Source of the DNA: a virus
IMG/VR virus record: IMGVR_UViG_3300045921_000216
Coordinates: 1 to 44,860 of that record
Length of the DNA stretch: 44,860 nucleotides
Direction: 5' to 3' (one strand)
Position 1 is the first letter of the stretch. Each line of letters begins with the position of its first letter. This document shows, piece after piece, positions 1-44,860 of the stretch. The notes under the pieces were generated by a model. That model was not told the origin of the DNA and made no database searches. It saw only the letters and a program-made list of their open reading frames with translations. Made by a program: the position numbers and the translations under genes.

Positions 1-255
1 CTCGCAGCACGGGCAGAAGTGCACGTCTGCGACTGCATCGTCCTCGGTCATCGAACCTTCGTCGATCATGTCCTCGTAGATCGCGACGGCGACGTCGACG
101 AAGGTGTCGGCCTCGATCGTCCGCGGCTGGGCGGCGTCGTGCCGGGAGAGCGTGCGGGCGATGTCTCGGCAGCCGGCGGCGTGCGCGATGAACGCTTCGC
201 CGTTCGGCGTGGCGTGGTGCGGGAGGTTCGGGCCGATGATCGTGATTGCTGGCAT
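1..255 (-). CDS. small hypothetical early protein (cut by window edge)
   Basis: Starts with ATG at 255, preceded by a good ribosome site (AAGGAG in the minus sense). 85 codons are visible before the window ends. The repeat at the right end supplies the last residues (ELL, stop at 44677), giving an 87-residue protein. It is acidic toward the C-terminus and ends in a cysteine motif of the form FCPCCE, which could bind metal. It is the first gene behind the promoter-like element at 292-327. No family recognised. The two terminal copies differ by one residue (Thr here, Ser at the right end). Confidence 0.75.
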   Translation of the reverse strand, partial: MPAITIIGPNLPHHATPNGEAFIAHAAGCRDIARTLSRHDAAQPRTIEADTFVDVAVAIYEDMIDEGSMTEDDAVADVHFCPCCE

Positions 256-291
256 GGTAGGCTCCTTTGGTTCTGGGCCGCCGGGTGGCGA

Positions 292-327
292 CACAACAAG
301 TATCGGCAAATCAGTTCAGACCTTTAG
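292..327 (-). promoter_or_regulatory. promoter/operator-like element, copy 1
   Basis: Contains ATCGGCA, eight variable bases, then CAGACCTTTAG (plus-strand reading, 302-327). The same pattern with identical 8-base spacing occurs at 1371-1396 and 44504-44530. Every copy sits about 40-90 bases upstream of the start codon of a minus-strand gene. Promoter or operator function is inferred from conservation and position; no standard -35/-10 pair is obvious. Confidence 0.55.
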
Positions 328-414
328 CCCTTCTTGGGAAATCGCTGCCTGTGCCTTCTTCGCGTACTAAATCCGTGCCACGATCGTGCTCGTTGCGCGT
401 GTCCTCGTTCAGGG

Positions 415-744
415 TCACATTCCGAAGCCAAGGCGGGTCATTGCGTCCCGGATCCCAGCGGCATCGTTCCGCTGCACGGCATGTGCTAGTCGCTCCGCGT
501 TCGCCGACGTTTCGACAAGGTAGCGGTGGTCGCGCTCGGCGACGATCACGGCTTGCTCGTCGATCCCGACTTCGGCGCTGACGACGTCGAGCACACGGGC
601 GGAGCATCTGCGGCAGTAGGGTCCGTCGGCGTACCCGTCGACCGTGCCGTCAACGACCTTGACTGGTTCGCTGATGCCGCAGACACGGCCGCACCACGCA
701 CAGCTCGTCCGCCCGTAGTAAGTGCTAGTGATCGTCAGGCGCAT
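415..744 (-). CDS. hypothetical protein with two CxxC-type motifs
   Basis: 109 residues. ATG at 744 is chosen because AAGGAGG lies about 8 bases upstream; the frame stays open further upstream without a ribosome site. The protein carries CAWCGRVCG near residue 15 and YCRRC near residue 43, a treble-clef or zinc-ribbon arrangement, followed by a helical C-terminal half. It lies in the early minus-strand cluster of small genes. Function unknown; nucleic-acid or protein binding through a metal knuckle is a guess. Confidence 0.7.
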   Translation of the reverse strand: MRLTITSTYYGRTSCAWCGRVCGISEPVKVVDGTVDGYADGPYCRRCSARVLDVVSAEVGIDEQAVIVAERDHRYLVETSANAERLAHAVQRNDAAGIRDAMTRLGFGM

Positions 745-788
745 GATGTCGTCCTCCTTCGCTCGTCGCGCCGGGCGCCCCATCCCGG

Positions 789-1022
789 TCACGCTCTCGG
801 CGACGAGCTGCGGCGTGGTGCGGGAGCATACTCGCGGCGACCTTCCGGGCCTTCCCAGATGTCGCGCCCGGTGGCGTAGTCCATGTAGCCGTGGTACCAC
901 TCGGCGTGCTCGCCTCGCACGTCCGCGGCTTCGAGTGGTTGTCGCGTAGTCCACTCCCGCATGGATGCCGCTCGTCCTCGGCGGTAATCGGCGCGGCGCT
1001 GCTCGTCGGTTCGGTCGTTCAT
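789..1022 (-). CDS. small hypothetical early protein
   Basis: 77 residues. ATG at 1022 has AAGGAG about 6 bases upstream, so it is preferred over the longer frame that begins at 1148. The sequence is strongly charged (many Arg, Asp, Glu) with several Trp and Tyr and a C-terminal stretch containing DIWEGPEGRREY. No transmembrane segment or known motif. Likely a host-interaction or regulatory small protein of the early region; this is only inferred from position. Confidence 0.6.
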   Translation of the reverse strand: MNDRTDEQRRADYRRGRAASMREWTTRQPLEAADVRGEHAEWYHGYMDYATGRDIWEGPEGRREYAPAPRRSSSPRA

Positions 1023-1062
1023 GGCGTGCTCCTTGCTCGCGTATGGATTGGCGGGACTGACG

Positions 1063-1281
1063 CTAGGAAGCGTCGGCGATGTTCTTGGATTCGATGCGAG
1101 CGCGTCGGAGGGATCGCTGGGCGTCGTACAGGTGATCGAGAACGACATCAGTTCGAGCGTCGAGTTCCCCCGCGTTCATCATGTCCATCAGCTCGTCGAG
1201 CAGATCGGAGATCCGATCGTGCATCGGGATGGTGGTCTCGTAGGTGAGCTCGTCGATCTTCTTCTTCGTAGATGCTGGCAT
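1063..1281 (-). CDS. small helical hypothetical protein
   Basis: 72 residues, ATG at 1281 with AAGGAG about 7 bases upstream. The sequence is predicted helical throughout (ISDLLDELMDMMNAGEL followed by an Arg-rich helix), which suggests a small oligomer or DNA-associated protein. It is the first gene downstream of promoter-like element copy 2 (1354-1396) on the minus strand. No family recognised. Confidence 0.65.
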   Translation of the reverse strand: MPASTKKKIDELTYETTIPMHDRISDLLDELMDMMNAGELDARTDVVLDHLYDAQRSLRRARIESKNIADAS

Positions 1282-1353
1282 GGTCGTTCTCCTTCGGTGT
1301 GGACCCGGGTCGATCGTAGACCCTGATCGGTGTCGCGTCGAGCGGCGTTGCTG

Positions 1354-1396
1354 CTCCCTACAACACGCGTATCGGCAGTCGAGGGCAGACCTTTAG
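1354..1396 (-). promoter_or_regulatory. promoter/operator-like element, copy 2
   Basis: ATCGGCA, eight bases, CAGACCTTTAG at 1371-1396 (plus-strand reading). Read on the minus strand it continues into TTGTAGGGAG (1354-1363), a string also present on the plus strand in repeat copy B near 13658. Lies about 75 bases upstream of the ATG at 1281. Confidence 0.55.
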
Positions 1397-1430
1397 TAAG
1401 GCCTTGCGACGACGTCGCCCCGGTATCGGA

Positions 1431-1826
1431 TCAGCGGCTGAGTTCGTACCGGGTCGCCTCGATGCGCGTCCGCGTCACGCGAGTACGCGAGCGACTTGCG
1501 CTCACACTGCACACCTCGAGGTCGATGTGCCAACGGCTATCGTCGACGATGAGCCCAGCGCGCTTCATCGCGTCAATGATCACCTTGCAGTTCGCGTAGT
1601 CGTTGTCCTTGTCGCCTGCCGGACCCGGCCGGAAGAACACGACGTCGATCCTGAACTTGTCGCCCGGCTTGGCCTTCGGAACGCGATCGCGAAGCGCGAA
1701 CCAACTAAGGTACTCGGTCCACTCCTTCTTCGCCTTGTGCACCGCCGACCAGTGCCCTTCACCCATCCTCGGCGGACGCCGTCCGGGCACCTCTACCGTC
1801 CAAGAATCCTCATGTTCACGACCCAT
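1431..1826 (-). CDS. rusA: RusA-like Holliday junction resolvase
   Basis: 131 residues from ATG at 1826 (GGTGG about 6 bases upstream); a TTG at 1832 is an alternative. It has the RusA-family layout: an N-terminal PGRRPPR segment, a central beta strand RIDVVFFRPG, then KDNDYANCKVIIDAMKRAGL and a following VDDSRW, where the DxxNxxK-type helix and downstream Asp pair form the metal site. RusA-family enzymes cleave four-way junctions; in phages they resolve branched replication or recombination intermediates before packaging. It is separated from the preQ1 block by repeat copy A, so it may be transcribed separately. Family assignment fairly sure; exact activity inferred. Confidence 0.8.
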   Translation of the reverse strand: MGREHEDSWTVEVPGRRPPRMGEGHWSAVHKAKKEWTEYLSWFALRDRVPKAKPGDKFRIDVVFFRPGPAGDKDNDYANCKVIIDAMKRAGLIVDDSRWHIDLEVCSVSASRSRTRVTRTRIEATRYELSR

Positions 1827-1865
1827 GATCAACCACCATCGCTATGGGAAGAACTGGATTGACGC

Positions 1866-1951
1866 GACAACAGGGTAGTTGTAGGTGGAACGGGGTCCGA
1901 CGTCAGAGAACGCCGTCTACCCACTTCAGAAGCCAAGACGATCACATGGGG
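1866..1951. repeat. dispersed intergenic repeat, copy A
   Basis: Fills the 127-base gap between two minus-strand genes. It matches 13650-13730 and 30540-30623 in the same plus-strand orientation: ACAGGGT, TTGTAGG, GGGTC, GTCAGAGA, CGTCTA, TCAGA, then CATGGG. A and B are nearly identical over the GGGTCCGACGTC to CTACCCAC segment. Indels between copies are not multiples of three, so it is not coding. Two TCAGA boxes sit at a constant spacing in all copies. Function unknown. Confidence 0.75.
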
Positions 1952-1953
1952 GC

Positions 1954-2712
1954 TCATGCCTTCTCCCATGCGACGATCGACGCCGTCGGAACCACTCCGC
2001 GAGCTTCTTGGTCGCGGATCGCTCGTTGGACGTCGACGGCTCGTGTCGGCACGCCTAAGTATTCGCCCCACCGCCTGAAGCGATCGAAGATCGCAATGAT
2101 CCCGTCGAGGTCCATGCGGCTGAAATCTGTGGTCGCCTCGAACTCGCATTTCGGCGTTGGGCGCATCGCCCACGCACGACCGAACGGTCGTTTCAGCACG
2201 TGCGTCGACCCGTCTGGTCGTTGCTGCAACTGCACTTGCGGCGCGCTGTGACACGACAATGGCGGCGTCGGCCACTGTGCACACCCGAGACCTCCGCTCG
2301 GCTTCTCGACCGAAAGGAAGTCGCATATCGGATTCGCGTTCTGATCGTTCGTAATGATCACGCGGCGCTTCCCGTTCACGACGACGATCCGCTCCACGAA
2401 TCCGGCACGATGCTGGACGTTCAAGAACTCTTCGGGAGTGTAGTCCAGAGTGAACTTCTGGCAGCACGCGGTACACCCGGACGCGCAAACGAACTCGCGG
2501 AACACGCTCGGCCCAACGACGATCCGACTCGCCGATCCGCGGAACACTCGCTCTCGCCCAAGTGATCCGTCGGGGCGCGTCGGGAAGTACGACACCGGAC
2601 CGGGAGATAGCATCGCAAGCTGGCCAACGATCTTCTCAACGCTATCGGCGTGCCCGACGTTGTTCACTCGACGAAGCTCCGCGGCGCGCAAGGTCGCGAT
2701 GTGCTTCTTCAC
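1954..2712 (-). CDS. YkgJ-like cysteine-cluster (putative metal/Fe-S) protein
   Basis: 252 residues from GTG at 2712, which overlaps the stop of the ParB-like gene by four bases (GTGA). The long frame upstream of this is the shadow of that gene. Cysteines at residues 76, 80, 83, 84, 130, 144 and 154 follow the CxxxCxxCC...C...C...C pattern of YkgJ-type zinc- or iron-chelate cluster proteins. The C-terminal half contains an Arg-rich segment and ends helical. It is the last gene of the preQ1/DNA-modification block, so a role in maturing or further modifying the deazaguanine, or in supplying metal to it, is plausible but unproven. Family recognition is by cysteine pattern only. Confidence 0.65.
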   Translation of the reverse strand: MKKHIATLRAAELRRVNNVGHADSVEKIVGQLAMLSPGPVSYFPTRPDGSLGRERVFRGSASRIVVGPSVFREFVCASGCTACCQKFTLDYTPEEFLNVQHRAGFVERIVVVNGKRRVIITNDQNANPICDFLSVEKPSGGLGCAQWPTPPLSCHSAPQVQLQQRPDGSTHVLKRPFGRAWAMRPTPKCEFEATTDFSRMDLDGIIAIFDRFRRWGEYLGVPTRAVDVQRAIRDQEARGVVPTASIVAWEKA

Positions 2713-3401
2713 CGCGACGCCTGCCAATCCGCTAGTAGCAACTCGAACGCGAGCCCGTTCCGGACATGCTCGTCGTCGTGCGGCTCGACTTCCGCCTCCG
2801 CCTCGATCGCAGCACGCGCCTCCAGCCACATCGCAGCGACCGCGAGCGGGACGCGCATCCACACGCTCTCCCACCCGTCTTCTTCGCTGCCACTGCCGCC
2901 CTCGCCGCCTTCCCCGGGACCGGGGTCGCCCCCTCCTTTGTAGTCGGGAATCTCGACGCTGCCAAGCTCGATCAAGTTCGTGATGTTCTCGTTCGTGAAC
3001 GGAAGGCCGACGACGAGTTCGTCGAACCCGATCGTCTGCTCGAGATCCGCGAGCAACACGCCAAGATCGACGCGATCCGCCATACCTCGCGTCTCGTTCA
3101 GGATGATCGTCAGTCGCTTCGCCGTCGGTTCGTCGATGTCGAGCACCGTCACCGGAACGTTCTCCAACCCGGCTTCTCGAGCTGCCCGACACCTGTGTTC
3201 ACCATCGACGATCTCGAACTTCCCGTCGATACTCGGGTGCGGCCGGACGGTGATCGGATCGACGAACCCGAAGGCCTTGATTGACTGGATCTCCGCCTCG
3301 TACTCGCGTTCCGACATCTTGTTCGGATTCCACTCGTTCGGCACGAGAGCATTGACGGACACGGTCCGAACGTCCAGTTCCGTCTGCTTCTTGCTACTCA
3401 T
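2709..3401 (-). CDS. ParB-like nuclease-domain protein
   Basis: 230 residues, ATG at 3401 overlapping the stop of the transglycosylase gene (ATGA). The N-terminal 100 residues form a ParB/sulfiredoxin-like domain with a VNALVPNEWNPN strand-turn and the signature DGEHRCRAA at residues 66-74, which in this family binds nucleotide. A Gly/Glu-rich linker near residues 145-160 leads to an acidic helical tail. ParB-like genes beside a DNA transglycosylase recall DpdB of the bacterial 7-deazaguanine system. That makes an accessory or targeting role in base exchange the best guess. Confidence 0.8.
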   Translation of the reverse strand: MSSKKQTELDVRTVSVNALVPNEWNPNKMSEREYEAEIQSIKAFGFVDPITVRPHPSIDGKFEIVDGEHRCRAAREAGLENVPVTVLDIDEPTAKRLTIILNETRGMADRVDLGVLLADLEQTIGFDELVVGLPFTNENITNLIELGSVEIPDYKGGGDPGPGEGGEGGSGSEEDGWESVWMRVPLAVAAMWLEARAAIEAEAEVEPHDDEHVRNGLAFELLLADWQASR

Positions 3402-4234
3402 ACGAACTCCAGTCCACGTCGTGCCCACGCCTTCGCGAGCGATTGTTCTTCAGTCCACACGCGCTCGACGGTCTGCGCGATGTTGTCGGCACGACCGACC
3501 TTGTGCCGCATCGCCCGTCGATCCTCGTCAAAGTAGTGCGTCCGATACCGCGGATGGACACGGATGCCGTATTGCTCGAAATACGTCCACTCGGAGCTAT
3601 CCGCGGAGTAGGCCGGATAACGCTGTATGACCTGCCCGGTCGTCGTCCCGAGGATGTGCGTCCGCGGCACCCGAGGCCAGTCCTCCGTCAGTCGCTTGTA
3701 AACGACGTCCAGCCATGCCTTCTTGCGGCTCGTCGCGACATCGTTCCTCGGGCTGATCGCGAGCACACACCCGGGCTTCCGACGCTCCAGAAGCGTCTCG
3801 AGGTACTCCATCGGCTCGTCCTGATGGAATACCTCGATTGGTTCGATTCCGAAGGCGCGCAACCGGTCCGCGTTCGCCATGCTCGCGTCCATCGCTGCGA
3901 TGCGTTCTGCGGGCGTGGAAGCGTTCCCGAACGTGCCGGGGATCACGTCGAGGTTCACGGCACTAACGTCGATCCCGGCGGCGTTTGCACGAATCGCATC
4001 GACCCACTCGGCGTATGCCTCGAGGTCGACGGTCTTGCCTTTCGTCCACGCGGTGTACGCTCCGCTGTCTAACTTCAGCGACAGCAAGTTCGATCGCGAC
4101 CCAAGCCGACGATGCTCATCGAGCACTTCACGTGCTGCGCGAGCATACGCGAACGACGTAAGCAGCCGACGCGCACCGTACTTGAGGAAGTCGTGCGCCC
4201 GATCTTCCCCGATCGCGCTGAAGATCTTGGTCAT
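3398..4234 (-). CDS. dpdA: DpdA-like DNA 7-deazaguanine transglycosylase
   Basis: 278 residues, ATG at 4234 overlapping the queF stop. It is a TIM-barrel tRNA-guanine-transglycosylase relative: LDSGAYTAW around residue 56 holds the first active-site Asp and NLDVIPG around residue 96 the second. The spacing resembles phage DpdA enzymes rather than bacterial Tgt, which is about 100 residues longer and has a C-terminal zinc site absent here. DpdA-type enzymes exchange guanine in DNA for a 7-deazaguanine base. The adjacent complete preQ1 pathway argues strongly for DNA rather than tRNA as substrate. Which base it inserts is inferred. Confidence 0.8.
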   Translation of the reverse strand: MTKIFSAIGEDRAHDFLKYGARRLLTSFAYARAAREVLDEHRRLGSRSNLLSLKLDSGAYTAWTKGKTVDLEAYAEWVDAIRANAAGIDVSAVNLDVIPGTFGNASTPAERIAAMDASMANADRLRAFGIEPIEVFHQDEPMEYLETLLERRKPGCVLAISPRNDVATSRKKAWLDVVYKRLTEDWPRVPRTHILGTTTGQVIQRYPAYSADSSEWTYFEQYGIRVHPRYRTHYFDEDRRAMRHKVGRADNIAQTVERVWTEEQSLAKAWARRGLEFV

Positions 4235-4650
4235 GCGGCGACGTCCGTCGATTCTGCGTGCCGGTATGCGACCGCCTTCAGCCCGATCCCGCCACGAACG
4301 TTCTGCGTGACCTCGACCATCAACCACTTCGGGCGAATCGCGGCCGCGATATCGTTCGCGATCTGCGCGGCAACCGCTTCCGTGAAATGCGCTTCGTCGC
4401 GAAACGACCAGAGGTAGAACTTCAGCGCCTTGCTTTCGAGCATCATCTGATCCGGTTCGTATTCGATCCGGACGCGGCAGAAGTCCGGCTGGCCGCTGCG
4501 CGGGCAAAGGCTCGTGAATTCGGTCGCGTCGAACTCGACGCGCTGCGCGTCGTGCGCCGGGAAAGCTTCCCGTGCGAGCGCCTCGGCTGCTTCCGCGACT
4601 GACGCCGGACGAGGCATCGCGCCGCTGCGCGGCAGGTACGTGTCGCTCAT
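4231..4650 (-). CDS. queF: QueF, NADPH-dependent preQ0 reductase
   Basis: 139 residues, the size of a unimodular QueF, starting at an ATG that overlaps the queC stop. TSLCPRSGQPDF gives the catalytic Cys49 and Asp56, separated by seven residues as in characterised QueF. LESKALK at 71-77 and FRDEAHF at 83-89 form the family signature and substrate pocket. The enzyme reduces the nitrile of 7-cyano-7-deazaguanine to the aminomethyl group of preQ1. Its presence means the cassette is built to make preQ1 and not stop at preQ0, which sets the predicted DNA base. Confidence 0.92.
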   Translation of the reverse strand: MSDTYLPRSGAMPRPASVAEAAEALAREAFPAHDAQRVEFDATEFTSLCPRSGQPDFCRVRIEYEPDQMMLESKALKFYLWSFRDEAHFTEAVAAQIANDIAAAIRPKWLMVEVTQNVRGGIGLKAVAYRHAESTDVAA

Positions 4651-5399
4651 GCCGTCACCCCTTCTCGCTTCGAAGTGAACGTGTCGAACCCGTTGGCGCG
4701 CTCGACGCACGCCGGGCACGTTCCGCACCCGTACCCCCACGGGTGCAGCGCGTCGCGCTCGCCACGGTAGCAGGTGTGTGTACGCTCGATGATCGTTTCG
4801 AGCACTCCAAGGGTATCCGCTAGCGCCCACGTTGCTGCCTTGTCGAGGAAGAGCAGCGGAGCCTCCACGCGAATCTTGCTTTCGTCGGGGAGCCCCATTG
4901 CGGCATTTAGCGCGTCTTCGAACCGGTCGCGGAACTCGGGGCGACAGTCCGGATACCCGGCCTCGTCCGCCCAGCAGATTCCGGTGACGACGTTCCCGAT
5001 CGCGTGCTGCGCGGCGTAGGCCCCGACGAGCCCGAGAAATATCAGGTTGCGACCCGGTACGAACGTCGACGGGAGCCCGCGACGCTCGGCGTGTGCGTTC
5101 CCGGTGCCCGTCGCGTCCGCGCTGACGTCGATCCGGTCTGAAGTAAGCGCAGCGGCTCCGAGCTCCGCGAACGCCGGGACCGACAACGTCACCTGCGGCA
5201 CGCTCCACGACGCGCAGATTCCGCGGGCCGCGTCGAGCTCGACCCGGTGACGCTGCTTGTAGTCGAACGTGATCGCGTGGACGTTGCCGGCCCCGTACTT
5301 CTCGAGCGCCCACGCGAGGCACGTCGTTGAATCCTGCCCGCCACTCATGGCTACCACCGCCCGCTGATCGGGCTCCGCTTCGTTCCGATTCGCGATCAT
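4647..5399 (-). CDS. queC: QueC, 7-cyano-7-deazaguanine synthase
   Basis: 250 residues, normal for the family. The PP-loop SGGQDSTT at 19-26 binds ATP; a C-terminal zinc site is formed by Cys210, Cys225, Cys228 and Cys231 (CGTCPAC). QueC converts 7-carboxy-7-deazaguanine to preQ0 using ammonia and ATP. ATG at 5399 overlaps the folE stop and the queC stop overlaps the queF start. All key residues are present, so the enzyme should be active. Confidence 0.93.
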   Translation of the reverse strand: MIANRNEAEPDQRAVVAMSGGQDSTTCLAWALEKYGAGNVHAITFDYKQRHRVELDAARGICASWSVPQVTLSVPAFAELGAAALTSDRIDVSADATGTGNAHAERRGLPSTFVPGRNLIFLGLVGAYAAQHAIGNVVTGICWADEAGYPDCRPEFRDRFEDALNAAMGLPDESKIRVEAPLLFLDKAATWALADTLGVLETIIERTHTCYRGERDALHPWGYGCGTCPACVERANGFDTFTSKREGVTA

Positions 5400-6004
5400 C
5401 GCGTCGCTCCTTTCGTGAGTAGACCCATCGCCTCGGCGCGGGTTTCCGGCTGGTCGTTGAACACTCCCCGCACCGCCGATGTCACCGTCCGGCTGCCGGG
5501 CTTCTGCACGCCACGCATCGCCATGCAGAAGTGTTCCGCCTCGACGACAACCATCACGCCATCAGGCTGGAGCACCGCGTCGAGCGTTTCGGCGATCTGA
5601 TGCGTCAGTCGCTCCTGTACCTGCAAGCGACGAGCGAAAGCATCGACGAGCCGTGCGAATTTCGACAAGCCGACGATTCGGTCTCCGGGAACGTAAGCGA
5701 TGTGGGCGACGCCAAAGAACGGCAAAGCGTGATGCTCGCAGAGCGAGTAGAACTGGACGTCGCGCACCACGACCATATCCCGGGTTCCGTCGTTCTCGAA
5801 CGTCTTGAGCAGCGATCCCGGGTCGACGCTGTACCCGCTCGTCAACTCCTGCCATGCACGCACGACCCGGCGCGGCGTTTCGCGAAGACCGTCGCGTCTC
5901 GGGTCTTCGCCAACGAACTCGAGCAGGTCGGCTACTGCGTTCTCGGCGCGCATCCTCTGTTCGCCCGCCTCGCTCGTATGTCGACAGACGTTGACGTCGA
6001 TCAT
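5396..6004 (-). CDS. folE: FolE, GTP cyclohydrolase I
   Basis: 202 residues; ATG at 6004 overlaps the queE stop. Zinc ligands Cys89 and His92 (SLCEHH) and Cys160 (HFC) are present, with the family loop RIVGLSKFAR after them. The enzyme opens GTP to 7,8-dihydroneopterin triphosphate, the first step of preQ0 synthesis. A phage copy removes dependence on the host folate pathway for precursor supply. Confidence 0.93.
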   Translation of the reverse strand: MIDVNVCRHTSEAGEQRMRAENAVADLLEFVGEDPRRDGLRETPRRVVRAWQELTSGYSVDPGSLLKTFENDGTRDMVVVRDVQFYSLCEHHALPFFGVAHIAYVPGDRIVGLSKFARLVDAFARRLQVQERLTHQIAETLDAVLQPDGVMVVVEAEHFCMAMRGVQKPGSRTVTSAVRGVFNDQPETRAEAMGLLTKGATR

Positions 6005-6750
6005 CGCCCGACCTCCGCGCCCCACGCAAGCGTATGCAACTGCGGCATGACCCGCACGTTCACCATGTACGGATCCGCTGCGACGACCTCGCACAGTCGC
6101 CGGTAGCTTTCGAGGATCGTCCCAACGTCGAACTCGTCCGTCATCGACCCAGCCGGATTCAGCACCGACAGGTAGAAGTCGATCGTCGGGTAGTTTACGC
6201 GAAGCATCTTCGCGAAGTCGTAATCGTCACTGTCCCCGACGACGACCTTGATCGCGGCCCGTTCGACGCTCGGCAGCGCCCGAAGGAACTCATCGAAGTC
6301 GAGCATCGCAAACTCCATGCCGCTGCTCGGCGGCTTGGGGCTCGTCACGATCGTGTCGCACGACCCGATCCACGGCTTCCACTTGGTTCCCTGCGTTTCG
6401 ATCGCGACGCGGTGCCCGATCGCGTGCAGCCGGTCTACAAGTGCCGCGAGGTCGTGGAGTGCGGGGTTCCCGCCAGACAGCACGACGAGCAGCGCATCAT
6501 CGGTCGACAGCAACTCGAGACGATGAATGATCTGGTCGACCGTCAGGCGCTCGGCGTTCCGCACGTACTCCGGCAGCACCGCGTGGAGGCTATCGCACCA
6601 CGAGCACTCAAAGTCGCATCCGCCGAACCGGACGAACAGGCACGGCTTCCCAGCGTCGGGGCCTTCGCCTTGAATCGTCGGGCCGAAGATCTCGGTGACG
6701 GGGAATCGGCGTTCTCGTCGTTCGGCGACGTTGATGATGTCTGCGGTCAT
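6001..6750 (-). CDS. queE: QueE, 7-carboxy-7-deazaguanine synthase (radical SAM)
   Basis: 249 residues; ATG at 6750 overlaps the queD stop. PTIQGEG near residue 25 and the CxxxCxxC cluster at Cys45, Cys49 and Cys52 (followed by Asp) identify a radical-SAM QueE. The usual GGEP-type SAM motif reads SGGNPALH here, a variation worth noting but probably tolerated. It converts 6-carboxytetrahydropterin to 7-carboxy-7-deazaguanine. Confidence 0.92.
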   Translation of the reverse strand: MTADIINVAERRERRFPVTEIFGPTIQGEGPDAGKPCLFVRFGGCDFECSWCDSLHAVLPEYVRNAERLTVDQIIHRLELLSTDDALLVVLSGGNPALHDLAALVDRLHAIGHRVAIETQGTKWKPWIGSCDTIVTSPKPPSSGMEFAMLDFDEFLRALPSVERAAIKVVVGDSDDYDFAKMLRVNYPTIDFYLSVLNPAGSMTDEFDVGTILESYRRLCEVVAADPYMVNVRVMPQLHTLAWGAEVGR

Positions 6751-7115
6751 CGTGCGACCTCCGCCCGTGCGACGTTGCCCGGCCCTTCGCTTACCTCGAC
6801 CGCGATGATTCGCTCGTCGATCCCAGCGAGCATCGTCGCGAAGTGCTGCGCGAGGTTCTCGGCGGTCGTTGGGAACTTGAATTGATCGTTCAGGTAGGCG
6901 TGGTCGCACGCGGAGTGGATGTGCTCCCGGTACAACTTCTTCAACACGCCGAAGTCGATCACCATTCCTTCCTCGGGTCCGGACGTCTGCACCGGTCCCC
7001 GAGCTTCGATCGTCACGGTGTAGGTGTGACCGTGCAGTTCGCGGCACTCTCCGGGATGGTGCGGGATGCGATGCGCGGCGTGGAACTGGAACGTCTTGCG
7101 AACGGCTACGATCAT
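6747..7115 (-). CDS. queD: QueD, 6-carboxytetrahydropterin synthase
   Basis: 122 residues; ATG at 7115 overlaps the stop of the preceding gene. Zinc ligands His15 (AAHRI), His28 and His30 (LHGH) and the catalytic Cys24 are all visible, as is the CDHAYLND segment. It converts dihydroneopterin triphosphate to 6-carboxytetrahydropterin, between FolE and QueE in the pathway. Confidence 0.92.
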   Translation of the reverse strand: MIVAVRKTFQFHAAHRIPHHPGECRELHGHTYTVTIEARGPVQTSGPEEGMVIDFGVLKKLYREHIHSACDHAYLNDQFKFPTTAENLAQHFATMLAGIDERIIAVEVSEGPGNVARAEVAR

Positions 7116-7477
7116 GCGAACAACGCCTCCTGCGGATTGTTGTCGAGCATAGCGCCGGCATCGGGCGTCGGCTTGGCGTGAACGAGCGAGTGCCAGACGC
7201 GCAGCGGTCGGCGATGCGTGCTCGGGCGGATGCTCTGCCGGTACTCGTTCGACACCTTGCACACTCCGGCCTTTGCTGCGCGGCGGAGCGCGACGCCGAG
7301 CGCGCTCGGCTCACGCGGCGGGTCGACGAACCTCCAGATGTCGTCGGCGGTGAATTGCTCTTGCTCCAGCGCGACCATCTCGATGGCCTCGATCGCGCTC
7401 GCGATCCATTCGGCGTCCGATCCGCGCTCGCACTTCTTGATCGCCTTCTCGGTCGCGATCGTCACACGGTCCTTCAT
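7112..7477 (-). CDS. winged-helix-like DNA-binding protein, leader of the preQ1 operon
   Basis: 121 residues; ATG at 7477 has AAGGAG about 6 bases upstream. Residues about 45-105 (FTADDIWRFVD, then ALGVALRRAAKAG, then RPLRVWHSL) read like a winged-helix domain of the kind common in actinophage genomes. As the first gene of the coupled block (its stop overlaps queD), it may regulate the operon or bind phage DNA. A G+C-rich 12-bp hairpin lies directly before its ribosome site. Function not established. Confidence 0.7.
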   Translation of the reverse strand: MKDRVTIATEKAIKKCERGSDAEWIASAIEAIEMVALEQEQFTADDIWRFVDPPREPSALGVALRRAAKAGVCKVSNEYRQSIRPSTHRRPLRVWHSLVHAKPTPDAGAMLDNNPQEALFA

Positions 7478-7492
7478 CGTTCTGCTCCTTGG

Positions 7493-7522
7493 TCCCCGGG
7501 GAGCGCGCTTGCTCCCCGGGGA
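7493..7522 (-). terminator. 12-bp perfect hairpin before the preQ1 operon
   Basis: TCCCCGGGGAGC and its exact complement are separated by six bases. On the minus strand it lies after the stop at 7536 and immediately upstream of the ribosome site of the gene at 7477. There is no U-tract, so it may be a GC-type terminator, an attenuator or an mRNA processing/stability element. A related CCCCGGGG hairpin occurs at 44638-44663. Confidence 0.55.
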
Positions 7523-7535
7523 TCGCGATTGTTGG

Positions 7536-7673
7536 TCATGCCCGCGGCGGGAACTCGTCAGCAACGAACGCGACCCGGGCAGCGTGCCACTCGATTCGCT
7601 CGTCGCGGGTGATCGGTCGTTGCTCGGGCTCCCGCTCAACGTCGTCGACGTCGTCGTCGTGCGTGGCGCTCAC
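7536..7673 (-). CDS. very small acidic hypothetical protein
   Basis: 45 residues from a GTG at 7673 that overlaps the stop of the Sak4-like gene by four bases. Asp/Glu-rich N-terminus (DDDVDDVERE) followed by an amphipathic helix. The overlap and lack of any other reading support translation. No function can be assigned. Confidence 0.55.
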   Translation of the reverse strand: MSATHDDDVDDVEREPEQRPITRDERIEWHAARVAFVADEFPPRA

Positions 7674-8467
7674 GCCGTGACCACGTCTGGCTCGTCGACG
7701 ACGATCGGGTCGGCTGCCGGCGTGCCGTCGTCGAATGGCTCGTCTGATGCATCCGTCTGCGCTTCTGCCGGGCTCGTTCGGATCCCGTAAGCATCCGCTA
7801 GCGCTGACCACGACAACGTCACGAACGGCGTCGGGAGCGCGTTCGATCGGTCTTTCGCAGCACGACCCTTCGCGGGAATCGTCTGCCCGACGTACTCGCG
7901 CTGGCCGTCCTCCCCGGTGACCACGCTCGAGTAGAGCGTGACGTCGACAAGGTGCGGCAGCTTCTCCGCGAGCGTCGGGCTCACGTTCGGCAGCGTCCGC
8001 GTGTCCGCTCCTTCGCCGAACGTTCGTTCTCCGGCGATGAACACGACGTGCATCGGGAGGTCGCGCAGCAGGTAGATCATCTTCTCCATGATCCGCCCGG
8101 CTTCCATCCAGTCCATCTGCGCCGGCACGTCCTTGCTGTCGCGGCGCCGCGTCGGGTTGCGATCCATCACATCGTTCACGATGTATTGCTGTAGGTCGGT
8201 CAGGCTGTCGACGACGACGGTGTGGAACCCGTGCTCACCCTTGGCGAGTTCTGTGTAGGCAGCGACGATATCGGCCTTCGACTTCACCGGAACGATCGCC
8301 GGCGTGTAGCCGTGCACCGCCTTGATCGACTTCCAGCCGTTCTCACAGTCGACGATGCACGGGTTCGGGAACGATCCGGCGAACACGGTCTTGCCGGTTC
8401 CGCTCGCGCCGTACACGAGCGTCTTGACGTAGGTGGTGTCGTCCGTCGGGACGGTGAACACAGACAC
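7670..8467 (-). CDS. Sak4-like RecA-fold ATPase (recombination)
   Basis: 265 residues; GTG at 8467 has AAAGGAGG about 7 bases upstream. Walker A is YGASGTGKT at 19-27 and Walker B VVVDSLT at 84-90, the AAA_24/Sak4 arrangement of phage nucleotide-binding proteins. Such proteins promote single-strand annealing or strand exchange together with phage SSB, which this genome also encodes (42855-43241). The last 40 residues are an acidic tail. It lies next to a Cas4/AddB-like nuclease, giving a recombination pair. Confidence 0.8.
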   Translation of the reverse strand: MSVFTVPTDDTTYVKTLVYGASGTGKTVFAGSFPNPCIVDCENGWKSIKAVHGYTPAIVPVKSKADIVAAYTELAKGEHGFHTVVVDSLTDLQQYIVNDVMDRNPTRRRDSKDVPAQMDWMEAGRIMEKMIYLLRDLPMHVVFIAGERTFGEGADTRTLPNVSPTLAEKLPHLVDVTLYSSVVTGEDGQREYVGQTIPAKGRAAKDRSNALPTPFVTLSWSALADAYGIRTSPAEAQTDASDEPFDDGTPAADPIVVDEPDVVTA

Positions 8468-8507
8468 GATGGTCCTCCTTTAGTTGTGGTTGATTGGAAT
8501 GGTCTGG

Positions 8508-9776
8508 TCAGAACGGCGCGACCGGCTCGGGCTCGGGCTCGGGCTCCGTTGCGGCTTCGCGTTCGGTAGGCGTCGTGAAGTTCGCTGCGATCAGCGCCTC
8601 GCGATCGTCCGGACGCGCAGCGCACAACGATCGGAACTCGCACCTCTTGCACTTCATCGCGCTCGGCATCTTCACGTCCGGGTGCCCGGCAGCGAACGGC
8701 GCGACCGCACGAACGGCATCGACCGCTTCCGCGAGTTGTAGGTCATTGAAGACGAGTTCTTCGCGCCAGAAGAACGGGTTGTCCGCGATCCCGTCGCGCT
8801 GCGCTTCGAGGATCGCGAGTTCCTCCGCGTAGTCCGCTGGGTCCAGCCCGTGCTCGCGAATAGCGTCGAGCATCACGCGATGCGTCGTCGTGTAGTTCAG
8901 CGTCCCGCTGCTCGAGAGCATCGCGTGGAGCGCGGGGCGGGTCCGCTTGACGGTCTTCACCTCGCCCTTCCGCGCACCGGACGCGAACCTGACCGGCTGC
9001 CCGGCGTCATCGAGTACCGGATCCAACACGGGCTCCCCGGCATCGTCGAGCACCGGCACAGGCGTCTTGCGGAGCTGCGGCACCGCCGGAAGCATCTTCG
9101 CGGCTGCATCAATCATCGCTCCCGTTATCCGCCAACCGTCCTTCCGCAATGCCCACACGTACAACGGAAGCTGCCAGTCGGTGTCGTACCCGGCGCGGTA
9201 ATCAGCGGAGAGCGACGCGGCGGACTTCACTTCGACGACGAACACGTCTCCGGTCGGAACGTGCTCGACGATCCGGTCGACGATTCCGTGGAACTCGTAC
9301 CGGTTCGATACTCCCGTCCCGGACGCGCTCGGAAGCGGCACCGTGACCGCGTGCTGCGTCGCGAGCGTCCGCCACTCGTCGATCGTCGGCCCCCACGTTT
9401 CGTCGTAGTGTCGGACCATCCCGTCAAGGAGCGTTCGCATCCCGTCAATCTCCTCGTGCCATCCCGTCGGTCGCGGCAGGCCTCGGTCAACAAGGAGGCC
9501 GTCGACGCGCCTCGCTTCCTCGTCGATCGCGGCTTGCCCGGCAGCGAGTGCCTGCGCCACCCGGTCGGCTCGGGTCGGCGCGGGAACCGGGACGAGCTCG
9601 CTTCGCTTGTACGGAGGCTGCGGCGCGTGGTAGGCGTCTTGCGCGGCGTCCCATGCCCTGCCGAACTGCAAAGCGGCGAACGTGTGTACCGGGCGAAGCC
9701 GTCGCCCGTACCTGTAGGCGTGCTTCCGCCAGCAGTCGAGCGACGACAGTTCGCTGTATGAGATTCGCTTCTTCAT
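8508..9776 (-). CDS. Cas4/AddB-like PD-(D/E)XK nuclease with Fe-S staple
   Basis: 422 residues; ATG at 9776 preceded by AAGGAG. The nuclease core reads GIVDR (Asp167), VEVKSA (Glu182, Lys184) and QLPLY (Gln202), the RecB-family exonuclease order. One N-terminal cysteine (Cys15) and a C-terminal CxxCx5C (Cys376, 379, 385) match the 4Fe-4S staple of AddB and Cas4 nucleases. Probably a DNA end-processing exonuclease working with the Sak4-like ATPase. A Glu-Pro repeat coded by tandem GGCTCG-type units lies near the C-terminus. First gene of the leftward operon from the divergent promoter. Confidence 0.87.
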   Translation of the reverse strand: MKKRISYSELSSLDCWRKHAYRYGRRLRPVHTFAALQFGRAWDAAQDAYHAPQPPYKRSELVPVPAPTRADRVAQALAAGQAAIDEEARRVDGLLVDRGLPRPTGWHEEIDGMRTLLDGMVRHYDETWGPTIDEWRTLATQHAVTVPLPSASGTGVSNRYEFHGIVDRIVEHVPTGDVFVVEVKSAASLSADYRAGYDTDWQLPLYVWALRKDGWRITGAMIDAAAKMLPAVPQLRKTPVPVLDDAGEPVLDPVLDDAGQPVRFASGARKGEVKTVKRTRPALHAMLSSSGTLNYTTTHRVMLDAIREHGLDPADYAEELAILEAQRDGIADNPFFWREELVFNDLQLAEAVDAVRAVAPFAAGHPDVKMPSAMKCKRCEFRSLCAARPDDREALIAANFTTPTEREAATEPEPEPEPVAPF

Positions 9777-9807
9777 CGGGGCTCCTTCGCTCGATCGGTG
9801 TGGAGGC

Positions 9808-9839
9808 CGGAACGATAATGACCCGGTCGGACGTAGGCC
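9808..9839 (-). promoter_or_regulatory. leftward early promoter
   Basis: On the minus strand it reads GGCC, TACGTCCGAC, then TATCGTTCCG, almost the same as the plus-strand element at 12011-12048. TATCGT (9812-9817) fits the actinobacterial -10 form TAnnnT. It lies about 30 bases upstream of the nuclease ATG at 9776. Confidence 0.65.
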
Positions 9840-9858
9840 GGGGCCGAGGCCGTCCAAT

Positions 9859-9900
9859 GGGCCGGCGTTAGGGGCGTCCGATGCGTCGGATATCGTCCCG
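9859..9900 (+). promoter_or_regulatory. rightward early promoter
   Basis: GGGCCGGCGTTA, then GTCCGATGCG and TATCGTCCCG, with the -10-like TATCGT at 9891-9896. Shares the GTCCGA...TATCGTnCCG core with 9808-9839 (other strand), 12011-12048 and 14811-14840. Drives the replication genes starting at 9931. Confidence 0.65.
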
Positions 9901-9930
9901 CAGGTCCGACACCGACCAAGGAGGAACCCG

Positions 9931-10758
9931 ATGGCGAACTACGCCAAATGGCGAGCCGTGTCGACAACGCTTGCGGACGAGAGCGAACGATGGGAAGCGT
10001 GCGACGATCCAGCACGAGTGCTCTGGCTCCAGCTTCTGCTTCTCTCCGACAACTACGGCGCGGCGGACGCCGATCCGTACATCGTCTGGAAGTCGTTCAC
10101 CGCGAACCTCGGATGGACCCGCGCCAAGACCGAGAGAGCGCTGGAAGTGCTCATCGACGTCGGGCTTGTTCACGTCTACGACACCCGACGCGGACCGTGG
10201 CTCCACCTTGCGGACTTCGACGATCATCAGCACTACGAGTACCTGCGGAAGCGGGGGCCGCGGAGGGGCGAGGCACCGCCGTGCAGCGAAGGCCGACCCG
10301 GATGCCGTTTCGGCGCTGCAAACAAGGCAGGCCGGCGTAAGGGCCGGCGTAAGGGCCGGCATCACAATAACAATTACAAGGACAATTACAACGACAATAT
10401 ATTCGGTGGTGGGTCGGTCGACGATCCGGTCCAAGCGGTCTTCGATCACTGGGTCGCGGTCGACGTTGCAACCGGAGGCGGTACGGCATCGGGTCGGATC
10501 CTCAACGCTGCCCGCCGGTCGAAGATTCAGGCCCGGCTCGCGGAGGGCTACACCGTAGAGCAGTTGAAGCGGGCGATCAGCGCGTTCTGCAACGACCCGT
10601 GGCACTGCGGCCAGAACGATCGGCGGACGCGCTACACCGGGCTCGTCACGCTGCTGAAGAATGGCGAGAAGGTCGAAGCCGGGTTGCGGCTTGCGGATGC
10701 CGTCGACGTTCGGAAGGAGGCTGCCGGTGGATACGTCCGACCGCAGGTCATCGTGTGA
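9931..10758 (+). CDS. replication initiator (phage replisome-organiser type)
   Basis: 275 residues; ATG at 9931 with AAGGAGG about 6 bases upstream. Residues 1-110 form a winged-helix-like domain (LWLQLLLLSDNYGA, then TRAKTERALEVLIDVGLV and WLHLADFDDHQ) typical of phage replication initiators. A low-complexity linker rich in Gly-Arg-Lys then Asn-Asp (about 130-155) is encoded by the iteron array, and residues 165-260 form a helical C-terminal domain. The next gene is a DnaC-like loader, the classic initiator-loader pair that recruits the host replicative helicase. Confidence 0.8.
   Translation: MANYAKWRAVSTTLADESERWEACDDPARVLWLQLLLLSDNYGAADADPYIVWKSFTANLGWTRAKTERALEVLIDVGLVHVYDTRRGPWLHLADFDDHQHYEYLRKRGPRRGEAPPCSEGRPGCRFGAANKAGRRKGRRKGRHHNNNYKDNYNDNIFGGGSVDDPVQAVFDHWVAVDVATGGGTASGRILNAARRSKIQARLAEGYTVEQLKRAISAFCNDPWHCGQNDRRTRYTGLVTLLKNGEKVEAGLRLADAVDVRKEAAGGYVRPQVIV
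10331..10404 (+). repeat. iteron array, probable replication origin inside the initiator gene
   Basis: Two copies and a partial third of a 12-base GCCGGCGTAAGG unit (10331-10360) are followed by three 12-base AT-rich units (10369-10404; AACAATTACAAG, GACAATTACAAC, GACAATATATTC). This is a strongly AT-rich patch in a GC-rich genome. The position inside the initiator coding sequence parallels the lambda origin inside gene O. Origin function is inferred. Confidence 0.6.
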
Positions 10759-11431
10759 CGTGTGCCGGGGATCGTTCGCGATCGCCGAGGCCTTGCCCGT
10801 CCTCGAGCTGTGCGACGAGCATTGGGAGGCGATGGTTCAGCACCGCGCCGCCGAAGCGCTGCGCCGGACGATCCCGCCGGGTCTGCACCACGCGCATCCT
10901 CGCGACTTGCCCGAGCTCGTTGCCGGCTGGTCGTCGCTCGACGGGACCGGGCTCTACCTGTACGGACCGGTCGGCGTCGGCAAGTCGCATGCTGCGGCGG
11001 CGCTCGTCAAGAAGGCATGGATGGAGCAGTTCCGCGCCGGGCGGTCTGCTCATGCCGTGTGGCTGAACGTGCCTTCGGCGATCCTCGCGACGCTCGCGGC
11101 GTTCGGCCGACGTTCGGCTGATGCGTCGAAGGCGTGGGACGAAGCACAGTCCTCCTCGGTGCTCGTGCTCGACGACATCGGCGTCGAAGATCCGAAGGAC
11201 TGGGTGCGGGCTCGGCTGTACGGGCTCGTCGAGCATCGGCTACAGCATCGGCTCCCGACGATCGTGACGAGCAATCTCGATCTTGGGCAACTAGCCGATC
11301 GGCTTGGGTCGCCACAGATCGCGAGCCGCTTGTCGCAGATGACGGCACAAGTATCGTTTGCGTCGTCGTCGGATCGTCGGCCGGGTCTCGCGCCGACGCT
11401 CGGGAAGGAAGGCGGCGATGCGGATTCCTGA
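10727..11431 (+). CDS. DnaC/IstB-like helicase loader ATPase
   Basis: 234 residues from a GTG at 10727 with GGAAGGAGG about 6 bases upstream; it overlaps the initiator gene end by 32 bases. Walker A YGPVGVGKS at 79-87, Walker B VLVLDD at 145-150 and sensor TSN at 181-183 identify a DnaC-type AAA+ protein. An N-terminal CxxC...CxxH knuckle (Cys10, Cys13, Cys29, His32) probably binds zinc. Its likely job is loading a host DnaB helicase at the phage origin. Confidence 0.87.
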   Translation: MDTSDRRSSCDVCRGSFAIAEALPVLELCDEHWEAMVQHRAAEALRRTIPPGLHHAHPRDLPELVAGWSSLDGTGLYLYGPVGVGKSHAAAALVKKAWMEQFRAGRSAHAVWLNVPSAILATLAAFGRRSADASKAWDEAQSSSVLVLDDIGVEDPKDWVRARLYGLVEHRLQHRLPTIVTSNLDLGQLADRLGSPQIASRLSQMTAQVSFASSSDRRPGLAPTLGKEGGDADS

Positions 11432-11453
11432 ACCGAAAGCGAAGGAGCGTGAG

Positions 11454-11505
11454 GCCGGCGCCCCGGGTCCACACCGAGAGAGAAGCCCCAGACCGGGACG
11501 CCGGC
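11454..11505 (+). terminator. GC-rich hairpin after the loader gene
   Basis: GCCGGCG (11454-11460) pairs with CGCCGGC (11499-11505), and an inner GGTC pairs with GACC, with flanking C/G runs adding to the stem. No U-run follows. It separates the loader from the next gene and may terminate or attenuate transcription. Confidence 0.4.
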
Positions 11506-11544
11506 GTGGGAAACGTACCAAACCGCGTCGGATGCGATGCCGGA

Positions 11545-11560
11545 ACCGGTGCCCGCGGTA
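11545..11560 (+). promoter_or_regulatory. weak promoter-like site before the transglycosylase gene
   Basis: A TATCGTTGCCG string around 11549-11560 resembles the -10 region and downstream bases of the GTCCGAC...TATCGTTCCG family, but the upstream half is not conserved. Lies about 40 bases before the ATG at 11596. Confidence 0.35.
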
Positions 11561-11595
11561 TCGTTGCCGGTCAGAGACGGAAGGAGCAGCCGATC

Positions 11596-12000
11596 ATGGC
11601 GTGCCGAACGATCGCGTGGATACTCTCCGTTGTTGCCGCGTTCATCATCGCTCTCACGGTGGCGCAGCAGGCGGCTGGGGCGTACCGACCAGCACCACCC
11701 GAACTCGTCAGAGCGGCGCAGAGAGCGGCGCCACCGCCGAAGCACCGCGTCAACGAGCGGCGGGCGTGGATCGTGTGCCGAGCGTTTCGGGGCCGGTTGT
11801 GTCGCCCGGCGCTGAACGTCGCATGGTGCGAATCGACGTTGCGCCCGACGGCGCGGAACGGTCAGTATCGTGGCGTGTTCCAGATGGGCTCGGCGGAGCG
11901 TCGTCGGTTCGGGCATGGGCGGACCGTGCTCGCGCAGGCTCGTGCTGCTCGGCAATACCATCGCCTGTCCGGGTGGAGGCCGTGGGAGTGCCGCCCGTAA
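11596..12000 (+). CDS. secreted/SAR-like lytic transglycosylase
   Basis: 134 residues; ATG at 11596 has GGAAGGAG about 10 bases upstream. Residues 7-28 form an Ala-rich, weakly hydrophobic signal or signal-anchor segment. Residues 58-134 look like a small lysozyme/RPF-type domain: NVAWCESTLRP with catalytic Glu79, then GVFQMGS, then GWRPWEC at the C-terminus. It would cleave peptidoglycan outside the membrane. Its place in the replication module, away from the lysis cassette at 40270-41277, is unusual. Possible roles are SAR-type accessory lysis, or altering the envelope of an infected cell. Confidence 0.75.
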   Translation: MACRTIAWILSVVAAFIIALTVAQQAAGAYRPAPPELVRAAQRAAPPPKHRVNERRAWIVCRAFRGRLCRPALNVAWCESTLRPTARNGQYRGVFQMGSAERRRFGHGRTVLAQARAARQYHRLSGWRPWECRP

Positions 12001-12010
12001 GACGGCTAAC

Positions 12011-12048
12011 GGGCCGGCCTTACGTCCGACGCGGTCGATATCGTTCCG
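12011..12048 (+). promoter_or_regulatory. promoter of the GTCCGAC...TATCGTTCCG family
   Basis: GGGCCGGCCTTA, then CGTCCGACGCG and TATCGTTCCG, with TATCGT at 12039-12044. This is the best plus-strand match to the leftward element 9808-9839. It sits between the transglycosylase stop and the ATG at 12077. Confidence 0.65.
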
Positions 12049-12076
12049 ACGTCCAACCGCACCGAAGGAGAAGCAG

Positions 12077-12466
12077 ATGACCGAGAGCGACATCGCGGAC
12101 GTTCCCGCCGGCAACTTCTGGGGCTGGCTGCGCGAACACAAGAACGGCGCGCTGCACGCCGAACTCTCCGAAGTCCTCGCCGAGGTGACCAGCGCGGTCC
12201 TCGAGCACGAGAAAGTCGGATCGCTCACCCTGAAGGTCACCGTCGCGCCGACGAAAGACGGCAGGACTGTATTCGTCACCGACGAGGTCAAGTCGACGAT
12301 TCCGAAGGCGGATCGCGGCGGCTCGATCATGTTCGCCGACGCGGACGGCAACCTGTCGCGGCGCGATCCTCGACAGATGGAGTTGACGATGCGCGTCGTC
12401 GAACGCGACAACGGCGACCCGATCGTCATCGACGGAACGACGGGCGAAGTCGTAGATTTCCGCTGA
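12077..12466 (+). CDS. hypothetical protein, partner of DUF2303 gene
   Basis: 129 residues; ATG at 12077 with AAGGAG about 8 bases upstream. Helical N-terminus (LHAELSEVLAEVTSAVLEHEK) followed by alternating beta strands with many charged residues. No transmembrane region. Proteins of this general shape often precede DUF2303 genes in phages, but no function is known to me. It has its own conserved promoter immediately upstream, so it is probably abundant early. Confidence 0.7.
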   Translation: MTESDIADVPAGNFWGWLREHKNGALHAELSEVLAEVTSAVLEHEKVGSLTLKVTVAPTKDGRTVFVTDEVKSTIPKADRGGSIMFADADGNLSRRDPRQMELTMRVVERDNGDPIVIDGTTGEVVDFR

Positions 12467-12536
12467 AACAGATCGGCCGGCGTGGCGACCCCCAACGCGC
12501 TTCGTCGGCCGCCACTACCTACGAGGGAGCACCATC

Positions 12537-13367
12537 GTGAGCAGCGATGCGACATCGAACGCGCAGGTGATCGCCGACCTTGCACGGACCGCAGCACGAC
12601 CAACGATCGTGGAAGGCGACGACGGACCGGTCGGCGCGCTCGCTTACGCCGTTCCGGACGGCGGAACGATCGACCTCGTCGACCTCGAATCGTACTTGTC
12701 GAAGCCGAGGCGGGCCCGCGGTTGCGTGGAGCCGACAACGGTCGACGACCTTGCCGCCTACGTGGAGCGGCACATGACGACAAGCACTACGATCTGGGTC
12801 GACGCTGATGCGCTCGTCGTCACCGCGGTGCTCGACGACCACGCTGGCCCCGACGCTCCCGGGCATGGCGAGCATCGAGCCGTGCTACGCCTCGCAACGT
12901 CGCCCGAGTGGAAGCACTGGATCGACAAGAACTGCGAGCAGTTCGAACAATCCGAGTTCGCGGAGCACATCGAGGACGGAGCTGCGGAGATCGTCGAGCC
13001 GACAGCGGCCGAAATGCTGGAGATCGCGTCGTCGTTCCATGCGCGATCGTCGAGCGTGTTTCGATCAGCCAAGCGCCTCGACAACGGTCAAGTGCAGATG
13101 AAGTACGACGAAGAAATGACCGCGTCCGCCGGCAGGAGCGGTGAGATGGTCGTGCCGTCCGAGTTCGCGCTGGCCGTCGCACCATTCATCGGCTCCCCGG
13201 CGTACCGCCTCGTGGCTCGCTTGCGGTACCGCGTCAGCGGCGGGAAACTCGCGTTGTCGTACAAGCTCGACCGGCCGCATCTCGTGATCCGGCACGCGGT
13301 GTCGGACGTCGCAAGCACGCTCGGGGAGAAGTTCCCCGGCATCGTGTTCCTCGGGCGGCCTCGATGA
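12537..13367 (+). CDS. DUF2303 (YfdQ-like) protein
   Basis: 276 residues from GTG at 12537 preceded by GAGGGAG. The C-terminal two thirds match the DUF2303 layout: WKHWIDKNCEQ, a FAEHIED segment, the SSFHARSSSVF stretch, then a PSEFALAVAPFIGS motif and a beta-rich end. The family is widespread in phages and prophages and its role is unknown. Lies between the small partner gene and a tiny membrane protein. Confidence 0.75.
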   Translation: MSSDATSNAQVIADLARTAARPTIVEGDDGPVGALAYAVPDGGTIDLVDLESYLSKPRRARGCVEPTTVDDLAAYVERHMTTSTTIWVDADALVVTAVLDDHAGPDAPGHGEHRAVLRLATSPEWKHWIDKNCEQFEQSEFAEHIEDGAAEIVEPTAAEMLEIASSFHARSSSVFRSAKRLDNGQVQMKYDEEMTASAGRSGEMVVPSEFALAVAPFIGSPAYRLVARLRYRVSGGKLALSYKLDRPHLVIRHAVSDVASTLGEKFPGIVFLGRPR

Positions 13368-13513
13368 TCGGCTCGTTCGTGAAGGTCGCGATCGTCGGAT
13401 CGCTGATGTTCAGCGGGTACCTGCTGATCGTCGAAGGAGGCTCGGCGCACGTGCTGTTCGGCGCCATGCTGCTCGCATACGGCGGAATGGTCTGGGCGAC
13501 CGATCACGAATGA
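13364..13513 (+). CDS. tiny membrane protein
   Basis: 49 residues; ATG overlaps the DUF2303 stop (ATGA). Two hydrophobic segments, about residues 5-22 (VKVAIVGSLMFSGYLLIV) and 28-45, make it a two-pass membrane peptide. It is the last gene before a strong terminator. Role unknown; small early membrane proteins often act in superinfection control or envelope stress. Confidence 0.6.
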   Translation: MIGSFVKVAIVGSLMFSGYLLIVEGGSAHVLFGAMLLAYGGMVWATDHE

Positions 13514-13542
13514 GCGTCCTCTGTGGTTCCTCCAACCACGAC

Positions 13543-13590
13543 GGGCCGCGCCGACCACCCGAACCCGGGTCGGCGCGGCCCTTCATCGTG
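13543..13590 (+). terminator. strong rho-independent-type terminator
   Basis: A perfect 14-bp stem (GGGCCGCGCCGACC with its complement at 13568-13581), an 11-base loop and a short T-rich run (CTTCAT) after it. Ends the replication transcription unit just before repeat copy B. Confidence 0.8.
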
Positions 13591-13616
13591 GATCAAGCAC
13601 CACCAGAAAACATGCT

Positions 13617-13730
13617 TGTTTGCAGGTAGACCTTACGAGAGCACTCAACAGGGTACTTGTAGGGAGAAGCGGGTCCGACGTCAGAGAACGCCGTCTACCC
13701 ACGTCAGAACGCCTGACGACGGCATGGGGG
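13617..13730 (+). repeat. dispersed intergenic repeat, copy B
   Basis: Shares its left part (GTTTGCAGG, AGACCTTACG) with copy C and its right part almost exactly with copy A. Lies between the terminator and the metallophosphoesterase ATG at 13738. A short perfect inverted repeat GTCAG/CTGAC is present near 13703-13717 but is not conserved in A or C. It may act as promoter and leader for the 13738 gene. Confidence 0.75.
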
Positions 13731-13737
13731 CCGGCCC

Positions 13738-14571
13738 ATGCGGATCGGCGTGTTGGACGGTATCGTGAAGCGTGTCGGACTGCTCGTGTTGGGGGATGCG
13801 GTGACGGACCTTTGGCAAGCGATCACGCTCGCGGAACGGGAAGGCACGTTGGACCGGTGGCACTTCCCGCCACCGATCACCCGGCGAGTGTTCATCGCTC
13901 CCGACCTCCACTACCCCTACCACCGTCGGGACGTCGTCGAACACATCGTCGACCTCGCCCGGGGAGCTGACACGATCATCCAGATCGGCGACGCGGTCGA
14001 CGGGTACCCGATCAGCAACTTCGATCGGAATCCGCTGCGACGCGACACGATCTACGACGAAGCGAAGGCGTACCACCTTGGGTTCTGGCGACCGATCCGC
14101 GCAACGAACCCGACCGCCCGGCTGATCCAGATCGAAGGGAACCACGAGCAGCGCCTCCAACGGTACATCTGGAAACGAGCTCCGGAGCTCGCCGGCAACC
14201 CTGACCTGACGTGGCGACGCCTCATGCGGCTTGACGACTACAACGTCGAATGGCATCCCCGATCCGGGCTGCTCGTCGCTGGCCTTCGCATCAAGCACGG
14301 CGACGTAGCCCTGAAGGGCGCCGGACTCTCCGCACGACGCGAGATGGAAGACCATCGGTGGAGCGGCGTCAGCGCGCACACGCACCGGTATGGTGTCGCT
14401 CGACGAACCGACAAGGAAGGCGTCACGACGGAATGGCGCGAGATCGGGCACGCCTGCGACATCGCCCAAGTCGAGTACGGAGACGCCTTCGACTGGAACC
14501 TATCCGCCGGGCTGTCGATCACGATCTACGACGACGGACGCATCGAGTACGAGGAGCACCGCCTGTCATGA
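13738..14571 (+). CDS. calcineurin-like metallophosphoesterase
   Basis: 277 residues from ATG at 13738; the ribosome site is weak, so a slightly later start is possible. The motif series APDLHYP (Asp56, His58), IGDAVDG (Asp85), EGNHEQR (Asn135, His136), KHGD and SAHTHR is complete for a dinuclear metal centre. Family members hydrolyse phosphomonoesters or diesters; in phages the substrate is usually unknown. Preceded by repeat copy B and followed by an overlapping small gene. Confidence 0.85.
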   Translation: MRIGVLDGIVKRVGLLVLGDAVTDLWQAITLAEREGTLDRWHFPPPITRRVFIAPDLHYPYHRRDVVEHIVDLARGADTIIQIGDAVDGYPISNFDRNPLRRDTIYDEAKAYHLGFWRPIRATNPTARLIQIEGNHEQRLQRYIWKRAPELAGNPDLTWRRLMRLDDYNVEWHPRSGLLVAGLRIKHGDVALKGAGLSARREMEDHRWSGVSAHTHRYGVARRTDKEGVTTEWREIGHACDIAQVEYGDAFDWNLSAGLSITIYDDGRIEYEEHRLS

Positions 14572-14828
14572 TCGACGATCACATGTCGACCCTTCGCAGC
14601 GACGCACGAGCGGCAGCACTCGAGCTATGCCGGTTGCTGATCGACAACATCGACTGGCTGACCGAACTCGCGATCGACCGAGCAACGACGATCGGAGTTG
14701 CGGAATACGGCGACACGTCATTCCACAAACCACTCGAACGCCTCGAAGTCGACGTTGACGAAGAACTCGCAGACGCACTGTTCTACCAGTGCCTCGTTCG
14801 GCGTGCTCGGGTTGCGTCCGACGAGTGA
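14568..14828 (+). CDS. small hypothetical protein
   Basis: 86 residues; ATG overlaps the metallophosphoesterase stop (ATGA). Mostly helical and acidic, with a GVAEYGDTSFHKP turn and an acidic C-terminal helix. Soluble; no motif recognised. Its stop codon lies inside the promoter that serves the tRNA island. Confidence 0.65.
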   Translation: MIDDHMSTLRSDARAAALELCRLLIDNIDWLTELAIDRATTIGVAEYGDTSFHKPLERLEVDVDEELADALFYQCLVRRARVASDE

Positions 14829-14840
14829 CGTATCGTTCCC
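14811..14840 (+). promoter_or_regulatory. promoter of the tRNA island
   Basis: TTGCGTCCGACGAG, then GTATCGTTCC, matching the GTCCGAC...TATCGTTCCG family, with TATCGT at 14831-14836. Overlaps the end of the upstream gene and directly precedes the structured leader. Confidence 0.55.
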
Positions 14841-14841
14841 C

Positions 14842-14911
14842 GCGGCCCCGAAACCCGGACGATACCAAAGCCTAGTAACGGGCGGGAAGCCTACACGCTT
14901 CCCGGGGCCGC
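14842..14911 (+). ncRNA. structured leader RNA candidate before the tRNA
   Basis: GCGGCCCC (14842-14849) is exactly complementary to GGGGCCGC (14904-14911). Inside lie a CCCG/CGGG pairing (14854-14857 with 14879-14882) and a perfect GGGAAGC/GCTTCCC hairpin (14884-14890 with 14897-14903). The fold closes three bases before the tRNA-like sequence. It could be an independent small RNA, a riboswitch-like leader, or a tRNA-like relic. The identity is unknown. Confidence 0.45.
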
Positions 14912-14914
14912 AGA

Positions 14915-14982
14915 TGCGGAGCGGCAAGGCGCCAACGCGGTTTCATGGTCCGCGTTTCCGGGTTCGATTCCCGGCTCCGCTA
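14915..14982 (+). tRNA. tRNA-Met-like (anticodon CAT), short D arm
   Basis: Six acceptor pairs (GCGGAG with CTCCGC; the first pair is U-U), an anticodon loop TTCATGG with CAT at 14944-14946 on a GCGG/CCGC stem, and a perfect T arm CCGGG-TTCGATT-CCCGG. Discriminator A; CCA is not encoded. The D arm is about four bases short (GGC-AAGGC-GCC) but keeps the GG of the D loop. It may be a functional phage Met/fMet/Ile2-type tRNA or a degenerate one. Confidence 0.55.
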
Positions 14983-15060
14983 TCACGAGGCAGCGACCCG
15001 GCGACGCACCCCACCCCCGCCGGGGACCCATCTCCCGTCGTTCGGGTCGCAGCCTCGTGA
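14983..15060 (+). terminator. long hairpin directly after the tRNA
   Basis: TCACGAGGC-A-GCGACCCG (14983-15000) pairs with CGGGTCGC-A-GCCTCGTGA (15043-15060): 17 base pairs around one A/A mismatch, with a 42-base loop. It starts at the base after the tRNA discriminator. It could terminate the tRNA transcript or guide 3' processing. Confidence 0.6.
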
Positions 15061-15081
15061 GCGACAACCGGAAGGACCGCC

Positions 15082-15321
15082 GTGAGCGACGACCATCCGA
15101 TCATCCGCGGCCAAAGAATCAGCACCCATTCGGGCGCGGACCGCGTCAAACAATACGGATCGCCGACCGATCGCTGCTGTTGCTGCAACGCGATCCTCTC
15201 CGGGTACAACCCAAACCCGTACTGCTCGCGCCCCTCCTGCGAGCGAACGCACACCGAGGAGCACATCCGATGCAAGAAGCGCACGATTCGCAAGCGACCA
15301 CCGAAACGACGGAAGAGATGA
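15082..15321 (+). CDS. small zinc-ribbon protein
   Basis: 79 residues from GTG at 15082 with GGAAGGA about 6 bases upstream. The central CCCCNAILSGYNPNPYC segment and a following SC pair give a four-cysteine knuckle; the C-terminus is a Lys/Arg run. This pattern recurs in small actinophage proteins. Probably nucleic-acid binding; function unknown. Confidence 0.7.
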   Translation: MSDDHPIIRGQRISTHSGADRVKQYGSPTDRCCCCNAILSGYNPNPYCSRPSCERTHTEEHIRCKKRTIRKRPPKRRKR

Positions 15322-15560
15322 CCGGGCCGTTCGTCGTCCGCTTGCACCATGGCAAGACGTGGGTGTACGACGGGTATGGGCCTTCCGCCGGCTACGTCAA
15401 GACGTGGAAATCGACCCCGCGAACGATCCGACGAGCGCACCGCCTCGCCCAAACACTCAACGACGCGTGGAAGCACGAGCGCGAAACCCGCGGCCTGCCC
15501 GCCACTCGCAAGAACCCGATCGCGTTGCTCGCGAAGTATTTCGCCGGCGACACACCATGA
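15270..15560 (+). CDS. small hypothetical protein
   Basis: 96 residues; ATG at 15270 with AGGAG about 9 bases upstream, overlapping the previous gene in another frame. A beta-rich FVVRLHHGKTWVYDGYGPS segment is followed by an Arg-rich helix and a C-terminal IALLAKYF. No known family. The longer frame beginning at 15057 is rejected because the 15082 gene explains that stretch. Confidence 0.65.
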   Translation: MQEAHDSQATTETTEEMTGPFVVRLHHGKTWVYDGYGPSAGYVKTWKSTPRTIRRAHRLAQTLNDAWKHERETRGLPATRKNPIALLAKYFAGDTP

Positions 15561-16054
15561 TGCTGATCGACGTTCGATGCCCAGACCGCGTATCCGAACC
15601 CAAGGTGTCGGTAGAGATCGGCCTTGTTCCGGTGACCCTTGCGGAAGCCAACGTGTTCGTCAAGCAGCACCATCGCCACTCGAAACCCGTGGTCGGCGCG
15701 AAGTTTGCTGTTGGTGTGGCTGACGCGAACGGTATCGTAGGAGTGGGCATCGCCGGTCGTCCCGTGGCGCGGGCTCTGGATGATGGTTGGACGATAGAGT
15801 TCACGCGGGTCTGCACGGACGGAACGCCAAACGCCTGCTCGATGCTGTACGGCGCGCTGTGGCGAGCTGCGAAGGCGCTCGGGTATCGGCGCGCAGTGAC
15901 GTACACGAAGCAGCGTGAGAGCGGCGCGAGCCTTAGGGCGTCCGGATGGACCGTCGTGGCCGAACTTCCCGCACACAAAGGATGGAACAGACCAAGCCGA
16001 CCTCGCGTGGACAACCCGAGAGAACCGCAGTTGCGATGGGAACTGACGAGATAA
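15557..16054 (+). CDS. XF1762-family GNAT-fold protein (putative acyltransferase)
   Basis: 165 residues; ATG overlaps the upstream stop. The body carries the XF1762 signature: LAEANVFVKQHHRHSKPVVG, GIAGRPVARALDDGW, CTDGTPNACSMLYGALWRAA and GWNRPSRPR. The fold is GNAT-like and resembles the acyltransferase superfamily to which the Mu DNA-modifying Mom protein belongs, so a nucleic-acid or nucleotide substrate is possible. Its first codons share 21 bases with the zinc-ribbon gene at 16690, so the N-terminus may have been grafted. Function not proven. Confidence 0.78.
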   Translation: MMLIDVRCPDRVSEPKVSVEIGLVPVTLAEANVFVKQHHRHSKPVVGAKFAVGVADANGIVGVGIAGRPVARALDDGWTIEFTRVCTDGTPNACSMLYGALWRAAKALGYRRAVTYTKQRESGASLRASGWTVVAELPAHKGWNRPSRPRVDNPREPQLRWELTR

Positions 16055-16371
16055 CCGATCACGACACACCGAACACGGCTTCCTGCGGTCCGACACATCA
16101 CACGGGATGCGAGTGTCACGAGGCCGCGCATCGTGCGGAGGTTCAGCGGTTGCAAGCGGAGCTCGACGACATGCGAGCGAAGCTAGCCGATGCGCTCGCA
16201 CACGAGCACGAAACGACACACTCAATCACGTGGCTGCAAGCTCACTCGTGGCGAACGCGGCTCGCGTTGCGATGGATCATGGCCGCAGCCAGACGAGAAG
16301 CGTTTCGGACGAACAGGCCAGTTCGCGTTGGCTTTGACTACTCCGTGAGGAAGCTGTATGGCGTTCCGTGA
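16036..16371 (+). CDS. small coiled-coil hypothetical protein
   Basis: About 111 residues if started at the ATG at 16036; the ribosome site is weak and an ATG at 15982 is an alternative. A CGPTHHTGCECH metal-like motif near residue 20 precedes a coiled coil (AEVQRLQAELDDMRAKLADAL). The C-terminus is Arg-rich. Overlaps both neighbours. Function unknown. Confidence 0.55.
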   Translation: MGTDEITDHDTPNTASCGPTHHTGCECHEAAHRAEVQRLQAELDDMRAKLADALAHEHETTHSITWLQAHSWRTRLALRWIMAAARREAFRTNRPVRVGFDYSVRKLYGVP

Positions 16372-16693
16372 ACAACACGCAGGGTCAACGGAGTTCCGCC
16401 CATTCAGCAACGGCACCGAGCGAATCATCTGGGAACACCGAAACTGCCACCGCTGCTGGAAGCACACCCCACCAGAACACGGGACGAACTTCAGATGCGC
16501 GATCGAGAGCGCCCTTCTGCGCCACTACGCCTTCGACCAACCAATCCGGCGTTCGATCCTCAACCGTCTCGGCATCAGCGCGACACACCCACCGATTCAT
16601 CTCCCCGACTGCCCAGAACGGGAAGAGAAACGACCACGCCCCAACCAGAACCACGAAGCACGAGCAATCCCCGGACAGGAAAGCTTTCTGTGA
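16358..16693 (+). CDS. cysteine-knuckle hypothetical protein
   Basis: 111 residues; ATG at 16358 with AGGAAG about 6 bases upstream. Residues 18-52 contain NGTERIIWEHRNCHRCWKH and FRCAIESALLRHY, a CxxC...C arrangement. The rest is basic and proline-rich. A recurrent phage small-protein type with no known function. Confidence 0.65.
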   Translation: MAFREQHAGSTEFRPFSNGTERIIWEHRNCHRCWKHTPPEHGTNFRCAIESALLRHYAFDQPIRRSILNRLGISATHPPIHLPDCPEREEKRPRPNQNHEARAIPGQESFL

Positions 16694-16893
16694 ACACGAT
16701 CGACGTTCGATGCCCAGACTGCGACGGACGCGGCTTCACCCGACAAGGACCGTTGGAGCACGGGAAAGGCCGAGCGATGTTCTGCGACCGCTGCGACGGA
16801 CGCGGCACATTCCCCTACCACGTCGACGACACCGAACCGATCAAGCACGAACGGCGCCCCCGAAGCGACTTGGAGCACACCAATGACCGATGA
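16690..16893 (+). CDS. DnaJ-type zinc-finger protein
   Basis: 67 residues from a GTG overlapping the previous stop (GTGA). Two CxxCxGRG knuckles (CPDCDGRG and CDRCDGRG) are spaced like the zinc finger of DnaJ. Probably a protein- or nucleic-acid-binding accessory factor. Shares 21 bases of coding sequence with the start of the 15557 gene. Confidence 0.75.
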   Translation: MNTIDVRCPDCDGRGFTRQGPLEHGKGRAMFCDRCDGRGTFPYHVDDTEPIKHERRPRSDLEHTNDR

Positions 16894-17065
16894 ACGCCTC
16901 CGCATCATCCAGTACCTGCTCGACCTCTCCCACGGGCACACGCTCGAGTATCACGCACTCTCCGACAACGACGTCCGCCGGCTCGTCGCAGCATCCAAAG
17001 CACTCGCGCTCTCCGAAGCCGCCGGATTCATCCTCAACCGAATCGACGAGCACGAGCACGCATGA
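16883..17065 (+). CDS. small helical hypothetical protein
   Basis: 60 residues; ATG overlaps the end of the zinc-finger gene. Composed of two or three helices (RIIQYLLDLSHG, then DVRRLVAASKALALSEAAGFILNRI). Soluble, no motif. Part of the small-gene run before the HNH gene. Confidence 0.6.
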   Translation: MTDERLRIIQYLLDLSHGHTLEYHALSDNDVRRLVAASKALALSEAAGFILNRIDEHEHA

Positions 17066-17439
17066 CCAGCGCCCAAGACGCCTACAACCAACGCCGACGC
17101 GTCGAACGCAACCGGCCCAAACCAGCCAAGACGCAACCCGTCCCGCAAGCCATCCGCGACGCGATCCACTCCCAACGCTGCCGCCTATGCGGAGCTCGAC
17201 CCGTCGAACTACACCACATCGTTCCACGCAGCGCGTTCTCCAAGCACGACCCCGACATCCACCACCCCGCAAACTGCATGCCGCTATGCCACACCTGCCA
17301 CCAACACCACCACACCAGAGGCGCTGACGGCCGAATCCCTTATGCCGCCCTACTCCCCGCCGAACAAGCCTTCCTAGCAGCACACCGCCACCAGAGCTGG
17401 ATCGCAGCATGGTATCCGGGACCCCAACCGATACCATGA
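17062..17439 (+). CDS. HNH endonuclease
   Basis: 125 residues; ATG overlaps the previous stop. CRLCGARPVELHHIVPRSAF and the later HHPANCMPLCHTCHQHHH form the complete HNH beta-beta-alpha-metal site with two zinc-binding CxxC pairs. HNH proteins next to terminase genes assist DNA cutting during packaging; the terminase small subunit gene is two genes downstream, supporting that role. Confidence 0.87.
   Translation: MTSAQDAYNQRRRVERNRPKPAKTQPVPQAIRDAIHSQRCRLCGARPVELHHIVPRSAFSKHDPDIHHPANCMPLCHTCHQHHHTRGADGRIPYAALLPAEQAFLAAHRHQSWIAAWYPGPQPIP
17409..17437. promoter_or_regulatory. inverted repeat at the end of the HNH gene
   Basis: ATGGTATC (17409-17416) and its complement GATACCAT (17430-17437) are separated by 13 bases. 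Overlaps the HNH stop and precedes the ribosome site of the next gene. May be a weak hairpin or an operator for the packaging genes. Confidence 0.35.
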
Positions 17440-17471
17440 ACCGTAGAACGATCCGACGGAAGGAGCACCGG

Positions 17472-17645
17472 ATGATCGACCTCACCGACCGCCTCGAGCA
17501 CGAAACCCGCACCATCGTCGTACTCGAAACCGACACCACCTCCGCACTCGACCACTGGCAACGACGCGGCTGGCGACACGACGCCGTCACCAACAACACA
17601 GACGGCACCTGCACCATCCACCTACGACGACCCCGCACCGCATGA
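17472..17645 (+). CDS. small hypothetical protein
   Basis: 57 residues; ATG at 17472 has GGAAGGAG about 7 bases upstream, which favours it over the earlier ATG at 17436. Beta-helix-beta character (TIVVLETDTTSALDHWQRRGW, then CTIHLRR). Its stop overlaps the terminase small subunit start. Function unknown. Confidence 0.6.
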   Translation: MIDLTDRLEHETRTIVVLETDTTSALDHWQRRGWRHDAVTNNTDGTCTIHLRRPRTA

Positions 17646-18154
17646 CCGGACGCCCAACGAAACTCACTCCCGCAACACAGGACAAGATCGTCCGCGCCCT
17701 CCAAGCCGGCAACTACTTCAACGCCGCCTGCCGCCACGCACGAATCGACCCCGCCACCGGACACAAATGGATGGCATGGGGCGAAGGCCGCGACTATGGG
17801 ACGGAACCAACGCCGGCCGACACGACGGCCTATCGCGACTTCCGCAATGCCGTCCTGCGCGCAACGGCTGACGCCGAAGTTCACGCGGTTGCGATGCTCC
17901 GCAAGGCGATGCCGGAGGATTGGCGGGCGGCGGCGGAGTACCTGCGGCGGCGGCACGTCGACCGGTGGGGGCGGGAGCGCGTTGACGTGAACGTGGCGAT
18001 GAGGCAGTACGGTGAGACGATGGCGGACGCGTTCCGAGCGGTGCTAGAGCATCCGGCTCTGAAGTTGACGGCGCAGCAGCGGAAAGCGATCCCGAGTGTG
18101 CTCGCGGAGGTCCTGCCGCGGTTCACGGCGACGGAAGCGGAGGCGGACCTGTGA
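17642..18154 (+). CDS. terS: terminase small subunit
   Basis: 170 residues; ATG overlaps the preceding stop. GRPTKLTPATQDKIVRALQAG and GNYFNAACRHARIDPATGHKWMAWG form the N-terminal helix-turn-helix of phage TerS proteins, followed by a helical oligomerisation region. It recognises phage DNA and feeds it to TerL (18985-20448). Four small genes separate the two subunits. Confidence 0.8.
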   Translation: MTGRPTKLTPATQDKIVRALQAGNYFNAACRHARIDPATGHKWMAWGEGRDYGTEPTPADTTAYRDFRNAVLRATADAEVHAVAMLRKAMPEDWRAAAEYLRRRHVDRWGRERVDVNVAMRQYGETMADAFRAVLEHPALKLTAQQRKAIPSVLAEVLPRFTATEAEADL

Positions 18155-18345
18155 AGCTGCTCGACGTGCTGCCCGCTGTTGACCGAGTTGGTGATCATGT
18201 GTTCGTGAGGGGCGGCGGGCGCGTCGTCGCGTTCACGGCGTTCCCGGATGGGCGGACGGTGATCGCTCGGGATGCTCGTGGGTTCGAGTATCGTGGTGTG
18301 CTGGATCGCGGGTTGCTTGTCGTAGCTGATGCGGAGGTCGAGTAG
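18151..18345 (+). CDS. small beta-rich hypothetical protein
   Basis: 64 residues; start overlaps the terS stop (GTGA). Alternating hydrophobic strands suggest a small beta barrel or SH3-like fold. No cysteine or membrane segment. Unknown role between the terminase genes. Confidence 0.6.
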   Translation: MKLLDVLPAVDRVGDHVFVRGGGRVVAFTAFPDGRTVIARDARGFEYRGVLDRGLLVVADAEVE

Positions 18346-18593
18346 TGATCGAGGTTGTACCGGTGCGGTTGCCTTCTGCGGTGGACGTCGTTGCGCCGCT
18401 TGGGTGCGGGTTGCCTCCGAACGGGAATCCGGGCATCGTCCCTCCATGGTTGCGGCCTCCGATGATAGGTCCGTGCGGGCTTCTGCTGGACGCTGATGGC
18501 GGAGAGGGGTTCTCGTACCAGCGTGGTGGTGTCGATGCGTCACACGGCCGTTCACGGCGTCTGATCGAAAGGGGACGCGATGCCGGTCGCTGA
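18345..18593 (+). CDS. small hypothetical protein
   Basis: 82 residues from a GTG at 18345 that abuts the previous stop, with GGAGG about 7 bases upstream. Pro/Gly-rich first half (GLPPNGNPGIVPPW) and Arg-rich end. No family recognised; composition makes this the least certain gene of the terminase region. Confidence 0.45.
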   Translation: MIEVVPVRLPSAVDVVAPLGCGLPPNGNPGIVPPWLRPPMIGPCGLLLDADGGEGFSYQRGGVDASHGRSRRLIERGRDAGR

Positions 18594-18771
18594 CTACCGC
18601 TGCGACGTGTGCGGAACGGTGACGACGGAGGATGTGCGGGTCGGGGAAACGTTCGAGGACGCGCACGACGATCAGCGCTACGAGCAGCGTCGCGGATGCG
18701 TTGGCACGTTCCGCCGGTTGTGGACCGCGCCGCACACCGGGCGCGGATCGTCCGGGGAGCCGGCGCGGTGA
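18580..18771 (+). CDS. small zinc-ribbon protein
   Basis: 63 residues; ATG at 18580 with AAAGGGG about 6 bases upstream. YRCDVCGTV at residues 6-14 is a CxxC knuckle followed by an acidic stretch and a single Cys near residue 40. Resembles FmdB-type regulatory zinc ribbons. Function unknown. Confidence 0.65.
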   Translation: MPVADYRCDVCGTVTTEDVRVGETFEDAHDDQRYEQRRGCVGTFRRLWTAPHTGRGSSGEPAR

Positions 18772-18980
18772 AACTCCACGTCGACCAACAACGCCGGATC
18801 GTGACGCTCGTGCTTACTCGCGAGAACCTAGACGCGCTCGGGCTGCTGCTCGACCGCTCCAACGCGATGCCCGCGGCAGCCGTCGCGATCGACGGCGACT
18901 ACACGCTGCACATCATCCCGGTCGAACACACCGACCCCGTCGATGACGAGTCGCTGACCGTTCCCGCAGCATGGGGGTAG
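18768..18980 (+). CDS. small hypothetical protein
   Basis: 70 residues from a GTG overlapping the previous stop. Beta-alpha-beta layout with a helix (RENLDALGLLLDRSN) and an acidic C-terminus. Ends five bases before terL. No function assigned. Confidence 0.6.
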   Translation: MKLHVDQQRRIVTLVLTRENLDALGLLLDRSNAMPAAAVAIDGDYTLHIIPVEHTDPVDDESLTVPAAWG

Positions 18981-18984
18981 GCTC

Positions 18985-20448
18985 GTGCTGCCTCGCGAAC
19001 TCGTCGACGTGTTCCTTGAACGCGCAGCGCCCCCCGGCGGCGACTACACCGACGACCCGGTCGGCTGGATCGAGAACGTCGGCGGCGTCACGCTCTGGAG
19101 CCTCCAACGCGAGATCGTGCGGAGCGTATTCACGAACCGCTACACCGCCGTTCCCGCATGCCACGGCCCCGGCAAGTCGTTCGTGGCGGCGTGGATCGCT
19201 GCCGCGTGGATCGCGTGCAACGAACCCGGTGAAGCGTTCGTGTTGTCGACCGCGCCGTCATGGCCGCAAGTGAAGACGATCCTGTGGCGCCAGTTGCGAA
19301 GGGCGCACGCTCGGGCTGGGCTCGACGGTCGCATCAACCTCAACGCCGAATGGATCATGCCGATGCCCGACGGTGGTGAGGAAACCGTCGCGATCGGCCG
19401 GAAACCCGCGGACCACGACGTGGATGGGTTCCAAGGCATCCACGCGAAGAAGGTCCTCGTGATCCTCGACGAAGCGTGCGGGATCCCGACATCGCTATGG
19501 ACCGGGGTCTACTCGGTCGTTACGACACCGGGCTCGGCAGTGCTCGCGATCGGAAACCCAGATTTCACCGGCAACGAGTTCGAACGGGTCGTCACGAACG
19601 ATCCCGCGTGGAACGTAATCCCGATCCCGTACTCGGCGACGCCGGCAGCCACCGGCGAGAAGGTCCCGCCGGAGCTGCTTGACGAACTCGTGAATGAGGG
19701 GTGGGTCGAGGAAGCTCGGGCGCGGTGGGGTGAACGCTCCCCGATCTACGCTTCGAAAGTCGAGGCCCGATTCCCGGAACGAAACGAGAACGCGGTCTAC
19801 TCGACGGAAGCGATCCAGACCGGAGTGGCGGGAGCGGAGCCCGGCCCGGACGATGCGCGGATCGTCGCGCTCTCCGTCGACGTGGCGCGGGAGGGCGACG
19901 ACGAAACGGTCGCGTACACGATCGACCATGCTGGGCGCGCAGAGCACCTGTTCACGATCCCGTCGAATACGCTCACGGAACTCGCCGGTCGGATCGTGCG
20001 GTGGTGGAAGGAGCATCCGGCGGCGCTTGTAATCGTCGACGCGGACGGGCTCGGCGCGGGCGTCTACGACATCCTCAAGGAGCAGCGGGTGAAGGTGCGC
20101 GGGTTCCGAGCGTCGAAGCCGGCGCGGGACGAGGAGCAGTACGTCAATGCTCGGGCGGAAGGCCACCATCAACTCAACTACGCCCTCGAATCGGGACGCA
20201 TCAGCGTCGTCGATCCCATGGGTATAGTGCGAGGGGAAATGGTCACTGTTCGTCGGATCATCGACAGCAAAGGACGGCTTGGCGTGGAATCGAAGAAGGA
20301 CGCGGCGAAGCGGGGCGTGAAGTCGCCGAACCACGTGGATGCGCTGATGATGGCTGCGTGGGTGCTGCGCCTCGGGGAGCGTCGCCGGCCGGTACGCTCG
20401 ACGTCGATCGCGGACGTGAAAGAGGTTGGTGGCGGGTATGCCCGTTGA
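18985..20448 (+). CDS. terL: terminase large subunit
   Basis: 487 residues from GTG at 18985. Walker A is CHGPGKS at 59-65, Walker B LVILDEA at 158-164, and the C-terminal RNase H-like nuclease has acidic residues in SVDVA (Asp299), VDADG (Asp352, Asp354) and HVDAL (Asp452). The ATPase pumps DNA into the prohead and the nuclease cuts the concatemer. The single terminal overlap of the contig gives no clear evidence for cos versus headful cutting. Confidence 0.93.
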   Translation: MLPRELVDVFLERAAPPGGDYTDDPVGWIENVGGVTLWSLQREIVRSVFTNRYTAVPACHGPGKSFVAAWIAAAWIACNEPGEAFVLSTAPSWPQVKTILWRQLRRAHARAGLDGRINLNAEWIMPMPDGGEETVAIGRKPADHDVDGFQGIHAKKVLVILDEACGIPTSLWTGVYSVVTTPGSAVLAIGNPDFTGNEFERVVTNDPAWNVIPIPYSATPAATGEKVPPELLDELVNEGWVEEARARWGERSPIYASKVEARFPERNENAVYSTEAIQTGVAGAEPGPDDARIVALSVDVAREGDDETVAYTIDHAGRAEHLFTIPSNTLTELAGRIVRWWKEHPAALVIVDADGLGAGVYDILKEQRVKVRGFRASKPARDEEQYVNARAEGHHQLNYALESGRISVVDPMGIVRGEMVTVRRIIDSKGRLGVESKKDAAKRGVKSPNHVDALMMAAWVLRLGERRRPVRSTSIADVKEVGGGYAR

Positions 20449-20800
20449 TGTGCTCGTGCTGCTCGTGTACGCGGCAGCGTCCGCCCGGGTCGCGGTGCTC
20501 GTCGCGCACGACACGATCCTCGACGGGCTCCGCTCTCGATTCTTCCTTCGGTTCCCGCCGGAGGATCGTCCCGGGATGCAGTACCAGCGTCTTGATCGGC
20601 AGGGACGGGTGTTGCCGGGCGGCGCGATCCGGCCGCCTCATCTGCTTGGCGAGCTCGTTTCGTGTACGCGGTGCTTGACGGTGTGGACCACCGCTGCGGT
20701 GTACGCTGTCGACGTCGTCGCCGGTCGTGACGCTACGCTACTGGTGACGACGCCGATCGCTGCGATGTGGGCTGCGGCGTACCTCGCGAGGAAAGTTTGA
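20438..20800 (+). CDS. DUF1360-like membrane protein
   Basis: 120 residues; ATG at 20438 overlaps the terL end. Hydrophobic segments at about residues 2-22, 75-90 and 98-116 and a CTRCLTVW motif between them resemble DUF1360 proteins found beside phage portal genes. Membrane localised; role unknown. Confidence 0.7.
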   Translation: MPVDVLVLLVYAAASARVAVLVAHDTILDGLRSRFFLRFPPEDRPGMQYQRLDRQGRVLPGGAIRPPHLLGELVSCTRCLTVWTTAAVYAVDVVAGRDATLLVTTPIAAMWAAAYLARKV

Positions 20801-22944
20801 TGCCACTGTTCCCGTTCCGCCGATCGAAGGACGAACCCGCACCGCCGGCACGGTCGCAGTCCTTCGCGCTGCTGCGGCTCGCGTCGCCAACGATCGCTGC
20901 GGATCCGAACACGGTCGACGCTACCGACAAGAAGCGTTCTGCCACCGGTCTTGCCGATTGGCAGAGTGTGCTGTTGTGGTATGCGGAGAGCGTTCCGCCG
21001 TTGGCTGCCGCTGCTCGCTACTACACCAGCGCGGCGCTGCGCGTCGAATACCGCGCCGTCAGTGTCGCGTCCGGGGAGGAAGCTACCGGGGACGTCGCTC
21101 GCGTCGTCGACCTGATGAACGCGAATCGGGATGCGCTCTCTCGAGGCGTCGCGCTGCTGTTCCTGATCGGCGATACCCGCGGATTGTTCGACGTTGATAG
21201 CGAGCGTCTCGAGCTGCTGTCGCCGGGCGAGCTGTACGGCCGCGGGAAGTCCTATGTTCGGGTGGATGCGGCGACCGGGAAGGCACGACCGATCGCGCCG
21301 ACGGAAGCGGCGTGGCGATCGTATGAGCCCTCGCTTCTCGTTTCGACCGATGCGACGTCGAGCAACAAGGCCCTGCTGGACGTGTTCGAGGCGTATCGGA
21401 TCGCCTACGGCGAGGAGCGCGCTCTCTCGATCCGGTCCGCGATGAACGCTGGCGTCACGCTCGTGAGCGACGACGTGTTCGGCGCCCCGTCAACTGGCGA
21501 GTTCGACGCGAACGGTCAAGACGGGATGGATCCGGCGGATGCGCTCGAGACGCGATTCCAGCAGATGCTTCAGCGCACGATCGCGAACCCGCGGAACTCC
21601 GCAGCGTTCGCGCCCCCGGTGCTCGTAGTCCCGGGTGATGTGACGAACAAGATCGTGCACGTCGGGCTGGCGGAGCGTCGCGACACGAGGATGCTAGAGC
21701 GCCGTCTGAAGGCGCTGCGCGAGGAGATCGCGATCGGGATCGACCTTCCAGCGGACGTCGCGGCGGGGTTCTTCGCCGACATGAACCACTGGAACGGGTT
21801 CATCGTGAACGAGAGCGCGGTCACGAACCATCTCGCGCCGAAGATCGGGCAGGTCGCTTCGGATGCGTTCGTGGAGATCGCGGCGTCGCTCGGGATCGAC
21901 GTCGCCGACTACTCGATCGACGTCGACTACTCGGATCTGCTGTTGCAGGCCGACATGGCCGACCGTGCGGTCAAGGCGCACGACCGGTTCGTGATTAGCG
22001 ATCGTGCGTTGCGCGAGCATCTTGGATTCACCGAAGACGATGCGCCGTCGGACGATAATCCGTCGAGCGCCGCAGGCATCCCGTCTAGCGAGCGTGAGAC
22101 GCCTGTTGCGGAGCAGGAAGCGGAAACCGATACCGATGGTGGGGAATCCGCGTCCATGACCGCAGCGGCGCGCACGTTCGCTCTCGAGGGCGAGGAAGCA
22201 GCCGACGCGCTCGACGAGATCAACCGGTACATGACCGCAGCTCGTGCCCGGTTGCAGCGCGACATTCAGAAGGAGATCATTCACCTGTTCAACGCGATGC
22301 GATCGCAGCGCGACGATGACGGGCTCGCGGCAGCAGCCGGCAGCGACCCGATCCAGACGATCGTCGACCGGATCGCGGAAACGATCCGCAAGGCGTACAA
22401 GACGATGAGCCTCGGCGCGGCTCGCGGTATCGGGACAGCGGCGGCGAAATCGTGGTGGGAGCGAACCAAGGCGGCGCATGACCTCGCGGCCGGGAAGGCT
22501 GCGGAGCACGTTCGGACCGTCGTCGCGAACATCGAGAAGGTCACGCCGTCCGGGTCCGTGATGCCGGCAGGAAAGGCACGACAGTTGACGGTGTCGGCGG
22601 AGAGCGTCGCATCCGGCAAGCCGAAGACGGTTGACGCGAACGGCGTCGCGAACGGCACGCGACCGGGCATCATCAGCGAACAAGCCGATTGGCTCGCGCT
22701 GTTGAATGACGAGTTCGCGGGCAACGTCGTCGTGCGATACACGTGGAGCCACGGTGGTGCTCCGGACCCGTTCCCACCCCACCTTGACCTCGACGGCGTC
22801 ACGTGGACGATCGACGAAGAACGGGACGTGCTCAACAACCCGGATTCGTTCCCGGCATCCCCGGTGTACCATCCCGGCGATCACGACGGCTGCACTTGCG
22901 AGTACGATGCGGATATGGTCGTTGTTGGAGGAAGCGGAGAATGA
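20800..22944 (+). CDS. portal protein fused to MuF-like head morphogenesis domain
   Basis: 714 residues; ATG at 20800 with GAGGAAAG upstream, overlapping the previous stop by one base. Residues 1-440 have the portal layout (ADWQSVLLWYAES, then ERRLKALREEIAIGIDLP and FADMNHWNGFIV). A low-complexity acidic linker near 445-475 leads to a helical region. The C-terminus carries a MuF-type motif ending YHPGDHDGCTCEY. The portal ring is the DNA channel; MuF domains join head assembly. One fused polypeptide replaces the usual two genes. Confidence 0.88.
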   Translation: MPLFPFRRSKDEPAPPARSQSFALLRLASPTIAADPNTVDATDKKRSATGLADWQSVLLWYAESVPPLAAAARYYTSAALRVEYRAVSVASGEEATGDVARVVDLMNANRDALSRGVALLFLIGDTRGLFDVDSERLELLSPGELYGRGKSYVRVDAATGKARPIAPTEAAWRSYEPSLLVSTDATSSNKALLDVFEAYRIAYGEERALSIRSAMNAGVTLVSDDVFGAPSTGEFDANGQDGMDPADALETRFQQMLQRTIANPRNSAAFAPPVLVVPGDVTNKIVHVGLAERRDTRMLERRLKALREEIAIGIDLPADVAAGFFADMNHWNGFIVNESAVTNHLAPKIGQVASDAFVEIAASLGIDVADYSIDVDYSDLLLQADMADRAVKAHDRFVISDRALREHLGFTEDDAPSDDNPSSAAGIPSSERETPVAEQEAETDTDGGESASMTAAARTFALEGEEAADALDEINRYMTAARARLQRDIQKEIIHLFNAMRSQRDDDGLAAAAGSDPIQTIVDRIAETIRKAYKTMSLGAARGIGTAAAKSWWERTKAAHDLAAGKAAEHVRTVVANIEKVTPSGSVMPAGKARQLTVSAESVASGKPKTVDANGVANGTRPGIISEQADWLALLNDEFAGNVVVRYTWSHGGAPDPFPPHLDLDGVTWTIDEERDVLNNPDSFPASPVYHPGDHDGCTCEYDADMVVVGGSGE

Positions 22945-24269
22945 CGGATCTACATGCCCCACCGATCGAGTGGTTTCAGCGTCCAGCGGACCTAAAGCCG
23001 GGCATGGGCGTCACCGTCACGGACGAGGGTCGCGTGTTCGGCTACCTGTGCCTGTGGAACGCGAGATTCATCAACGGCGGGCGCGGGAACATCCGACCAC
23101 CACGCGGCGGGTCGTACTCGTTCGCGAACGCCTTCACCAGCAAGGCTACCGCGGCGGACGGGTCGATCGTTGACGTGCGGGTCGGCGTGCTCGCGGGGTC
23201 GGGCGGACACAGGTTCGGCAACGACTTCGGCTCCACGCAGGCTGCCTACGCGGATATCGACCGCAAGTTTGCTCGCGTCGTGTACGGCGAGGACGAGAAC
23301 GGGGTCTGGTACAGCGGTGCGATCATGCCCGGAACGAGCGACGAAGCGATCACCGCGGCTCGTGCTTCGGGCGTGAGTGGGCATTGGGAGAAGCCGACGC
23401 CGAACGGGCGGCTGGAACTGCTTGGCGCGGTGCTGGTGAACATCCCGGCGTTCGCGCAGGCGGCGCAGCATCGGATCGCAGCGGCAGCGACGATCGCAAC
23501 GGAGACCGACGCGGGCGGGGTCGTGCTGGCCCCGGCCGTGCAGAAGCCGGCGGCGCTTCCCCGGCTCGGGGATCGGGTATCGCTCGACGCTCCTTCGCAG
23601 GTCCTTGCGGCTGCCGGGCAGATGCAAGCACCGGTCAGCGGGCTGCTGCTCAAGCTCAACACGCAGACCGTCGACGGGCGCATCATCGAGGCCGTGAACT
23701 GGAGTGCGCTGCCGCTGCCGCTATTCTGGGCGGACGCGCAGAGCTACGGGCACTTGGGCTCGACGGTCGTCGGCAGGATCGACGAGATCACCGTCACCGG
23801 TGACGACGTCACATTCAGCGGCGTGCTCGATGCGGCGTTCATGCAGGCGCAAGGCGCGAAGGACGTCGCCGACCTTGGCGTGCTTGGCATCAGCATCGAC
23901 GGCGCGGCGACGGGCGACGTGATCCCGGAGTTCGACGACGGCAACGACGGGGTGTTGCCGGACCGCATCCGGTTCACGGAGATGCAGATCCTCGGTGCGA
24001 CGTTGACGTCGATCCCCGCGTTTCACGATACGCTGGGGGTGGAGGCCGGCGCGTTCGAGGACACGGCTGGCGGGAACGCCGAACGGGAATCGGAAGGGGA
24101 ATCGGAAGGGGAGTCCGAAGGGGAGGATGAGACGGAGCCGGCGGAGGACGCCGACGACGTCGAGCCCGACGCGGACGAAACGGTCACTGCGAACGCGACC
24201 ACGATCAAGTTGCCTGATGCGACCGGCGGGGACGTCACGATCTCCGCGCCGATCGTGTGGGGCGAATAG
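22941..24269 (+). CDS. capsid maturation protease, two-domain
   Basis: 442 residues; ATG overlaps the portal stop. The N-terminal half (VFGYLCLWN, GRGNIRPPRGG, then FGNDFG and WYSGAIMPGTSDE) matches capsid-maturation proteases of actinophages. A second half starting near residue 235 (ALPLPLFWADAQSYGHLG, then VADLGVLGISIDG) reads like a repeat of the same fold. A tandem Glu-Ser-Glu-Gly stretch precedes the acidic tail. Probably processes the scaffold segment of the capsid precursor. Confidence 0.75.
   Translation: MTDLHAPPIEWFQRPADLKPGMGVTVTDEGRVFGYLCLWNARFINGGRGNIRPPRGGSYSFANAFTSKATAADGSIVDVRVGVLAGSGGHRFGNDFGSTQAAYADIDRKFARVVYGEDENGVWYSGAIMPGTSDEAITAARASGVSGHWEKPTPNGRLELLGAVLVNIPAFAQAAQHRIAAAATIATETDAGGVVLAPAVQKPAALPRLGDRVSLDAPSQVLAAAGQMQAPVSGLLLKLNTQTVDGRIIEAVNWSALPLPLFWADAQSYGHLGSTVVGRIDEITVTGDDVTFSGVLDAAFMQAQGAKDVADLGVLGISIDGAATGDVIPEFDDGNDGVLPDRIRFTEMQILGATLTSIPAFHDTLGVEAGAFEDTAGGNAERESEGESEGESEGEDETEPAEDADDVEPDADETVTANATTIKLPDATGGDVTISAPIVWGE
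24086..24124 (+). repeat. 12-base tandem repeat
   Basis: Three consecutive near-identical 12-base units (GAATCGGAAGGG type) encoding repeats of Glu-Ser-Glu-Gly inside the protease gene. Likely length-variable between strains. Confidence 0.7.
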
Positions 24270-24299
24270 TCAACAACGGTCCCAAGGGAGGGGCATCAA

Positions 24300-26045
24300 A
24301 TGGAGTTCGAAGAGATCACAGTTCCAGCAGACCTCACGGGGCTGTCCCGTGCGGAGTTCGACGAGCTTCGGCAGCGCGTGAGCGCGGCCGGTCGTGCGAC
24401 GGCCGCACTGGCACGCTCCGTCGACGGCGACGATCGTGCTGCGGCCCTCGATGCGCTCGCGGCGCTGCGGGAAGCACGGACGCGGCTCGAGGCGGAGCAG
24501 GAGCGACGGGACGCGGAAGCCGCGGAGGCGGACAAGGCGATCGCGGAGGCGGAAGCCGAGTTCGGCGCCGGCGACGATGCCGACGATGATGCCGACGGTG
24601 GCGAGCCGACCGCGGACGACACCGACGACGAGGCCGAGGGCGACGACGACGAGGCCGAGGCAATGACGGAGGACGAGAGCAGCGACGAGCGAGCAGCGGA
24701 GCCCGTGACGGCGAGCGCCCGACCGCTTCGCATCCGGGCGGCTGCCGGCCGGTCCCGCGAAGTGCCGCAGGCGAAGGCGTCGCGCACGCATCGCGCACCG
24801 TCGAACGACCTGCTGGAGCGGTGGCAAACGTCGATGCGTCGCGCATCGTCAAGCACCCCGGAACGCTTCATGGCGTTCAGCCCGATCGAAGGCACCGAGG
24901 TCGTGCAGGCATCCAACTCGGCGGAGCAGAACACGCGGATCATGCGCGCTGCCCAGCCGATGCAGGGCGCGTTCCTCGCGGCCGCCGGCGGATGGGAGTG
25001 CGGTGCGCCAGAAGTGCTGACGGGCATCGTCGAGTGTGGTCGTACCGATCGTCCGGTCGGCGAGGCGATCGGCTCGTTCACCGCTCGCGGGAAAGCGCTC
25101 TATCATCGTCAGATCGGGCTCGACGACGCGCTGTCCGGAACGGCGATCTGGACGGAGGACGCGGACCTCGCGATCAACCCGAACGACGCCAATACCCACA
25201 AGCCGTGCTACACGCTCGACTGCGTCGATGCGGTGGAGAGCGTCCCGGTAGCGATCCCGATGTGCTTCCGCGTCGGGGTCGGACAGGAGTGGGCGAACCC
25301 GGAGCAGGTTGCCGCTGCGCTCGCCAAGTTCGACGTCGCGCTTGCGCGTCGCTCCGAGAGCGCGATCCTTCAGCGCATCCACGAGCAGTCCAACCAATAC
25401 ACGTACACTCCGCCGGTGGGCGAGAGCGTGACGAACGCGACGATTCGCCTGATCGGCGAACTGCTCTCGCTCGTCGGGTACAACGGTCGGCACTCGACGT
25501 CGGGCTACACGCTCGTGCTGCCCGAGGCGCTGCTGCTCAAGCACATCGTCGACAGCAGCCTGAAGTCGTGGGTCGGTCCGACGCTGACACTCGCGCAGAT
25601 CGTGGCGCAGATCGAAGACCGGTTCGGTATCGCGGTGATCGCCACGCCGGACGTGCGTAGCGGTGACGGCACTCCGACTGGTGAGGTCCCGCCTCCCGTC
25701 GAGCCGCTGCCCGCGGCTCCGCTTCCGTCCGGTGGTGCGCTGCCGGCGGTGCATACCCGGCACGAGATCATTCTGGCGAACCTCGACGACTTCCGCGTCG
25801 GCGTTCATGACGTCAACCTCGACGTGCGGACGTCGATCGACGAGGCGCGGCAGAACGTCAAGTCGATGTTCAGCGAATCGTTCATCACCACGGAGAAGAT
25901 CGGGTGCCGTCCGTCGTTCTCGGTGCTGATGGATGAGATCGCGGTGACGGGTGGCCAGCCCGATCTCGTCGCGATCGACGGCGCTTACAACGCCGGCCCG
26001 ACGCCGAATCCTTACGACGACTTCCCCGGCACGACGCTAGGCTGA
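24300..26045 (+). CDS. major capsid protein with N-terminal scaffold (delta) domain
   Basis: 581 residues; ATG at 24300 preceded by AAGGGAGGGG. Residues 1-165 are helical and extremely acidic, like an HK97-type delta/scaffold domain removed by the protease. The capsid body begins near residue 170 (NDLLERWQTSMRRASS) and includes the long EWANPEQVAAALAKFDVAL helix region and a C-terminal ITTEKIGCRPSF segment. Position after portal and protease supports major capsid protein. Confidence 0.85.
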   Translation: MEFEEITVPADLTGLSRAEFDELRQRVSAAGRATAALARSVDGDDRAAALDALAALREARTRLEAEQERRDAEAAEADKAIAEAEAEFGAGDDADDDADGGEPTADDTDDEAEGDDDEAEAMTEDESSDERAAEPVTASARPLRIRAAAGRSREVPQAKASRTHRAPSNDLLERWQTSMRRASSSTPERFMAFSPIEGTEVVQASNSAEQNTRIMRAAQPMQGAFLAAAGGWECGAPEVLTGIVECGRTDRPVGEAIGSFTARGKALYHRQIGLDDALSGTAIWTEDADLAINPNDANTHKPCYTLDCVDAVESVPVAIPMCFRVGVGQEWANPEQVAAALAKFDVALARRSESAILQRIHEQSNQYTYTPPVGESVTNATIRLIGELLSLVGYNGRHSTSGYTLVLPEALLLKHIVDSSLKSWVGPTLTLAQIVAQIEDRFGIAVIATPDVRSGDGTPTGEVPPPVEPLPAAPLPSGGALPAVHTRHEIILANLDDFRVGVHDVNLDVRTSIDEARQNVKSMFSESFITTEKIGCRPSFSVLMDEIAVTGGQPDLVAIDGAYNAGPTPNPYDDFPGTTLG

Positions 26046-26081
26046 GGTACGGGGACCGACGGGTAGGAGGGAACGCGAACG

Positions 26082-26903
26082 ATGGCATACAACGCGACAC
26101 CGATCCTTGCGACGGCGAAGCGTCCCCGGCTTGGGCTGCTGTCGGTCGCTTCCCTCCTGCCCCCGGACCTCGATTGGAGGCGCGGAATCCGGTATGCGCC
26201 GGAAGGCTGCGATCCTTCGCAGACCTACGACGTGTGCGGCCCGGGTTCCGGTCCGAAGGCGCGCCCGGACAGCGATGGCTACTCAACGTTCCGACCGTTC
26301 ATCATCGCTGCGACGGACCCGTGCCACGATCCGTGGGCGCTCGACGACGAGCATTTGGAACGCGCCAATCGCACGCTGCTGATGTCGCAAGGCTCGTCGA
26401 TCGCTCGGCATCTGCTGTCGAACACGGTCGGGAACCCGTCGCTGGCAAGCACGGCAACGGACGTCAGCGGAGGCGCCGCGGCGTCGTGGGAAGCGGCAGC
26501 GGCAACACTGCTGTACCACATGGCTGACAACGGCTATGTTGGCGACGTCGTGTTCCATGCGCCGTCGTGGTTGGAGCCGTCGTTCCACGCGAGCGGCGTC
26601 GGCGATACGGAGGACGGCACGCGGCGGGCGTACATTGGCGCGCATCCGGTCGTGTTCGATGCTGGCTACTCCGGGCTCGTCGCGCCGGATTCGCTCGCGG
26701 GCGTCGACCCGGCGATCGCGGCGGAAGCCGGGTGGGTGTACGCTACCGGGCCGATCGAGTACGCGATCGGGACGACGCTTGAGGATGTCGCGGTGTCGAT
26801 CGACGAACGACAGAATGATCGGTACGTGCTCGCAGAGCGACCCGCGATCTACCGGTTCGATGACTGTCAGGTGTTCGGTGCCGTCGTGGAGGTTGGAACG
26901 TGA
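26082..26903 (+). CDS. structural protein, likely capsid-associated
   Basis: 273 residues; ATG at 26082 with AGGAGGG upstream. Soluble, with several aromatic-rich strands (GYVGDVVFHAPSWLEP, then GWVYATGPIEYAIGT) and a few cysteines. Comes right after the major capsid gene, where decoration or minor capsid proteins usually lie. No specific family recognised. Confidence 0.6.
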   Translation: MAYNATPILATAKRPRLGLLSVASLLPPDLDWRRGIRYAPEGCDPSQTYDVCGPGSGPKARPDSDGYSTFRPFIIAATDPCHDPWALDDEHLERANRTLLMSQGSSIARHLLSNTVGNPSLASTATDVSGGAAASWEAAAATLLYHMADNGYVGDVVFHAPSWLEPSFHASGVGDTEDGTRRAYIGAHPVVFDAGYSGLVAPDSLAGVDPAIAAEAGWVYATGPIEYAIGTTLEDVAVSIDERQNDRYVLAERPAIYRFDDCQVFGAVVEVGT

Positions 26904-27319
26904 GCCTCGCAACCGGGTATGGACCAATCTCGGATCGTCCGCAGCCGTCGGACGAGAATCGCGGAGCGTTCTGGATCGACCCGTCGACGCAGACGCTCAC
27001 GGTTCAGATCGACGATACGTGGCACGAGGTCGCCACGACGCCGGAGCCGGCTTTCAGCGTCGTCTACAACTCGGGAACGGACGAGCTTGTCGTGACGTCG
27101 CTCGCGGGATTCGACTTCACGCCAGTCGTCACGATCAACTTCACAGGGAACGGGACCGGGCAAATCACCCGGCCCCCGTTCTTCACTCTCGATTCGCCGT
27201 CGCAAATCACAGTGCAGCAAGCTTCGATCGTGCTGAATGGTGGGGTGCTCACTGCGCTCGACTTCTTCGTCGGGCTTTCGATTGCGGCGTCGTGGACAGG
27301 ATCGGTACCACTGATATGA
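26900..27319 (+). CDS. structural/decoration protein, paralog 1
   Basis: 139 residues from GTG overlapping the previous stop. N-terminus SDRPQPSDENRGAFWID is shared with the next gene, with 33 identical bases. The rest is beta-rich with an FTGNGTGQI turn, consistent with a head decoration or fibre-like protein. The paralogy shows tandem duplication. Confidence 0.6.
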   Translation: MSLATGYGPISDRPQPSDENRGAFWIDPSTQTLTVQIDDTWHEVATTPEPAFSVVYNSGTDELVVTSLAGFDFTPVVTINFTGNGTGQITRPPFFTLDSPSQITVQQASIVLNGGVLTALDFFVGLSIAASWTGSVPLI

Positions 27320-27954
27320 CACCTCTCGCAAACACAGGAAACGGTCCGCTCTCCGATCGTCCGCAGCCGTCGGACGAGAATCGCGGACTGCTCTGGATTG
27401 ACAATAGTGACGCGATCAGCATCAGCACCGGATCCGCTTGGGTCGACTTCACGACCGACGGCGGCGGTGGTGGTGGCGGGGTCGGCGGGTTCCGATCGGG
27501 CGCGAGCTTCGCCCCTTCGATCGCGTCGATCAACGCTGACGGCAACACGTTCGACATCTTCGGCGGGTCGGCTCCCGACGTGCTCGAGTTGTCGATCGTG
27601 AACCCAGACCCGGATCGGTCGATGGCGGTGATGGCGACCTACGTCGGCGGCGCGATCTACTTCGAGAACGGGACGCACTCCGGATTCTACCAAGGCTCCC
27701 GCACGGTAGCGATGAGCCCCAGCGACGTTTCCGCGCAGACTGTTCCGTTCTTCGCGGACGCTCCGCCGACGGACCCAAACGGGGTGCTGCTTCCGGGCGT
27801 CGTCGCGACAACGGTGTTCGCGGTGAATCCGGGCGACACGGTGACGCTGGAAGTGTTGGATCAGGCGGACGTCGCCGGCGACGGTCTCGCGCACACGGTC
27901 AACTCGGCCTACACTGCGAACCTCACGGCGATCGGCGTTCCGCTGCCGGTGTAG
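27316..27954 (+). CDS. structural/decoration protein, paralog 2
   Basis: 212 residues; ATG overlaps the previous stop. The same SDRPQPSDENRG N-terminus as paralog 1, then a poly-glycine linker and a beta-sandwich-like C-terminal domain. Probably a head or tail decoration protein in which the shared N-terminus attaches to the particle and the C-termini diverged. Confidence 0.6.
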   Translation: MTPLANTGNGPLSDRPQPSDENRGLLWIDNSDAISISTGSAWVDFTTDGGGGGGGVGGFRSGASFAPSIASINADGNTFDIFGGSAPDVLELSIVNPDPDRSMAVMATYVGGAIYFENGTHSGFYQGSRTVAMSPSDVSAQTVPFFADAPPTDPNGVLLPGVVATTVFAVNPGDTVTLEVLDQADVAGDGLAHTVNSAYTANLTAIGVPLPV

Positions 27955-27976
27955 AAGTATCCGGAAGGAGGATCGA

Positions 27977-28120
27977 GTGAGCAGGTTCAACAAGACGGCG
28001 CCGACGGATGAGCCGAAGGCGACGAAGAAGTCCGTGAAGCGCAGCGCGACGACGCCGACCGCTGCACCAGCGGAGAAGGCAACGAACGACGAAACCGAAA
28101 CGGAGGCCAACGATGGCTGA
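27977..28120 (+). CDS. very small Lys/Ala/Thr-rich protein
   Basis: 47 residues from GTG at 27977 with GGAAGGAGG about 5 bases upstream. Low complexity (KATKKSVKRS and APAEKATNDETETEAND). Overlaps the start of the next gene. Possibly a disordered head-completion or DNA-binding peptide. Confidence 0.5.
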   Translation: MSRFNKTAPTDEPKATKKSVKRSATTPTAAPAEKATNDETETEANDG

Positions 28121-28787
28121 CCTCTACTGCGGCGGCCTCGCAACGCCGACGCTCATCACCGTCAACGCGGTCGACGACTGCACCGGAGAGCACTTGCGTG
28201 ACGGCCCATACGCTTACGTGTTCGACGGCGTGCGGAGCGTGGAGTGGGAGCCCGTCGTGAACGAGGCGCAGGAAGCGCAGTTCGTCGACAACGCGGGCAA
28301 GACGGTGTGCACTGCGGAGACGTGCGACGACCTGCTGGGGTACGACCTCTCCTTCGAGAAGTGCAATCTTCCGCTGGAGCTCGTCGCGCTGCTTACCGGG
28401 CAGCCGGTCGTCACGAACGTCGGCGGTGACGCGATCGGCTGGTATCACGATGACAGCGTCGGATGCGCTCCGCCGGTCGCGGTCCGCATCTGGAGCAAGA
28501 CCCTCGGCTGCACCGCTTCGGCGAAGTGGGGCGTGCTCGTGTTCCCGTTCGCGAAGTTCACATTCCCAACGCCGGGAGTCGAAGGCGACTTGATCCAGTT
28601 CTCGACCGTCACCGCGAAGGCGCGGAAGATCCCGGGCACCTACGACGCTTACGGCGACGGCGTGTTCGGCGACGACGGAGCGCTTGGCTGGACGGGCAGC
28701 AACAAGCGCGGATCGTTCGGGTTCTACTACACCGACGACGATCCGCAGATTGCCGACTGCGCGCTCGTCACGATTCCGCCTGCGTGA
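28113..28787 (+). CDS. putative major tail tube protein
   Basis: 224 residues; ATG at 28113 overlapping the small gene. Beta-rich with several cysteines (LYCGG, AETCDD, FEKCN, VGCA, LGCTAS). Size, beta content and position between capsid and connector genes fit a tail tube protein of siphoviruses, though a head-tail connector cannot be excluded. Confidence 0.55.
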   Translation: MADLYCGGLATPTLITVNAVDDCTGEHLRDGPYAYVFDGVRSVEWEPVVNEAQEAQFVDNAGKTVCTAETCDDLLGYDLSFEKCNLPLELVALLTGQPVVTNVGGDAIGWYHDDSVGCAPPVAVRIWSKTLGCTASAKWGVLVFPFAKFTFPTPGVEGDLIQFSTVTAKARKIPGTYDAYGDGVFGDDGALGWTGSNKRGSFGFYYTDDDPQIADCALVTIPPA

Positions 28788-28795
28788 GGTAGGGC

Positions 28796-29536
28796 GTGGC
28801 GCTGCCGTGCACACCGTGGACGACGACCGATCGCCTGTGCTGTCCTGACGAGGCTCCTTCGACGGACTGCGCGGGCGATCCGGTTGTTCCGACGTATCCG
28901 TGGACCGATGACGAGCTGATCGACATCGCGTCCCGGATGTTGTTCCACGCGACGTGCGAACGATTCCCGGGCGTCTGCTCGGGAAACACGCTGCGTCCGT
29001 GCTCGTGCGCCTGTCGTGATGAGACGTGCTGCAAGTGTGATCGTCGGGCGGTGCCGCTCGCCGGTCGATACCCGGTTCTGGAGATCGAGGAAGTTCGCGT
29101 GGACGGCGTCGTGCTCCCGCCGTCGGCGTATCGCCTCGACGAGTTCAGTCGGTTGGTGCGCGTCGACGGGGAACGGTGGCCGGTCCGGCAGGACATGACC
29201 GCTGACCCGTTGACGGATGCCGACACGTTCGTGATCCGCTACACCGTTGGGCGGGCGGTGCCGGATGATCTCCAGTACGCTGCGGCCCTGCTCGCTTGCG
29301 AACTGAAGAAGGTTTGCGGCGGGCAGGGCTGTCAGCTTCCCGATCGCGTGCAGCGCGTGATCCGGGACGGCATCGAGTACGAGGTTGTTGATGTTGGAAC
29401 GATGCTCGCCCGTCCGGGGAGCGCGTTCGGCATCGCCGATGTCGACCGGATCGTCGCGTTGTACCAGCCGTGCGGATCGCGTGGGCCGAAGAATCGGCTG
29501 ATGTTCGCTGATGATCCGGGTGGCGTCCGTGGGTAG
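28796..29536 (+). CDS. head-tail connector (gp6-like), cysteine-rich
   Basis: 246 residues from GTG at 28796 with GAGGTAGG upstream. The C-terminal half (DDLQYAAALLACELKKVCGG, then RVQRVIRDGIEYEVVD) resembles phage head-tail adaptor proteins. The N-terminal half has a remarkable cysteine run (CSCACRDETCCKC); about 16 of 246 residues are Cys, suggesting disulfide or metal bridging in the virion. Confidence 0.6.
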   Translation: MALPCTPWTTTDRLCCPDEAPSTDCAGDPVVPTYPWTDDELIDIASRMLFHATCERFPGVCSGNTLRPCSCACRDETCCKCDRRAVPLAGRYPVLEIEEVRVDGVVLPPSAYRLDEFSRLVRVDGERWPVRQDMTADPLTDADTFVIRYTVGRAVPDDLQYAAALLACELKKVCGGQGCQLPDRVQRVIRDGIEYEVVDVGTMLARPGSAFGIADVDRIVALYQPCGSRGPKNRLMFADDPGGVRG

Positions 29537-29954
29537 TTTCCGGCGGACACTCGAGAGCGTCGATGCGCTCGTGCGCTCGTGCGTCGACTGCGACCGATAC
29601 CCGAAGGCGGAGCGGGGCGCGGGCGACGTCGTCGCGGACTGCTCAAAGACGTACACGAGCATCCTCGCGGCGCGACCGGTTGGCACGTCGGGCGCGTGCC
29701 GGGTCTACGACCTCGACCTACAGGTCGCGCTCGTGTACGACTGCGCCGATGCTGATGCTGCGGCGTGCGTCGTCGACGATGGCGAGGCGGTCGCGTGCTG
29801 CCTCGACGCTGCTGCGGCTACGGGGCTCTCTGACGAGCAAGTCGCGCCGGGCGGGTCCGCTACCACCAGCGTTCGGTATGATCGCCCGCTCGGCGGCGCT
29901 CACGTCGTCAGGGTTGCGCTGACGGTTCGTGGGGTCGCGTGTTGTGGCGACTAA
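29511..29954 (+). CDS. head-tail completion protein, cysteine-rich
   Basis: 147 residues if started at ATG 29511 (weak ribosome site; GTG at 29520 possible). Ten or so cysteines, including two adjacent CC pairs. Size and position between the adaptor and the gp10-like gene fit a tail-completion or head-closure protein. Confidence 0.55.
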   Translation: MIRVASVGSFRRTLESVDALVRSCVDCDRYPKAERGAGDVVADCSKTYTSILAARPVGTSGACRVYDLDLQVALVYDCADADAAACVVDDGEAVACCLDAAAATGLSDEQVAPGGSATTSVRYDRPLGGAHVVRVALTVRGVACCGD

Positions 29955-30426
29955 CAGGACGCGAATCGAGATCGACCCGGCACGGCTCGATGCCGTGCTC
30001 GCGGAAGCGATCGGCAAGACGCTTCTTCGGATTGGCGCAACGGCGAAAGCTCGGGCGCAGCAGATCGTGACGAGCGAAACGAGCCGATCGCGGTACGTGC
30101 TCGAGAACGGCAAGGTCGTGAACCAATCAGGCGGGCGGCTCGCAGCGTCGATCGACTTCCGGATCGAACGAGAAGGCAACGCGATCGTGCTCGTCCTCGA
30201 GTCCACCGCCGGGATGTATGCGCTCTACCAGCATGAGGGAACGGGCATCTACGGGACCGGGAAGGGCGCGAGCCGGCAGCCGATCAGGCCGAGGCGGGCG
30301 AAGTTCCTCGTGTTCGCTGACCCGAAGACCGGGGAGGTTATTCGGGCGAAGGAGGTCCGTGGAACGCCTGCGAAGAAGTTCCTGACGAGGGGTGTCGACT
30401 TCGCGCTGAAACGGGTGCTTGGGTGA
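29944..30426 (+). CDS. HK97 gp10-like tail component
   Basis: 160 residues from GTG at 29944, overlapping the previous gene. Residues 20-60 form a helical N-terminus, then SGGRLAASIDFRIERE and ALYQHEGTG, followed by FLTRGVDFALKRVL: the layout of HK97 gp10/minor tail completion proteins. Last gene before repeat copy C. Confidence 0.75.
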   Translation: MATNRTRIEIDPARLDAVLAEAIGKTLLRIGATAKARAQQIVTSETSRSRYVLENGKVVNQSGGRLAASIDFRIEREGNAIVLVLESTAGMYALYQHEGTGIYGTGKGASRQPIRPRRAKFLVFADPKTGEVIRAKEVRGTPAKKFLTRGVDFALKRVLG

Positions 30427-30464
30427 CGACCGATTCGGCGTGTAATCTGGGTGGCAAGACGCCG

Positions 30465-30476
30465 TGGAACGTTCCA
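30465..30476. promoter_or_regulatory. 12-bp palindrome
   Basis: TGGAACGTTCCA, a perfect palindrome in the gap after the gp10-like gene and 40 bases before repeat copy C. Could be an operator. No second copy was noticed. Confidence 0.3.
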
Positions 30477-30512
30477 TGAATACCGCTGAATCACGACCTC
30501 GAAAAGTTGCTC

Positions 30513-30623
30513 GTTTACAGGGAGACCTTACGCGACGCGGCGACAGGGTGATTGTAGGGGGCAAGGGGTCGAACGTCAGAGAGCGTCGTCTAGGCGCATC
30601 AGACGCCAACACGGTCACATGGG
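30513..30623 (+). repeat. dispersed intergenic repeat, copy C
   Basis: Left part (CGTTTACAGG, AGACCTTACG) matches copy B; right part (ACAGGGT, TTGTAGGG, GTCAGAGA, CGTCTA, TCAGA, CATGGG) matches A and B with more divergence. Lies upstream of the tail chaperone gene at 30691. The remaining gap 30427-30690 holds only the palindrome at 30465 and an unconvincing short reading frame. Confidence 0.7.
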
Positions 30624-30690
30624 AACAACACGGTGTCGAGCAGCCCGACAGATGGTGGGTTTCACCGCCTTAAACGACAGGAGCAGAAGC

Positions 30691-31227
30691 ATGAGTGAGA
30701 TCGTTGCGAACCTCGATGCGGCACTCGCCGACTATCGTGCGGCACACGCGGGCGTCGACCGAGCGATCGTGTTGTTCGGACGTGAGTGGACGCTGGTCCC
30801 GGAGCTGACGACGACGACCGCGAGCACGCTCGCGAGTGTCGTGTCGCTCGCGAACGATCCGGAGACCGGATCGGGTGAACAGGCGATGGCTGCGCTGACT
30901 GCGGTCTCGGAAGTCGTTCCGTCGGTGATCGAGGAAGCGGAGCGCGACGAGTTCCGCGCCGAGTGGAACAGTCGAGGGGTGCCGCTCGGCGCACTCGAGG
31001 TAATCGTGGAGGCGGTGATGCAAGCGTTCACCACCGCCCCTTTCTCGCAGGCCGTCCCGAAGACGGCGAACGAGGACGGTACACCCGCGCCTTCGTCCGC
31101 CTCTGGGAGTTCACCTACGCCTTCTGGAGCGATGTCGAATCCGCCGTCGCCCGTCGCGCCGATGCCTTCACCGCCTGCACCTCCGCGGGTCGCGGGCGTG
31201 ACGGTCGGCACCGCTGCACCGTCGTAG
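30691..31227 (+). CDS. tail assembly chaperone (G-like, unshifted product)
   Basis: 178 residues; ATG at 30691 with CAGGAGC about 8 bases upstream. Helical body up to residue 118, then a Pro/Ser/Ala-rich tail produced by reading through the region that also encodes the shifted product. Position directly before the tape measure gene and the overlapping second frame identify the G-like chaperone. Confidence 0.75.
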   Translation: MSEIVANLDAALADYRAAHAGVDRAIVLFGREWTLVPELTTTTASTLASVVSLANDPETGSGEQAMAALTAVSEVVPSVIEEAERDEFRAEWNSRGVPLGALEVIVEAVMQAFTTAPFSQAVPKTANEDGTPAPSSASGSSPTPSGAMSNPPSPVAPMPSPPAPPRVAGVTVGTAAPS

Positions 31228-31457
31228 GTTGCAGTTCATGGCGTATCGTGACGAGTGAAACGATCCGGCTGATCGAGGAACGGCGAGCGGTGAGCGACGA
31301 GAACGCGAAGAAGATTGACCGCCTCCTTCGGGAGCCGCTGCGCTTCGCTGCTTTCGACGAGACGCAGGCCGGGTCGGAACCGTTCCGGTTGACGCCTTAC
31401 GAACGCGGCCGGGTCGTGGAGTTCGTCCCTCGCCGGAAGGACCCCGACGATGGCTGA
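30691..31457 (+). CDS. tail assembly chaperone fusion (G-T type) by -1 frameshift
   Basis: The slippery heptamer C-CCT-TTC lies at 31038-31044 in the G frame. A -1 slip there continues in a frame open to 31457, giving about 255 residues. The T-type end carries LWEFTYAFWSDVESAV and later SETIRLIEERRAVSDENAKKIDRLL, and stops just inside the tape measure start. The frameshift itself is inferred from the heptamer and gene order; a separate start at GTG 31248 is an alternative. Confidence 0.6.
31038..31044 (+). other. -1 slippery heptamer CCCTTTC
   Basis: XXXYYYZ-type slippery sequence in the correct phase (C-CCT-TTC) of the chaperone gene, where the alternative frame is already open. Expected to yield the G-T fusion used in tail assembly. 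Confidence 0.6.
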
Positions 31458-34400
31458 CGTCGATCGCATCAGAATCATCGTCGAGCCCGACACGACCGGG
31501 TTCAAGAGGGAGCTCGAAACGGACTTGTCGCGGGTGCGGGTTGACGTCGACGTTCCCGTCAACGCGAACACGACGCCTGCGGCCGCGGAGGTCGCTGGGT
31601 TCCGGAAACGGGAAGCAGCGAACGCGGTCGACGTGCCGGTCGATGCGAACACGAGGCCCGCAACCGCGGACGTCGAAGCGTTCCGGAAGCGTCAGCAGGG
31701 ACGCAATGTTTTCATTCCGGTTAAGCCCTTGGTCGTAGTACGAGATCTGCGACGTGCAGAAGCGTTGTTGCGGTTGACCGCGTCGCGGATTGGTGGTTCG
31801 ATTGGTACTGCGGTATCCAACGCGCTGTTTTCGTCGCTGCGTACCGATCTATTCCTTGGCATCACTGCTGGTGTGGCGACGTTCGCACTGAGCATCCGGG
31901 AAGGGATCGCCGAAACGCAAGCGCTGTCGCAGGTGACCGGGCAGTTGGAAACGGCGTTCCGCGGGGCGGCCGGTGGTGCGGAGGCGGCAACCCGGGCGAC
32001 GCTCGCACGGGCCGCGGCGATCGAGGCTGCGAGTGGGATCGACGAGATCGCGATCGCGAACGCTGAACGGGCACTAGTCGTACTCGGACAGCAAACGCCG
32101 GAAGCCGTTGGGCGTGCAACGAGGGCCGCTGTGAATCTCGCGGCGGCGACCGCGAACGGGCAAGACCCGGCGCTGCGCCTCGCGGCCGTTCAGCAGACGC
32201 TCGCGAAGGCGCTCGCGGCTCCCGAGAAGGGCGTGTCGCTGCTTGCGCGGCAGGGCGTCGTGTTGTCCAAAAGCCAGAAAGAACTCGTCAAGTCGCTCGT
32301 GGAATCCGGACGCGTCGCCCAAGCGCAAGGGATCATTCTTACCGCGGTCGAGGAGCGGGCGGGAGCTGCGGCGAAGGCGTATGGCGAGACGCTACCCGGC
32401 CAGCTATCCCGCGCCAAAGACGTGTTCTCGGACTTCGCACGATCGCTGACGAAGGGCGTGTTGTCGACGGCGCTCCCGGCGTTTCTCGGATCGGCGGAGC
32501 AGTTGGGCACTGATCTTGGAAGGTTGGGCCCGCAGATCGGCGCGTCGCTCGGACGGGCTGTCGAGGCTGCGGTGCCGGCGCTGTCCAGCGTCGTCGGATT
32601 CCTCCAGAAGAACGGACCGGAGATCGGGAAGATATTCCGCGGGCTTGGGCAGATCATCAGCGCCGTTCTCGGCATCGTTGGTACGCTGTTGCGTGGTGCT
32701 GGGAAGGCGTTCTCGCAGTTGTTCGCGTCGATCGCTGGAGGCGAGGGGAAGGTCGGATCGTTTGGAGATGTGCTGCTCGACGTCGGCAAGTCGCTGAAGG
32801 AGTTTGGTCGATTCCTGAAGGAGAACGAGCAAGCGGCAAAGGTGCTTGGCGCGGTTCTCGTTGGCGGTCTCGTCGCGGCGTTCGTCGCGATGGCTGGTCC
32901 GGTGACGCTCGTGATCGCTGGAGTGACCGCGATCATCGCGACGATCGCTGTCTTGTACCAGAGGGTCCCCGCGGTGAAGACCGCGATTCAGGAGTTCGGC
33001 AAGGTCATCGGTGTCATCTTCAACTTCGTGAAGGCGCAGTTGACGGCGTTCCTCCCGCTCGCGAAGACGATCCTCCTCCGGTCGATCGAACCGTTCAAGA
33101 CGTTCATCGCTGGCCTAAAACTGATCTTCCGCGGCGGGTTCTCGAACGTTATCCGTGGCGTTGGTTTGCTTCTGAAGGGGTTCCTTCAACTCATCATCGT
33201 CGCGGTTCGCAACATCTTGACGTTGCTCGTTGCCGCGGTGAAGAAGTTCGGTCCGATCGTGCTCGGGTTGATTGGGCGTGCGCTCGTCGCGCTTGGCGCG
33301 CTCGTCGTTAAGGCGCTCTTCAACCTCGTGCAGTTGTTCTTCTCGCTTCCGGGCCGAATCTTTCGGGCCGCTGCGTCGCTCGTGCCGCTGCTGCTGTTGC
33401 TCGGACAGCTTTCGCTTGAAGCGTTCAAGAAAGCTGTAGTGCGAGGTATTGAGGTCGTGCTTGGGTTCGTTCGTCGTCTTCCCGGCCGGATCGTTGCCGC
33501 GATCGGGGCGGTGGGACGGTTGCTGTACGAGAAGGGCCGGGACGTGCTGGCTGGGCTGCTCGACGGCATCAAGGCCGGGTGGGAGAAGGTGAAGGACTTC
33601 GTGAAGTCCATCGCTCGACGAATCAAGGATCTCAAGGGACCGATCGAGGTTGACCGGAAGCTGCTCGTCGACGAGGGCAAGGCGATCATGGAAGGGTTCC
33701 AGAAGGGCCTCGAATCGCGTTGGCGTGGCGTGCGCGACTACCTCGCCGGACGCGGCGACGAGATCAAAGGATCGTTGTCTGATGAGGCGCTCGCGAAGAT
33801 CGAGCAGGATCTGGGCGAGGTGCTTGCGGGCGAGGCCCGTCCGGGTGGCATCGGCGCGATCATCCGATACATCCAAGAACAGGCGAACTTTGGTTTGCAT
33901 CCGACAACCGGGTTGGCGGACACTGCTCGTCAGGCGGCGATCATCGCGAACCGGTTCGCGCTTCGCATCTCGAGCTTGTTCCGTCCGGGTGCGATAACCG
34001 CGAGTGGGAAGGTGAGCCAGCATGCGCTCGGTGAGGCCGCGGACTTCGTTGGCACGTTCGAGGCGTTGGATCGCGCTGCGGCAACGCTGTCGAAGCTGAT
34101 CGACAAGGTGTTCAAGCAAGTGATCTGGCGGAACTCGCTTTGGCGCGGCGGCCGTCCCGGGTTCGGGTACGTAGGCGGGCATGGTCCGGGCGATAATCCG
34201 CACCTTCACCTTGGATGGGTTCGGCGTCGGCACGGCGGGCGTGTTCGCGAGGGCGGATTGTACGAAGTGAATGAGGGCGGGCGTCGTGAGGCGTTCATCC
34301 CGGACCAGCACGGGTTCGTGATGAGCCATGCGAAGCTTCAGCGGATGCTTTCGTTGTCGAAGCGCGTCGCGGATATCGAACGGGCGATGACGGCTCGACC

Positions 34401-34557
34401 GGCTGCGGCTGCGGCTGCGGCGGCGGCGCCGACGATCCAGAACTTCGACACGAAGGTCGAGTTGCGGCATGATTCGCCGGACCCGGGTGCGCTGCTCGCG
34501 GTGCTAAATGCGCGCCTTGACGGCGCGATGCGGAGCATGGCTGGAGGGTTCGTATGA
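31450..34557 (+). CDS. tape measure protein with C-terminal M15-like peptidase domain
   Basis: 1035 residues; ATG at 31450 just before the chaperone stop. An alpha-helical N-terminus and several long hydrophobic segments (about 470-500 and 590-680) are typical of tape measure proteins. Near residue 850 an M15-type zinc peptidase motif appears: SQHALGEAADF (His and Asp ligands) and HLHLGW about 60 residues later. It sets tail length and probably digests peptidoglycan crosslinks during DNA entry. A short poly-alanine run precedes the C-terminus. Confidence 0.88.
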   Translation: MADVDRIRIIVEPDTTGFKRELETDLSRVRVDVDVPVNANTTPAAAEVAGFRKREAANAVDVPVDANTRPATADVEAFRKRQQGRNVFIPVKPLVVVRDLRRAEALLRLTASRIGGSIGTAVSNALFSSLRTDLFLGITAGVATFALSIREGIAETQALSQVTGQLETAFRGAAGGAEAATRATLARAAAIEAASGIDEIAIANAERALVVLGQQTPEAVGRATRAAVNLAAATANGQDPALRLAAVQQTLAKALAAPEKGVSLLARQGVVLSKSQKELVKSLVESGRVAQAQGIILTAVEERAGAAAKAYGETLPGQLSRAKDVFSDFARSLTKGVLSTALPAFLGSAEQLGTDLGRLGPQIGASLGRAVEAAVPALSSVVGFLQKNGPEIGKIFRGLGQIISAVLGIVGTLLRGAGKAFSQLFASIAGGEGKVGSFGDVLLDVGKSLKEFGRFLKENEQAAKVLGAVLVGGLVAAFVAMAGPVTLVIAGVTAIIATIAVLYQRVPAVKTAIQEFGKVIGVIFNFVKAQLTAFLPLAKTILLRSIEPFKTFIAGLKLIFRGGFSNVIRGVGLLLKGFLQLIIVAVRNILTLLVAAVKKFGPIVLGLIGRALVALGALVVKALFNLVQLFFSLPGRIFRAAASLVPLLLLLGQLSLEAFKKAVVRGIEVVLGFVRRLPGRIVAAIGAVGRLLYEKGRDVLAGLLDGIKAGWEKVKDFVKSIARRIKDLKGPIEVDRKLLVDEGKAIMEGFQKGLESRWRGVRDYLAGRGDEIKGSLSDEALAKIEQDLGEVLAGEARPGGIGAIIRYIQEQANFGLHPTTGLADTARQAAIIANRFALRISSLFRPGAITASGKVSQHALGEAADFVGTFEALDRAAATLSKLIDKVFKQVIWRNSLWRGGRPGFGYVGGHGPGDNPHLHLGWVRRRHGGRVREGGLYEVNEGGRREAFIPDQHGFVMSHAKLQRMLSLSKRVADIERAMTARPAAAAAAAAAPTIQNFDTKVELRHDSPDPGALLAVLNARLDGAMRSMAGGFV

Positions 34558-36269
34558 GCACTCGCACTCCGTCGCTCGTGTGTTTCGGCTGCGCGACGAT
34601 CGTGAACAATCAACGGCTCGCGGCATACCTTCGTTGGGCATGCGAGACGAATCGGTTTCCTTCGTGCTGTTGTGTGCGTCCGACGCCGGACCTCGAGTGG
34701 TGCGCGGATGACGACTGCGTCGAGGGTGCTGGCGTCGGCGCGATCACCGGGACGTGGGAGCAGGCGCTGGATCGGCTTCAGTTCGCGTTCGCGTCGCCGT
34801 TGCCGGTCGCGCCGTCCGGGATCGTGTTCCACGGTCCTGACGGAGTGATCCCGCCGTCGACGCCGGTGATGATCGAGGGCGTCGGGCTCGACGCGGGCAA
34901 TCCCGGTGTGACGTCGACGCCGAACGTGTTTCGGGTCGATGGATTCTTGGCGTTCTACGTAGGATCGCCTGCCGCGATCATCACGATCACAAGCGTGGAT
35001 TTCGTCGACGCTGACTACAACGTTATCGCGACGTGGAATGGGCCGTTGACCGTGCGTGGCGACGAGGACGACACGAACGTCGATCCGGGCTCGTGCTACA
35101 CCGATCCGATCACCGACGGCGCGTGCTGGTATGACCCGAACTATCCTGAATCAGCGGACTTCCTCGGCGTGCTCGTGAACGATCTTGATGGGCTGGATCA
35201 AGACGGCTACGTTCGATCGTCGGTCGCGGGCATCGCGGACGGGTACGCTCTTGGGCGTGGGAACCTTCCGGGGAAGGTGCTGACGTTCACGGTGACGCTG
35301 TTCGCGACGTCGTGCGCGGGGATGGAGTGGGGCCGGCGGTGGCTCCAACGAACGCTGCGTGGAGAATCGTGCGACCACGGTGCGAGCGGCACGCCACGGT
35401 GCGGAACGAACGAGCTACGCATCCGCGCCTGTTGTCCGACGGAGCTCGGCGCCGATGATGGGATTCGCGTGTTTCCGCGGGCGGCGCTCACCGACGGCGT
35501 GAAGCGCAGCGACGGAACCCGGCGGGATGGGTGCGCCGACGTGTATCAGACGTACACGTTCGTGATGACGACGACGACCAGTGCCGCGTTCGGCGAGCTC
35601 GTTGAGGCGTGCGTCGACGTCGAGCCGAATTCGGGCGACGTCGAGTGCGCGGATTGGGACACGTGGTGCGATCCGCCGGCCCCGCCCGTTCCGTGTACGT
35701 GTTCGACGACGTGTGACGGGACGTGCCCGGAGGCGTTGTTCACTAGCCCGTCGCTGCTCGCGGCCGACCTTCCGTGCGGACCGTTCGAGAGGGTCACGTC
35801 ATGCTGCTGTATCAACGGGTCGGCGTCGTCGTCGATCGGGTCGGCGATCGTGTTCGAGTTGTTCGCCGGGGAAGACCCATCGAACCCGGGATTCCAGACG
35901 AGTGGAGCGACCGACGTTCGCGTCGAGTTCTACGCGAACCCGAAGCAGTTGCCGTGTCCGTCGACACAGGAAGAGCGTGCGGCGTTCGTGGCTGCGAGCC
36001 CGAAGTGCGCGGATGTGAATGTGTGCCGCATCCCGGCCGGTGCTCGTCTCCGCGTCGACGGACGCACCGGGCGCGTGACGCTGATCTGTGAAGGCGTCGA
36101 GCGCACCGTGTACGACCTCGTTGGTGGTGACGTGTCGAAGGTCGTCGCCGGGTGTACGGATATCGTCGCATGTGTTTCGTGGAACGCTTGGGCCTACGTT
36201 CCCGGACCGGCAACGCCGACGCGGAAACCGTCCTCGTTCACGGTGTGGACAGCGCCGAGGTACGAGTGA
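34554..36269 (+). CDS. minor tail protein (distal tail-like), very cysteine-rich
   Basis: 571 residues; ATG overlaps the tape measure stop. About 33 cysteines, including SCCCV, CTCSTTCDGTC and TSCCCI, roughly 6% of residues. Beta-rich domains and position right after the tape measure suggest a Dit-like hub protein. The cysteine content is unusual for a cytoplasmically assembled tail and suggests disulfide or metal cross-links in the mature virion. Confidence 0.7.
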   Translation: MSTRTPSLVCFGCATIVNNQRLAAYLRWACETNRFPSCCCVRPTPDLEWCADDDCVEGAGVGAITGTWEQALDRLQFAFASPLPVAPSGIVFHGPDGVIPPSTPVMIEGVGLDAGNPGVTSTPNVFRVDGFLAFYVGSPAAIITITSVDFVDADYNVIATWNGPLTVRGDEDDTNVDPGSCYTDPITDGACWYDPNYPESADFLGVLVNDLDGLDQDGYVRSSVAGIADGYALGRGNLPGKVLTFTVTLFATSCAGMEWGRRWLQRTLRGESCDHGASGTPRCGTNELRIRACCPTELGADDGIRVFPRAALTDGVKRSDGTRRDGCADVYQTYTFVMTTTTSAAFGELVEACVDVEPNSGDVECADWDTWCDPPAPPVPCTCSTTCDGTCPEALFTSPSLLAADLPCGPFERVTSCCCINGSASSSIGSAIVFELFAGEDPSNPGFQTSGATDVRVEFYANPKQLPCPSTQEERAAFVAASPKCADVNVCRIPAGARLRVDGRTGRVTLICEGVERTVYDLVGGDVSKVVAGCTDIVACVSWNAWAYVPGPATPTRKPSSFTVWTAPRYE

Positions 36270-37315
36270 TGCTTGGGTGCCTCGAAACCGCTTCGCTGCG
36301 CGTCGTCCGGAACGGGCGCGTGGTGTGGGCGAGCGGACCGGGCGGCAGCGATTGGATCAGCGCGTCGTGGAATCGCATCGTCGACGACATCAGCCTCGGG
36401 ACGTTCTCGCTGGCGCTCGCCAACGAGGACTGCTGTCCACCACCGATCCATGCCGTCGCCGATAATGTCGAGTTCGTGCGGAACGACGTCGTGGAGTGGA
36501 GTGGGCAGATCGTCCGGTTCGGTGAGGACGGCGAGGGGATCACCGTCGAGGCCGCGGACCTGCTTGGCAGGTACAAGAAGCGGATCGTGCGCTCGGATAT
36601 CTCGCTCGTCGGGGCGGAGTTGACGACGCAGGTCGACGCGATCAGAACTGACGCCGATAGTGTCGACCCGGTTCCGATCATCTGGACCCCGCTGCCGACG
36701 AGCATCGCGACCGACCTCACGATCAACGCTTCCGACGTGCGGATCGCTGCCGACGCACTGCTTGAGATCGCCGGGAACGGGCTCGACATAACCGCCGTTG
36801 GTCGTCGGGTTTACTACGGCGACTTGTCCACTCTCCCGTTGCGTGATCTTCGCATCACACCGCAGATGATCCGCGGCGTGCCGACGCTCGGGGAAGCTGG
36901 CGAAGGCGTCGCAACACGGGTCATCGCGACGGACGGGAGTGGCAACGTGGCGGTGTACCCGCCGGGCGCTCCCGTCGTCGATGCCCGGTATGGGCTCGAA
37001 GAAGTCGTGATCGAGTTGACGGACGCTAATCCGACGGTCCTCGCGCAGACCGCGCAAGCCGAGTGGGCGGAGCGGAATCGGGTGCCTCGGTTCCTTGCGT
37101 TTGCGGACGGCGCGTGGCTTGACGAGGACTTTCCGTACACGCTCGGGGAGCTGATTCCCGGTCGGGTGCTGCGCGTCGACGTTCGGGGCGAGTGCGCGGC
37201 GATCGAACAGACCATGCGGATCAGCCAAATCACGTACCGGCTCACGGCGGGCGACGAGCAGGTCCGCATCGAAGCTGCGCCGATCGGAACGATCTTCGAG
37301 GGGGAGTCGGTCTGA
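36266..37315 (+). CDS. minor tail protein (Tal/hub-like)
   Basis: 349 residues from GTG at 36266 overlapping the previous stop (ATG at 36269 possible). Beta-rich start (LRVVRNGRVVWASGPGG), then EWSGQIVRFGEDGEGITVEAADLLGRY and a C-terminal RISQITYRLTAGDEQ, the plan of ReqiPepy6 gp37-like siphoviral tail proteins. Likely sits at the baseplate hub. Confidence 0.7.
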   Translation: MMLGCLETASLRVVRNGRVVWASGPGGSDWISASWNRIVDDISLGTFSLALANEDCCPPPIHAVADNVEFVRNDVVEWSGQIVRFGEDGEGITVEAADLLGRYKKRIVRSDISLVGAELTTQVDAIRTDADSVDPVPIIWTPLPTSIATDLTINASDVRIAADALLEIAGNGLDITAVGRRVYYGDLSTLPLRDLRITPQMIRGVPTLGEAGEGVATRVIATDGSGNVAVYPPGAPVVDARYGLEEVVIELTDANPTVLAQTAQAEWAERNRVPRFLAFADGAWLDEDFPYTLGELIPGRVLRVDVRGECAAIEQTMRISQITYRLTAGDEQVRIEAAPIGTIFEGESV

Positions 37316-37551
37316 TGGCGCGCAACACTCACGTGTCCGGGCACGTCGACAGAATCTCGGGTTTGGTGCGAACGATCGCGGCGCTGTCGAAGGAGGTCGC
37401 GTTGCTGCGACGCATCGTGACGCGGGATGCGCTGCTGGCTCCCGGGTACCGATTGGAAGTTCGTCCCGAGGCGGACCCGCCCGGGCTCTACATCGTCAAT
37501 ACAAGGAGCGGCACCGATGGTGAAGAAGAAGCACGATTCCTCTGTCCGTGA
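37315..37551 (+). CDS. small tail-region protein
   Basis: 78 residues; ATG overlaps the previous stop by one base. An N-terminal helix (VRTIAALSKEVALLRRIV) with heptad character, then a short beta segment and a C-terminal Cys. Possibly a small tail-tip or assembly factor. Confidence 0.6.
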   Translation: MARNTHVSGHVDRISGLVRTIAALSKEVALLRRIVTRDALLAPGYRLEVRPEADPPGLYIVNTRSGTDGEEEARFLCP

Positions 37552-37738
37552 CCGAATCGAGGTCAAGGTGAACAAGAACGTGAACAACGTTCGACGTGGC
37601 GATGTGCTCGTCGTCGACGACACGCCTGCGGCTCGGGCGCTGATCGCGAACGGGTACTACTCGATCGTCGAGCGGGTCGTGGAGCCCGACCCCGTCGTCG
37701 TGGAAGCGCTCGACGCGATCGACGAGGCGGGCGATTGA
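37517..37738 (+). CDS. small tail-region protein
   Basis: 73 residues; ATG at 37517 with AAGGAG about 8 bases upstream, overlapping the previous gene. Basic N-terminus, then strands (VRRGDVLVVDD) and a helix-strand end, acidic tail. Unknown role in the tail module. Confidence 0.6.
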   Translation: MVKKKHDSSVRDRIEVKVNKNVNNVRRGDVLVVDDTPAARALIANGYYSIVERVVEPDPVVVEALDAIDEAGD

Positions 37739-38112
37739 CCGTGGCGTGCTGTGGTGGATCGAAGAACAAGCCGGGGATGAGCCCGGCGAACGCGATCGTG
37801 CTCGGCAGCGGCGACGGACCGACGGTGTACGCTCGAGTGCAGAATGGCGGGGAGTCGCTCGCGTCGGGGATCGCGGTCGGGCAGCAACTCTACTTCACCG
37901 GGAGCGGCGTAGCCGCGGCGCTCGACGCCGGGCTGTTGCTCGACGTGTCCGCGAGCGCGATCGCTGCGCGTAAGAGCCGAGGCCACCAGTTCGAGGTCGT
38001 GCATCCTGACGGAACCCGAGAGCGCTACGATGGGTGGCGAGAGGCGCAGATGCGAGCGCGGATCGTTCGTGGGCGCATCGAGGTCGCTGCTGCTATCGAA
38101 GGAGGTGCCTGA
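37735..38112 (+). CDS. tail-region protein
   Basis: 125 residues from a TTG overlapping the previous stop; GTG at 37741 is equally possible. Begins with a CC pair, has a Gly-rich strand region (VLGSGDGPTVYARVQNGG) and an Arg-rich helical end. No family recognised. Confidence 0.55.
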   Translation: MTVACCGGSKNKPGMSPANAIVLGSGDGPTVYARVQNGGESLASGIAVGQQLYFTGSGVAAALDAGLLLDVSASAIAARKSRGHQFEVVHPDGTRERYDGWREAQMRARIVRGRIEVAAAIEGGA

Positions 38113-38831
38113 TGCCGTTGACTCCTGTGAACTGCGCGGCCGGCGTCGGATGCGTCGAAGTGGGGCGCGACCTCGCGAGCTCGACGCCAGCGAAACTACT
38201 CATTCAACTTCTGCTGAACGCTGGTTATCTCAAGTGCGACAGCGGCGGGTTGCGGCTTGCGGTGTGCGATGAATCGCAAGCGCTGCCGGTCGCGGCCCGG
38301 CCCGGGCTTGCGAACGGTCCCGGGAACCTGATCCGGCGGACGGCTGATGGTTGCGGCGTGTACGCTCCGGCGCCGATCATCATTCCCGCCGGGAGCGGGA
38401 CGCGGCGCGGGATCCCGGGGACGCTCGGGAACTTCAGCGCGATCAGCCACACGCTCACGTACACGAATCCGGATACCGCTCGACGGCTCGTCACGATCGA
38501 CGTGTCGCTGTCGACGATCGTCGAGGAGGCAAGCGGTTCGGGCATCCCGGTATTCGTCGGGATCGCCGAGGGACTGTCGACGATCGCGGACGTCAACGGC
38601 GACACGGTCAAGTTCGCTGCGGTGAGCCTCACCGGGTCGGGCGACGCCGGCAACATCATGAATGATGCTCGGCAAGTGTCGACGGTAATCGAGGTCCCGG
38701 GCGGCGCCACGGTGACGCAGACGTGGAGGATGCGAACGGTTCGACACGACAACGTGATTACCGCTGGGACCGGTCGCGGGTTCCTTGCGTTTCAGTCGTT
38801 CATTCGAACCGAGCAAGGATTGGTGCTTTGA
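38112..38831 (+). CDS. tail fibre/appendage structural protein
   Basis: 239 residues; ATG at 38112 with GAAGGAGG upstream. Five cysteines in the first 90 residues, then a beta-sandwich-like region (SHTLTYTNPDTARRLVTIDV). Ends one base into the next gene. Likely a tail-tip or receptor-binding component. Confidence 0.55.
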   Translation: MPLTPVNCAAGVGCVEVGRDLASSTPAKLLIQLLLNAGYLKCDSGGLRLAVCDESQALPVAARPGLANGPGNLIRRTADGCGVYAPAPIIIPAGSGTRRGIPGTLGNFSAISHTLTYTNPDTARRLVTIDVSLSTIVEEASGSGIPVFVGIAEGLSTIADVNGDTVKFAAVSLTGSGDAGNIMNDARQVSTVIEVPGGATVTQTWRMRTVRHDNVITAGTGRGFLAFQSFIRTEQGLVL

Positions 38832-39949
38832 TGGCTGGGTGCGGAGCTTGCAGCGACGGGTGCCAGTGCACCGTCACCGCCGGGGACGGGATGATCGTCA
38901 CCGGGGACGGGTCCGGGACCAACCCGTATGTCGTCACGAGCAACGATCCTGCGTGGGCGGGCACGAGCCCGTCCGGGTCGATCAACATCGGGAACCTCGG
39001 ACCGAACGCCGGGCACTCCCCGACATTCGACGTGAACGTCAGCGACGCTGGCGGCATCATCGTCAACGGGAACGGTGAACTCCAGATCGAGATCGACCCG
39101 GCATCGGGCGCGCCGATTAGTCTCGGTCCTGCCGGTCTGCGCGTCGATTGCTGCCCGACAGAGGGAAACCTCGCGGTCGACGACACCAGTAGCGTGAATC
39201 TCACGTATGTCGGCGCGTTGCTGTCCGCGGACGTGATCCCGAACGGGCTCGCGGGCATCGAAGTGACCGCGTCTGGCGTCGGCGTGAAGCTCGAGAACGA
39301 TCCCGCGCCGGTCGCTCCCGGTGGCGGCAACCTCTCTCGGTTCACGACCGCTGGTGACCTCACCGTTCCACAGACCCTCGTGGACGCTCGGGCGGACGCT
39401 CGCATCGCGGCACTCGTCCCCGGGCTCGTGCCACAGTTCTCGGGCGTGAACGCCTCGAACGTCGGTTCTGGCGTTCAGGTCAATCTCGCGACCACGGTCG
39501 GAGCTAGCTCCGGGAACTCGCTCGTCTACGGGCTCACAAACATCAGCGGCGTGCCGTTGCTCGTCGACCTGAACGGTATCGGCACACTCGAAGCGAGCAG
39601 CAGCGGTGGGAATGTGAACCGCGTGTTCTCGCATCAGATGGTGCTCACTGCGGTGACGCTGACCGGCGGTGCGGTGCAGGTCTCGAACGCGGGCCTTCAC
39701 TCGTTCAGCGACTTGGGGAATGGTCCCGGAACGATCCCGGCGGACGTGTCGATCCGCGCTCGCGGGCTGCTGCGATCGGTTGTGTTCATGCCGCCCGGCT
39801 CGTCCGCAGTGTGGAACTCGTTCGCGACGTGCCTCGAGAATCAGGCGGGGTGGACAAGCACCGTCGCCGCGGGCGCGTTCTACCAGATCGCGAACGTGTA
39901 TCGGATCGTGCATCGGGTGAAGGATGGTGCAGCATGGGGGCTGGCATGA
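38831..39949 (+). CDS. putative tail fibre protein
   Basis: 372 residues; ATG overlaps the previous stop. An N-terminal CGACSDGCQC cluster is followed by repetitive beta-strand and Gly/Asn-rich segments (NGNGELQIEI, then GASSGNSLVYGL), typical of trimeric fibres. Candidate receptor-binding protein of this phage. Confidence 0.6.
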   Translation: MAGCGACSDGCQCTVTAGDGMIVTGDGSGTNPYVVTSNDPAWAGTSPSGSINIGNLGPNAGHSPTFDVNVSDAGGIIVNGNGELQIEIDPASGAPISLGPAGLRVDCCPTEGNLAVDDTSSVNLTYVGALLSADVIPNGLAGIEVTASGVGVKLENDPAPVAPGGGNLSRFTTAGDLTVPQTLVDARADARIAALVPGLVPQFSGVNASNVGSGVQVNLATTVGASSGNSLVYGLTNISGVPLLVDLNGIGTLEASSSGGNVNRVFSHQMVLTAVTLTGGAVQVSNAGLHSFSDLGNGPGTIPADVSIRARGLLRSVVFMPPGSSAVWNSFATCLENQAGWTSTVAAGAFYQIANVYRIVHRVKDGAAWGLA

Positions 39950-40260
39950 GCGAACCGGCAGTCGTCACGACGGAGACGTGGTATCAGAATCCCGATCTGA
40001 CGCTTGCGTTCGTTCGCGAAACGACCGTCGACGACGTCATCGTCGAGCGCGTCGAGGGCGGTACGATCGAGGACGGTGCGACGTTGCTCGAGGATGCCGA
40101 GGCGATCGAAGCGGCGGAAGCGGCGATCGAAGCAGCGCGAGCCGCGGACCTCGCCGATCGGGAAGCGGATGCGGCGCGGGAGCGGACGGCGTTGATCGCG
40201 TCGATCGTAGCGTCGACGGGCATGACGGAGGAGCAAGTCGTCGCGGTGTACGGGTTGTGA
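39946..40260 (+). CDS. small tail-associated protein with Ala/Glu helix
   Basis: 104 residues; ATG overlaps the fibre stop. A short beta N-terminus, then a long charged helix (AIEAAEAAIEAARAADLADR), suggesting a coiled-coil or fibre-chaperone role. Last gene before the lysis cassette. Confidence 0.6.
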   Translation: MSEPAVVTTETWYQNPDLTLAFVRETTVDDVIVERVEGGTIEDGATLLEDAEAIEAAEAAIEAARAADLADREADAARERTALIASIVASTGMTEEQVVAVYGL

Positions 40261-40269
40261 GGGGGCAGC

Positions 40270-40500
40270 ATGATGACGGCTCGACGTTCGTACAGGCGGA
40301 AGATGATGATTGCGTTCGCGCTGATCGTGGCAGGGGTCGCGATGACCGCGTTCGGCGACGAGGTGACGGGTGCGGTGCTCGTTTCGACCGGGTTGACGGT
40401 TGGCGGGTTCACGCAAGGGCTTCACACACCCGCACCGATCGACGAAGAGGATCTTGGGCGGCTGCTCGTCGACCCGGAGGAAGGAGCGGAGAATGAGTAG
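40270..40500 (+). CDS. small membrane protein, possible holin
   Basis: 76 residues; ATG at 40270 with GAGGGGG upstream. Two hydrophobic segments at about 12-28 and 34-50, basic N-terminus and acidic C-terminus. Directly before the endolysin gene, so a class II-like holin is plausible. Confidence 0.6.
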   Translation: MMTARRSYRRKMMIAFALIVAGVAMTAFGDEVTGAVLVSTGLTVGGFTQGLHTPAPIDEEDLGRLLVDPEEGAENE

Positions 40501-41053
40501 GTGGGAGCGGGTGTGGAAGGCGATCCCGGGCACGAAGCCGACGCGGTATCGGCGCGTGTGGCGGGACCGGTCGCACAAGGCGACGGCGCTGCGGGCGCTG
40601 CGATTGGCGCAGAGAGAGATCGGCACGACGGAGGACCCGCCCGGGTCGAACCGGACGCGGTACGGTCGCGAGTGGCGGCAGAACGGTGTGCCGTGGTGCG
40701 GGTTGGCGGTCGCGTCGTGGTGGCGGCGTGCGGGGTTCAACGTGCCGCGTGATCTCGCGCTCCAGATCGACTACGTGCCGACGCTCGTGCAGCTCGCGAA
40801 GGAGCGTCGGCATCGTCTCGCGATCGTGCATCCGAGCCGGGTTCGTCCCGGGGATGCGGTCGCGTTCGACTTCGATGGCGGCAGCGCTGACCACGTCGGG
40901 TTGTTCGAGGCGTGGATTGATCGGAAGGCGGGCGTGTTCACGTCGATCGAAGGGAACACGGCGATCGGCAACGATAGCAATGGTGGTGAGGTGATGCGTC
41001 GTACCCGTCGGTTGGAGCAGGTCGAAGCGTTCGTGAGGAAGCTCCCGGGATGA
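40493..41053 (+). CDS. CHAP-domain endolysin
   Basis: 186 residues; ATG overlaps the previous gene. The CHAP triad is present: Cys69 (VPWCGLAV), His134 (SADHVGLF) and Glu153/Asn155 (SIEGNT). CHAP enzymes cut peptide bonds or the amidase bond of peptidoglycan. Flanked by two small membrane proteins, forming the lysis cassette. Confidence 0.85.
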   Translation: MSRWERVWKAIPGTKPTRYRRVWRDRSHKATALRALRLAQREIGTTEDPPGSNRTRYGREWRQNGVPWCGLAVASWWRRAGFNVPRDLALQIDYVPTLVQLAKERRHRLAIVHPSRVRPGDAVAFDFDGGSADHVGLFEAWIDRKAGVFTSIEGNTAIGNDSNGGEVMRRTRRLEQVEAFVRKLPG

Positions 41054-41277
41054 CGAGTGAAGAGGATCTCGACGTGCTCGGGTGGCGCGTGCTTCAGTTG
41101 GAGCGTGCTGTCGAGACGATGGCGGAAGCGGCGGAGCGGCAGCAACAGTTCAACTTGCGCGTCGAGCGGTTCATGGCGAAGGCGCAGACGTGGGGCGCGG
41201 TTGCGCTGCTCGTATACGGGGCTGGTCAGGCGGCGCTCGTTGCGGTGATCGGTGCGCTCGCGACCCGAATCCCGTAG
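41050..41277 (+). CDS. small membrane protein with coiled coil, possible holin/antiholin
   Basis: 75 residues; ATG overlaps the endolysin stop. A coiled-coil N-terminal half (VLQLERAVETMAEAAERQQQ) and one C-terminal membrane helix (WGAVALLVYGAGQAALVAVI). Fits a holin partner or membrane anchor for lysis. Ends the rightward transcription unit; the next genes face it. Confidence 0.6.
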   Translation: MTSEEDLDVLGWRVLQLERAVETMAEAAERQQQFNLRVERFMAKAQTWGAVALLVYGAGQAALVAVIGALATRIP

Positions 41278-41308
41278 GTCGTCGGGCGATCGGGTGCGGA
41301 ACGCGGCG

Positions 41309-41455
41309 TCAGACGCGCCGTGCAGCTCGCTCTGGCGATCCTGCGGCGAATAGGTCTTGTCGTACCACCATCGGGGTGCTCGGCGCGCAGAACGGCTCTG
41401 ACGGCTTCATCTGCTTGTTGGTGATCTCGACGCTGGAAGCGACGACGTTGGTCAT
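41309..41455 (-). CDS. very small hypothetical protein
   Basis: 48 residues; ATG at 41455 overlaps the stop of the preceding minus-strand gene (ATGA). No motif apart from a single Cys. Support is the overlap with its neighbour; function unknown. Confidence 0.45.
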   Translation of the reverse strand: MTNVVASSVEITNKQMKPSEPFCAPSTPMVVRQDLFAAGSPERAARRV

Positions 41456-41652
41456 CGGACGTTTCGCGGAAGGCGAGCGCACTCGGCGCACACGTCGACC
41501 GGCACGAGCGCTGTTAGTACCCGGCCGGTCGACGTGGTGGATGTGAACCGTTCGAGGCGCTGCGCGTGCTGCCCGGCGGGGAGCGCAGCACCGCACGAAG
41601 CGCAGTAGCCGACGACGGGATCGACTGGTGGCATCGTCGCGTCATGCTTCAT
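41452..41652 (-). CDS. small zinc-ribbon protein
   Basis: 66 residues; ATG at 41652 with GGAGA about 6 bases upstream. YCASCGAALP near the N-terminus and VCAEC near the C-terminus form a four-cysteine ribbon. Part of a run of zinc-ribbon genes in the right-hand minus-strand module. Confidence 0.65.
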   Translation of the reverse strand: MKHDATMPPVDPVVGYCASCGAALPAGQHAQRLERFTSTTSTGRVLTALVPVDVCAECARLPRNVR

Positions 41653-41806
41653 CGTGGTCTCCGTCCGTGAGCACACTCCGGACGAGCTGCCGGGCACGCT
41701 CGAATGAGAGCGGCGCCAAGCGGTCGCCGGAGTTGTCGACGACACGACGAGCGTCATAGCTCGCAGCGATGCACTCGTGCGCTTCTTGCAGCTCGACGAC
41801 CGTCAT
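41642..41806 (-). CDS. small hypothetical protein
   Basis: 54 residues; ATG at 41806 overlaps the upstream gene's stop, and its own stop overlaps the next start region. Helical; includes QEAHECIAASYDARRVV and FERARQLVRSVL. No function assigned. Confidence 0.5.
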   Translation of the reverse strand: MTVVELQEAHECIAASYDARRVVDNSGDRLAPLSFERARQLVRSVLTDGDHDEA

Positions 41807-42033
41807 CGGACGGCCTCGAGAAGGCGGCGCTGTTCGTGCTCGGCGAGTTCACACGTGCGGCGCAGCGAACGAGCTATCCGCAACGCAGCTTCGAGCTCGC
41901 GAACGACGTGGTCCACCTTGTCGATCGCTCTGGTTGGTCCGTCGAGCGGGTCGAGCGCGAACGTCAAGTCGGAGATCGTGTCGGCCTTCTCGAACAGAGT
42001 GGCCGCTTGCTGTTTGAACGGGTGCGGCATCAT
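41803..42033 (-). CDS. small helical hypothetical protein
   Basis: 76 residues; ATG at 42033, overlapping the previous stop, with GGAGGAA about 12 bases upstream. Long charged helices (DKVDHVVRELEAALRIARSLRRT) suggest an oligomeric helical bundle. Unknown function. Confidence 0.6.
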   Translation of the reverse strand: MMPHPFKQQAATLFEKADTISDLTFALDPLDGPTRAIDKVDHVVRELEAALRIARSLRRTCELAEHEQRRLLEAVR

Positions 42034-42311
42034 GATCGGTTTCGTTCCTCCGCGGTGAGTGATGGATGATGCTTGCGCTGGCACGAGCTGCACGGATCGT
42101 CGAGCGTCCCGCGCATGAACTCCCACGGGTTCGGGCGGTGCTGGCGGTCGAGGTCAACGACTTCGCGGCAGATCCGGCACTCGAGCCCGGCGAACGGGAA
42201 GTCGCCGAAGTCGCCGACGAACACGCGGCACGTCGAGCACCAGCCGATGTCGTCGTCGGTGTCGTAGTCGTCGAGCGTGTTGCCGCAGTCGGCGCATCGG
42301 ACTGGGTTCAC
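42030..42311 (-). CDS. multi-CxxC zinc-binding protein
   Basis: 93 residues from a GTG overlapping the neighbour's stop. Four CxxC pairs: CADC, CSTC, CRIC and CSSC, i.e. two zinc ribbons in tandem. Ends with an SLTAEER segment. Probably a nucleic-acid-binding or adaptor protein. Confidence 0.65.
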   Translation of the reverse strand: MNPVRCADCGNTLDDYDTDDDIGWCSTCRVFVGDFGDFPFAGLECRICREVVDLDRQHRPNPWEFMRGTLDDPCSSCQRKHHPSLTAEERNRS

Positions 42312-42568
42312 GCTCGGCCTCCGACGCGGAACAGCGGTACCGGGTCGAATCCGAACGCTCGGGCGAGGCGCTCCGACGCGACGACCGTCGCGTACAGCTT
42401 GTCGTAGGCGGCGAGGTCGAGCCGCGTGTGGTGCTTGCCCGTCCAGATCCGGCGGAGGTTCTCGTCGTCGAGTTTGGCGGTCGGGTTCGCTGCGAGTTCC
42501 TTGCAGCGCGGACAGTCGAGTTGGAGGCCGACTTCGTGTGATGGCGGGTGTGGTGTGTGCGCGGTCAT
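42308..42568 (-). CDS. small hypothetical protein with CxxC
   Basis: 86 residues; ATG at 42568 with AAGGAG about 7 bases upstream. LDCPRCKEL at about residue 18 and a helical C-terminal half (YDKLYATVVASERLARAFG). Unknown function. Confidence 0.6.
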   Translation of the reverse strand: MTAHTPHPPSHEVGLQLDCPRCKELAANPTAKLDDENLRRIWTGKHHTRLDLAAYDKLYATVVASERLARAFGFDPVPLFRVGGRA

Positions 42569-42780
42569 GTGGTTGCTCCTTCGTGTTGGTGGCGGTATGC
42601 GAGCCCGACGTCAATGCGGGCTCGTGCGGCTTCGATTCCGGCTTCGTGCCGGTACTCGTCCCACAGCGCGGCGTGGCTGCGGCAAAGGTCGCGTGGGCGA
42701 TTACCGTCCCATCGTTCGGTCTTTGCTCGGGCGGAGCATAGCCGGCCGTCTGCCAGCACCGCTTCGCACCTACTGTTCAT
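42565..42780 (-). CDS. small zinc-finger-like protein
   Basis: 71 residues; ATG at 42780 with GGAGG about 8 bases upstream. MNSRCEAVLADGRLCSARA followed by RDLCRSHAALW gives C...C...C..H, the pattern of a small zinc finger found in many phage proteins. Overlaps the next gene by four bases. Confidence 0.65.
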   Translation of the reverse strand: MNSRCEAVLADGRLCSARAKTERWDGNRPRDLCRSHAALWDEYRHEAGIEAARARIDVGLAYRHQHEGATT

Positions 42781-42854
42781 CGTTACGACCTCCGTTGTTC
42801 GACTGCGACGATCGCGTCGACCGTCCGCGCTGGTAATCACCGATCGTCGTGCTC

Positions 42855-43241
42855 TTAGAGCAGGATTTCATCGGTCGATGCGGGGTTCTTTGCGGGGGCA
42901 TCCCGGGGCTCGTCGGGCGATCCGGATGGGGAGCGGTCTGCGCGGCTGCCGAGAAGCGACACGCGGTTCGCGACGACCTCGACCGTTGACCTCTTCTGTC
43001 CGTCCTTCGTCTCCCACGAGCGATACGCTAGTCGGCCTTCGATGCCGAGACGTCGCCCGGTCGTGACGTACTTGTTGACGACTTCCGCTTGGCGCCCGAA
43101 GCACACGACGGTGAAGAAGTCGGCGAGTTCGGTCCCGGGTCGGTTGACCGCTAGGCGGAACGTTGCAACGGCCTTCCCGTCACTCGTGTATCGAAGCTCG
43201 GGATCGCTCGCGGCGTTCCCGATCATTGCGGCGATGTTCAT
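42855..43241 (-). CDS. ssb: single-stranded DNA-binding protein
   Basis: 128 residues; ATG at 43241 with AAGGAG upstream. OB-fold start (MNIAAMIGNAASDPELRY), then VATFRLAVNRPG, DFFTVVCFGRQAEVVNKYV and GIEGRLAYRSW are classic SSB signatures; the acidic tail ends DEILL. It coats single strands during replication and likely works with the Sak4-like protein. Confidence 0.9.
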   Translation of the reverse strand: MNIAAMIGNAASDPELRYTSDGKAVATFRLAVNRPGTELADFFTVVCFGRQAEVVNKYVTTGRRLGIEGRLAYRSWETKDGQKRSTVEVVANRVSLLGSRADRSPSGSPDEPRDAPAKNPASTDEILL

Positions 43242-43350
43242 GTCGTGTGTCTCCTTGGTGTGGTCTGGTGGTGCGAATCCGGCGACGCGGCGGAGGCCGG
43301 GAAAGCGTAGCCCCTCGGCCTCCGCGTCCGCGCCGGTTGCCGTCTATCGT

Positions 43351-43366
43351 CGGCCGGATCCGGCCG
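43351..43366 (-). terminator. perfect 16-bp palindrome downstream of the 43382 gene
   Basis: CGGCCGGATCCGGCCG directly after the stop of the minus-strand gene at 43382. Could be a hairpin ending that transcript or a protein-binding site. No U-run. Confidence 0.35.
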
Positions 43367-43381
43367 TATGAAGGCCCGTCG

Positions 43382-44116
43382 TCACGACGCTTTCGGGATT
43401 GGCTTCGACGTCGCTGCGCGCTTCGCTCGCGGCTTGGCAGCGGGCTTCTCCTTCGATCCGGGCTCTGCGTGCACGCGGACCTTGTACCCGTCGACGTTCT
43501 CTGGCTTCACTCCAGCGGCCTTCCCGATCGCAGCGCGCACCTTCACGCGCAGCGCCTTCGCTTCGTCCCGCGGCAACTTCCCGTGGTCCCACGCGAGCGG
43601 CTCCCACTTGAGCAGACCGGTGATGAATCGGAGGTACGCATCGGCGTACCCGCTCGGATCCTTCGGCATCTTGATCCCGTCGGGCAGCGCCGGGCGCTCG
43701 TCGACCGGCACGAGTCGAAGATCGGCATCGGGCATCGCGAGCGCGGTCCGGACGTCGATCGCCTTCTTCGATCGCTTCATCGCGGCTGCGCGAGCTTCTG
43801 TGCTCTGCTTCCCTGTGCTCTTCTTCGGCTTCGCGTCCGGGTTCGTTCCAGTGTCCTGCTTGGCGGTCATGTCGTCGTGCTCCTCGTCGTGCTGGATGGA
43901 TGGGTTGCGTGTGTCGATGCCGTTGCGGTACTCGGCGAACGTGCTGCCGATGCCGCCGTCGTCGTCGATCGTGGTGATAGTTGCGTATCCGGGTGGCGGA
44001 CGTGTGATCGCTGCGAATCGTCGAGCGCCCTTCTCGGTAATGAAGTCCCGTCGCTCAACGATGCGGAGCCCGTCCCGGAACCCCCACACATGAACGCGGA
44101 ACCGGGGCTGGTTCAT
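43382..44116 (-). CDS. hypothetical protein, possible fusion with internal start
   Basis: 244 residues from ATG at 44116 (GGAGGG about 7 bases upstream). An ATG at 43870 with its own GAGGAG site would give a 162-residue C-terminal product with no intervening stop. The N-terminal part is small and mixed (FRVHVWGFRDGLRIVERR). The C-terminal part has helices and an Ala/Lys/Pro-rich tail (KPAAKPRAKRAATSKP) like histone- or HU-type tails. Could be a DNA-associated protein; unknown. Confidence 0.55.
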   Translation of the reverse strand: MNQPRFRVHVWGFRDGLRIVERRDFITEKGARRFAAITRPPPGYATITTIDDDGGIGSTFAEYRNGIDTRNPSIQHDEEHDDMTAKQDTGTNPDAKPKKSTGKQSTEARAAAMKRSKKAIDVRTALAMPDADLRLVPVDERPALPDGIKMPKDPSGYADAYLRFITGLLKWEPLAWDHGKLPRDEAKALRVKVRAAIGKAAGVKPENVDGYKVRVHAEPGSKEKPAAKPRAKRAATSKPIPKAS

Positions 44117-44218
44117 GCGGCCCTCCGTTGGTCGTTGGCAGTGGCAATCTCGTCCGTCCATGTTGGCGTCGATCGTGCTCTCTACTCGAACTCGTGCCCG
44201 GGTCGTCGTCGTTCGCGG

Positions 44219-44464
44219 TCAACCGTCGATCTCGTCGAAGCGTGCGGTGCCCTCGTTCCAATCCTCGATGCGAACCGTGCCATTGGGCAGCGCAACGACG
44301 AACAGCGACGTCTCGGCATCGTCGACGACGTCCGCGACGAGCACGTCGGCGGCGACCTCCTCGTCCCACTCGGTTCGGATCGTCGCGCCGTAGCCTTCAT
44401 CGACGAGCTCGAACCCGTTGCGGTCGAGGTAGGCGGCGAAGGCGTTGTTCGTGATGTGCTGCAT
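44219..44464 (-). CDS. small hypothetical early protein
   Basis: 81 residues; ATG at 44464 with AAGGAG about 7 bases upstream. Acidic (DEEVAADVLVADVVDDAE) with beta strands. Immediately downstream of promoter-like element copy 3. Function unknown. Confidence 0.65.
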   Translation of the reverse strand: MQHITNNAFAAYLDRNGFELVDEGYGATIRTEWDEEVAADVLVADVVDDAETSLFVVALPNGTVRIEDWNEGTARFDEIDG

Positions 44465-44491
44465 GGTGGCTCCTTCGGTGGCGATTGGCGG

Positions 44492-44530
44492 GTACATACA
44501 TGTCATCGGCAGCGTCACGCAGACCTTTAG
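44492..44530 (-). promoter_or_regulatory. promoter/operator-like element, copy 3
   Basis: ATCGGCA, eight bases, CAGACCTTTAG at 44505-44530 (plus-strand reading), same spacing as copies 1 and 2. Upstream of the minus-strand gene at 44464. The remaining bases to 44637 show no gene. Confidence 0.55.
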
Positions 44531-44637
44531 TAGAATTTGCGAATCCGTTTCGTTTCAGGCGTCGCTCCCGTCGCGCTCGTGCTCGCGCTAGTGCTTTGGT
44601 TGAGGTCGCGAACGTCGCTCGCGTTCCCGTCCGTTCG

Positions 44638-44663
44638 TCCCCGGGGACCAGCGTCCCCGGGGA
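44638..44663 (-). terminator. 10-bp CCCCGGGG hairpin after the wrap-around gene
   Basis: TCCCCGGGGA twice, self-complementary, with a six-base loop. Lies 14 bases downstream of the stop (44677) of the wrap-around gene on the minus strand, where a terminator is expected. Resembles the hairpin at 7493-7522. Confidence 0.6.
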
Positions 44664-44676
44664 GCCTCGCGTTGGA

Positions 44677-44860
44677 CTACAGCAGCTCGCAGCACGGGCA
44701 GAAGTGCACGTCTGCGACTGCATCGTCCTCGGACATCGAACCTTCGTCGATCATGTCCTCGTAGATCGCGACGGCGACGTCGACGAAGGTGTCGGCCTCG
44801 ATCGTCCGCGGCTGGGCGGCGTCGTGCCGGGAGAGCGTGCGGGCGATGTCTCGGCAGCCG
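44677..44860 (-). CDS. small hypothetical early protein, C-terminal part (wraps to 1-255)
   Basis: The 3' end of the gene whose 5' end is at 1-255 in this window. Stop TAG at 44677-44679. Joining the two window ends gives 87 residues. Encodes the same C-terminal cysteine motif followed by ELL. Confidence 0.75.
   Translation of the reverse strand, partial: GCRDIARTLSRHDAAQPRTIEADTFVDVAVAIYEDMIDEGSMSEDDAVADVHFCPCCELL
44686..44860. repeat. terminal overlap of the contig (copy of 1-175)
   Basis: 175 bases matching positions 1-175 with one difference (44733 A versus 48 T). Shows that the sequence is circular as assembled, or terminally redundant. The mismatch suggests a population variant or a sequencing error. 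Confidence 0.9.

Follow-up and report, generated by a model that had tools for sequence, protein, structure and literature searches.

Introduction

To our knowledge, the replication origin has been located in few phages. In phage lambda, four iterons followed by a 39-bp AT-rich tract lie within gene O, whose product has a flexible linker between a domain that binds DNA and one that binds P (PMC6022878, PMC7466680). Two of these iterons plus the AT-rich tract form the minimal fragment competent for unwinding (PMC6022878, PMC7466680). For the parABS RepA replicons of mycobacteriophages (Miko, Rachaly, and Jeeves), which serve an extrachromosomal prophage, an origin has been proposed, by analogy to lambda, to lie inside repA or immediately upstream of it, and no repeated sequence motifs were reported in this region (PMC7157519).

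Here, we analyze a complete-looking virus record of 44,860 nucleotides (IMG/VR record IMGVR_UViG_3300045921_000216, positions 1 to 44,860), referred to as the window. A preliminary description made from its sequence had placed a replication origin inside the initiator gene, in the part that encodes a linker, and our analysis supports this reading. The two-part signal found there is very probably the point at which copying of the phage DNA starts.

An initiator gene followed by a DnaC-like helicase loader gene

The proposed origin lies in a gene whose domains, along with the loader gene downstream, are as follows.

9931..10758, + strand: replication initiator gene, 275 aa (PHROG and tblastn matches)
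9931..10251, + strand: N-terminal winged-helix domain, residues 1-107, the predicted repeat-binding domain (AlphaFold2)
10303..10416, + strand: disordered linker, residues 125-162, holding the putative origin (AlphaFold2 pLDDT < 50)
10426..10722, + strand: conserved C-terminal helical domain, residues 166-264, with a predicted loader or helicase contact (homology and AlphaFold2)
10727..11431, + strand: DnaC/DnaI/IstB-like AAA+ helicase loader gene, overlapping the 3' end of the initiator gene (phrog_50 and Pfam IstB_IS21)

The initiator gene is preceded by a divergent intergenic region and has a good ribosome-binding site (AGGAGG). The C-terminal part of the protein matches the replication initiation family phrog_16167 (E = 4e-11), its N-terminal part weakly matches another such family, phrog_1408 (E = 1.5e-4), and tblastn with the initiator returned proteins of VvAW1 and P12026 that are annotated as functioning in replication initiation. 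The C-terminal helical domain shares 33-44% identity with eight phage initiators, and the N-terminal domain can be aligned with the N-terminal domains of other phage initiators. AlphaFold2 predicts a winged-helix-like fold at residues 13-107, in the order helix-strand-helix-helix-strand-strand, with a pLDDT of 81-92 over most of the domain. When the initiator model was compared to the PDB using Foldseek, the matches were mostly winged-helix regulators, none of them significant by E-value, while the best matches in BFVD include phage replisome organizers and initiators. A profile search of solved structures found no relevant match to the initiator, and no Pfam match was found to initiators of the Rep_3 type (iteron plasmid Rep_3/RepA origins).

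The DnaC-like loader that the preliminary description had recognized next to the initiator was confirmed by matches to phrog_50 (DnaC-like helicase loader, E = 3e-30) and Pfam IstB_IS21 (E = 1e-8); NCBIfam PRK08116 and DnaI models also match, with scores under their cut-offs. We placed the start of this gene at the GTG at 10727 because AAGGAG is present at 10714.

The linker-coding segment contains two adjacent tandem arrays

Two features make up the proposed origin.

10330..10360, + strand: GC-rich iteron array, 2.6 copies of GGCCGGCGTAAG with a GCCGGC palindrome core in each unit (TRF score 62)
10361..10410, no strand assigned: putative DNA unwinding element containing an ACAANN hexamer array at 10364-10403 (AT content, stability, and lag 6)

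The preliminary description had reported two kinds of 12-base repeats, one GC-rich and one AT-rich, at 10331-10404. The repeats are there, and the GC-rich one was described correctly except that its array begins one base earlier, at 10330. This array consists of two copies of GGCCGGCGTAAG and a partial GGCCGGC, with a 100% match in Tandem Repeats Finder (TRF), and its 12-bp periodicity (19/19 positions) was significant when synonymous codons were resampled and the peptide was kept (p = 0.001). Three GCCGGC motifs lie within 60 bp at this array, the only such cluster in the genome. The AT-rich array at 10361-10404 reads ATCACAATAACA, ATTACAAGGACA, and ATTACAACGACA, followed by ATATATTC; the period of this array is in fact 6, not 12 (lag-6 z = 3.6, lag-12 z = 4.9), and the stretch directly 3' of the GC-rich array at 10364-10403, ACAATAACAATTACAAGGACAATTACAACGACAATATATT, is better described as six ACAANN hexamers. 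Both arrays correspond to codons 134-158, inside the predicted disordered linker between the winged-helix and helical domains, where the preliminary description had located them. The pair at 10330 and 10370 is the highest-scoring pairing of a long-period and a short-period array in the window.

At 68% AT, compared to 35% for the genome, 10361-10410 ranks first among the 50-bp segments of the 44.9-kb genome. Nearest-neighbour energies likewise place the genome's least stable DNA at 10361-10410 for segment lengths of 30, 40, 50, 60, and 80 bp, at 3.9 to 5.5 standard deviations from the genome mean.

We consider it highly likely that the linker-coding DNA at 10330-10404 is the replication origin of the phage, composed of lambda-like iterons and an unwinding element and used by the initiator and loader. 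In the mechanism that we propose, the initiator would bind the GC-rich 12-bp iterons through its winged-helix domain, and this binding would strain the AT-rich hexamer array alongside, where the duplex is weakest in the genome, until it melted. The C-terminal domain would then pass the strand thus opened to the product of the neighbouring gene, the DnaC/IstB-like loader, which would load the host DnaB-type helicase, and replication would start at the linker segment.

Disordered linkers tend to be repetitive, and the repeats might instead be merely a low-complexity hydrophilic linker (GRRKGRRKGRHHNNNYKDNYNDN) grown by slippage, in DNA without a function of its own. The array periods of 12 and 6 are both multiples of three and thus in frame, so for this phage taken alone the repeats could be peptide repeats. 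Moreover, the residues themselves use A-rich codons, and the AT excess of the AT-rich part over synonymous codons encoding the same peptide is marginal (p = 0.045). Against this explanation, the stability minimum of the whole genome falls at the array, and we regard this explanation as improbable, an assessment to which the relatives described below also contribute.

Other candidate sites in the window

One further copy of the iteron unit is present outside the array.

9860..9871, + strand: lone upstream copy, GGCCGGCGTTAG, a possible autoregulatory site in the divergent intergenic region upstream of the initiator gene

This is the sole copy of the array unit with one mismatch elsewhere in the genome, and the genome has three occurrences of the pattern GGCCGGCGT[AT]AG, two in the array and one at 9860-9871. 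The upstream copy hints that the initiator might repress its own promoter; no match to a sigma-70-type promoter or a terminator was found in the region. The same copy speaks for the alternative that the iterons are a regulatory site of the initiator, acting in autorepression or in handcuffing copy-number control, with replication starting elsewhere, for example in the intergenic region at 9780-9930. That region, however, contains neither an array nor a stability minimum, and in lambdoid phages the O-binding array within the gene is the origin itself (PMC7466680). A purely regulatory role is therefore very unlikely.

The preliminary description had offered the cumulative GC-skew minimum as a check, and this did not bear out an origin at the arrays. 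The global minimum is at 17758, with only a local minimum near the initiator, at 9562, where gene orientation switches. GC skew was therefore rejected as support for the linker origin. An origin near 17.8 kb, where the cumulative skew is lowest, is nevertheless the least probable of the alternatives and barely credible, since the dip is produced by a short C-rich stretch adjoining the terminase small subunit gene, and the genome's stability minimum is located elsewhere. The stretch in question, within 16500-18000, combines strong negative GC skew with positive AT skew and sets the global minimum. A weak 24-bp tandem repeat lies near this minimum, at 17501-17551.

The anatomy, but not the protein, resembles that of the lambda origin

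The parallel to lambda drawn in the preliminary description holds for the anatomy of iterons, 3' AT-rich tract, and linker-coding middle. As in the origins of lambda, Stx phages, and other lambdoid phages, the proposed origin lies in the middle of the initiator gene, where the linker is encoded, an AT-rich tract of ~40 bp is on the 3' side of the iterons (here, 10361-10410 after 10330-10360), the coding strand is A-rich, and the loader gene is directly downstream. When the same scripts were applied to lambda, the least stable 40-mer of gene O started at 39122, directly after iteron 4. The iterons themselves differ: lambda has four 18-bp dyad-symmetric iterons at 20-24 bp spacing, whereas the window has ~2.6 tandem 12-bp units in which only the 6-bp GCCGGC core is palindromic. 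As two lambda iterons with the AT-rich tract suffice for unwinding, 2.6 units are not too few.

The parallel does not extend to the proteins. The window loader is a DnaC/IstB-like AAA+ protein rather than lambda P, the initiator has no Pfam match to the phage O family and only a weak C-terminal match to the O-like phrog_18020, and homology to the lambda O DNA-binding domain was not detected. By analogy, then, the window origin appears to work like that of lambda while standing outside that family. With the parABS RepA replicons it shares a proposed position at or in the initiator gene, argued from lambda; those replicons differ in having no repeat motifs and in serving an extrachromosomal prophage (PMC7157519).

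Linker arrays recur in related and unrelated phage initiators

The family set had 100 members, or 56 after clustering at 80%: the window itself (retained among the 56), eight annotated phages, and 91 loci that a C-terminal domain alignment recovered from IMG/VR and GTDB. We defined a linker array as a TRF array no more than 200 nt upstream of the C-terminal domain. Such an array is present in 52 of the 56 nonredundant initiators, compared to 5.8 expected from the 10% rate in windows elsewhere in the same loci. With a TRF score of at least 50, arrays were found in 45/56 linkers, 1/56 N-terminal parts, and 0/56 C-terminal parts. Three of the four members without an array are shorter proteins in which the usual type of N-terminal domain and linker cannot be recognized; the fourth, annotated as replication protein O (L005), has lambda-type repeats spaced 22 bp apart.

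PHROG 16167/TIGR02220-like initiators (Vibrio phage VvAW1, Marinomonas phage P12026, and Thalassomonas phage BA3) have a C-terminal domain homologous to that of the window protein and a tandem linker array just upstream of it, and the predicted N-terminal winged-helix domain and disordered linker of the window protein are a further likeness. They differ in their unrelated repeat units, their mostly AT-richer genomes, and an N-terminal domain to which that of the window is only distantly related. No close relatives of the window were found. Scans of IMG/VR with the initiator or loader protein singly had no matches, nor did exact copies of the 24-bp array turn up there; a terminase search of IMG/VR gave one relative, at 41% identity. 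Among relatives sharing DUF2303 (L002-L004), no recognizable initiator homologue was found, and in one of them (L003) a short initiator-like gene is followed by GACCC repeats beside an AT-rich patch.

A second sample consisted of actinophage initiators found with the N-terminal domain of one family member (L059), in which the region 3' of this domain was examined. All 14 actinophages, hand-picked for spread from 453 records and including the close relatives Pacc40 and BuzzLyseyear, have a linker array, against a control rate of 0.078. With arrays in 52/56 family members and 14/14 actinophages, the array in the window is not an accident of one gene. Actinophage RepA-like initiators (Brujita, Charlie, Attis, Alderaan, and others) have an N-terminal domain related to that of L059; they resemble the window in their GC-rich genomes and, in several cases, in a long followed by a short linker array, and differ in their C-terminal parts and in a short array that is usually GGAACAGG, 8 bp. 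They were not recovered by tblastn with the window's own N-terminal domain. GGAACAGG, with a period of 8, is the commonest actinophage array unit, and linker arrays of it (L108-L121) are shared by phages of Mycobacterium, Gordonia, Arthrobacter, and Propionibacterium. No report of such linker arrays or of the GGAACAGG array was found in the open-access literature, nor was the sequence GGAACAGGGGAACAG found in open-access papers.

Most repeat units are unrelated and differ widely between family members, with periods of 5, 7, 8, 11, 22, and 23 bp among the relatives. In 30/49 linker arrays the lowest lag reaching significance is not divisible by three, compared to 8/37 arrays elsewhere in the same loci (Fisher p = 4e-4). 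Repeats that are out of frame cannot encode a repeated peptide and are difficult to extend by single slippage events, since one slipped unit would break the gene; judged from sequence, this points to selection on these arrays as DNA rather than as peptide. GGAACAG-like units have a period of 7 in Marinomonas phage P12026 and of 6 in Janthinobacterium prophages, placing a similar DNA word at different spacings to the reading frame. The slippage explanation is thereby weakened, but only weakened, because the controls were ordinary windows and arrays rather than other disordered linkers.

Duplex stability is unusually low just 3' of the arrays (median percentile of 0.032, compared to 0.147 for control spans) and, to a lesser degree, 5' of them (0.051). 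Repeat and DNA-binding domain covary weakly (partial Mantel r = 0.10, p = 0.013), and significance is lost when close pairs are removed. By eye, several GC-rich members (L043, L052, L059, L072, L097, and others) have short hairpin-like palindromes after the array, such as GTTCCTTCGGAAC and GTCGAGC...GCTCGAC.

Where both occur, a long-period array usually precedes a short-period array

We classed arrays (TRF score 30) as long if their period was 10 bp or more and as short if it was below that. Long and short arrays occur together in 34 of 66 linkers, compared to 10 of 990 control windows, and the long array comes first in 32/34 of these linkers and 0/10 of these controls; this rule was tested on the data in which it was noticed. 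Of the long arrays, 21/38 have a period of 11 bp, and the short periods are 5-8 bp; the window obeys the rule with 12 bp and then 6 bp. Short arrays are richer in A than T on the coding strand in 56/61 cases, although A-richness alone proves little because hydrophilic linkers favour such codons. By sequence comparison, the two-part layout appears to recur in dozens of unrelated phages. The order and period classes of the arrays are conserved across unrelated repeat sequences, a further argument against linkers grown by slippage and for the origin reading.

More tentatively, initiator linkers could carry a common phage origin grammar that is kept as domains, repeats, and frames change. An array spaced by the helical turn (~11 bp, 12 here) would serve duplex binding, and a short-period array (5-8 bp, with an A-rich coding strand) would act as a sequence-specific single-strand or unwinding element, like DnaA-boxes and DnaA-trios. 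Should this layout prove real, tandem arrays in the initiator linker would allow the origin to be read from sequence in a large class of phages, many mycobacteriophages and Gordonia phages among them. The reasons for the differing periods and fixed order of the two arrays could then also be tested, as could the way in which a linker that must encode protein accommodates a DNA signal out of frame.

Other features of the genome

The window has a direct terminal repeat of 175 bp (1-175 and 44686-44860) with one mismatch, at position 48. Two stretches, 3401-7314 (- strand) and 15359-16051 (+ strand), point to possibly two DNA hypermodification systems in this phage: a preQ0/queuosine set comprising QueC, GTP cyclohydrolase I, a QueD-like PTPS, and a radical SAM QueE-like protein is grouped with a queuine tRNA-ribosyltransferase-like protein, and the gene for a Mom-like DNA modification protein lies apart from this group.
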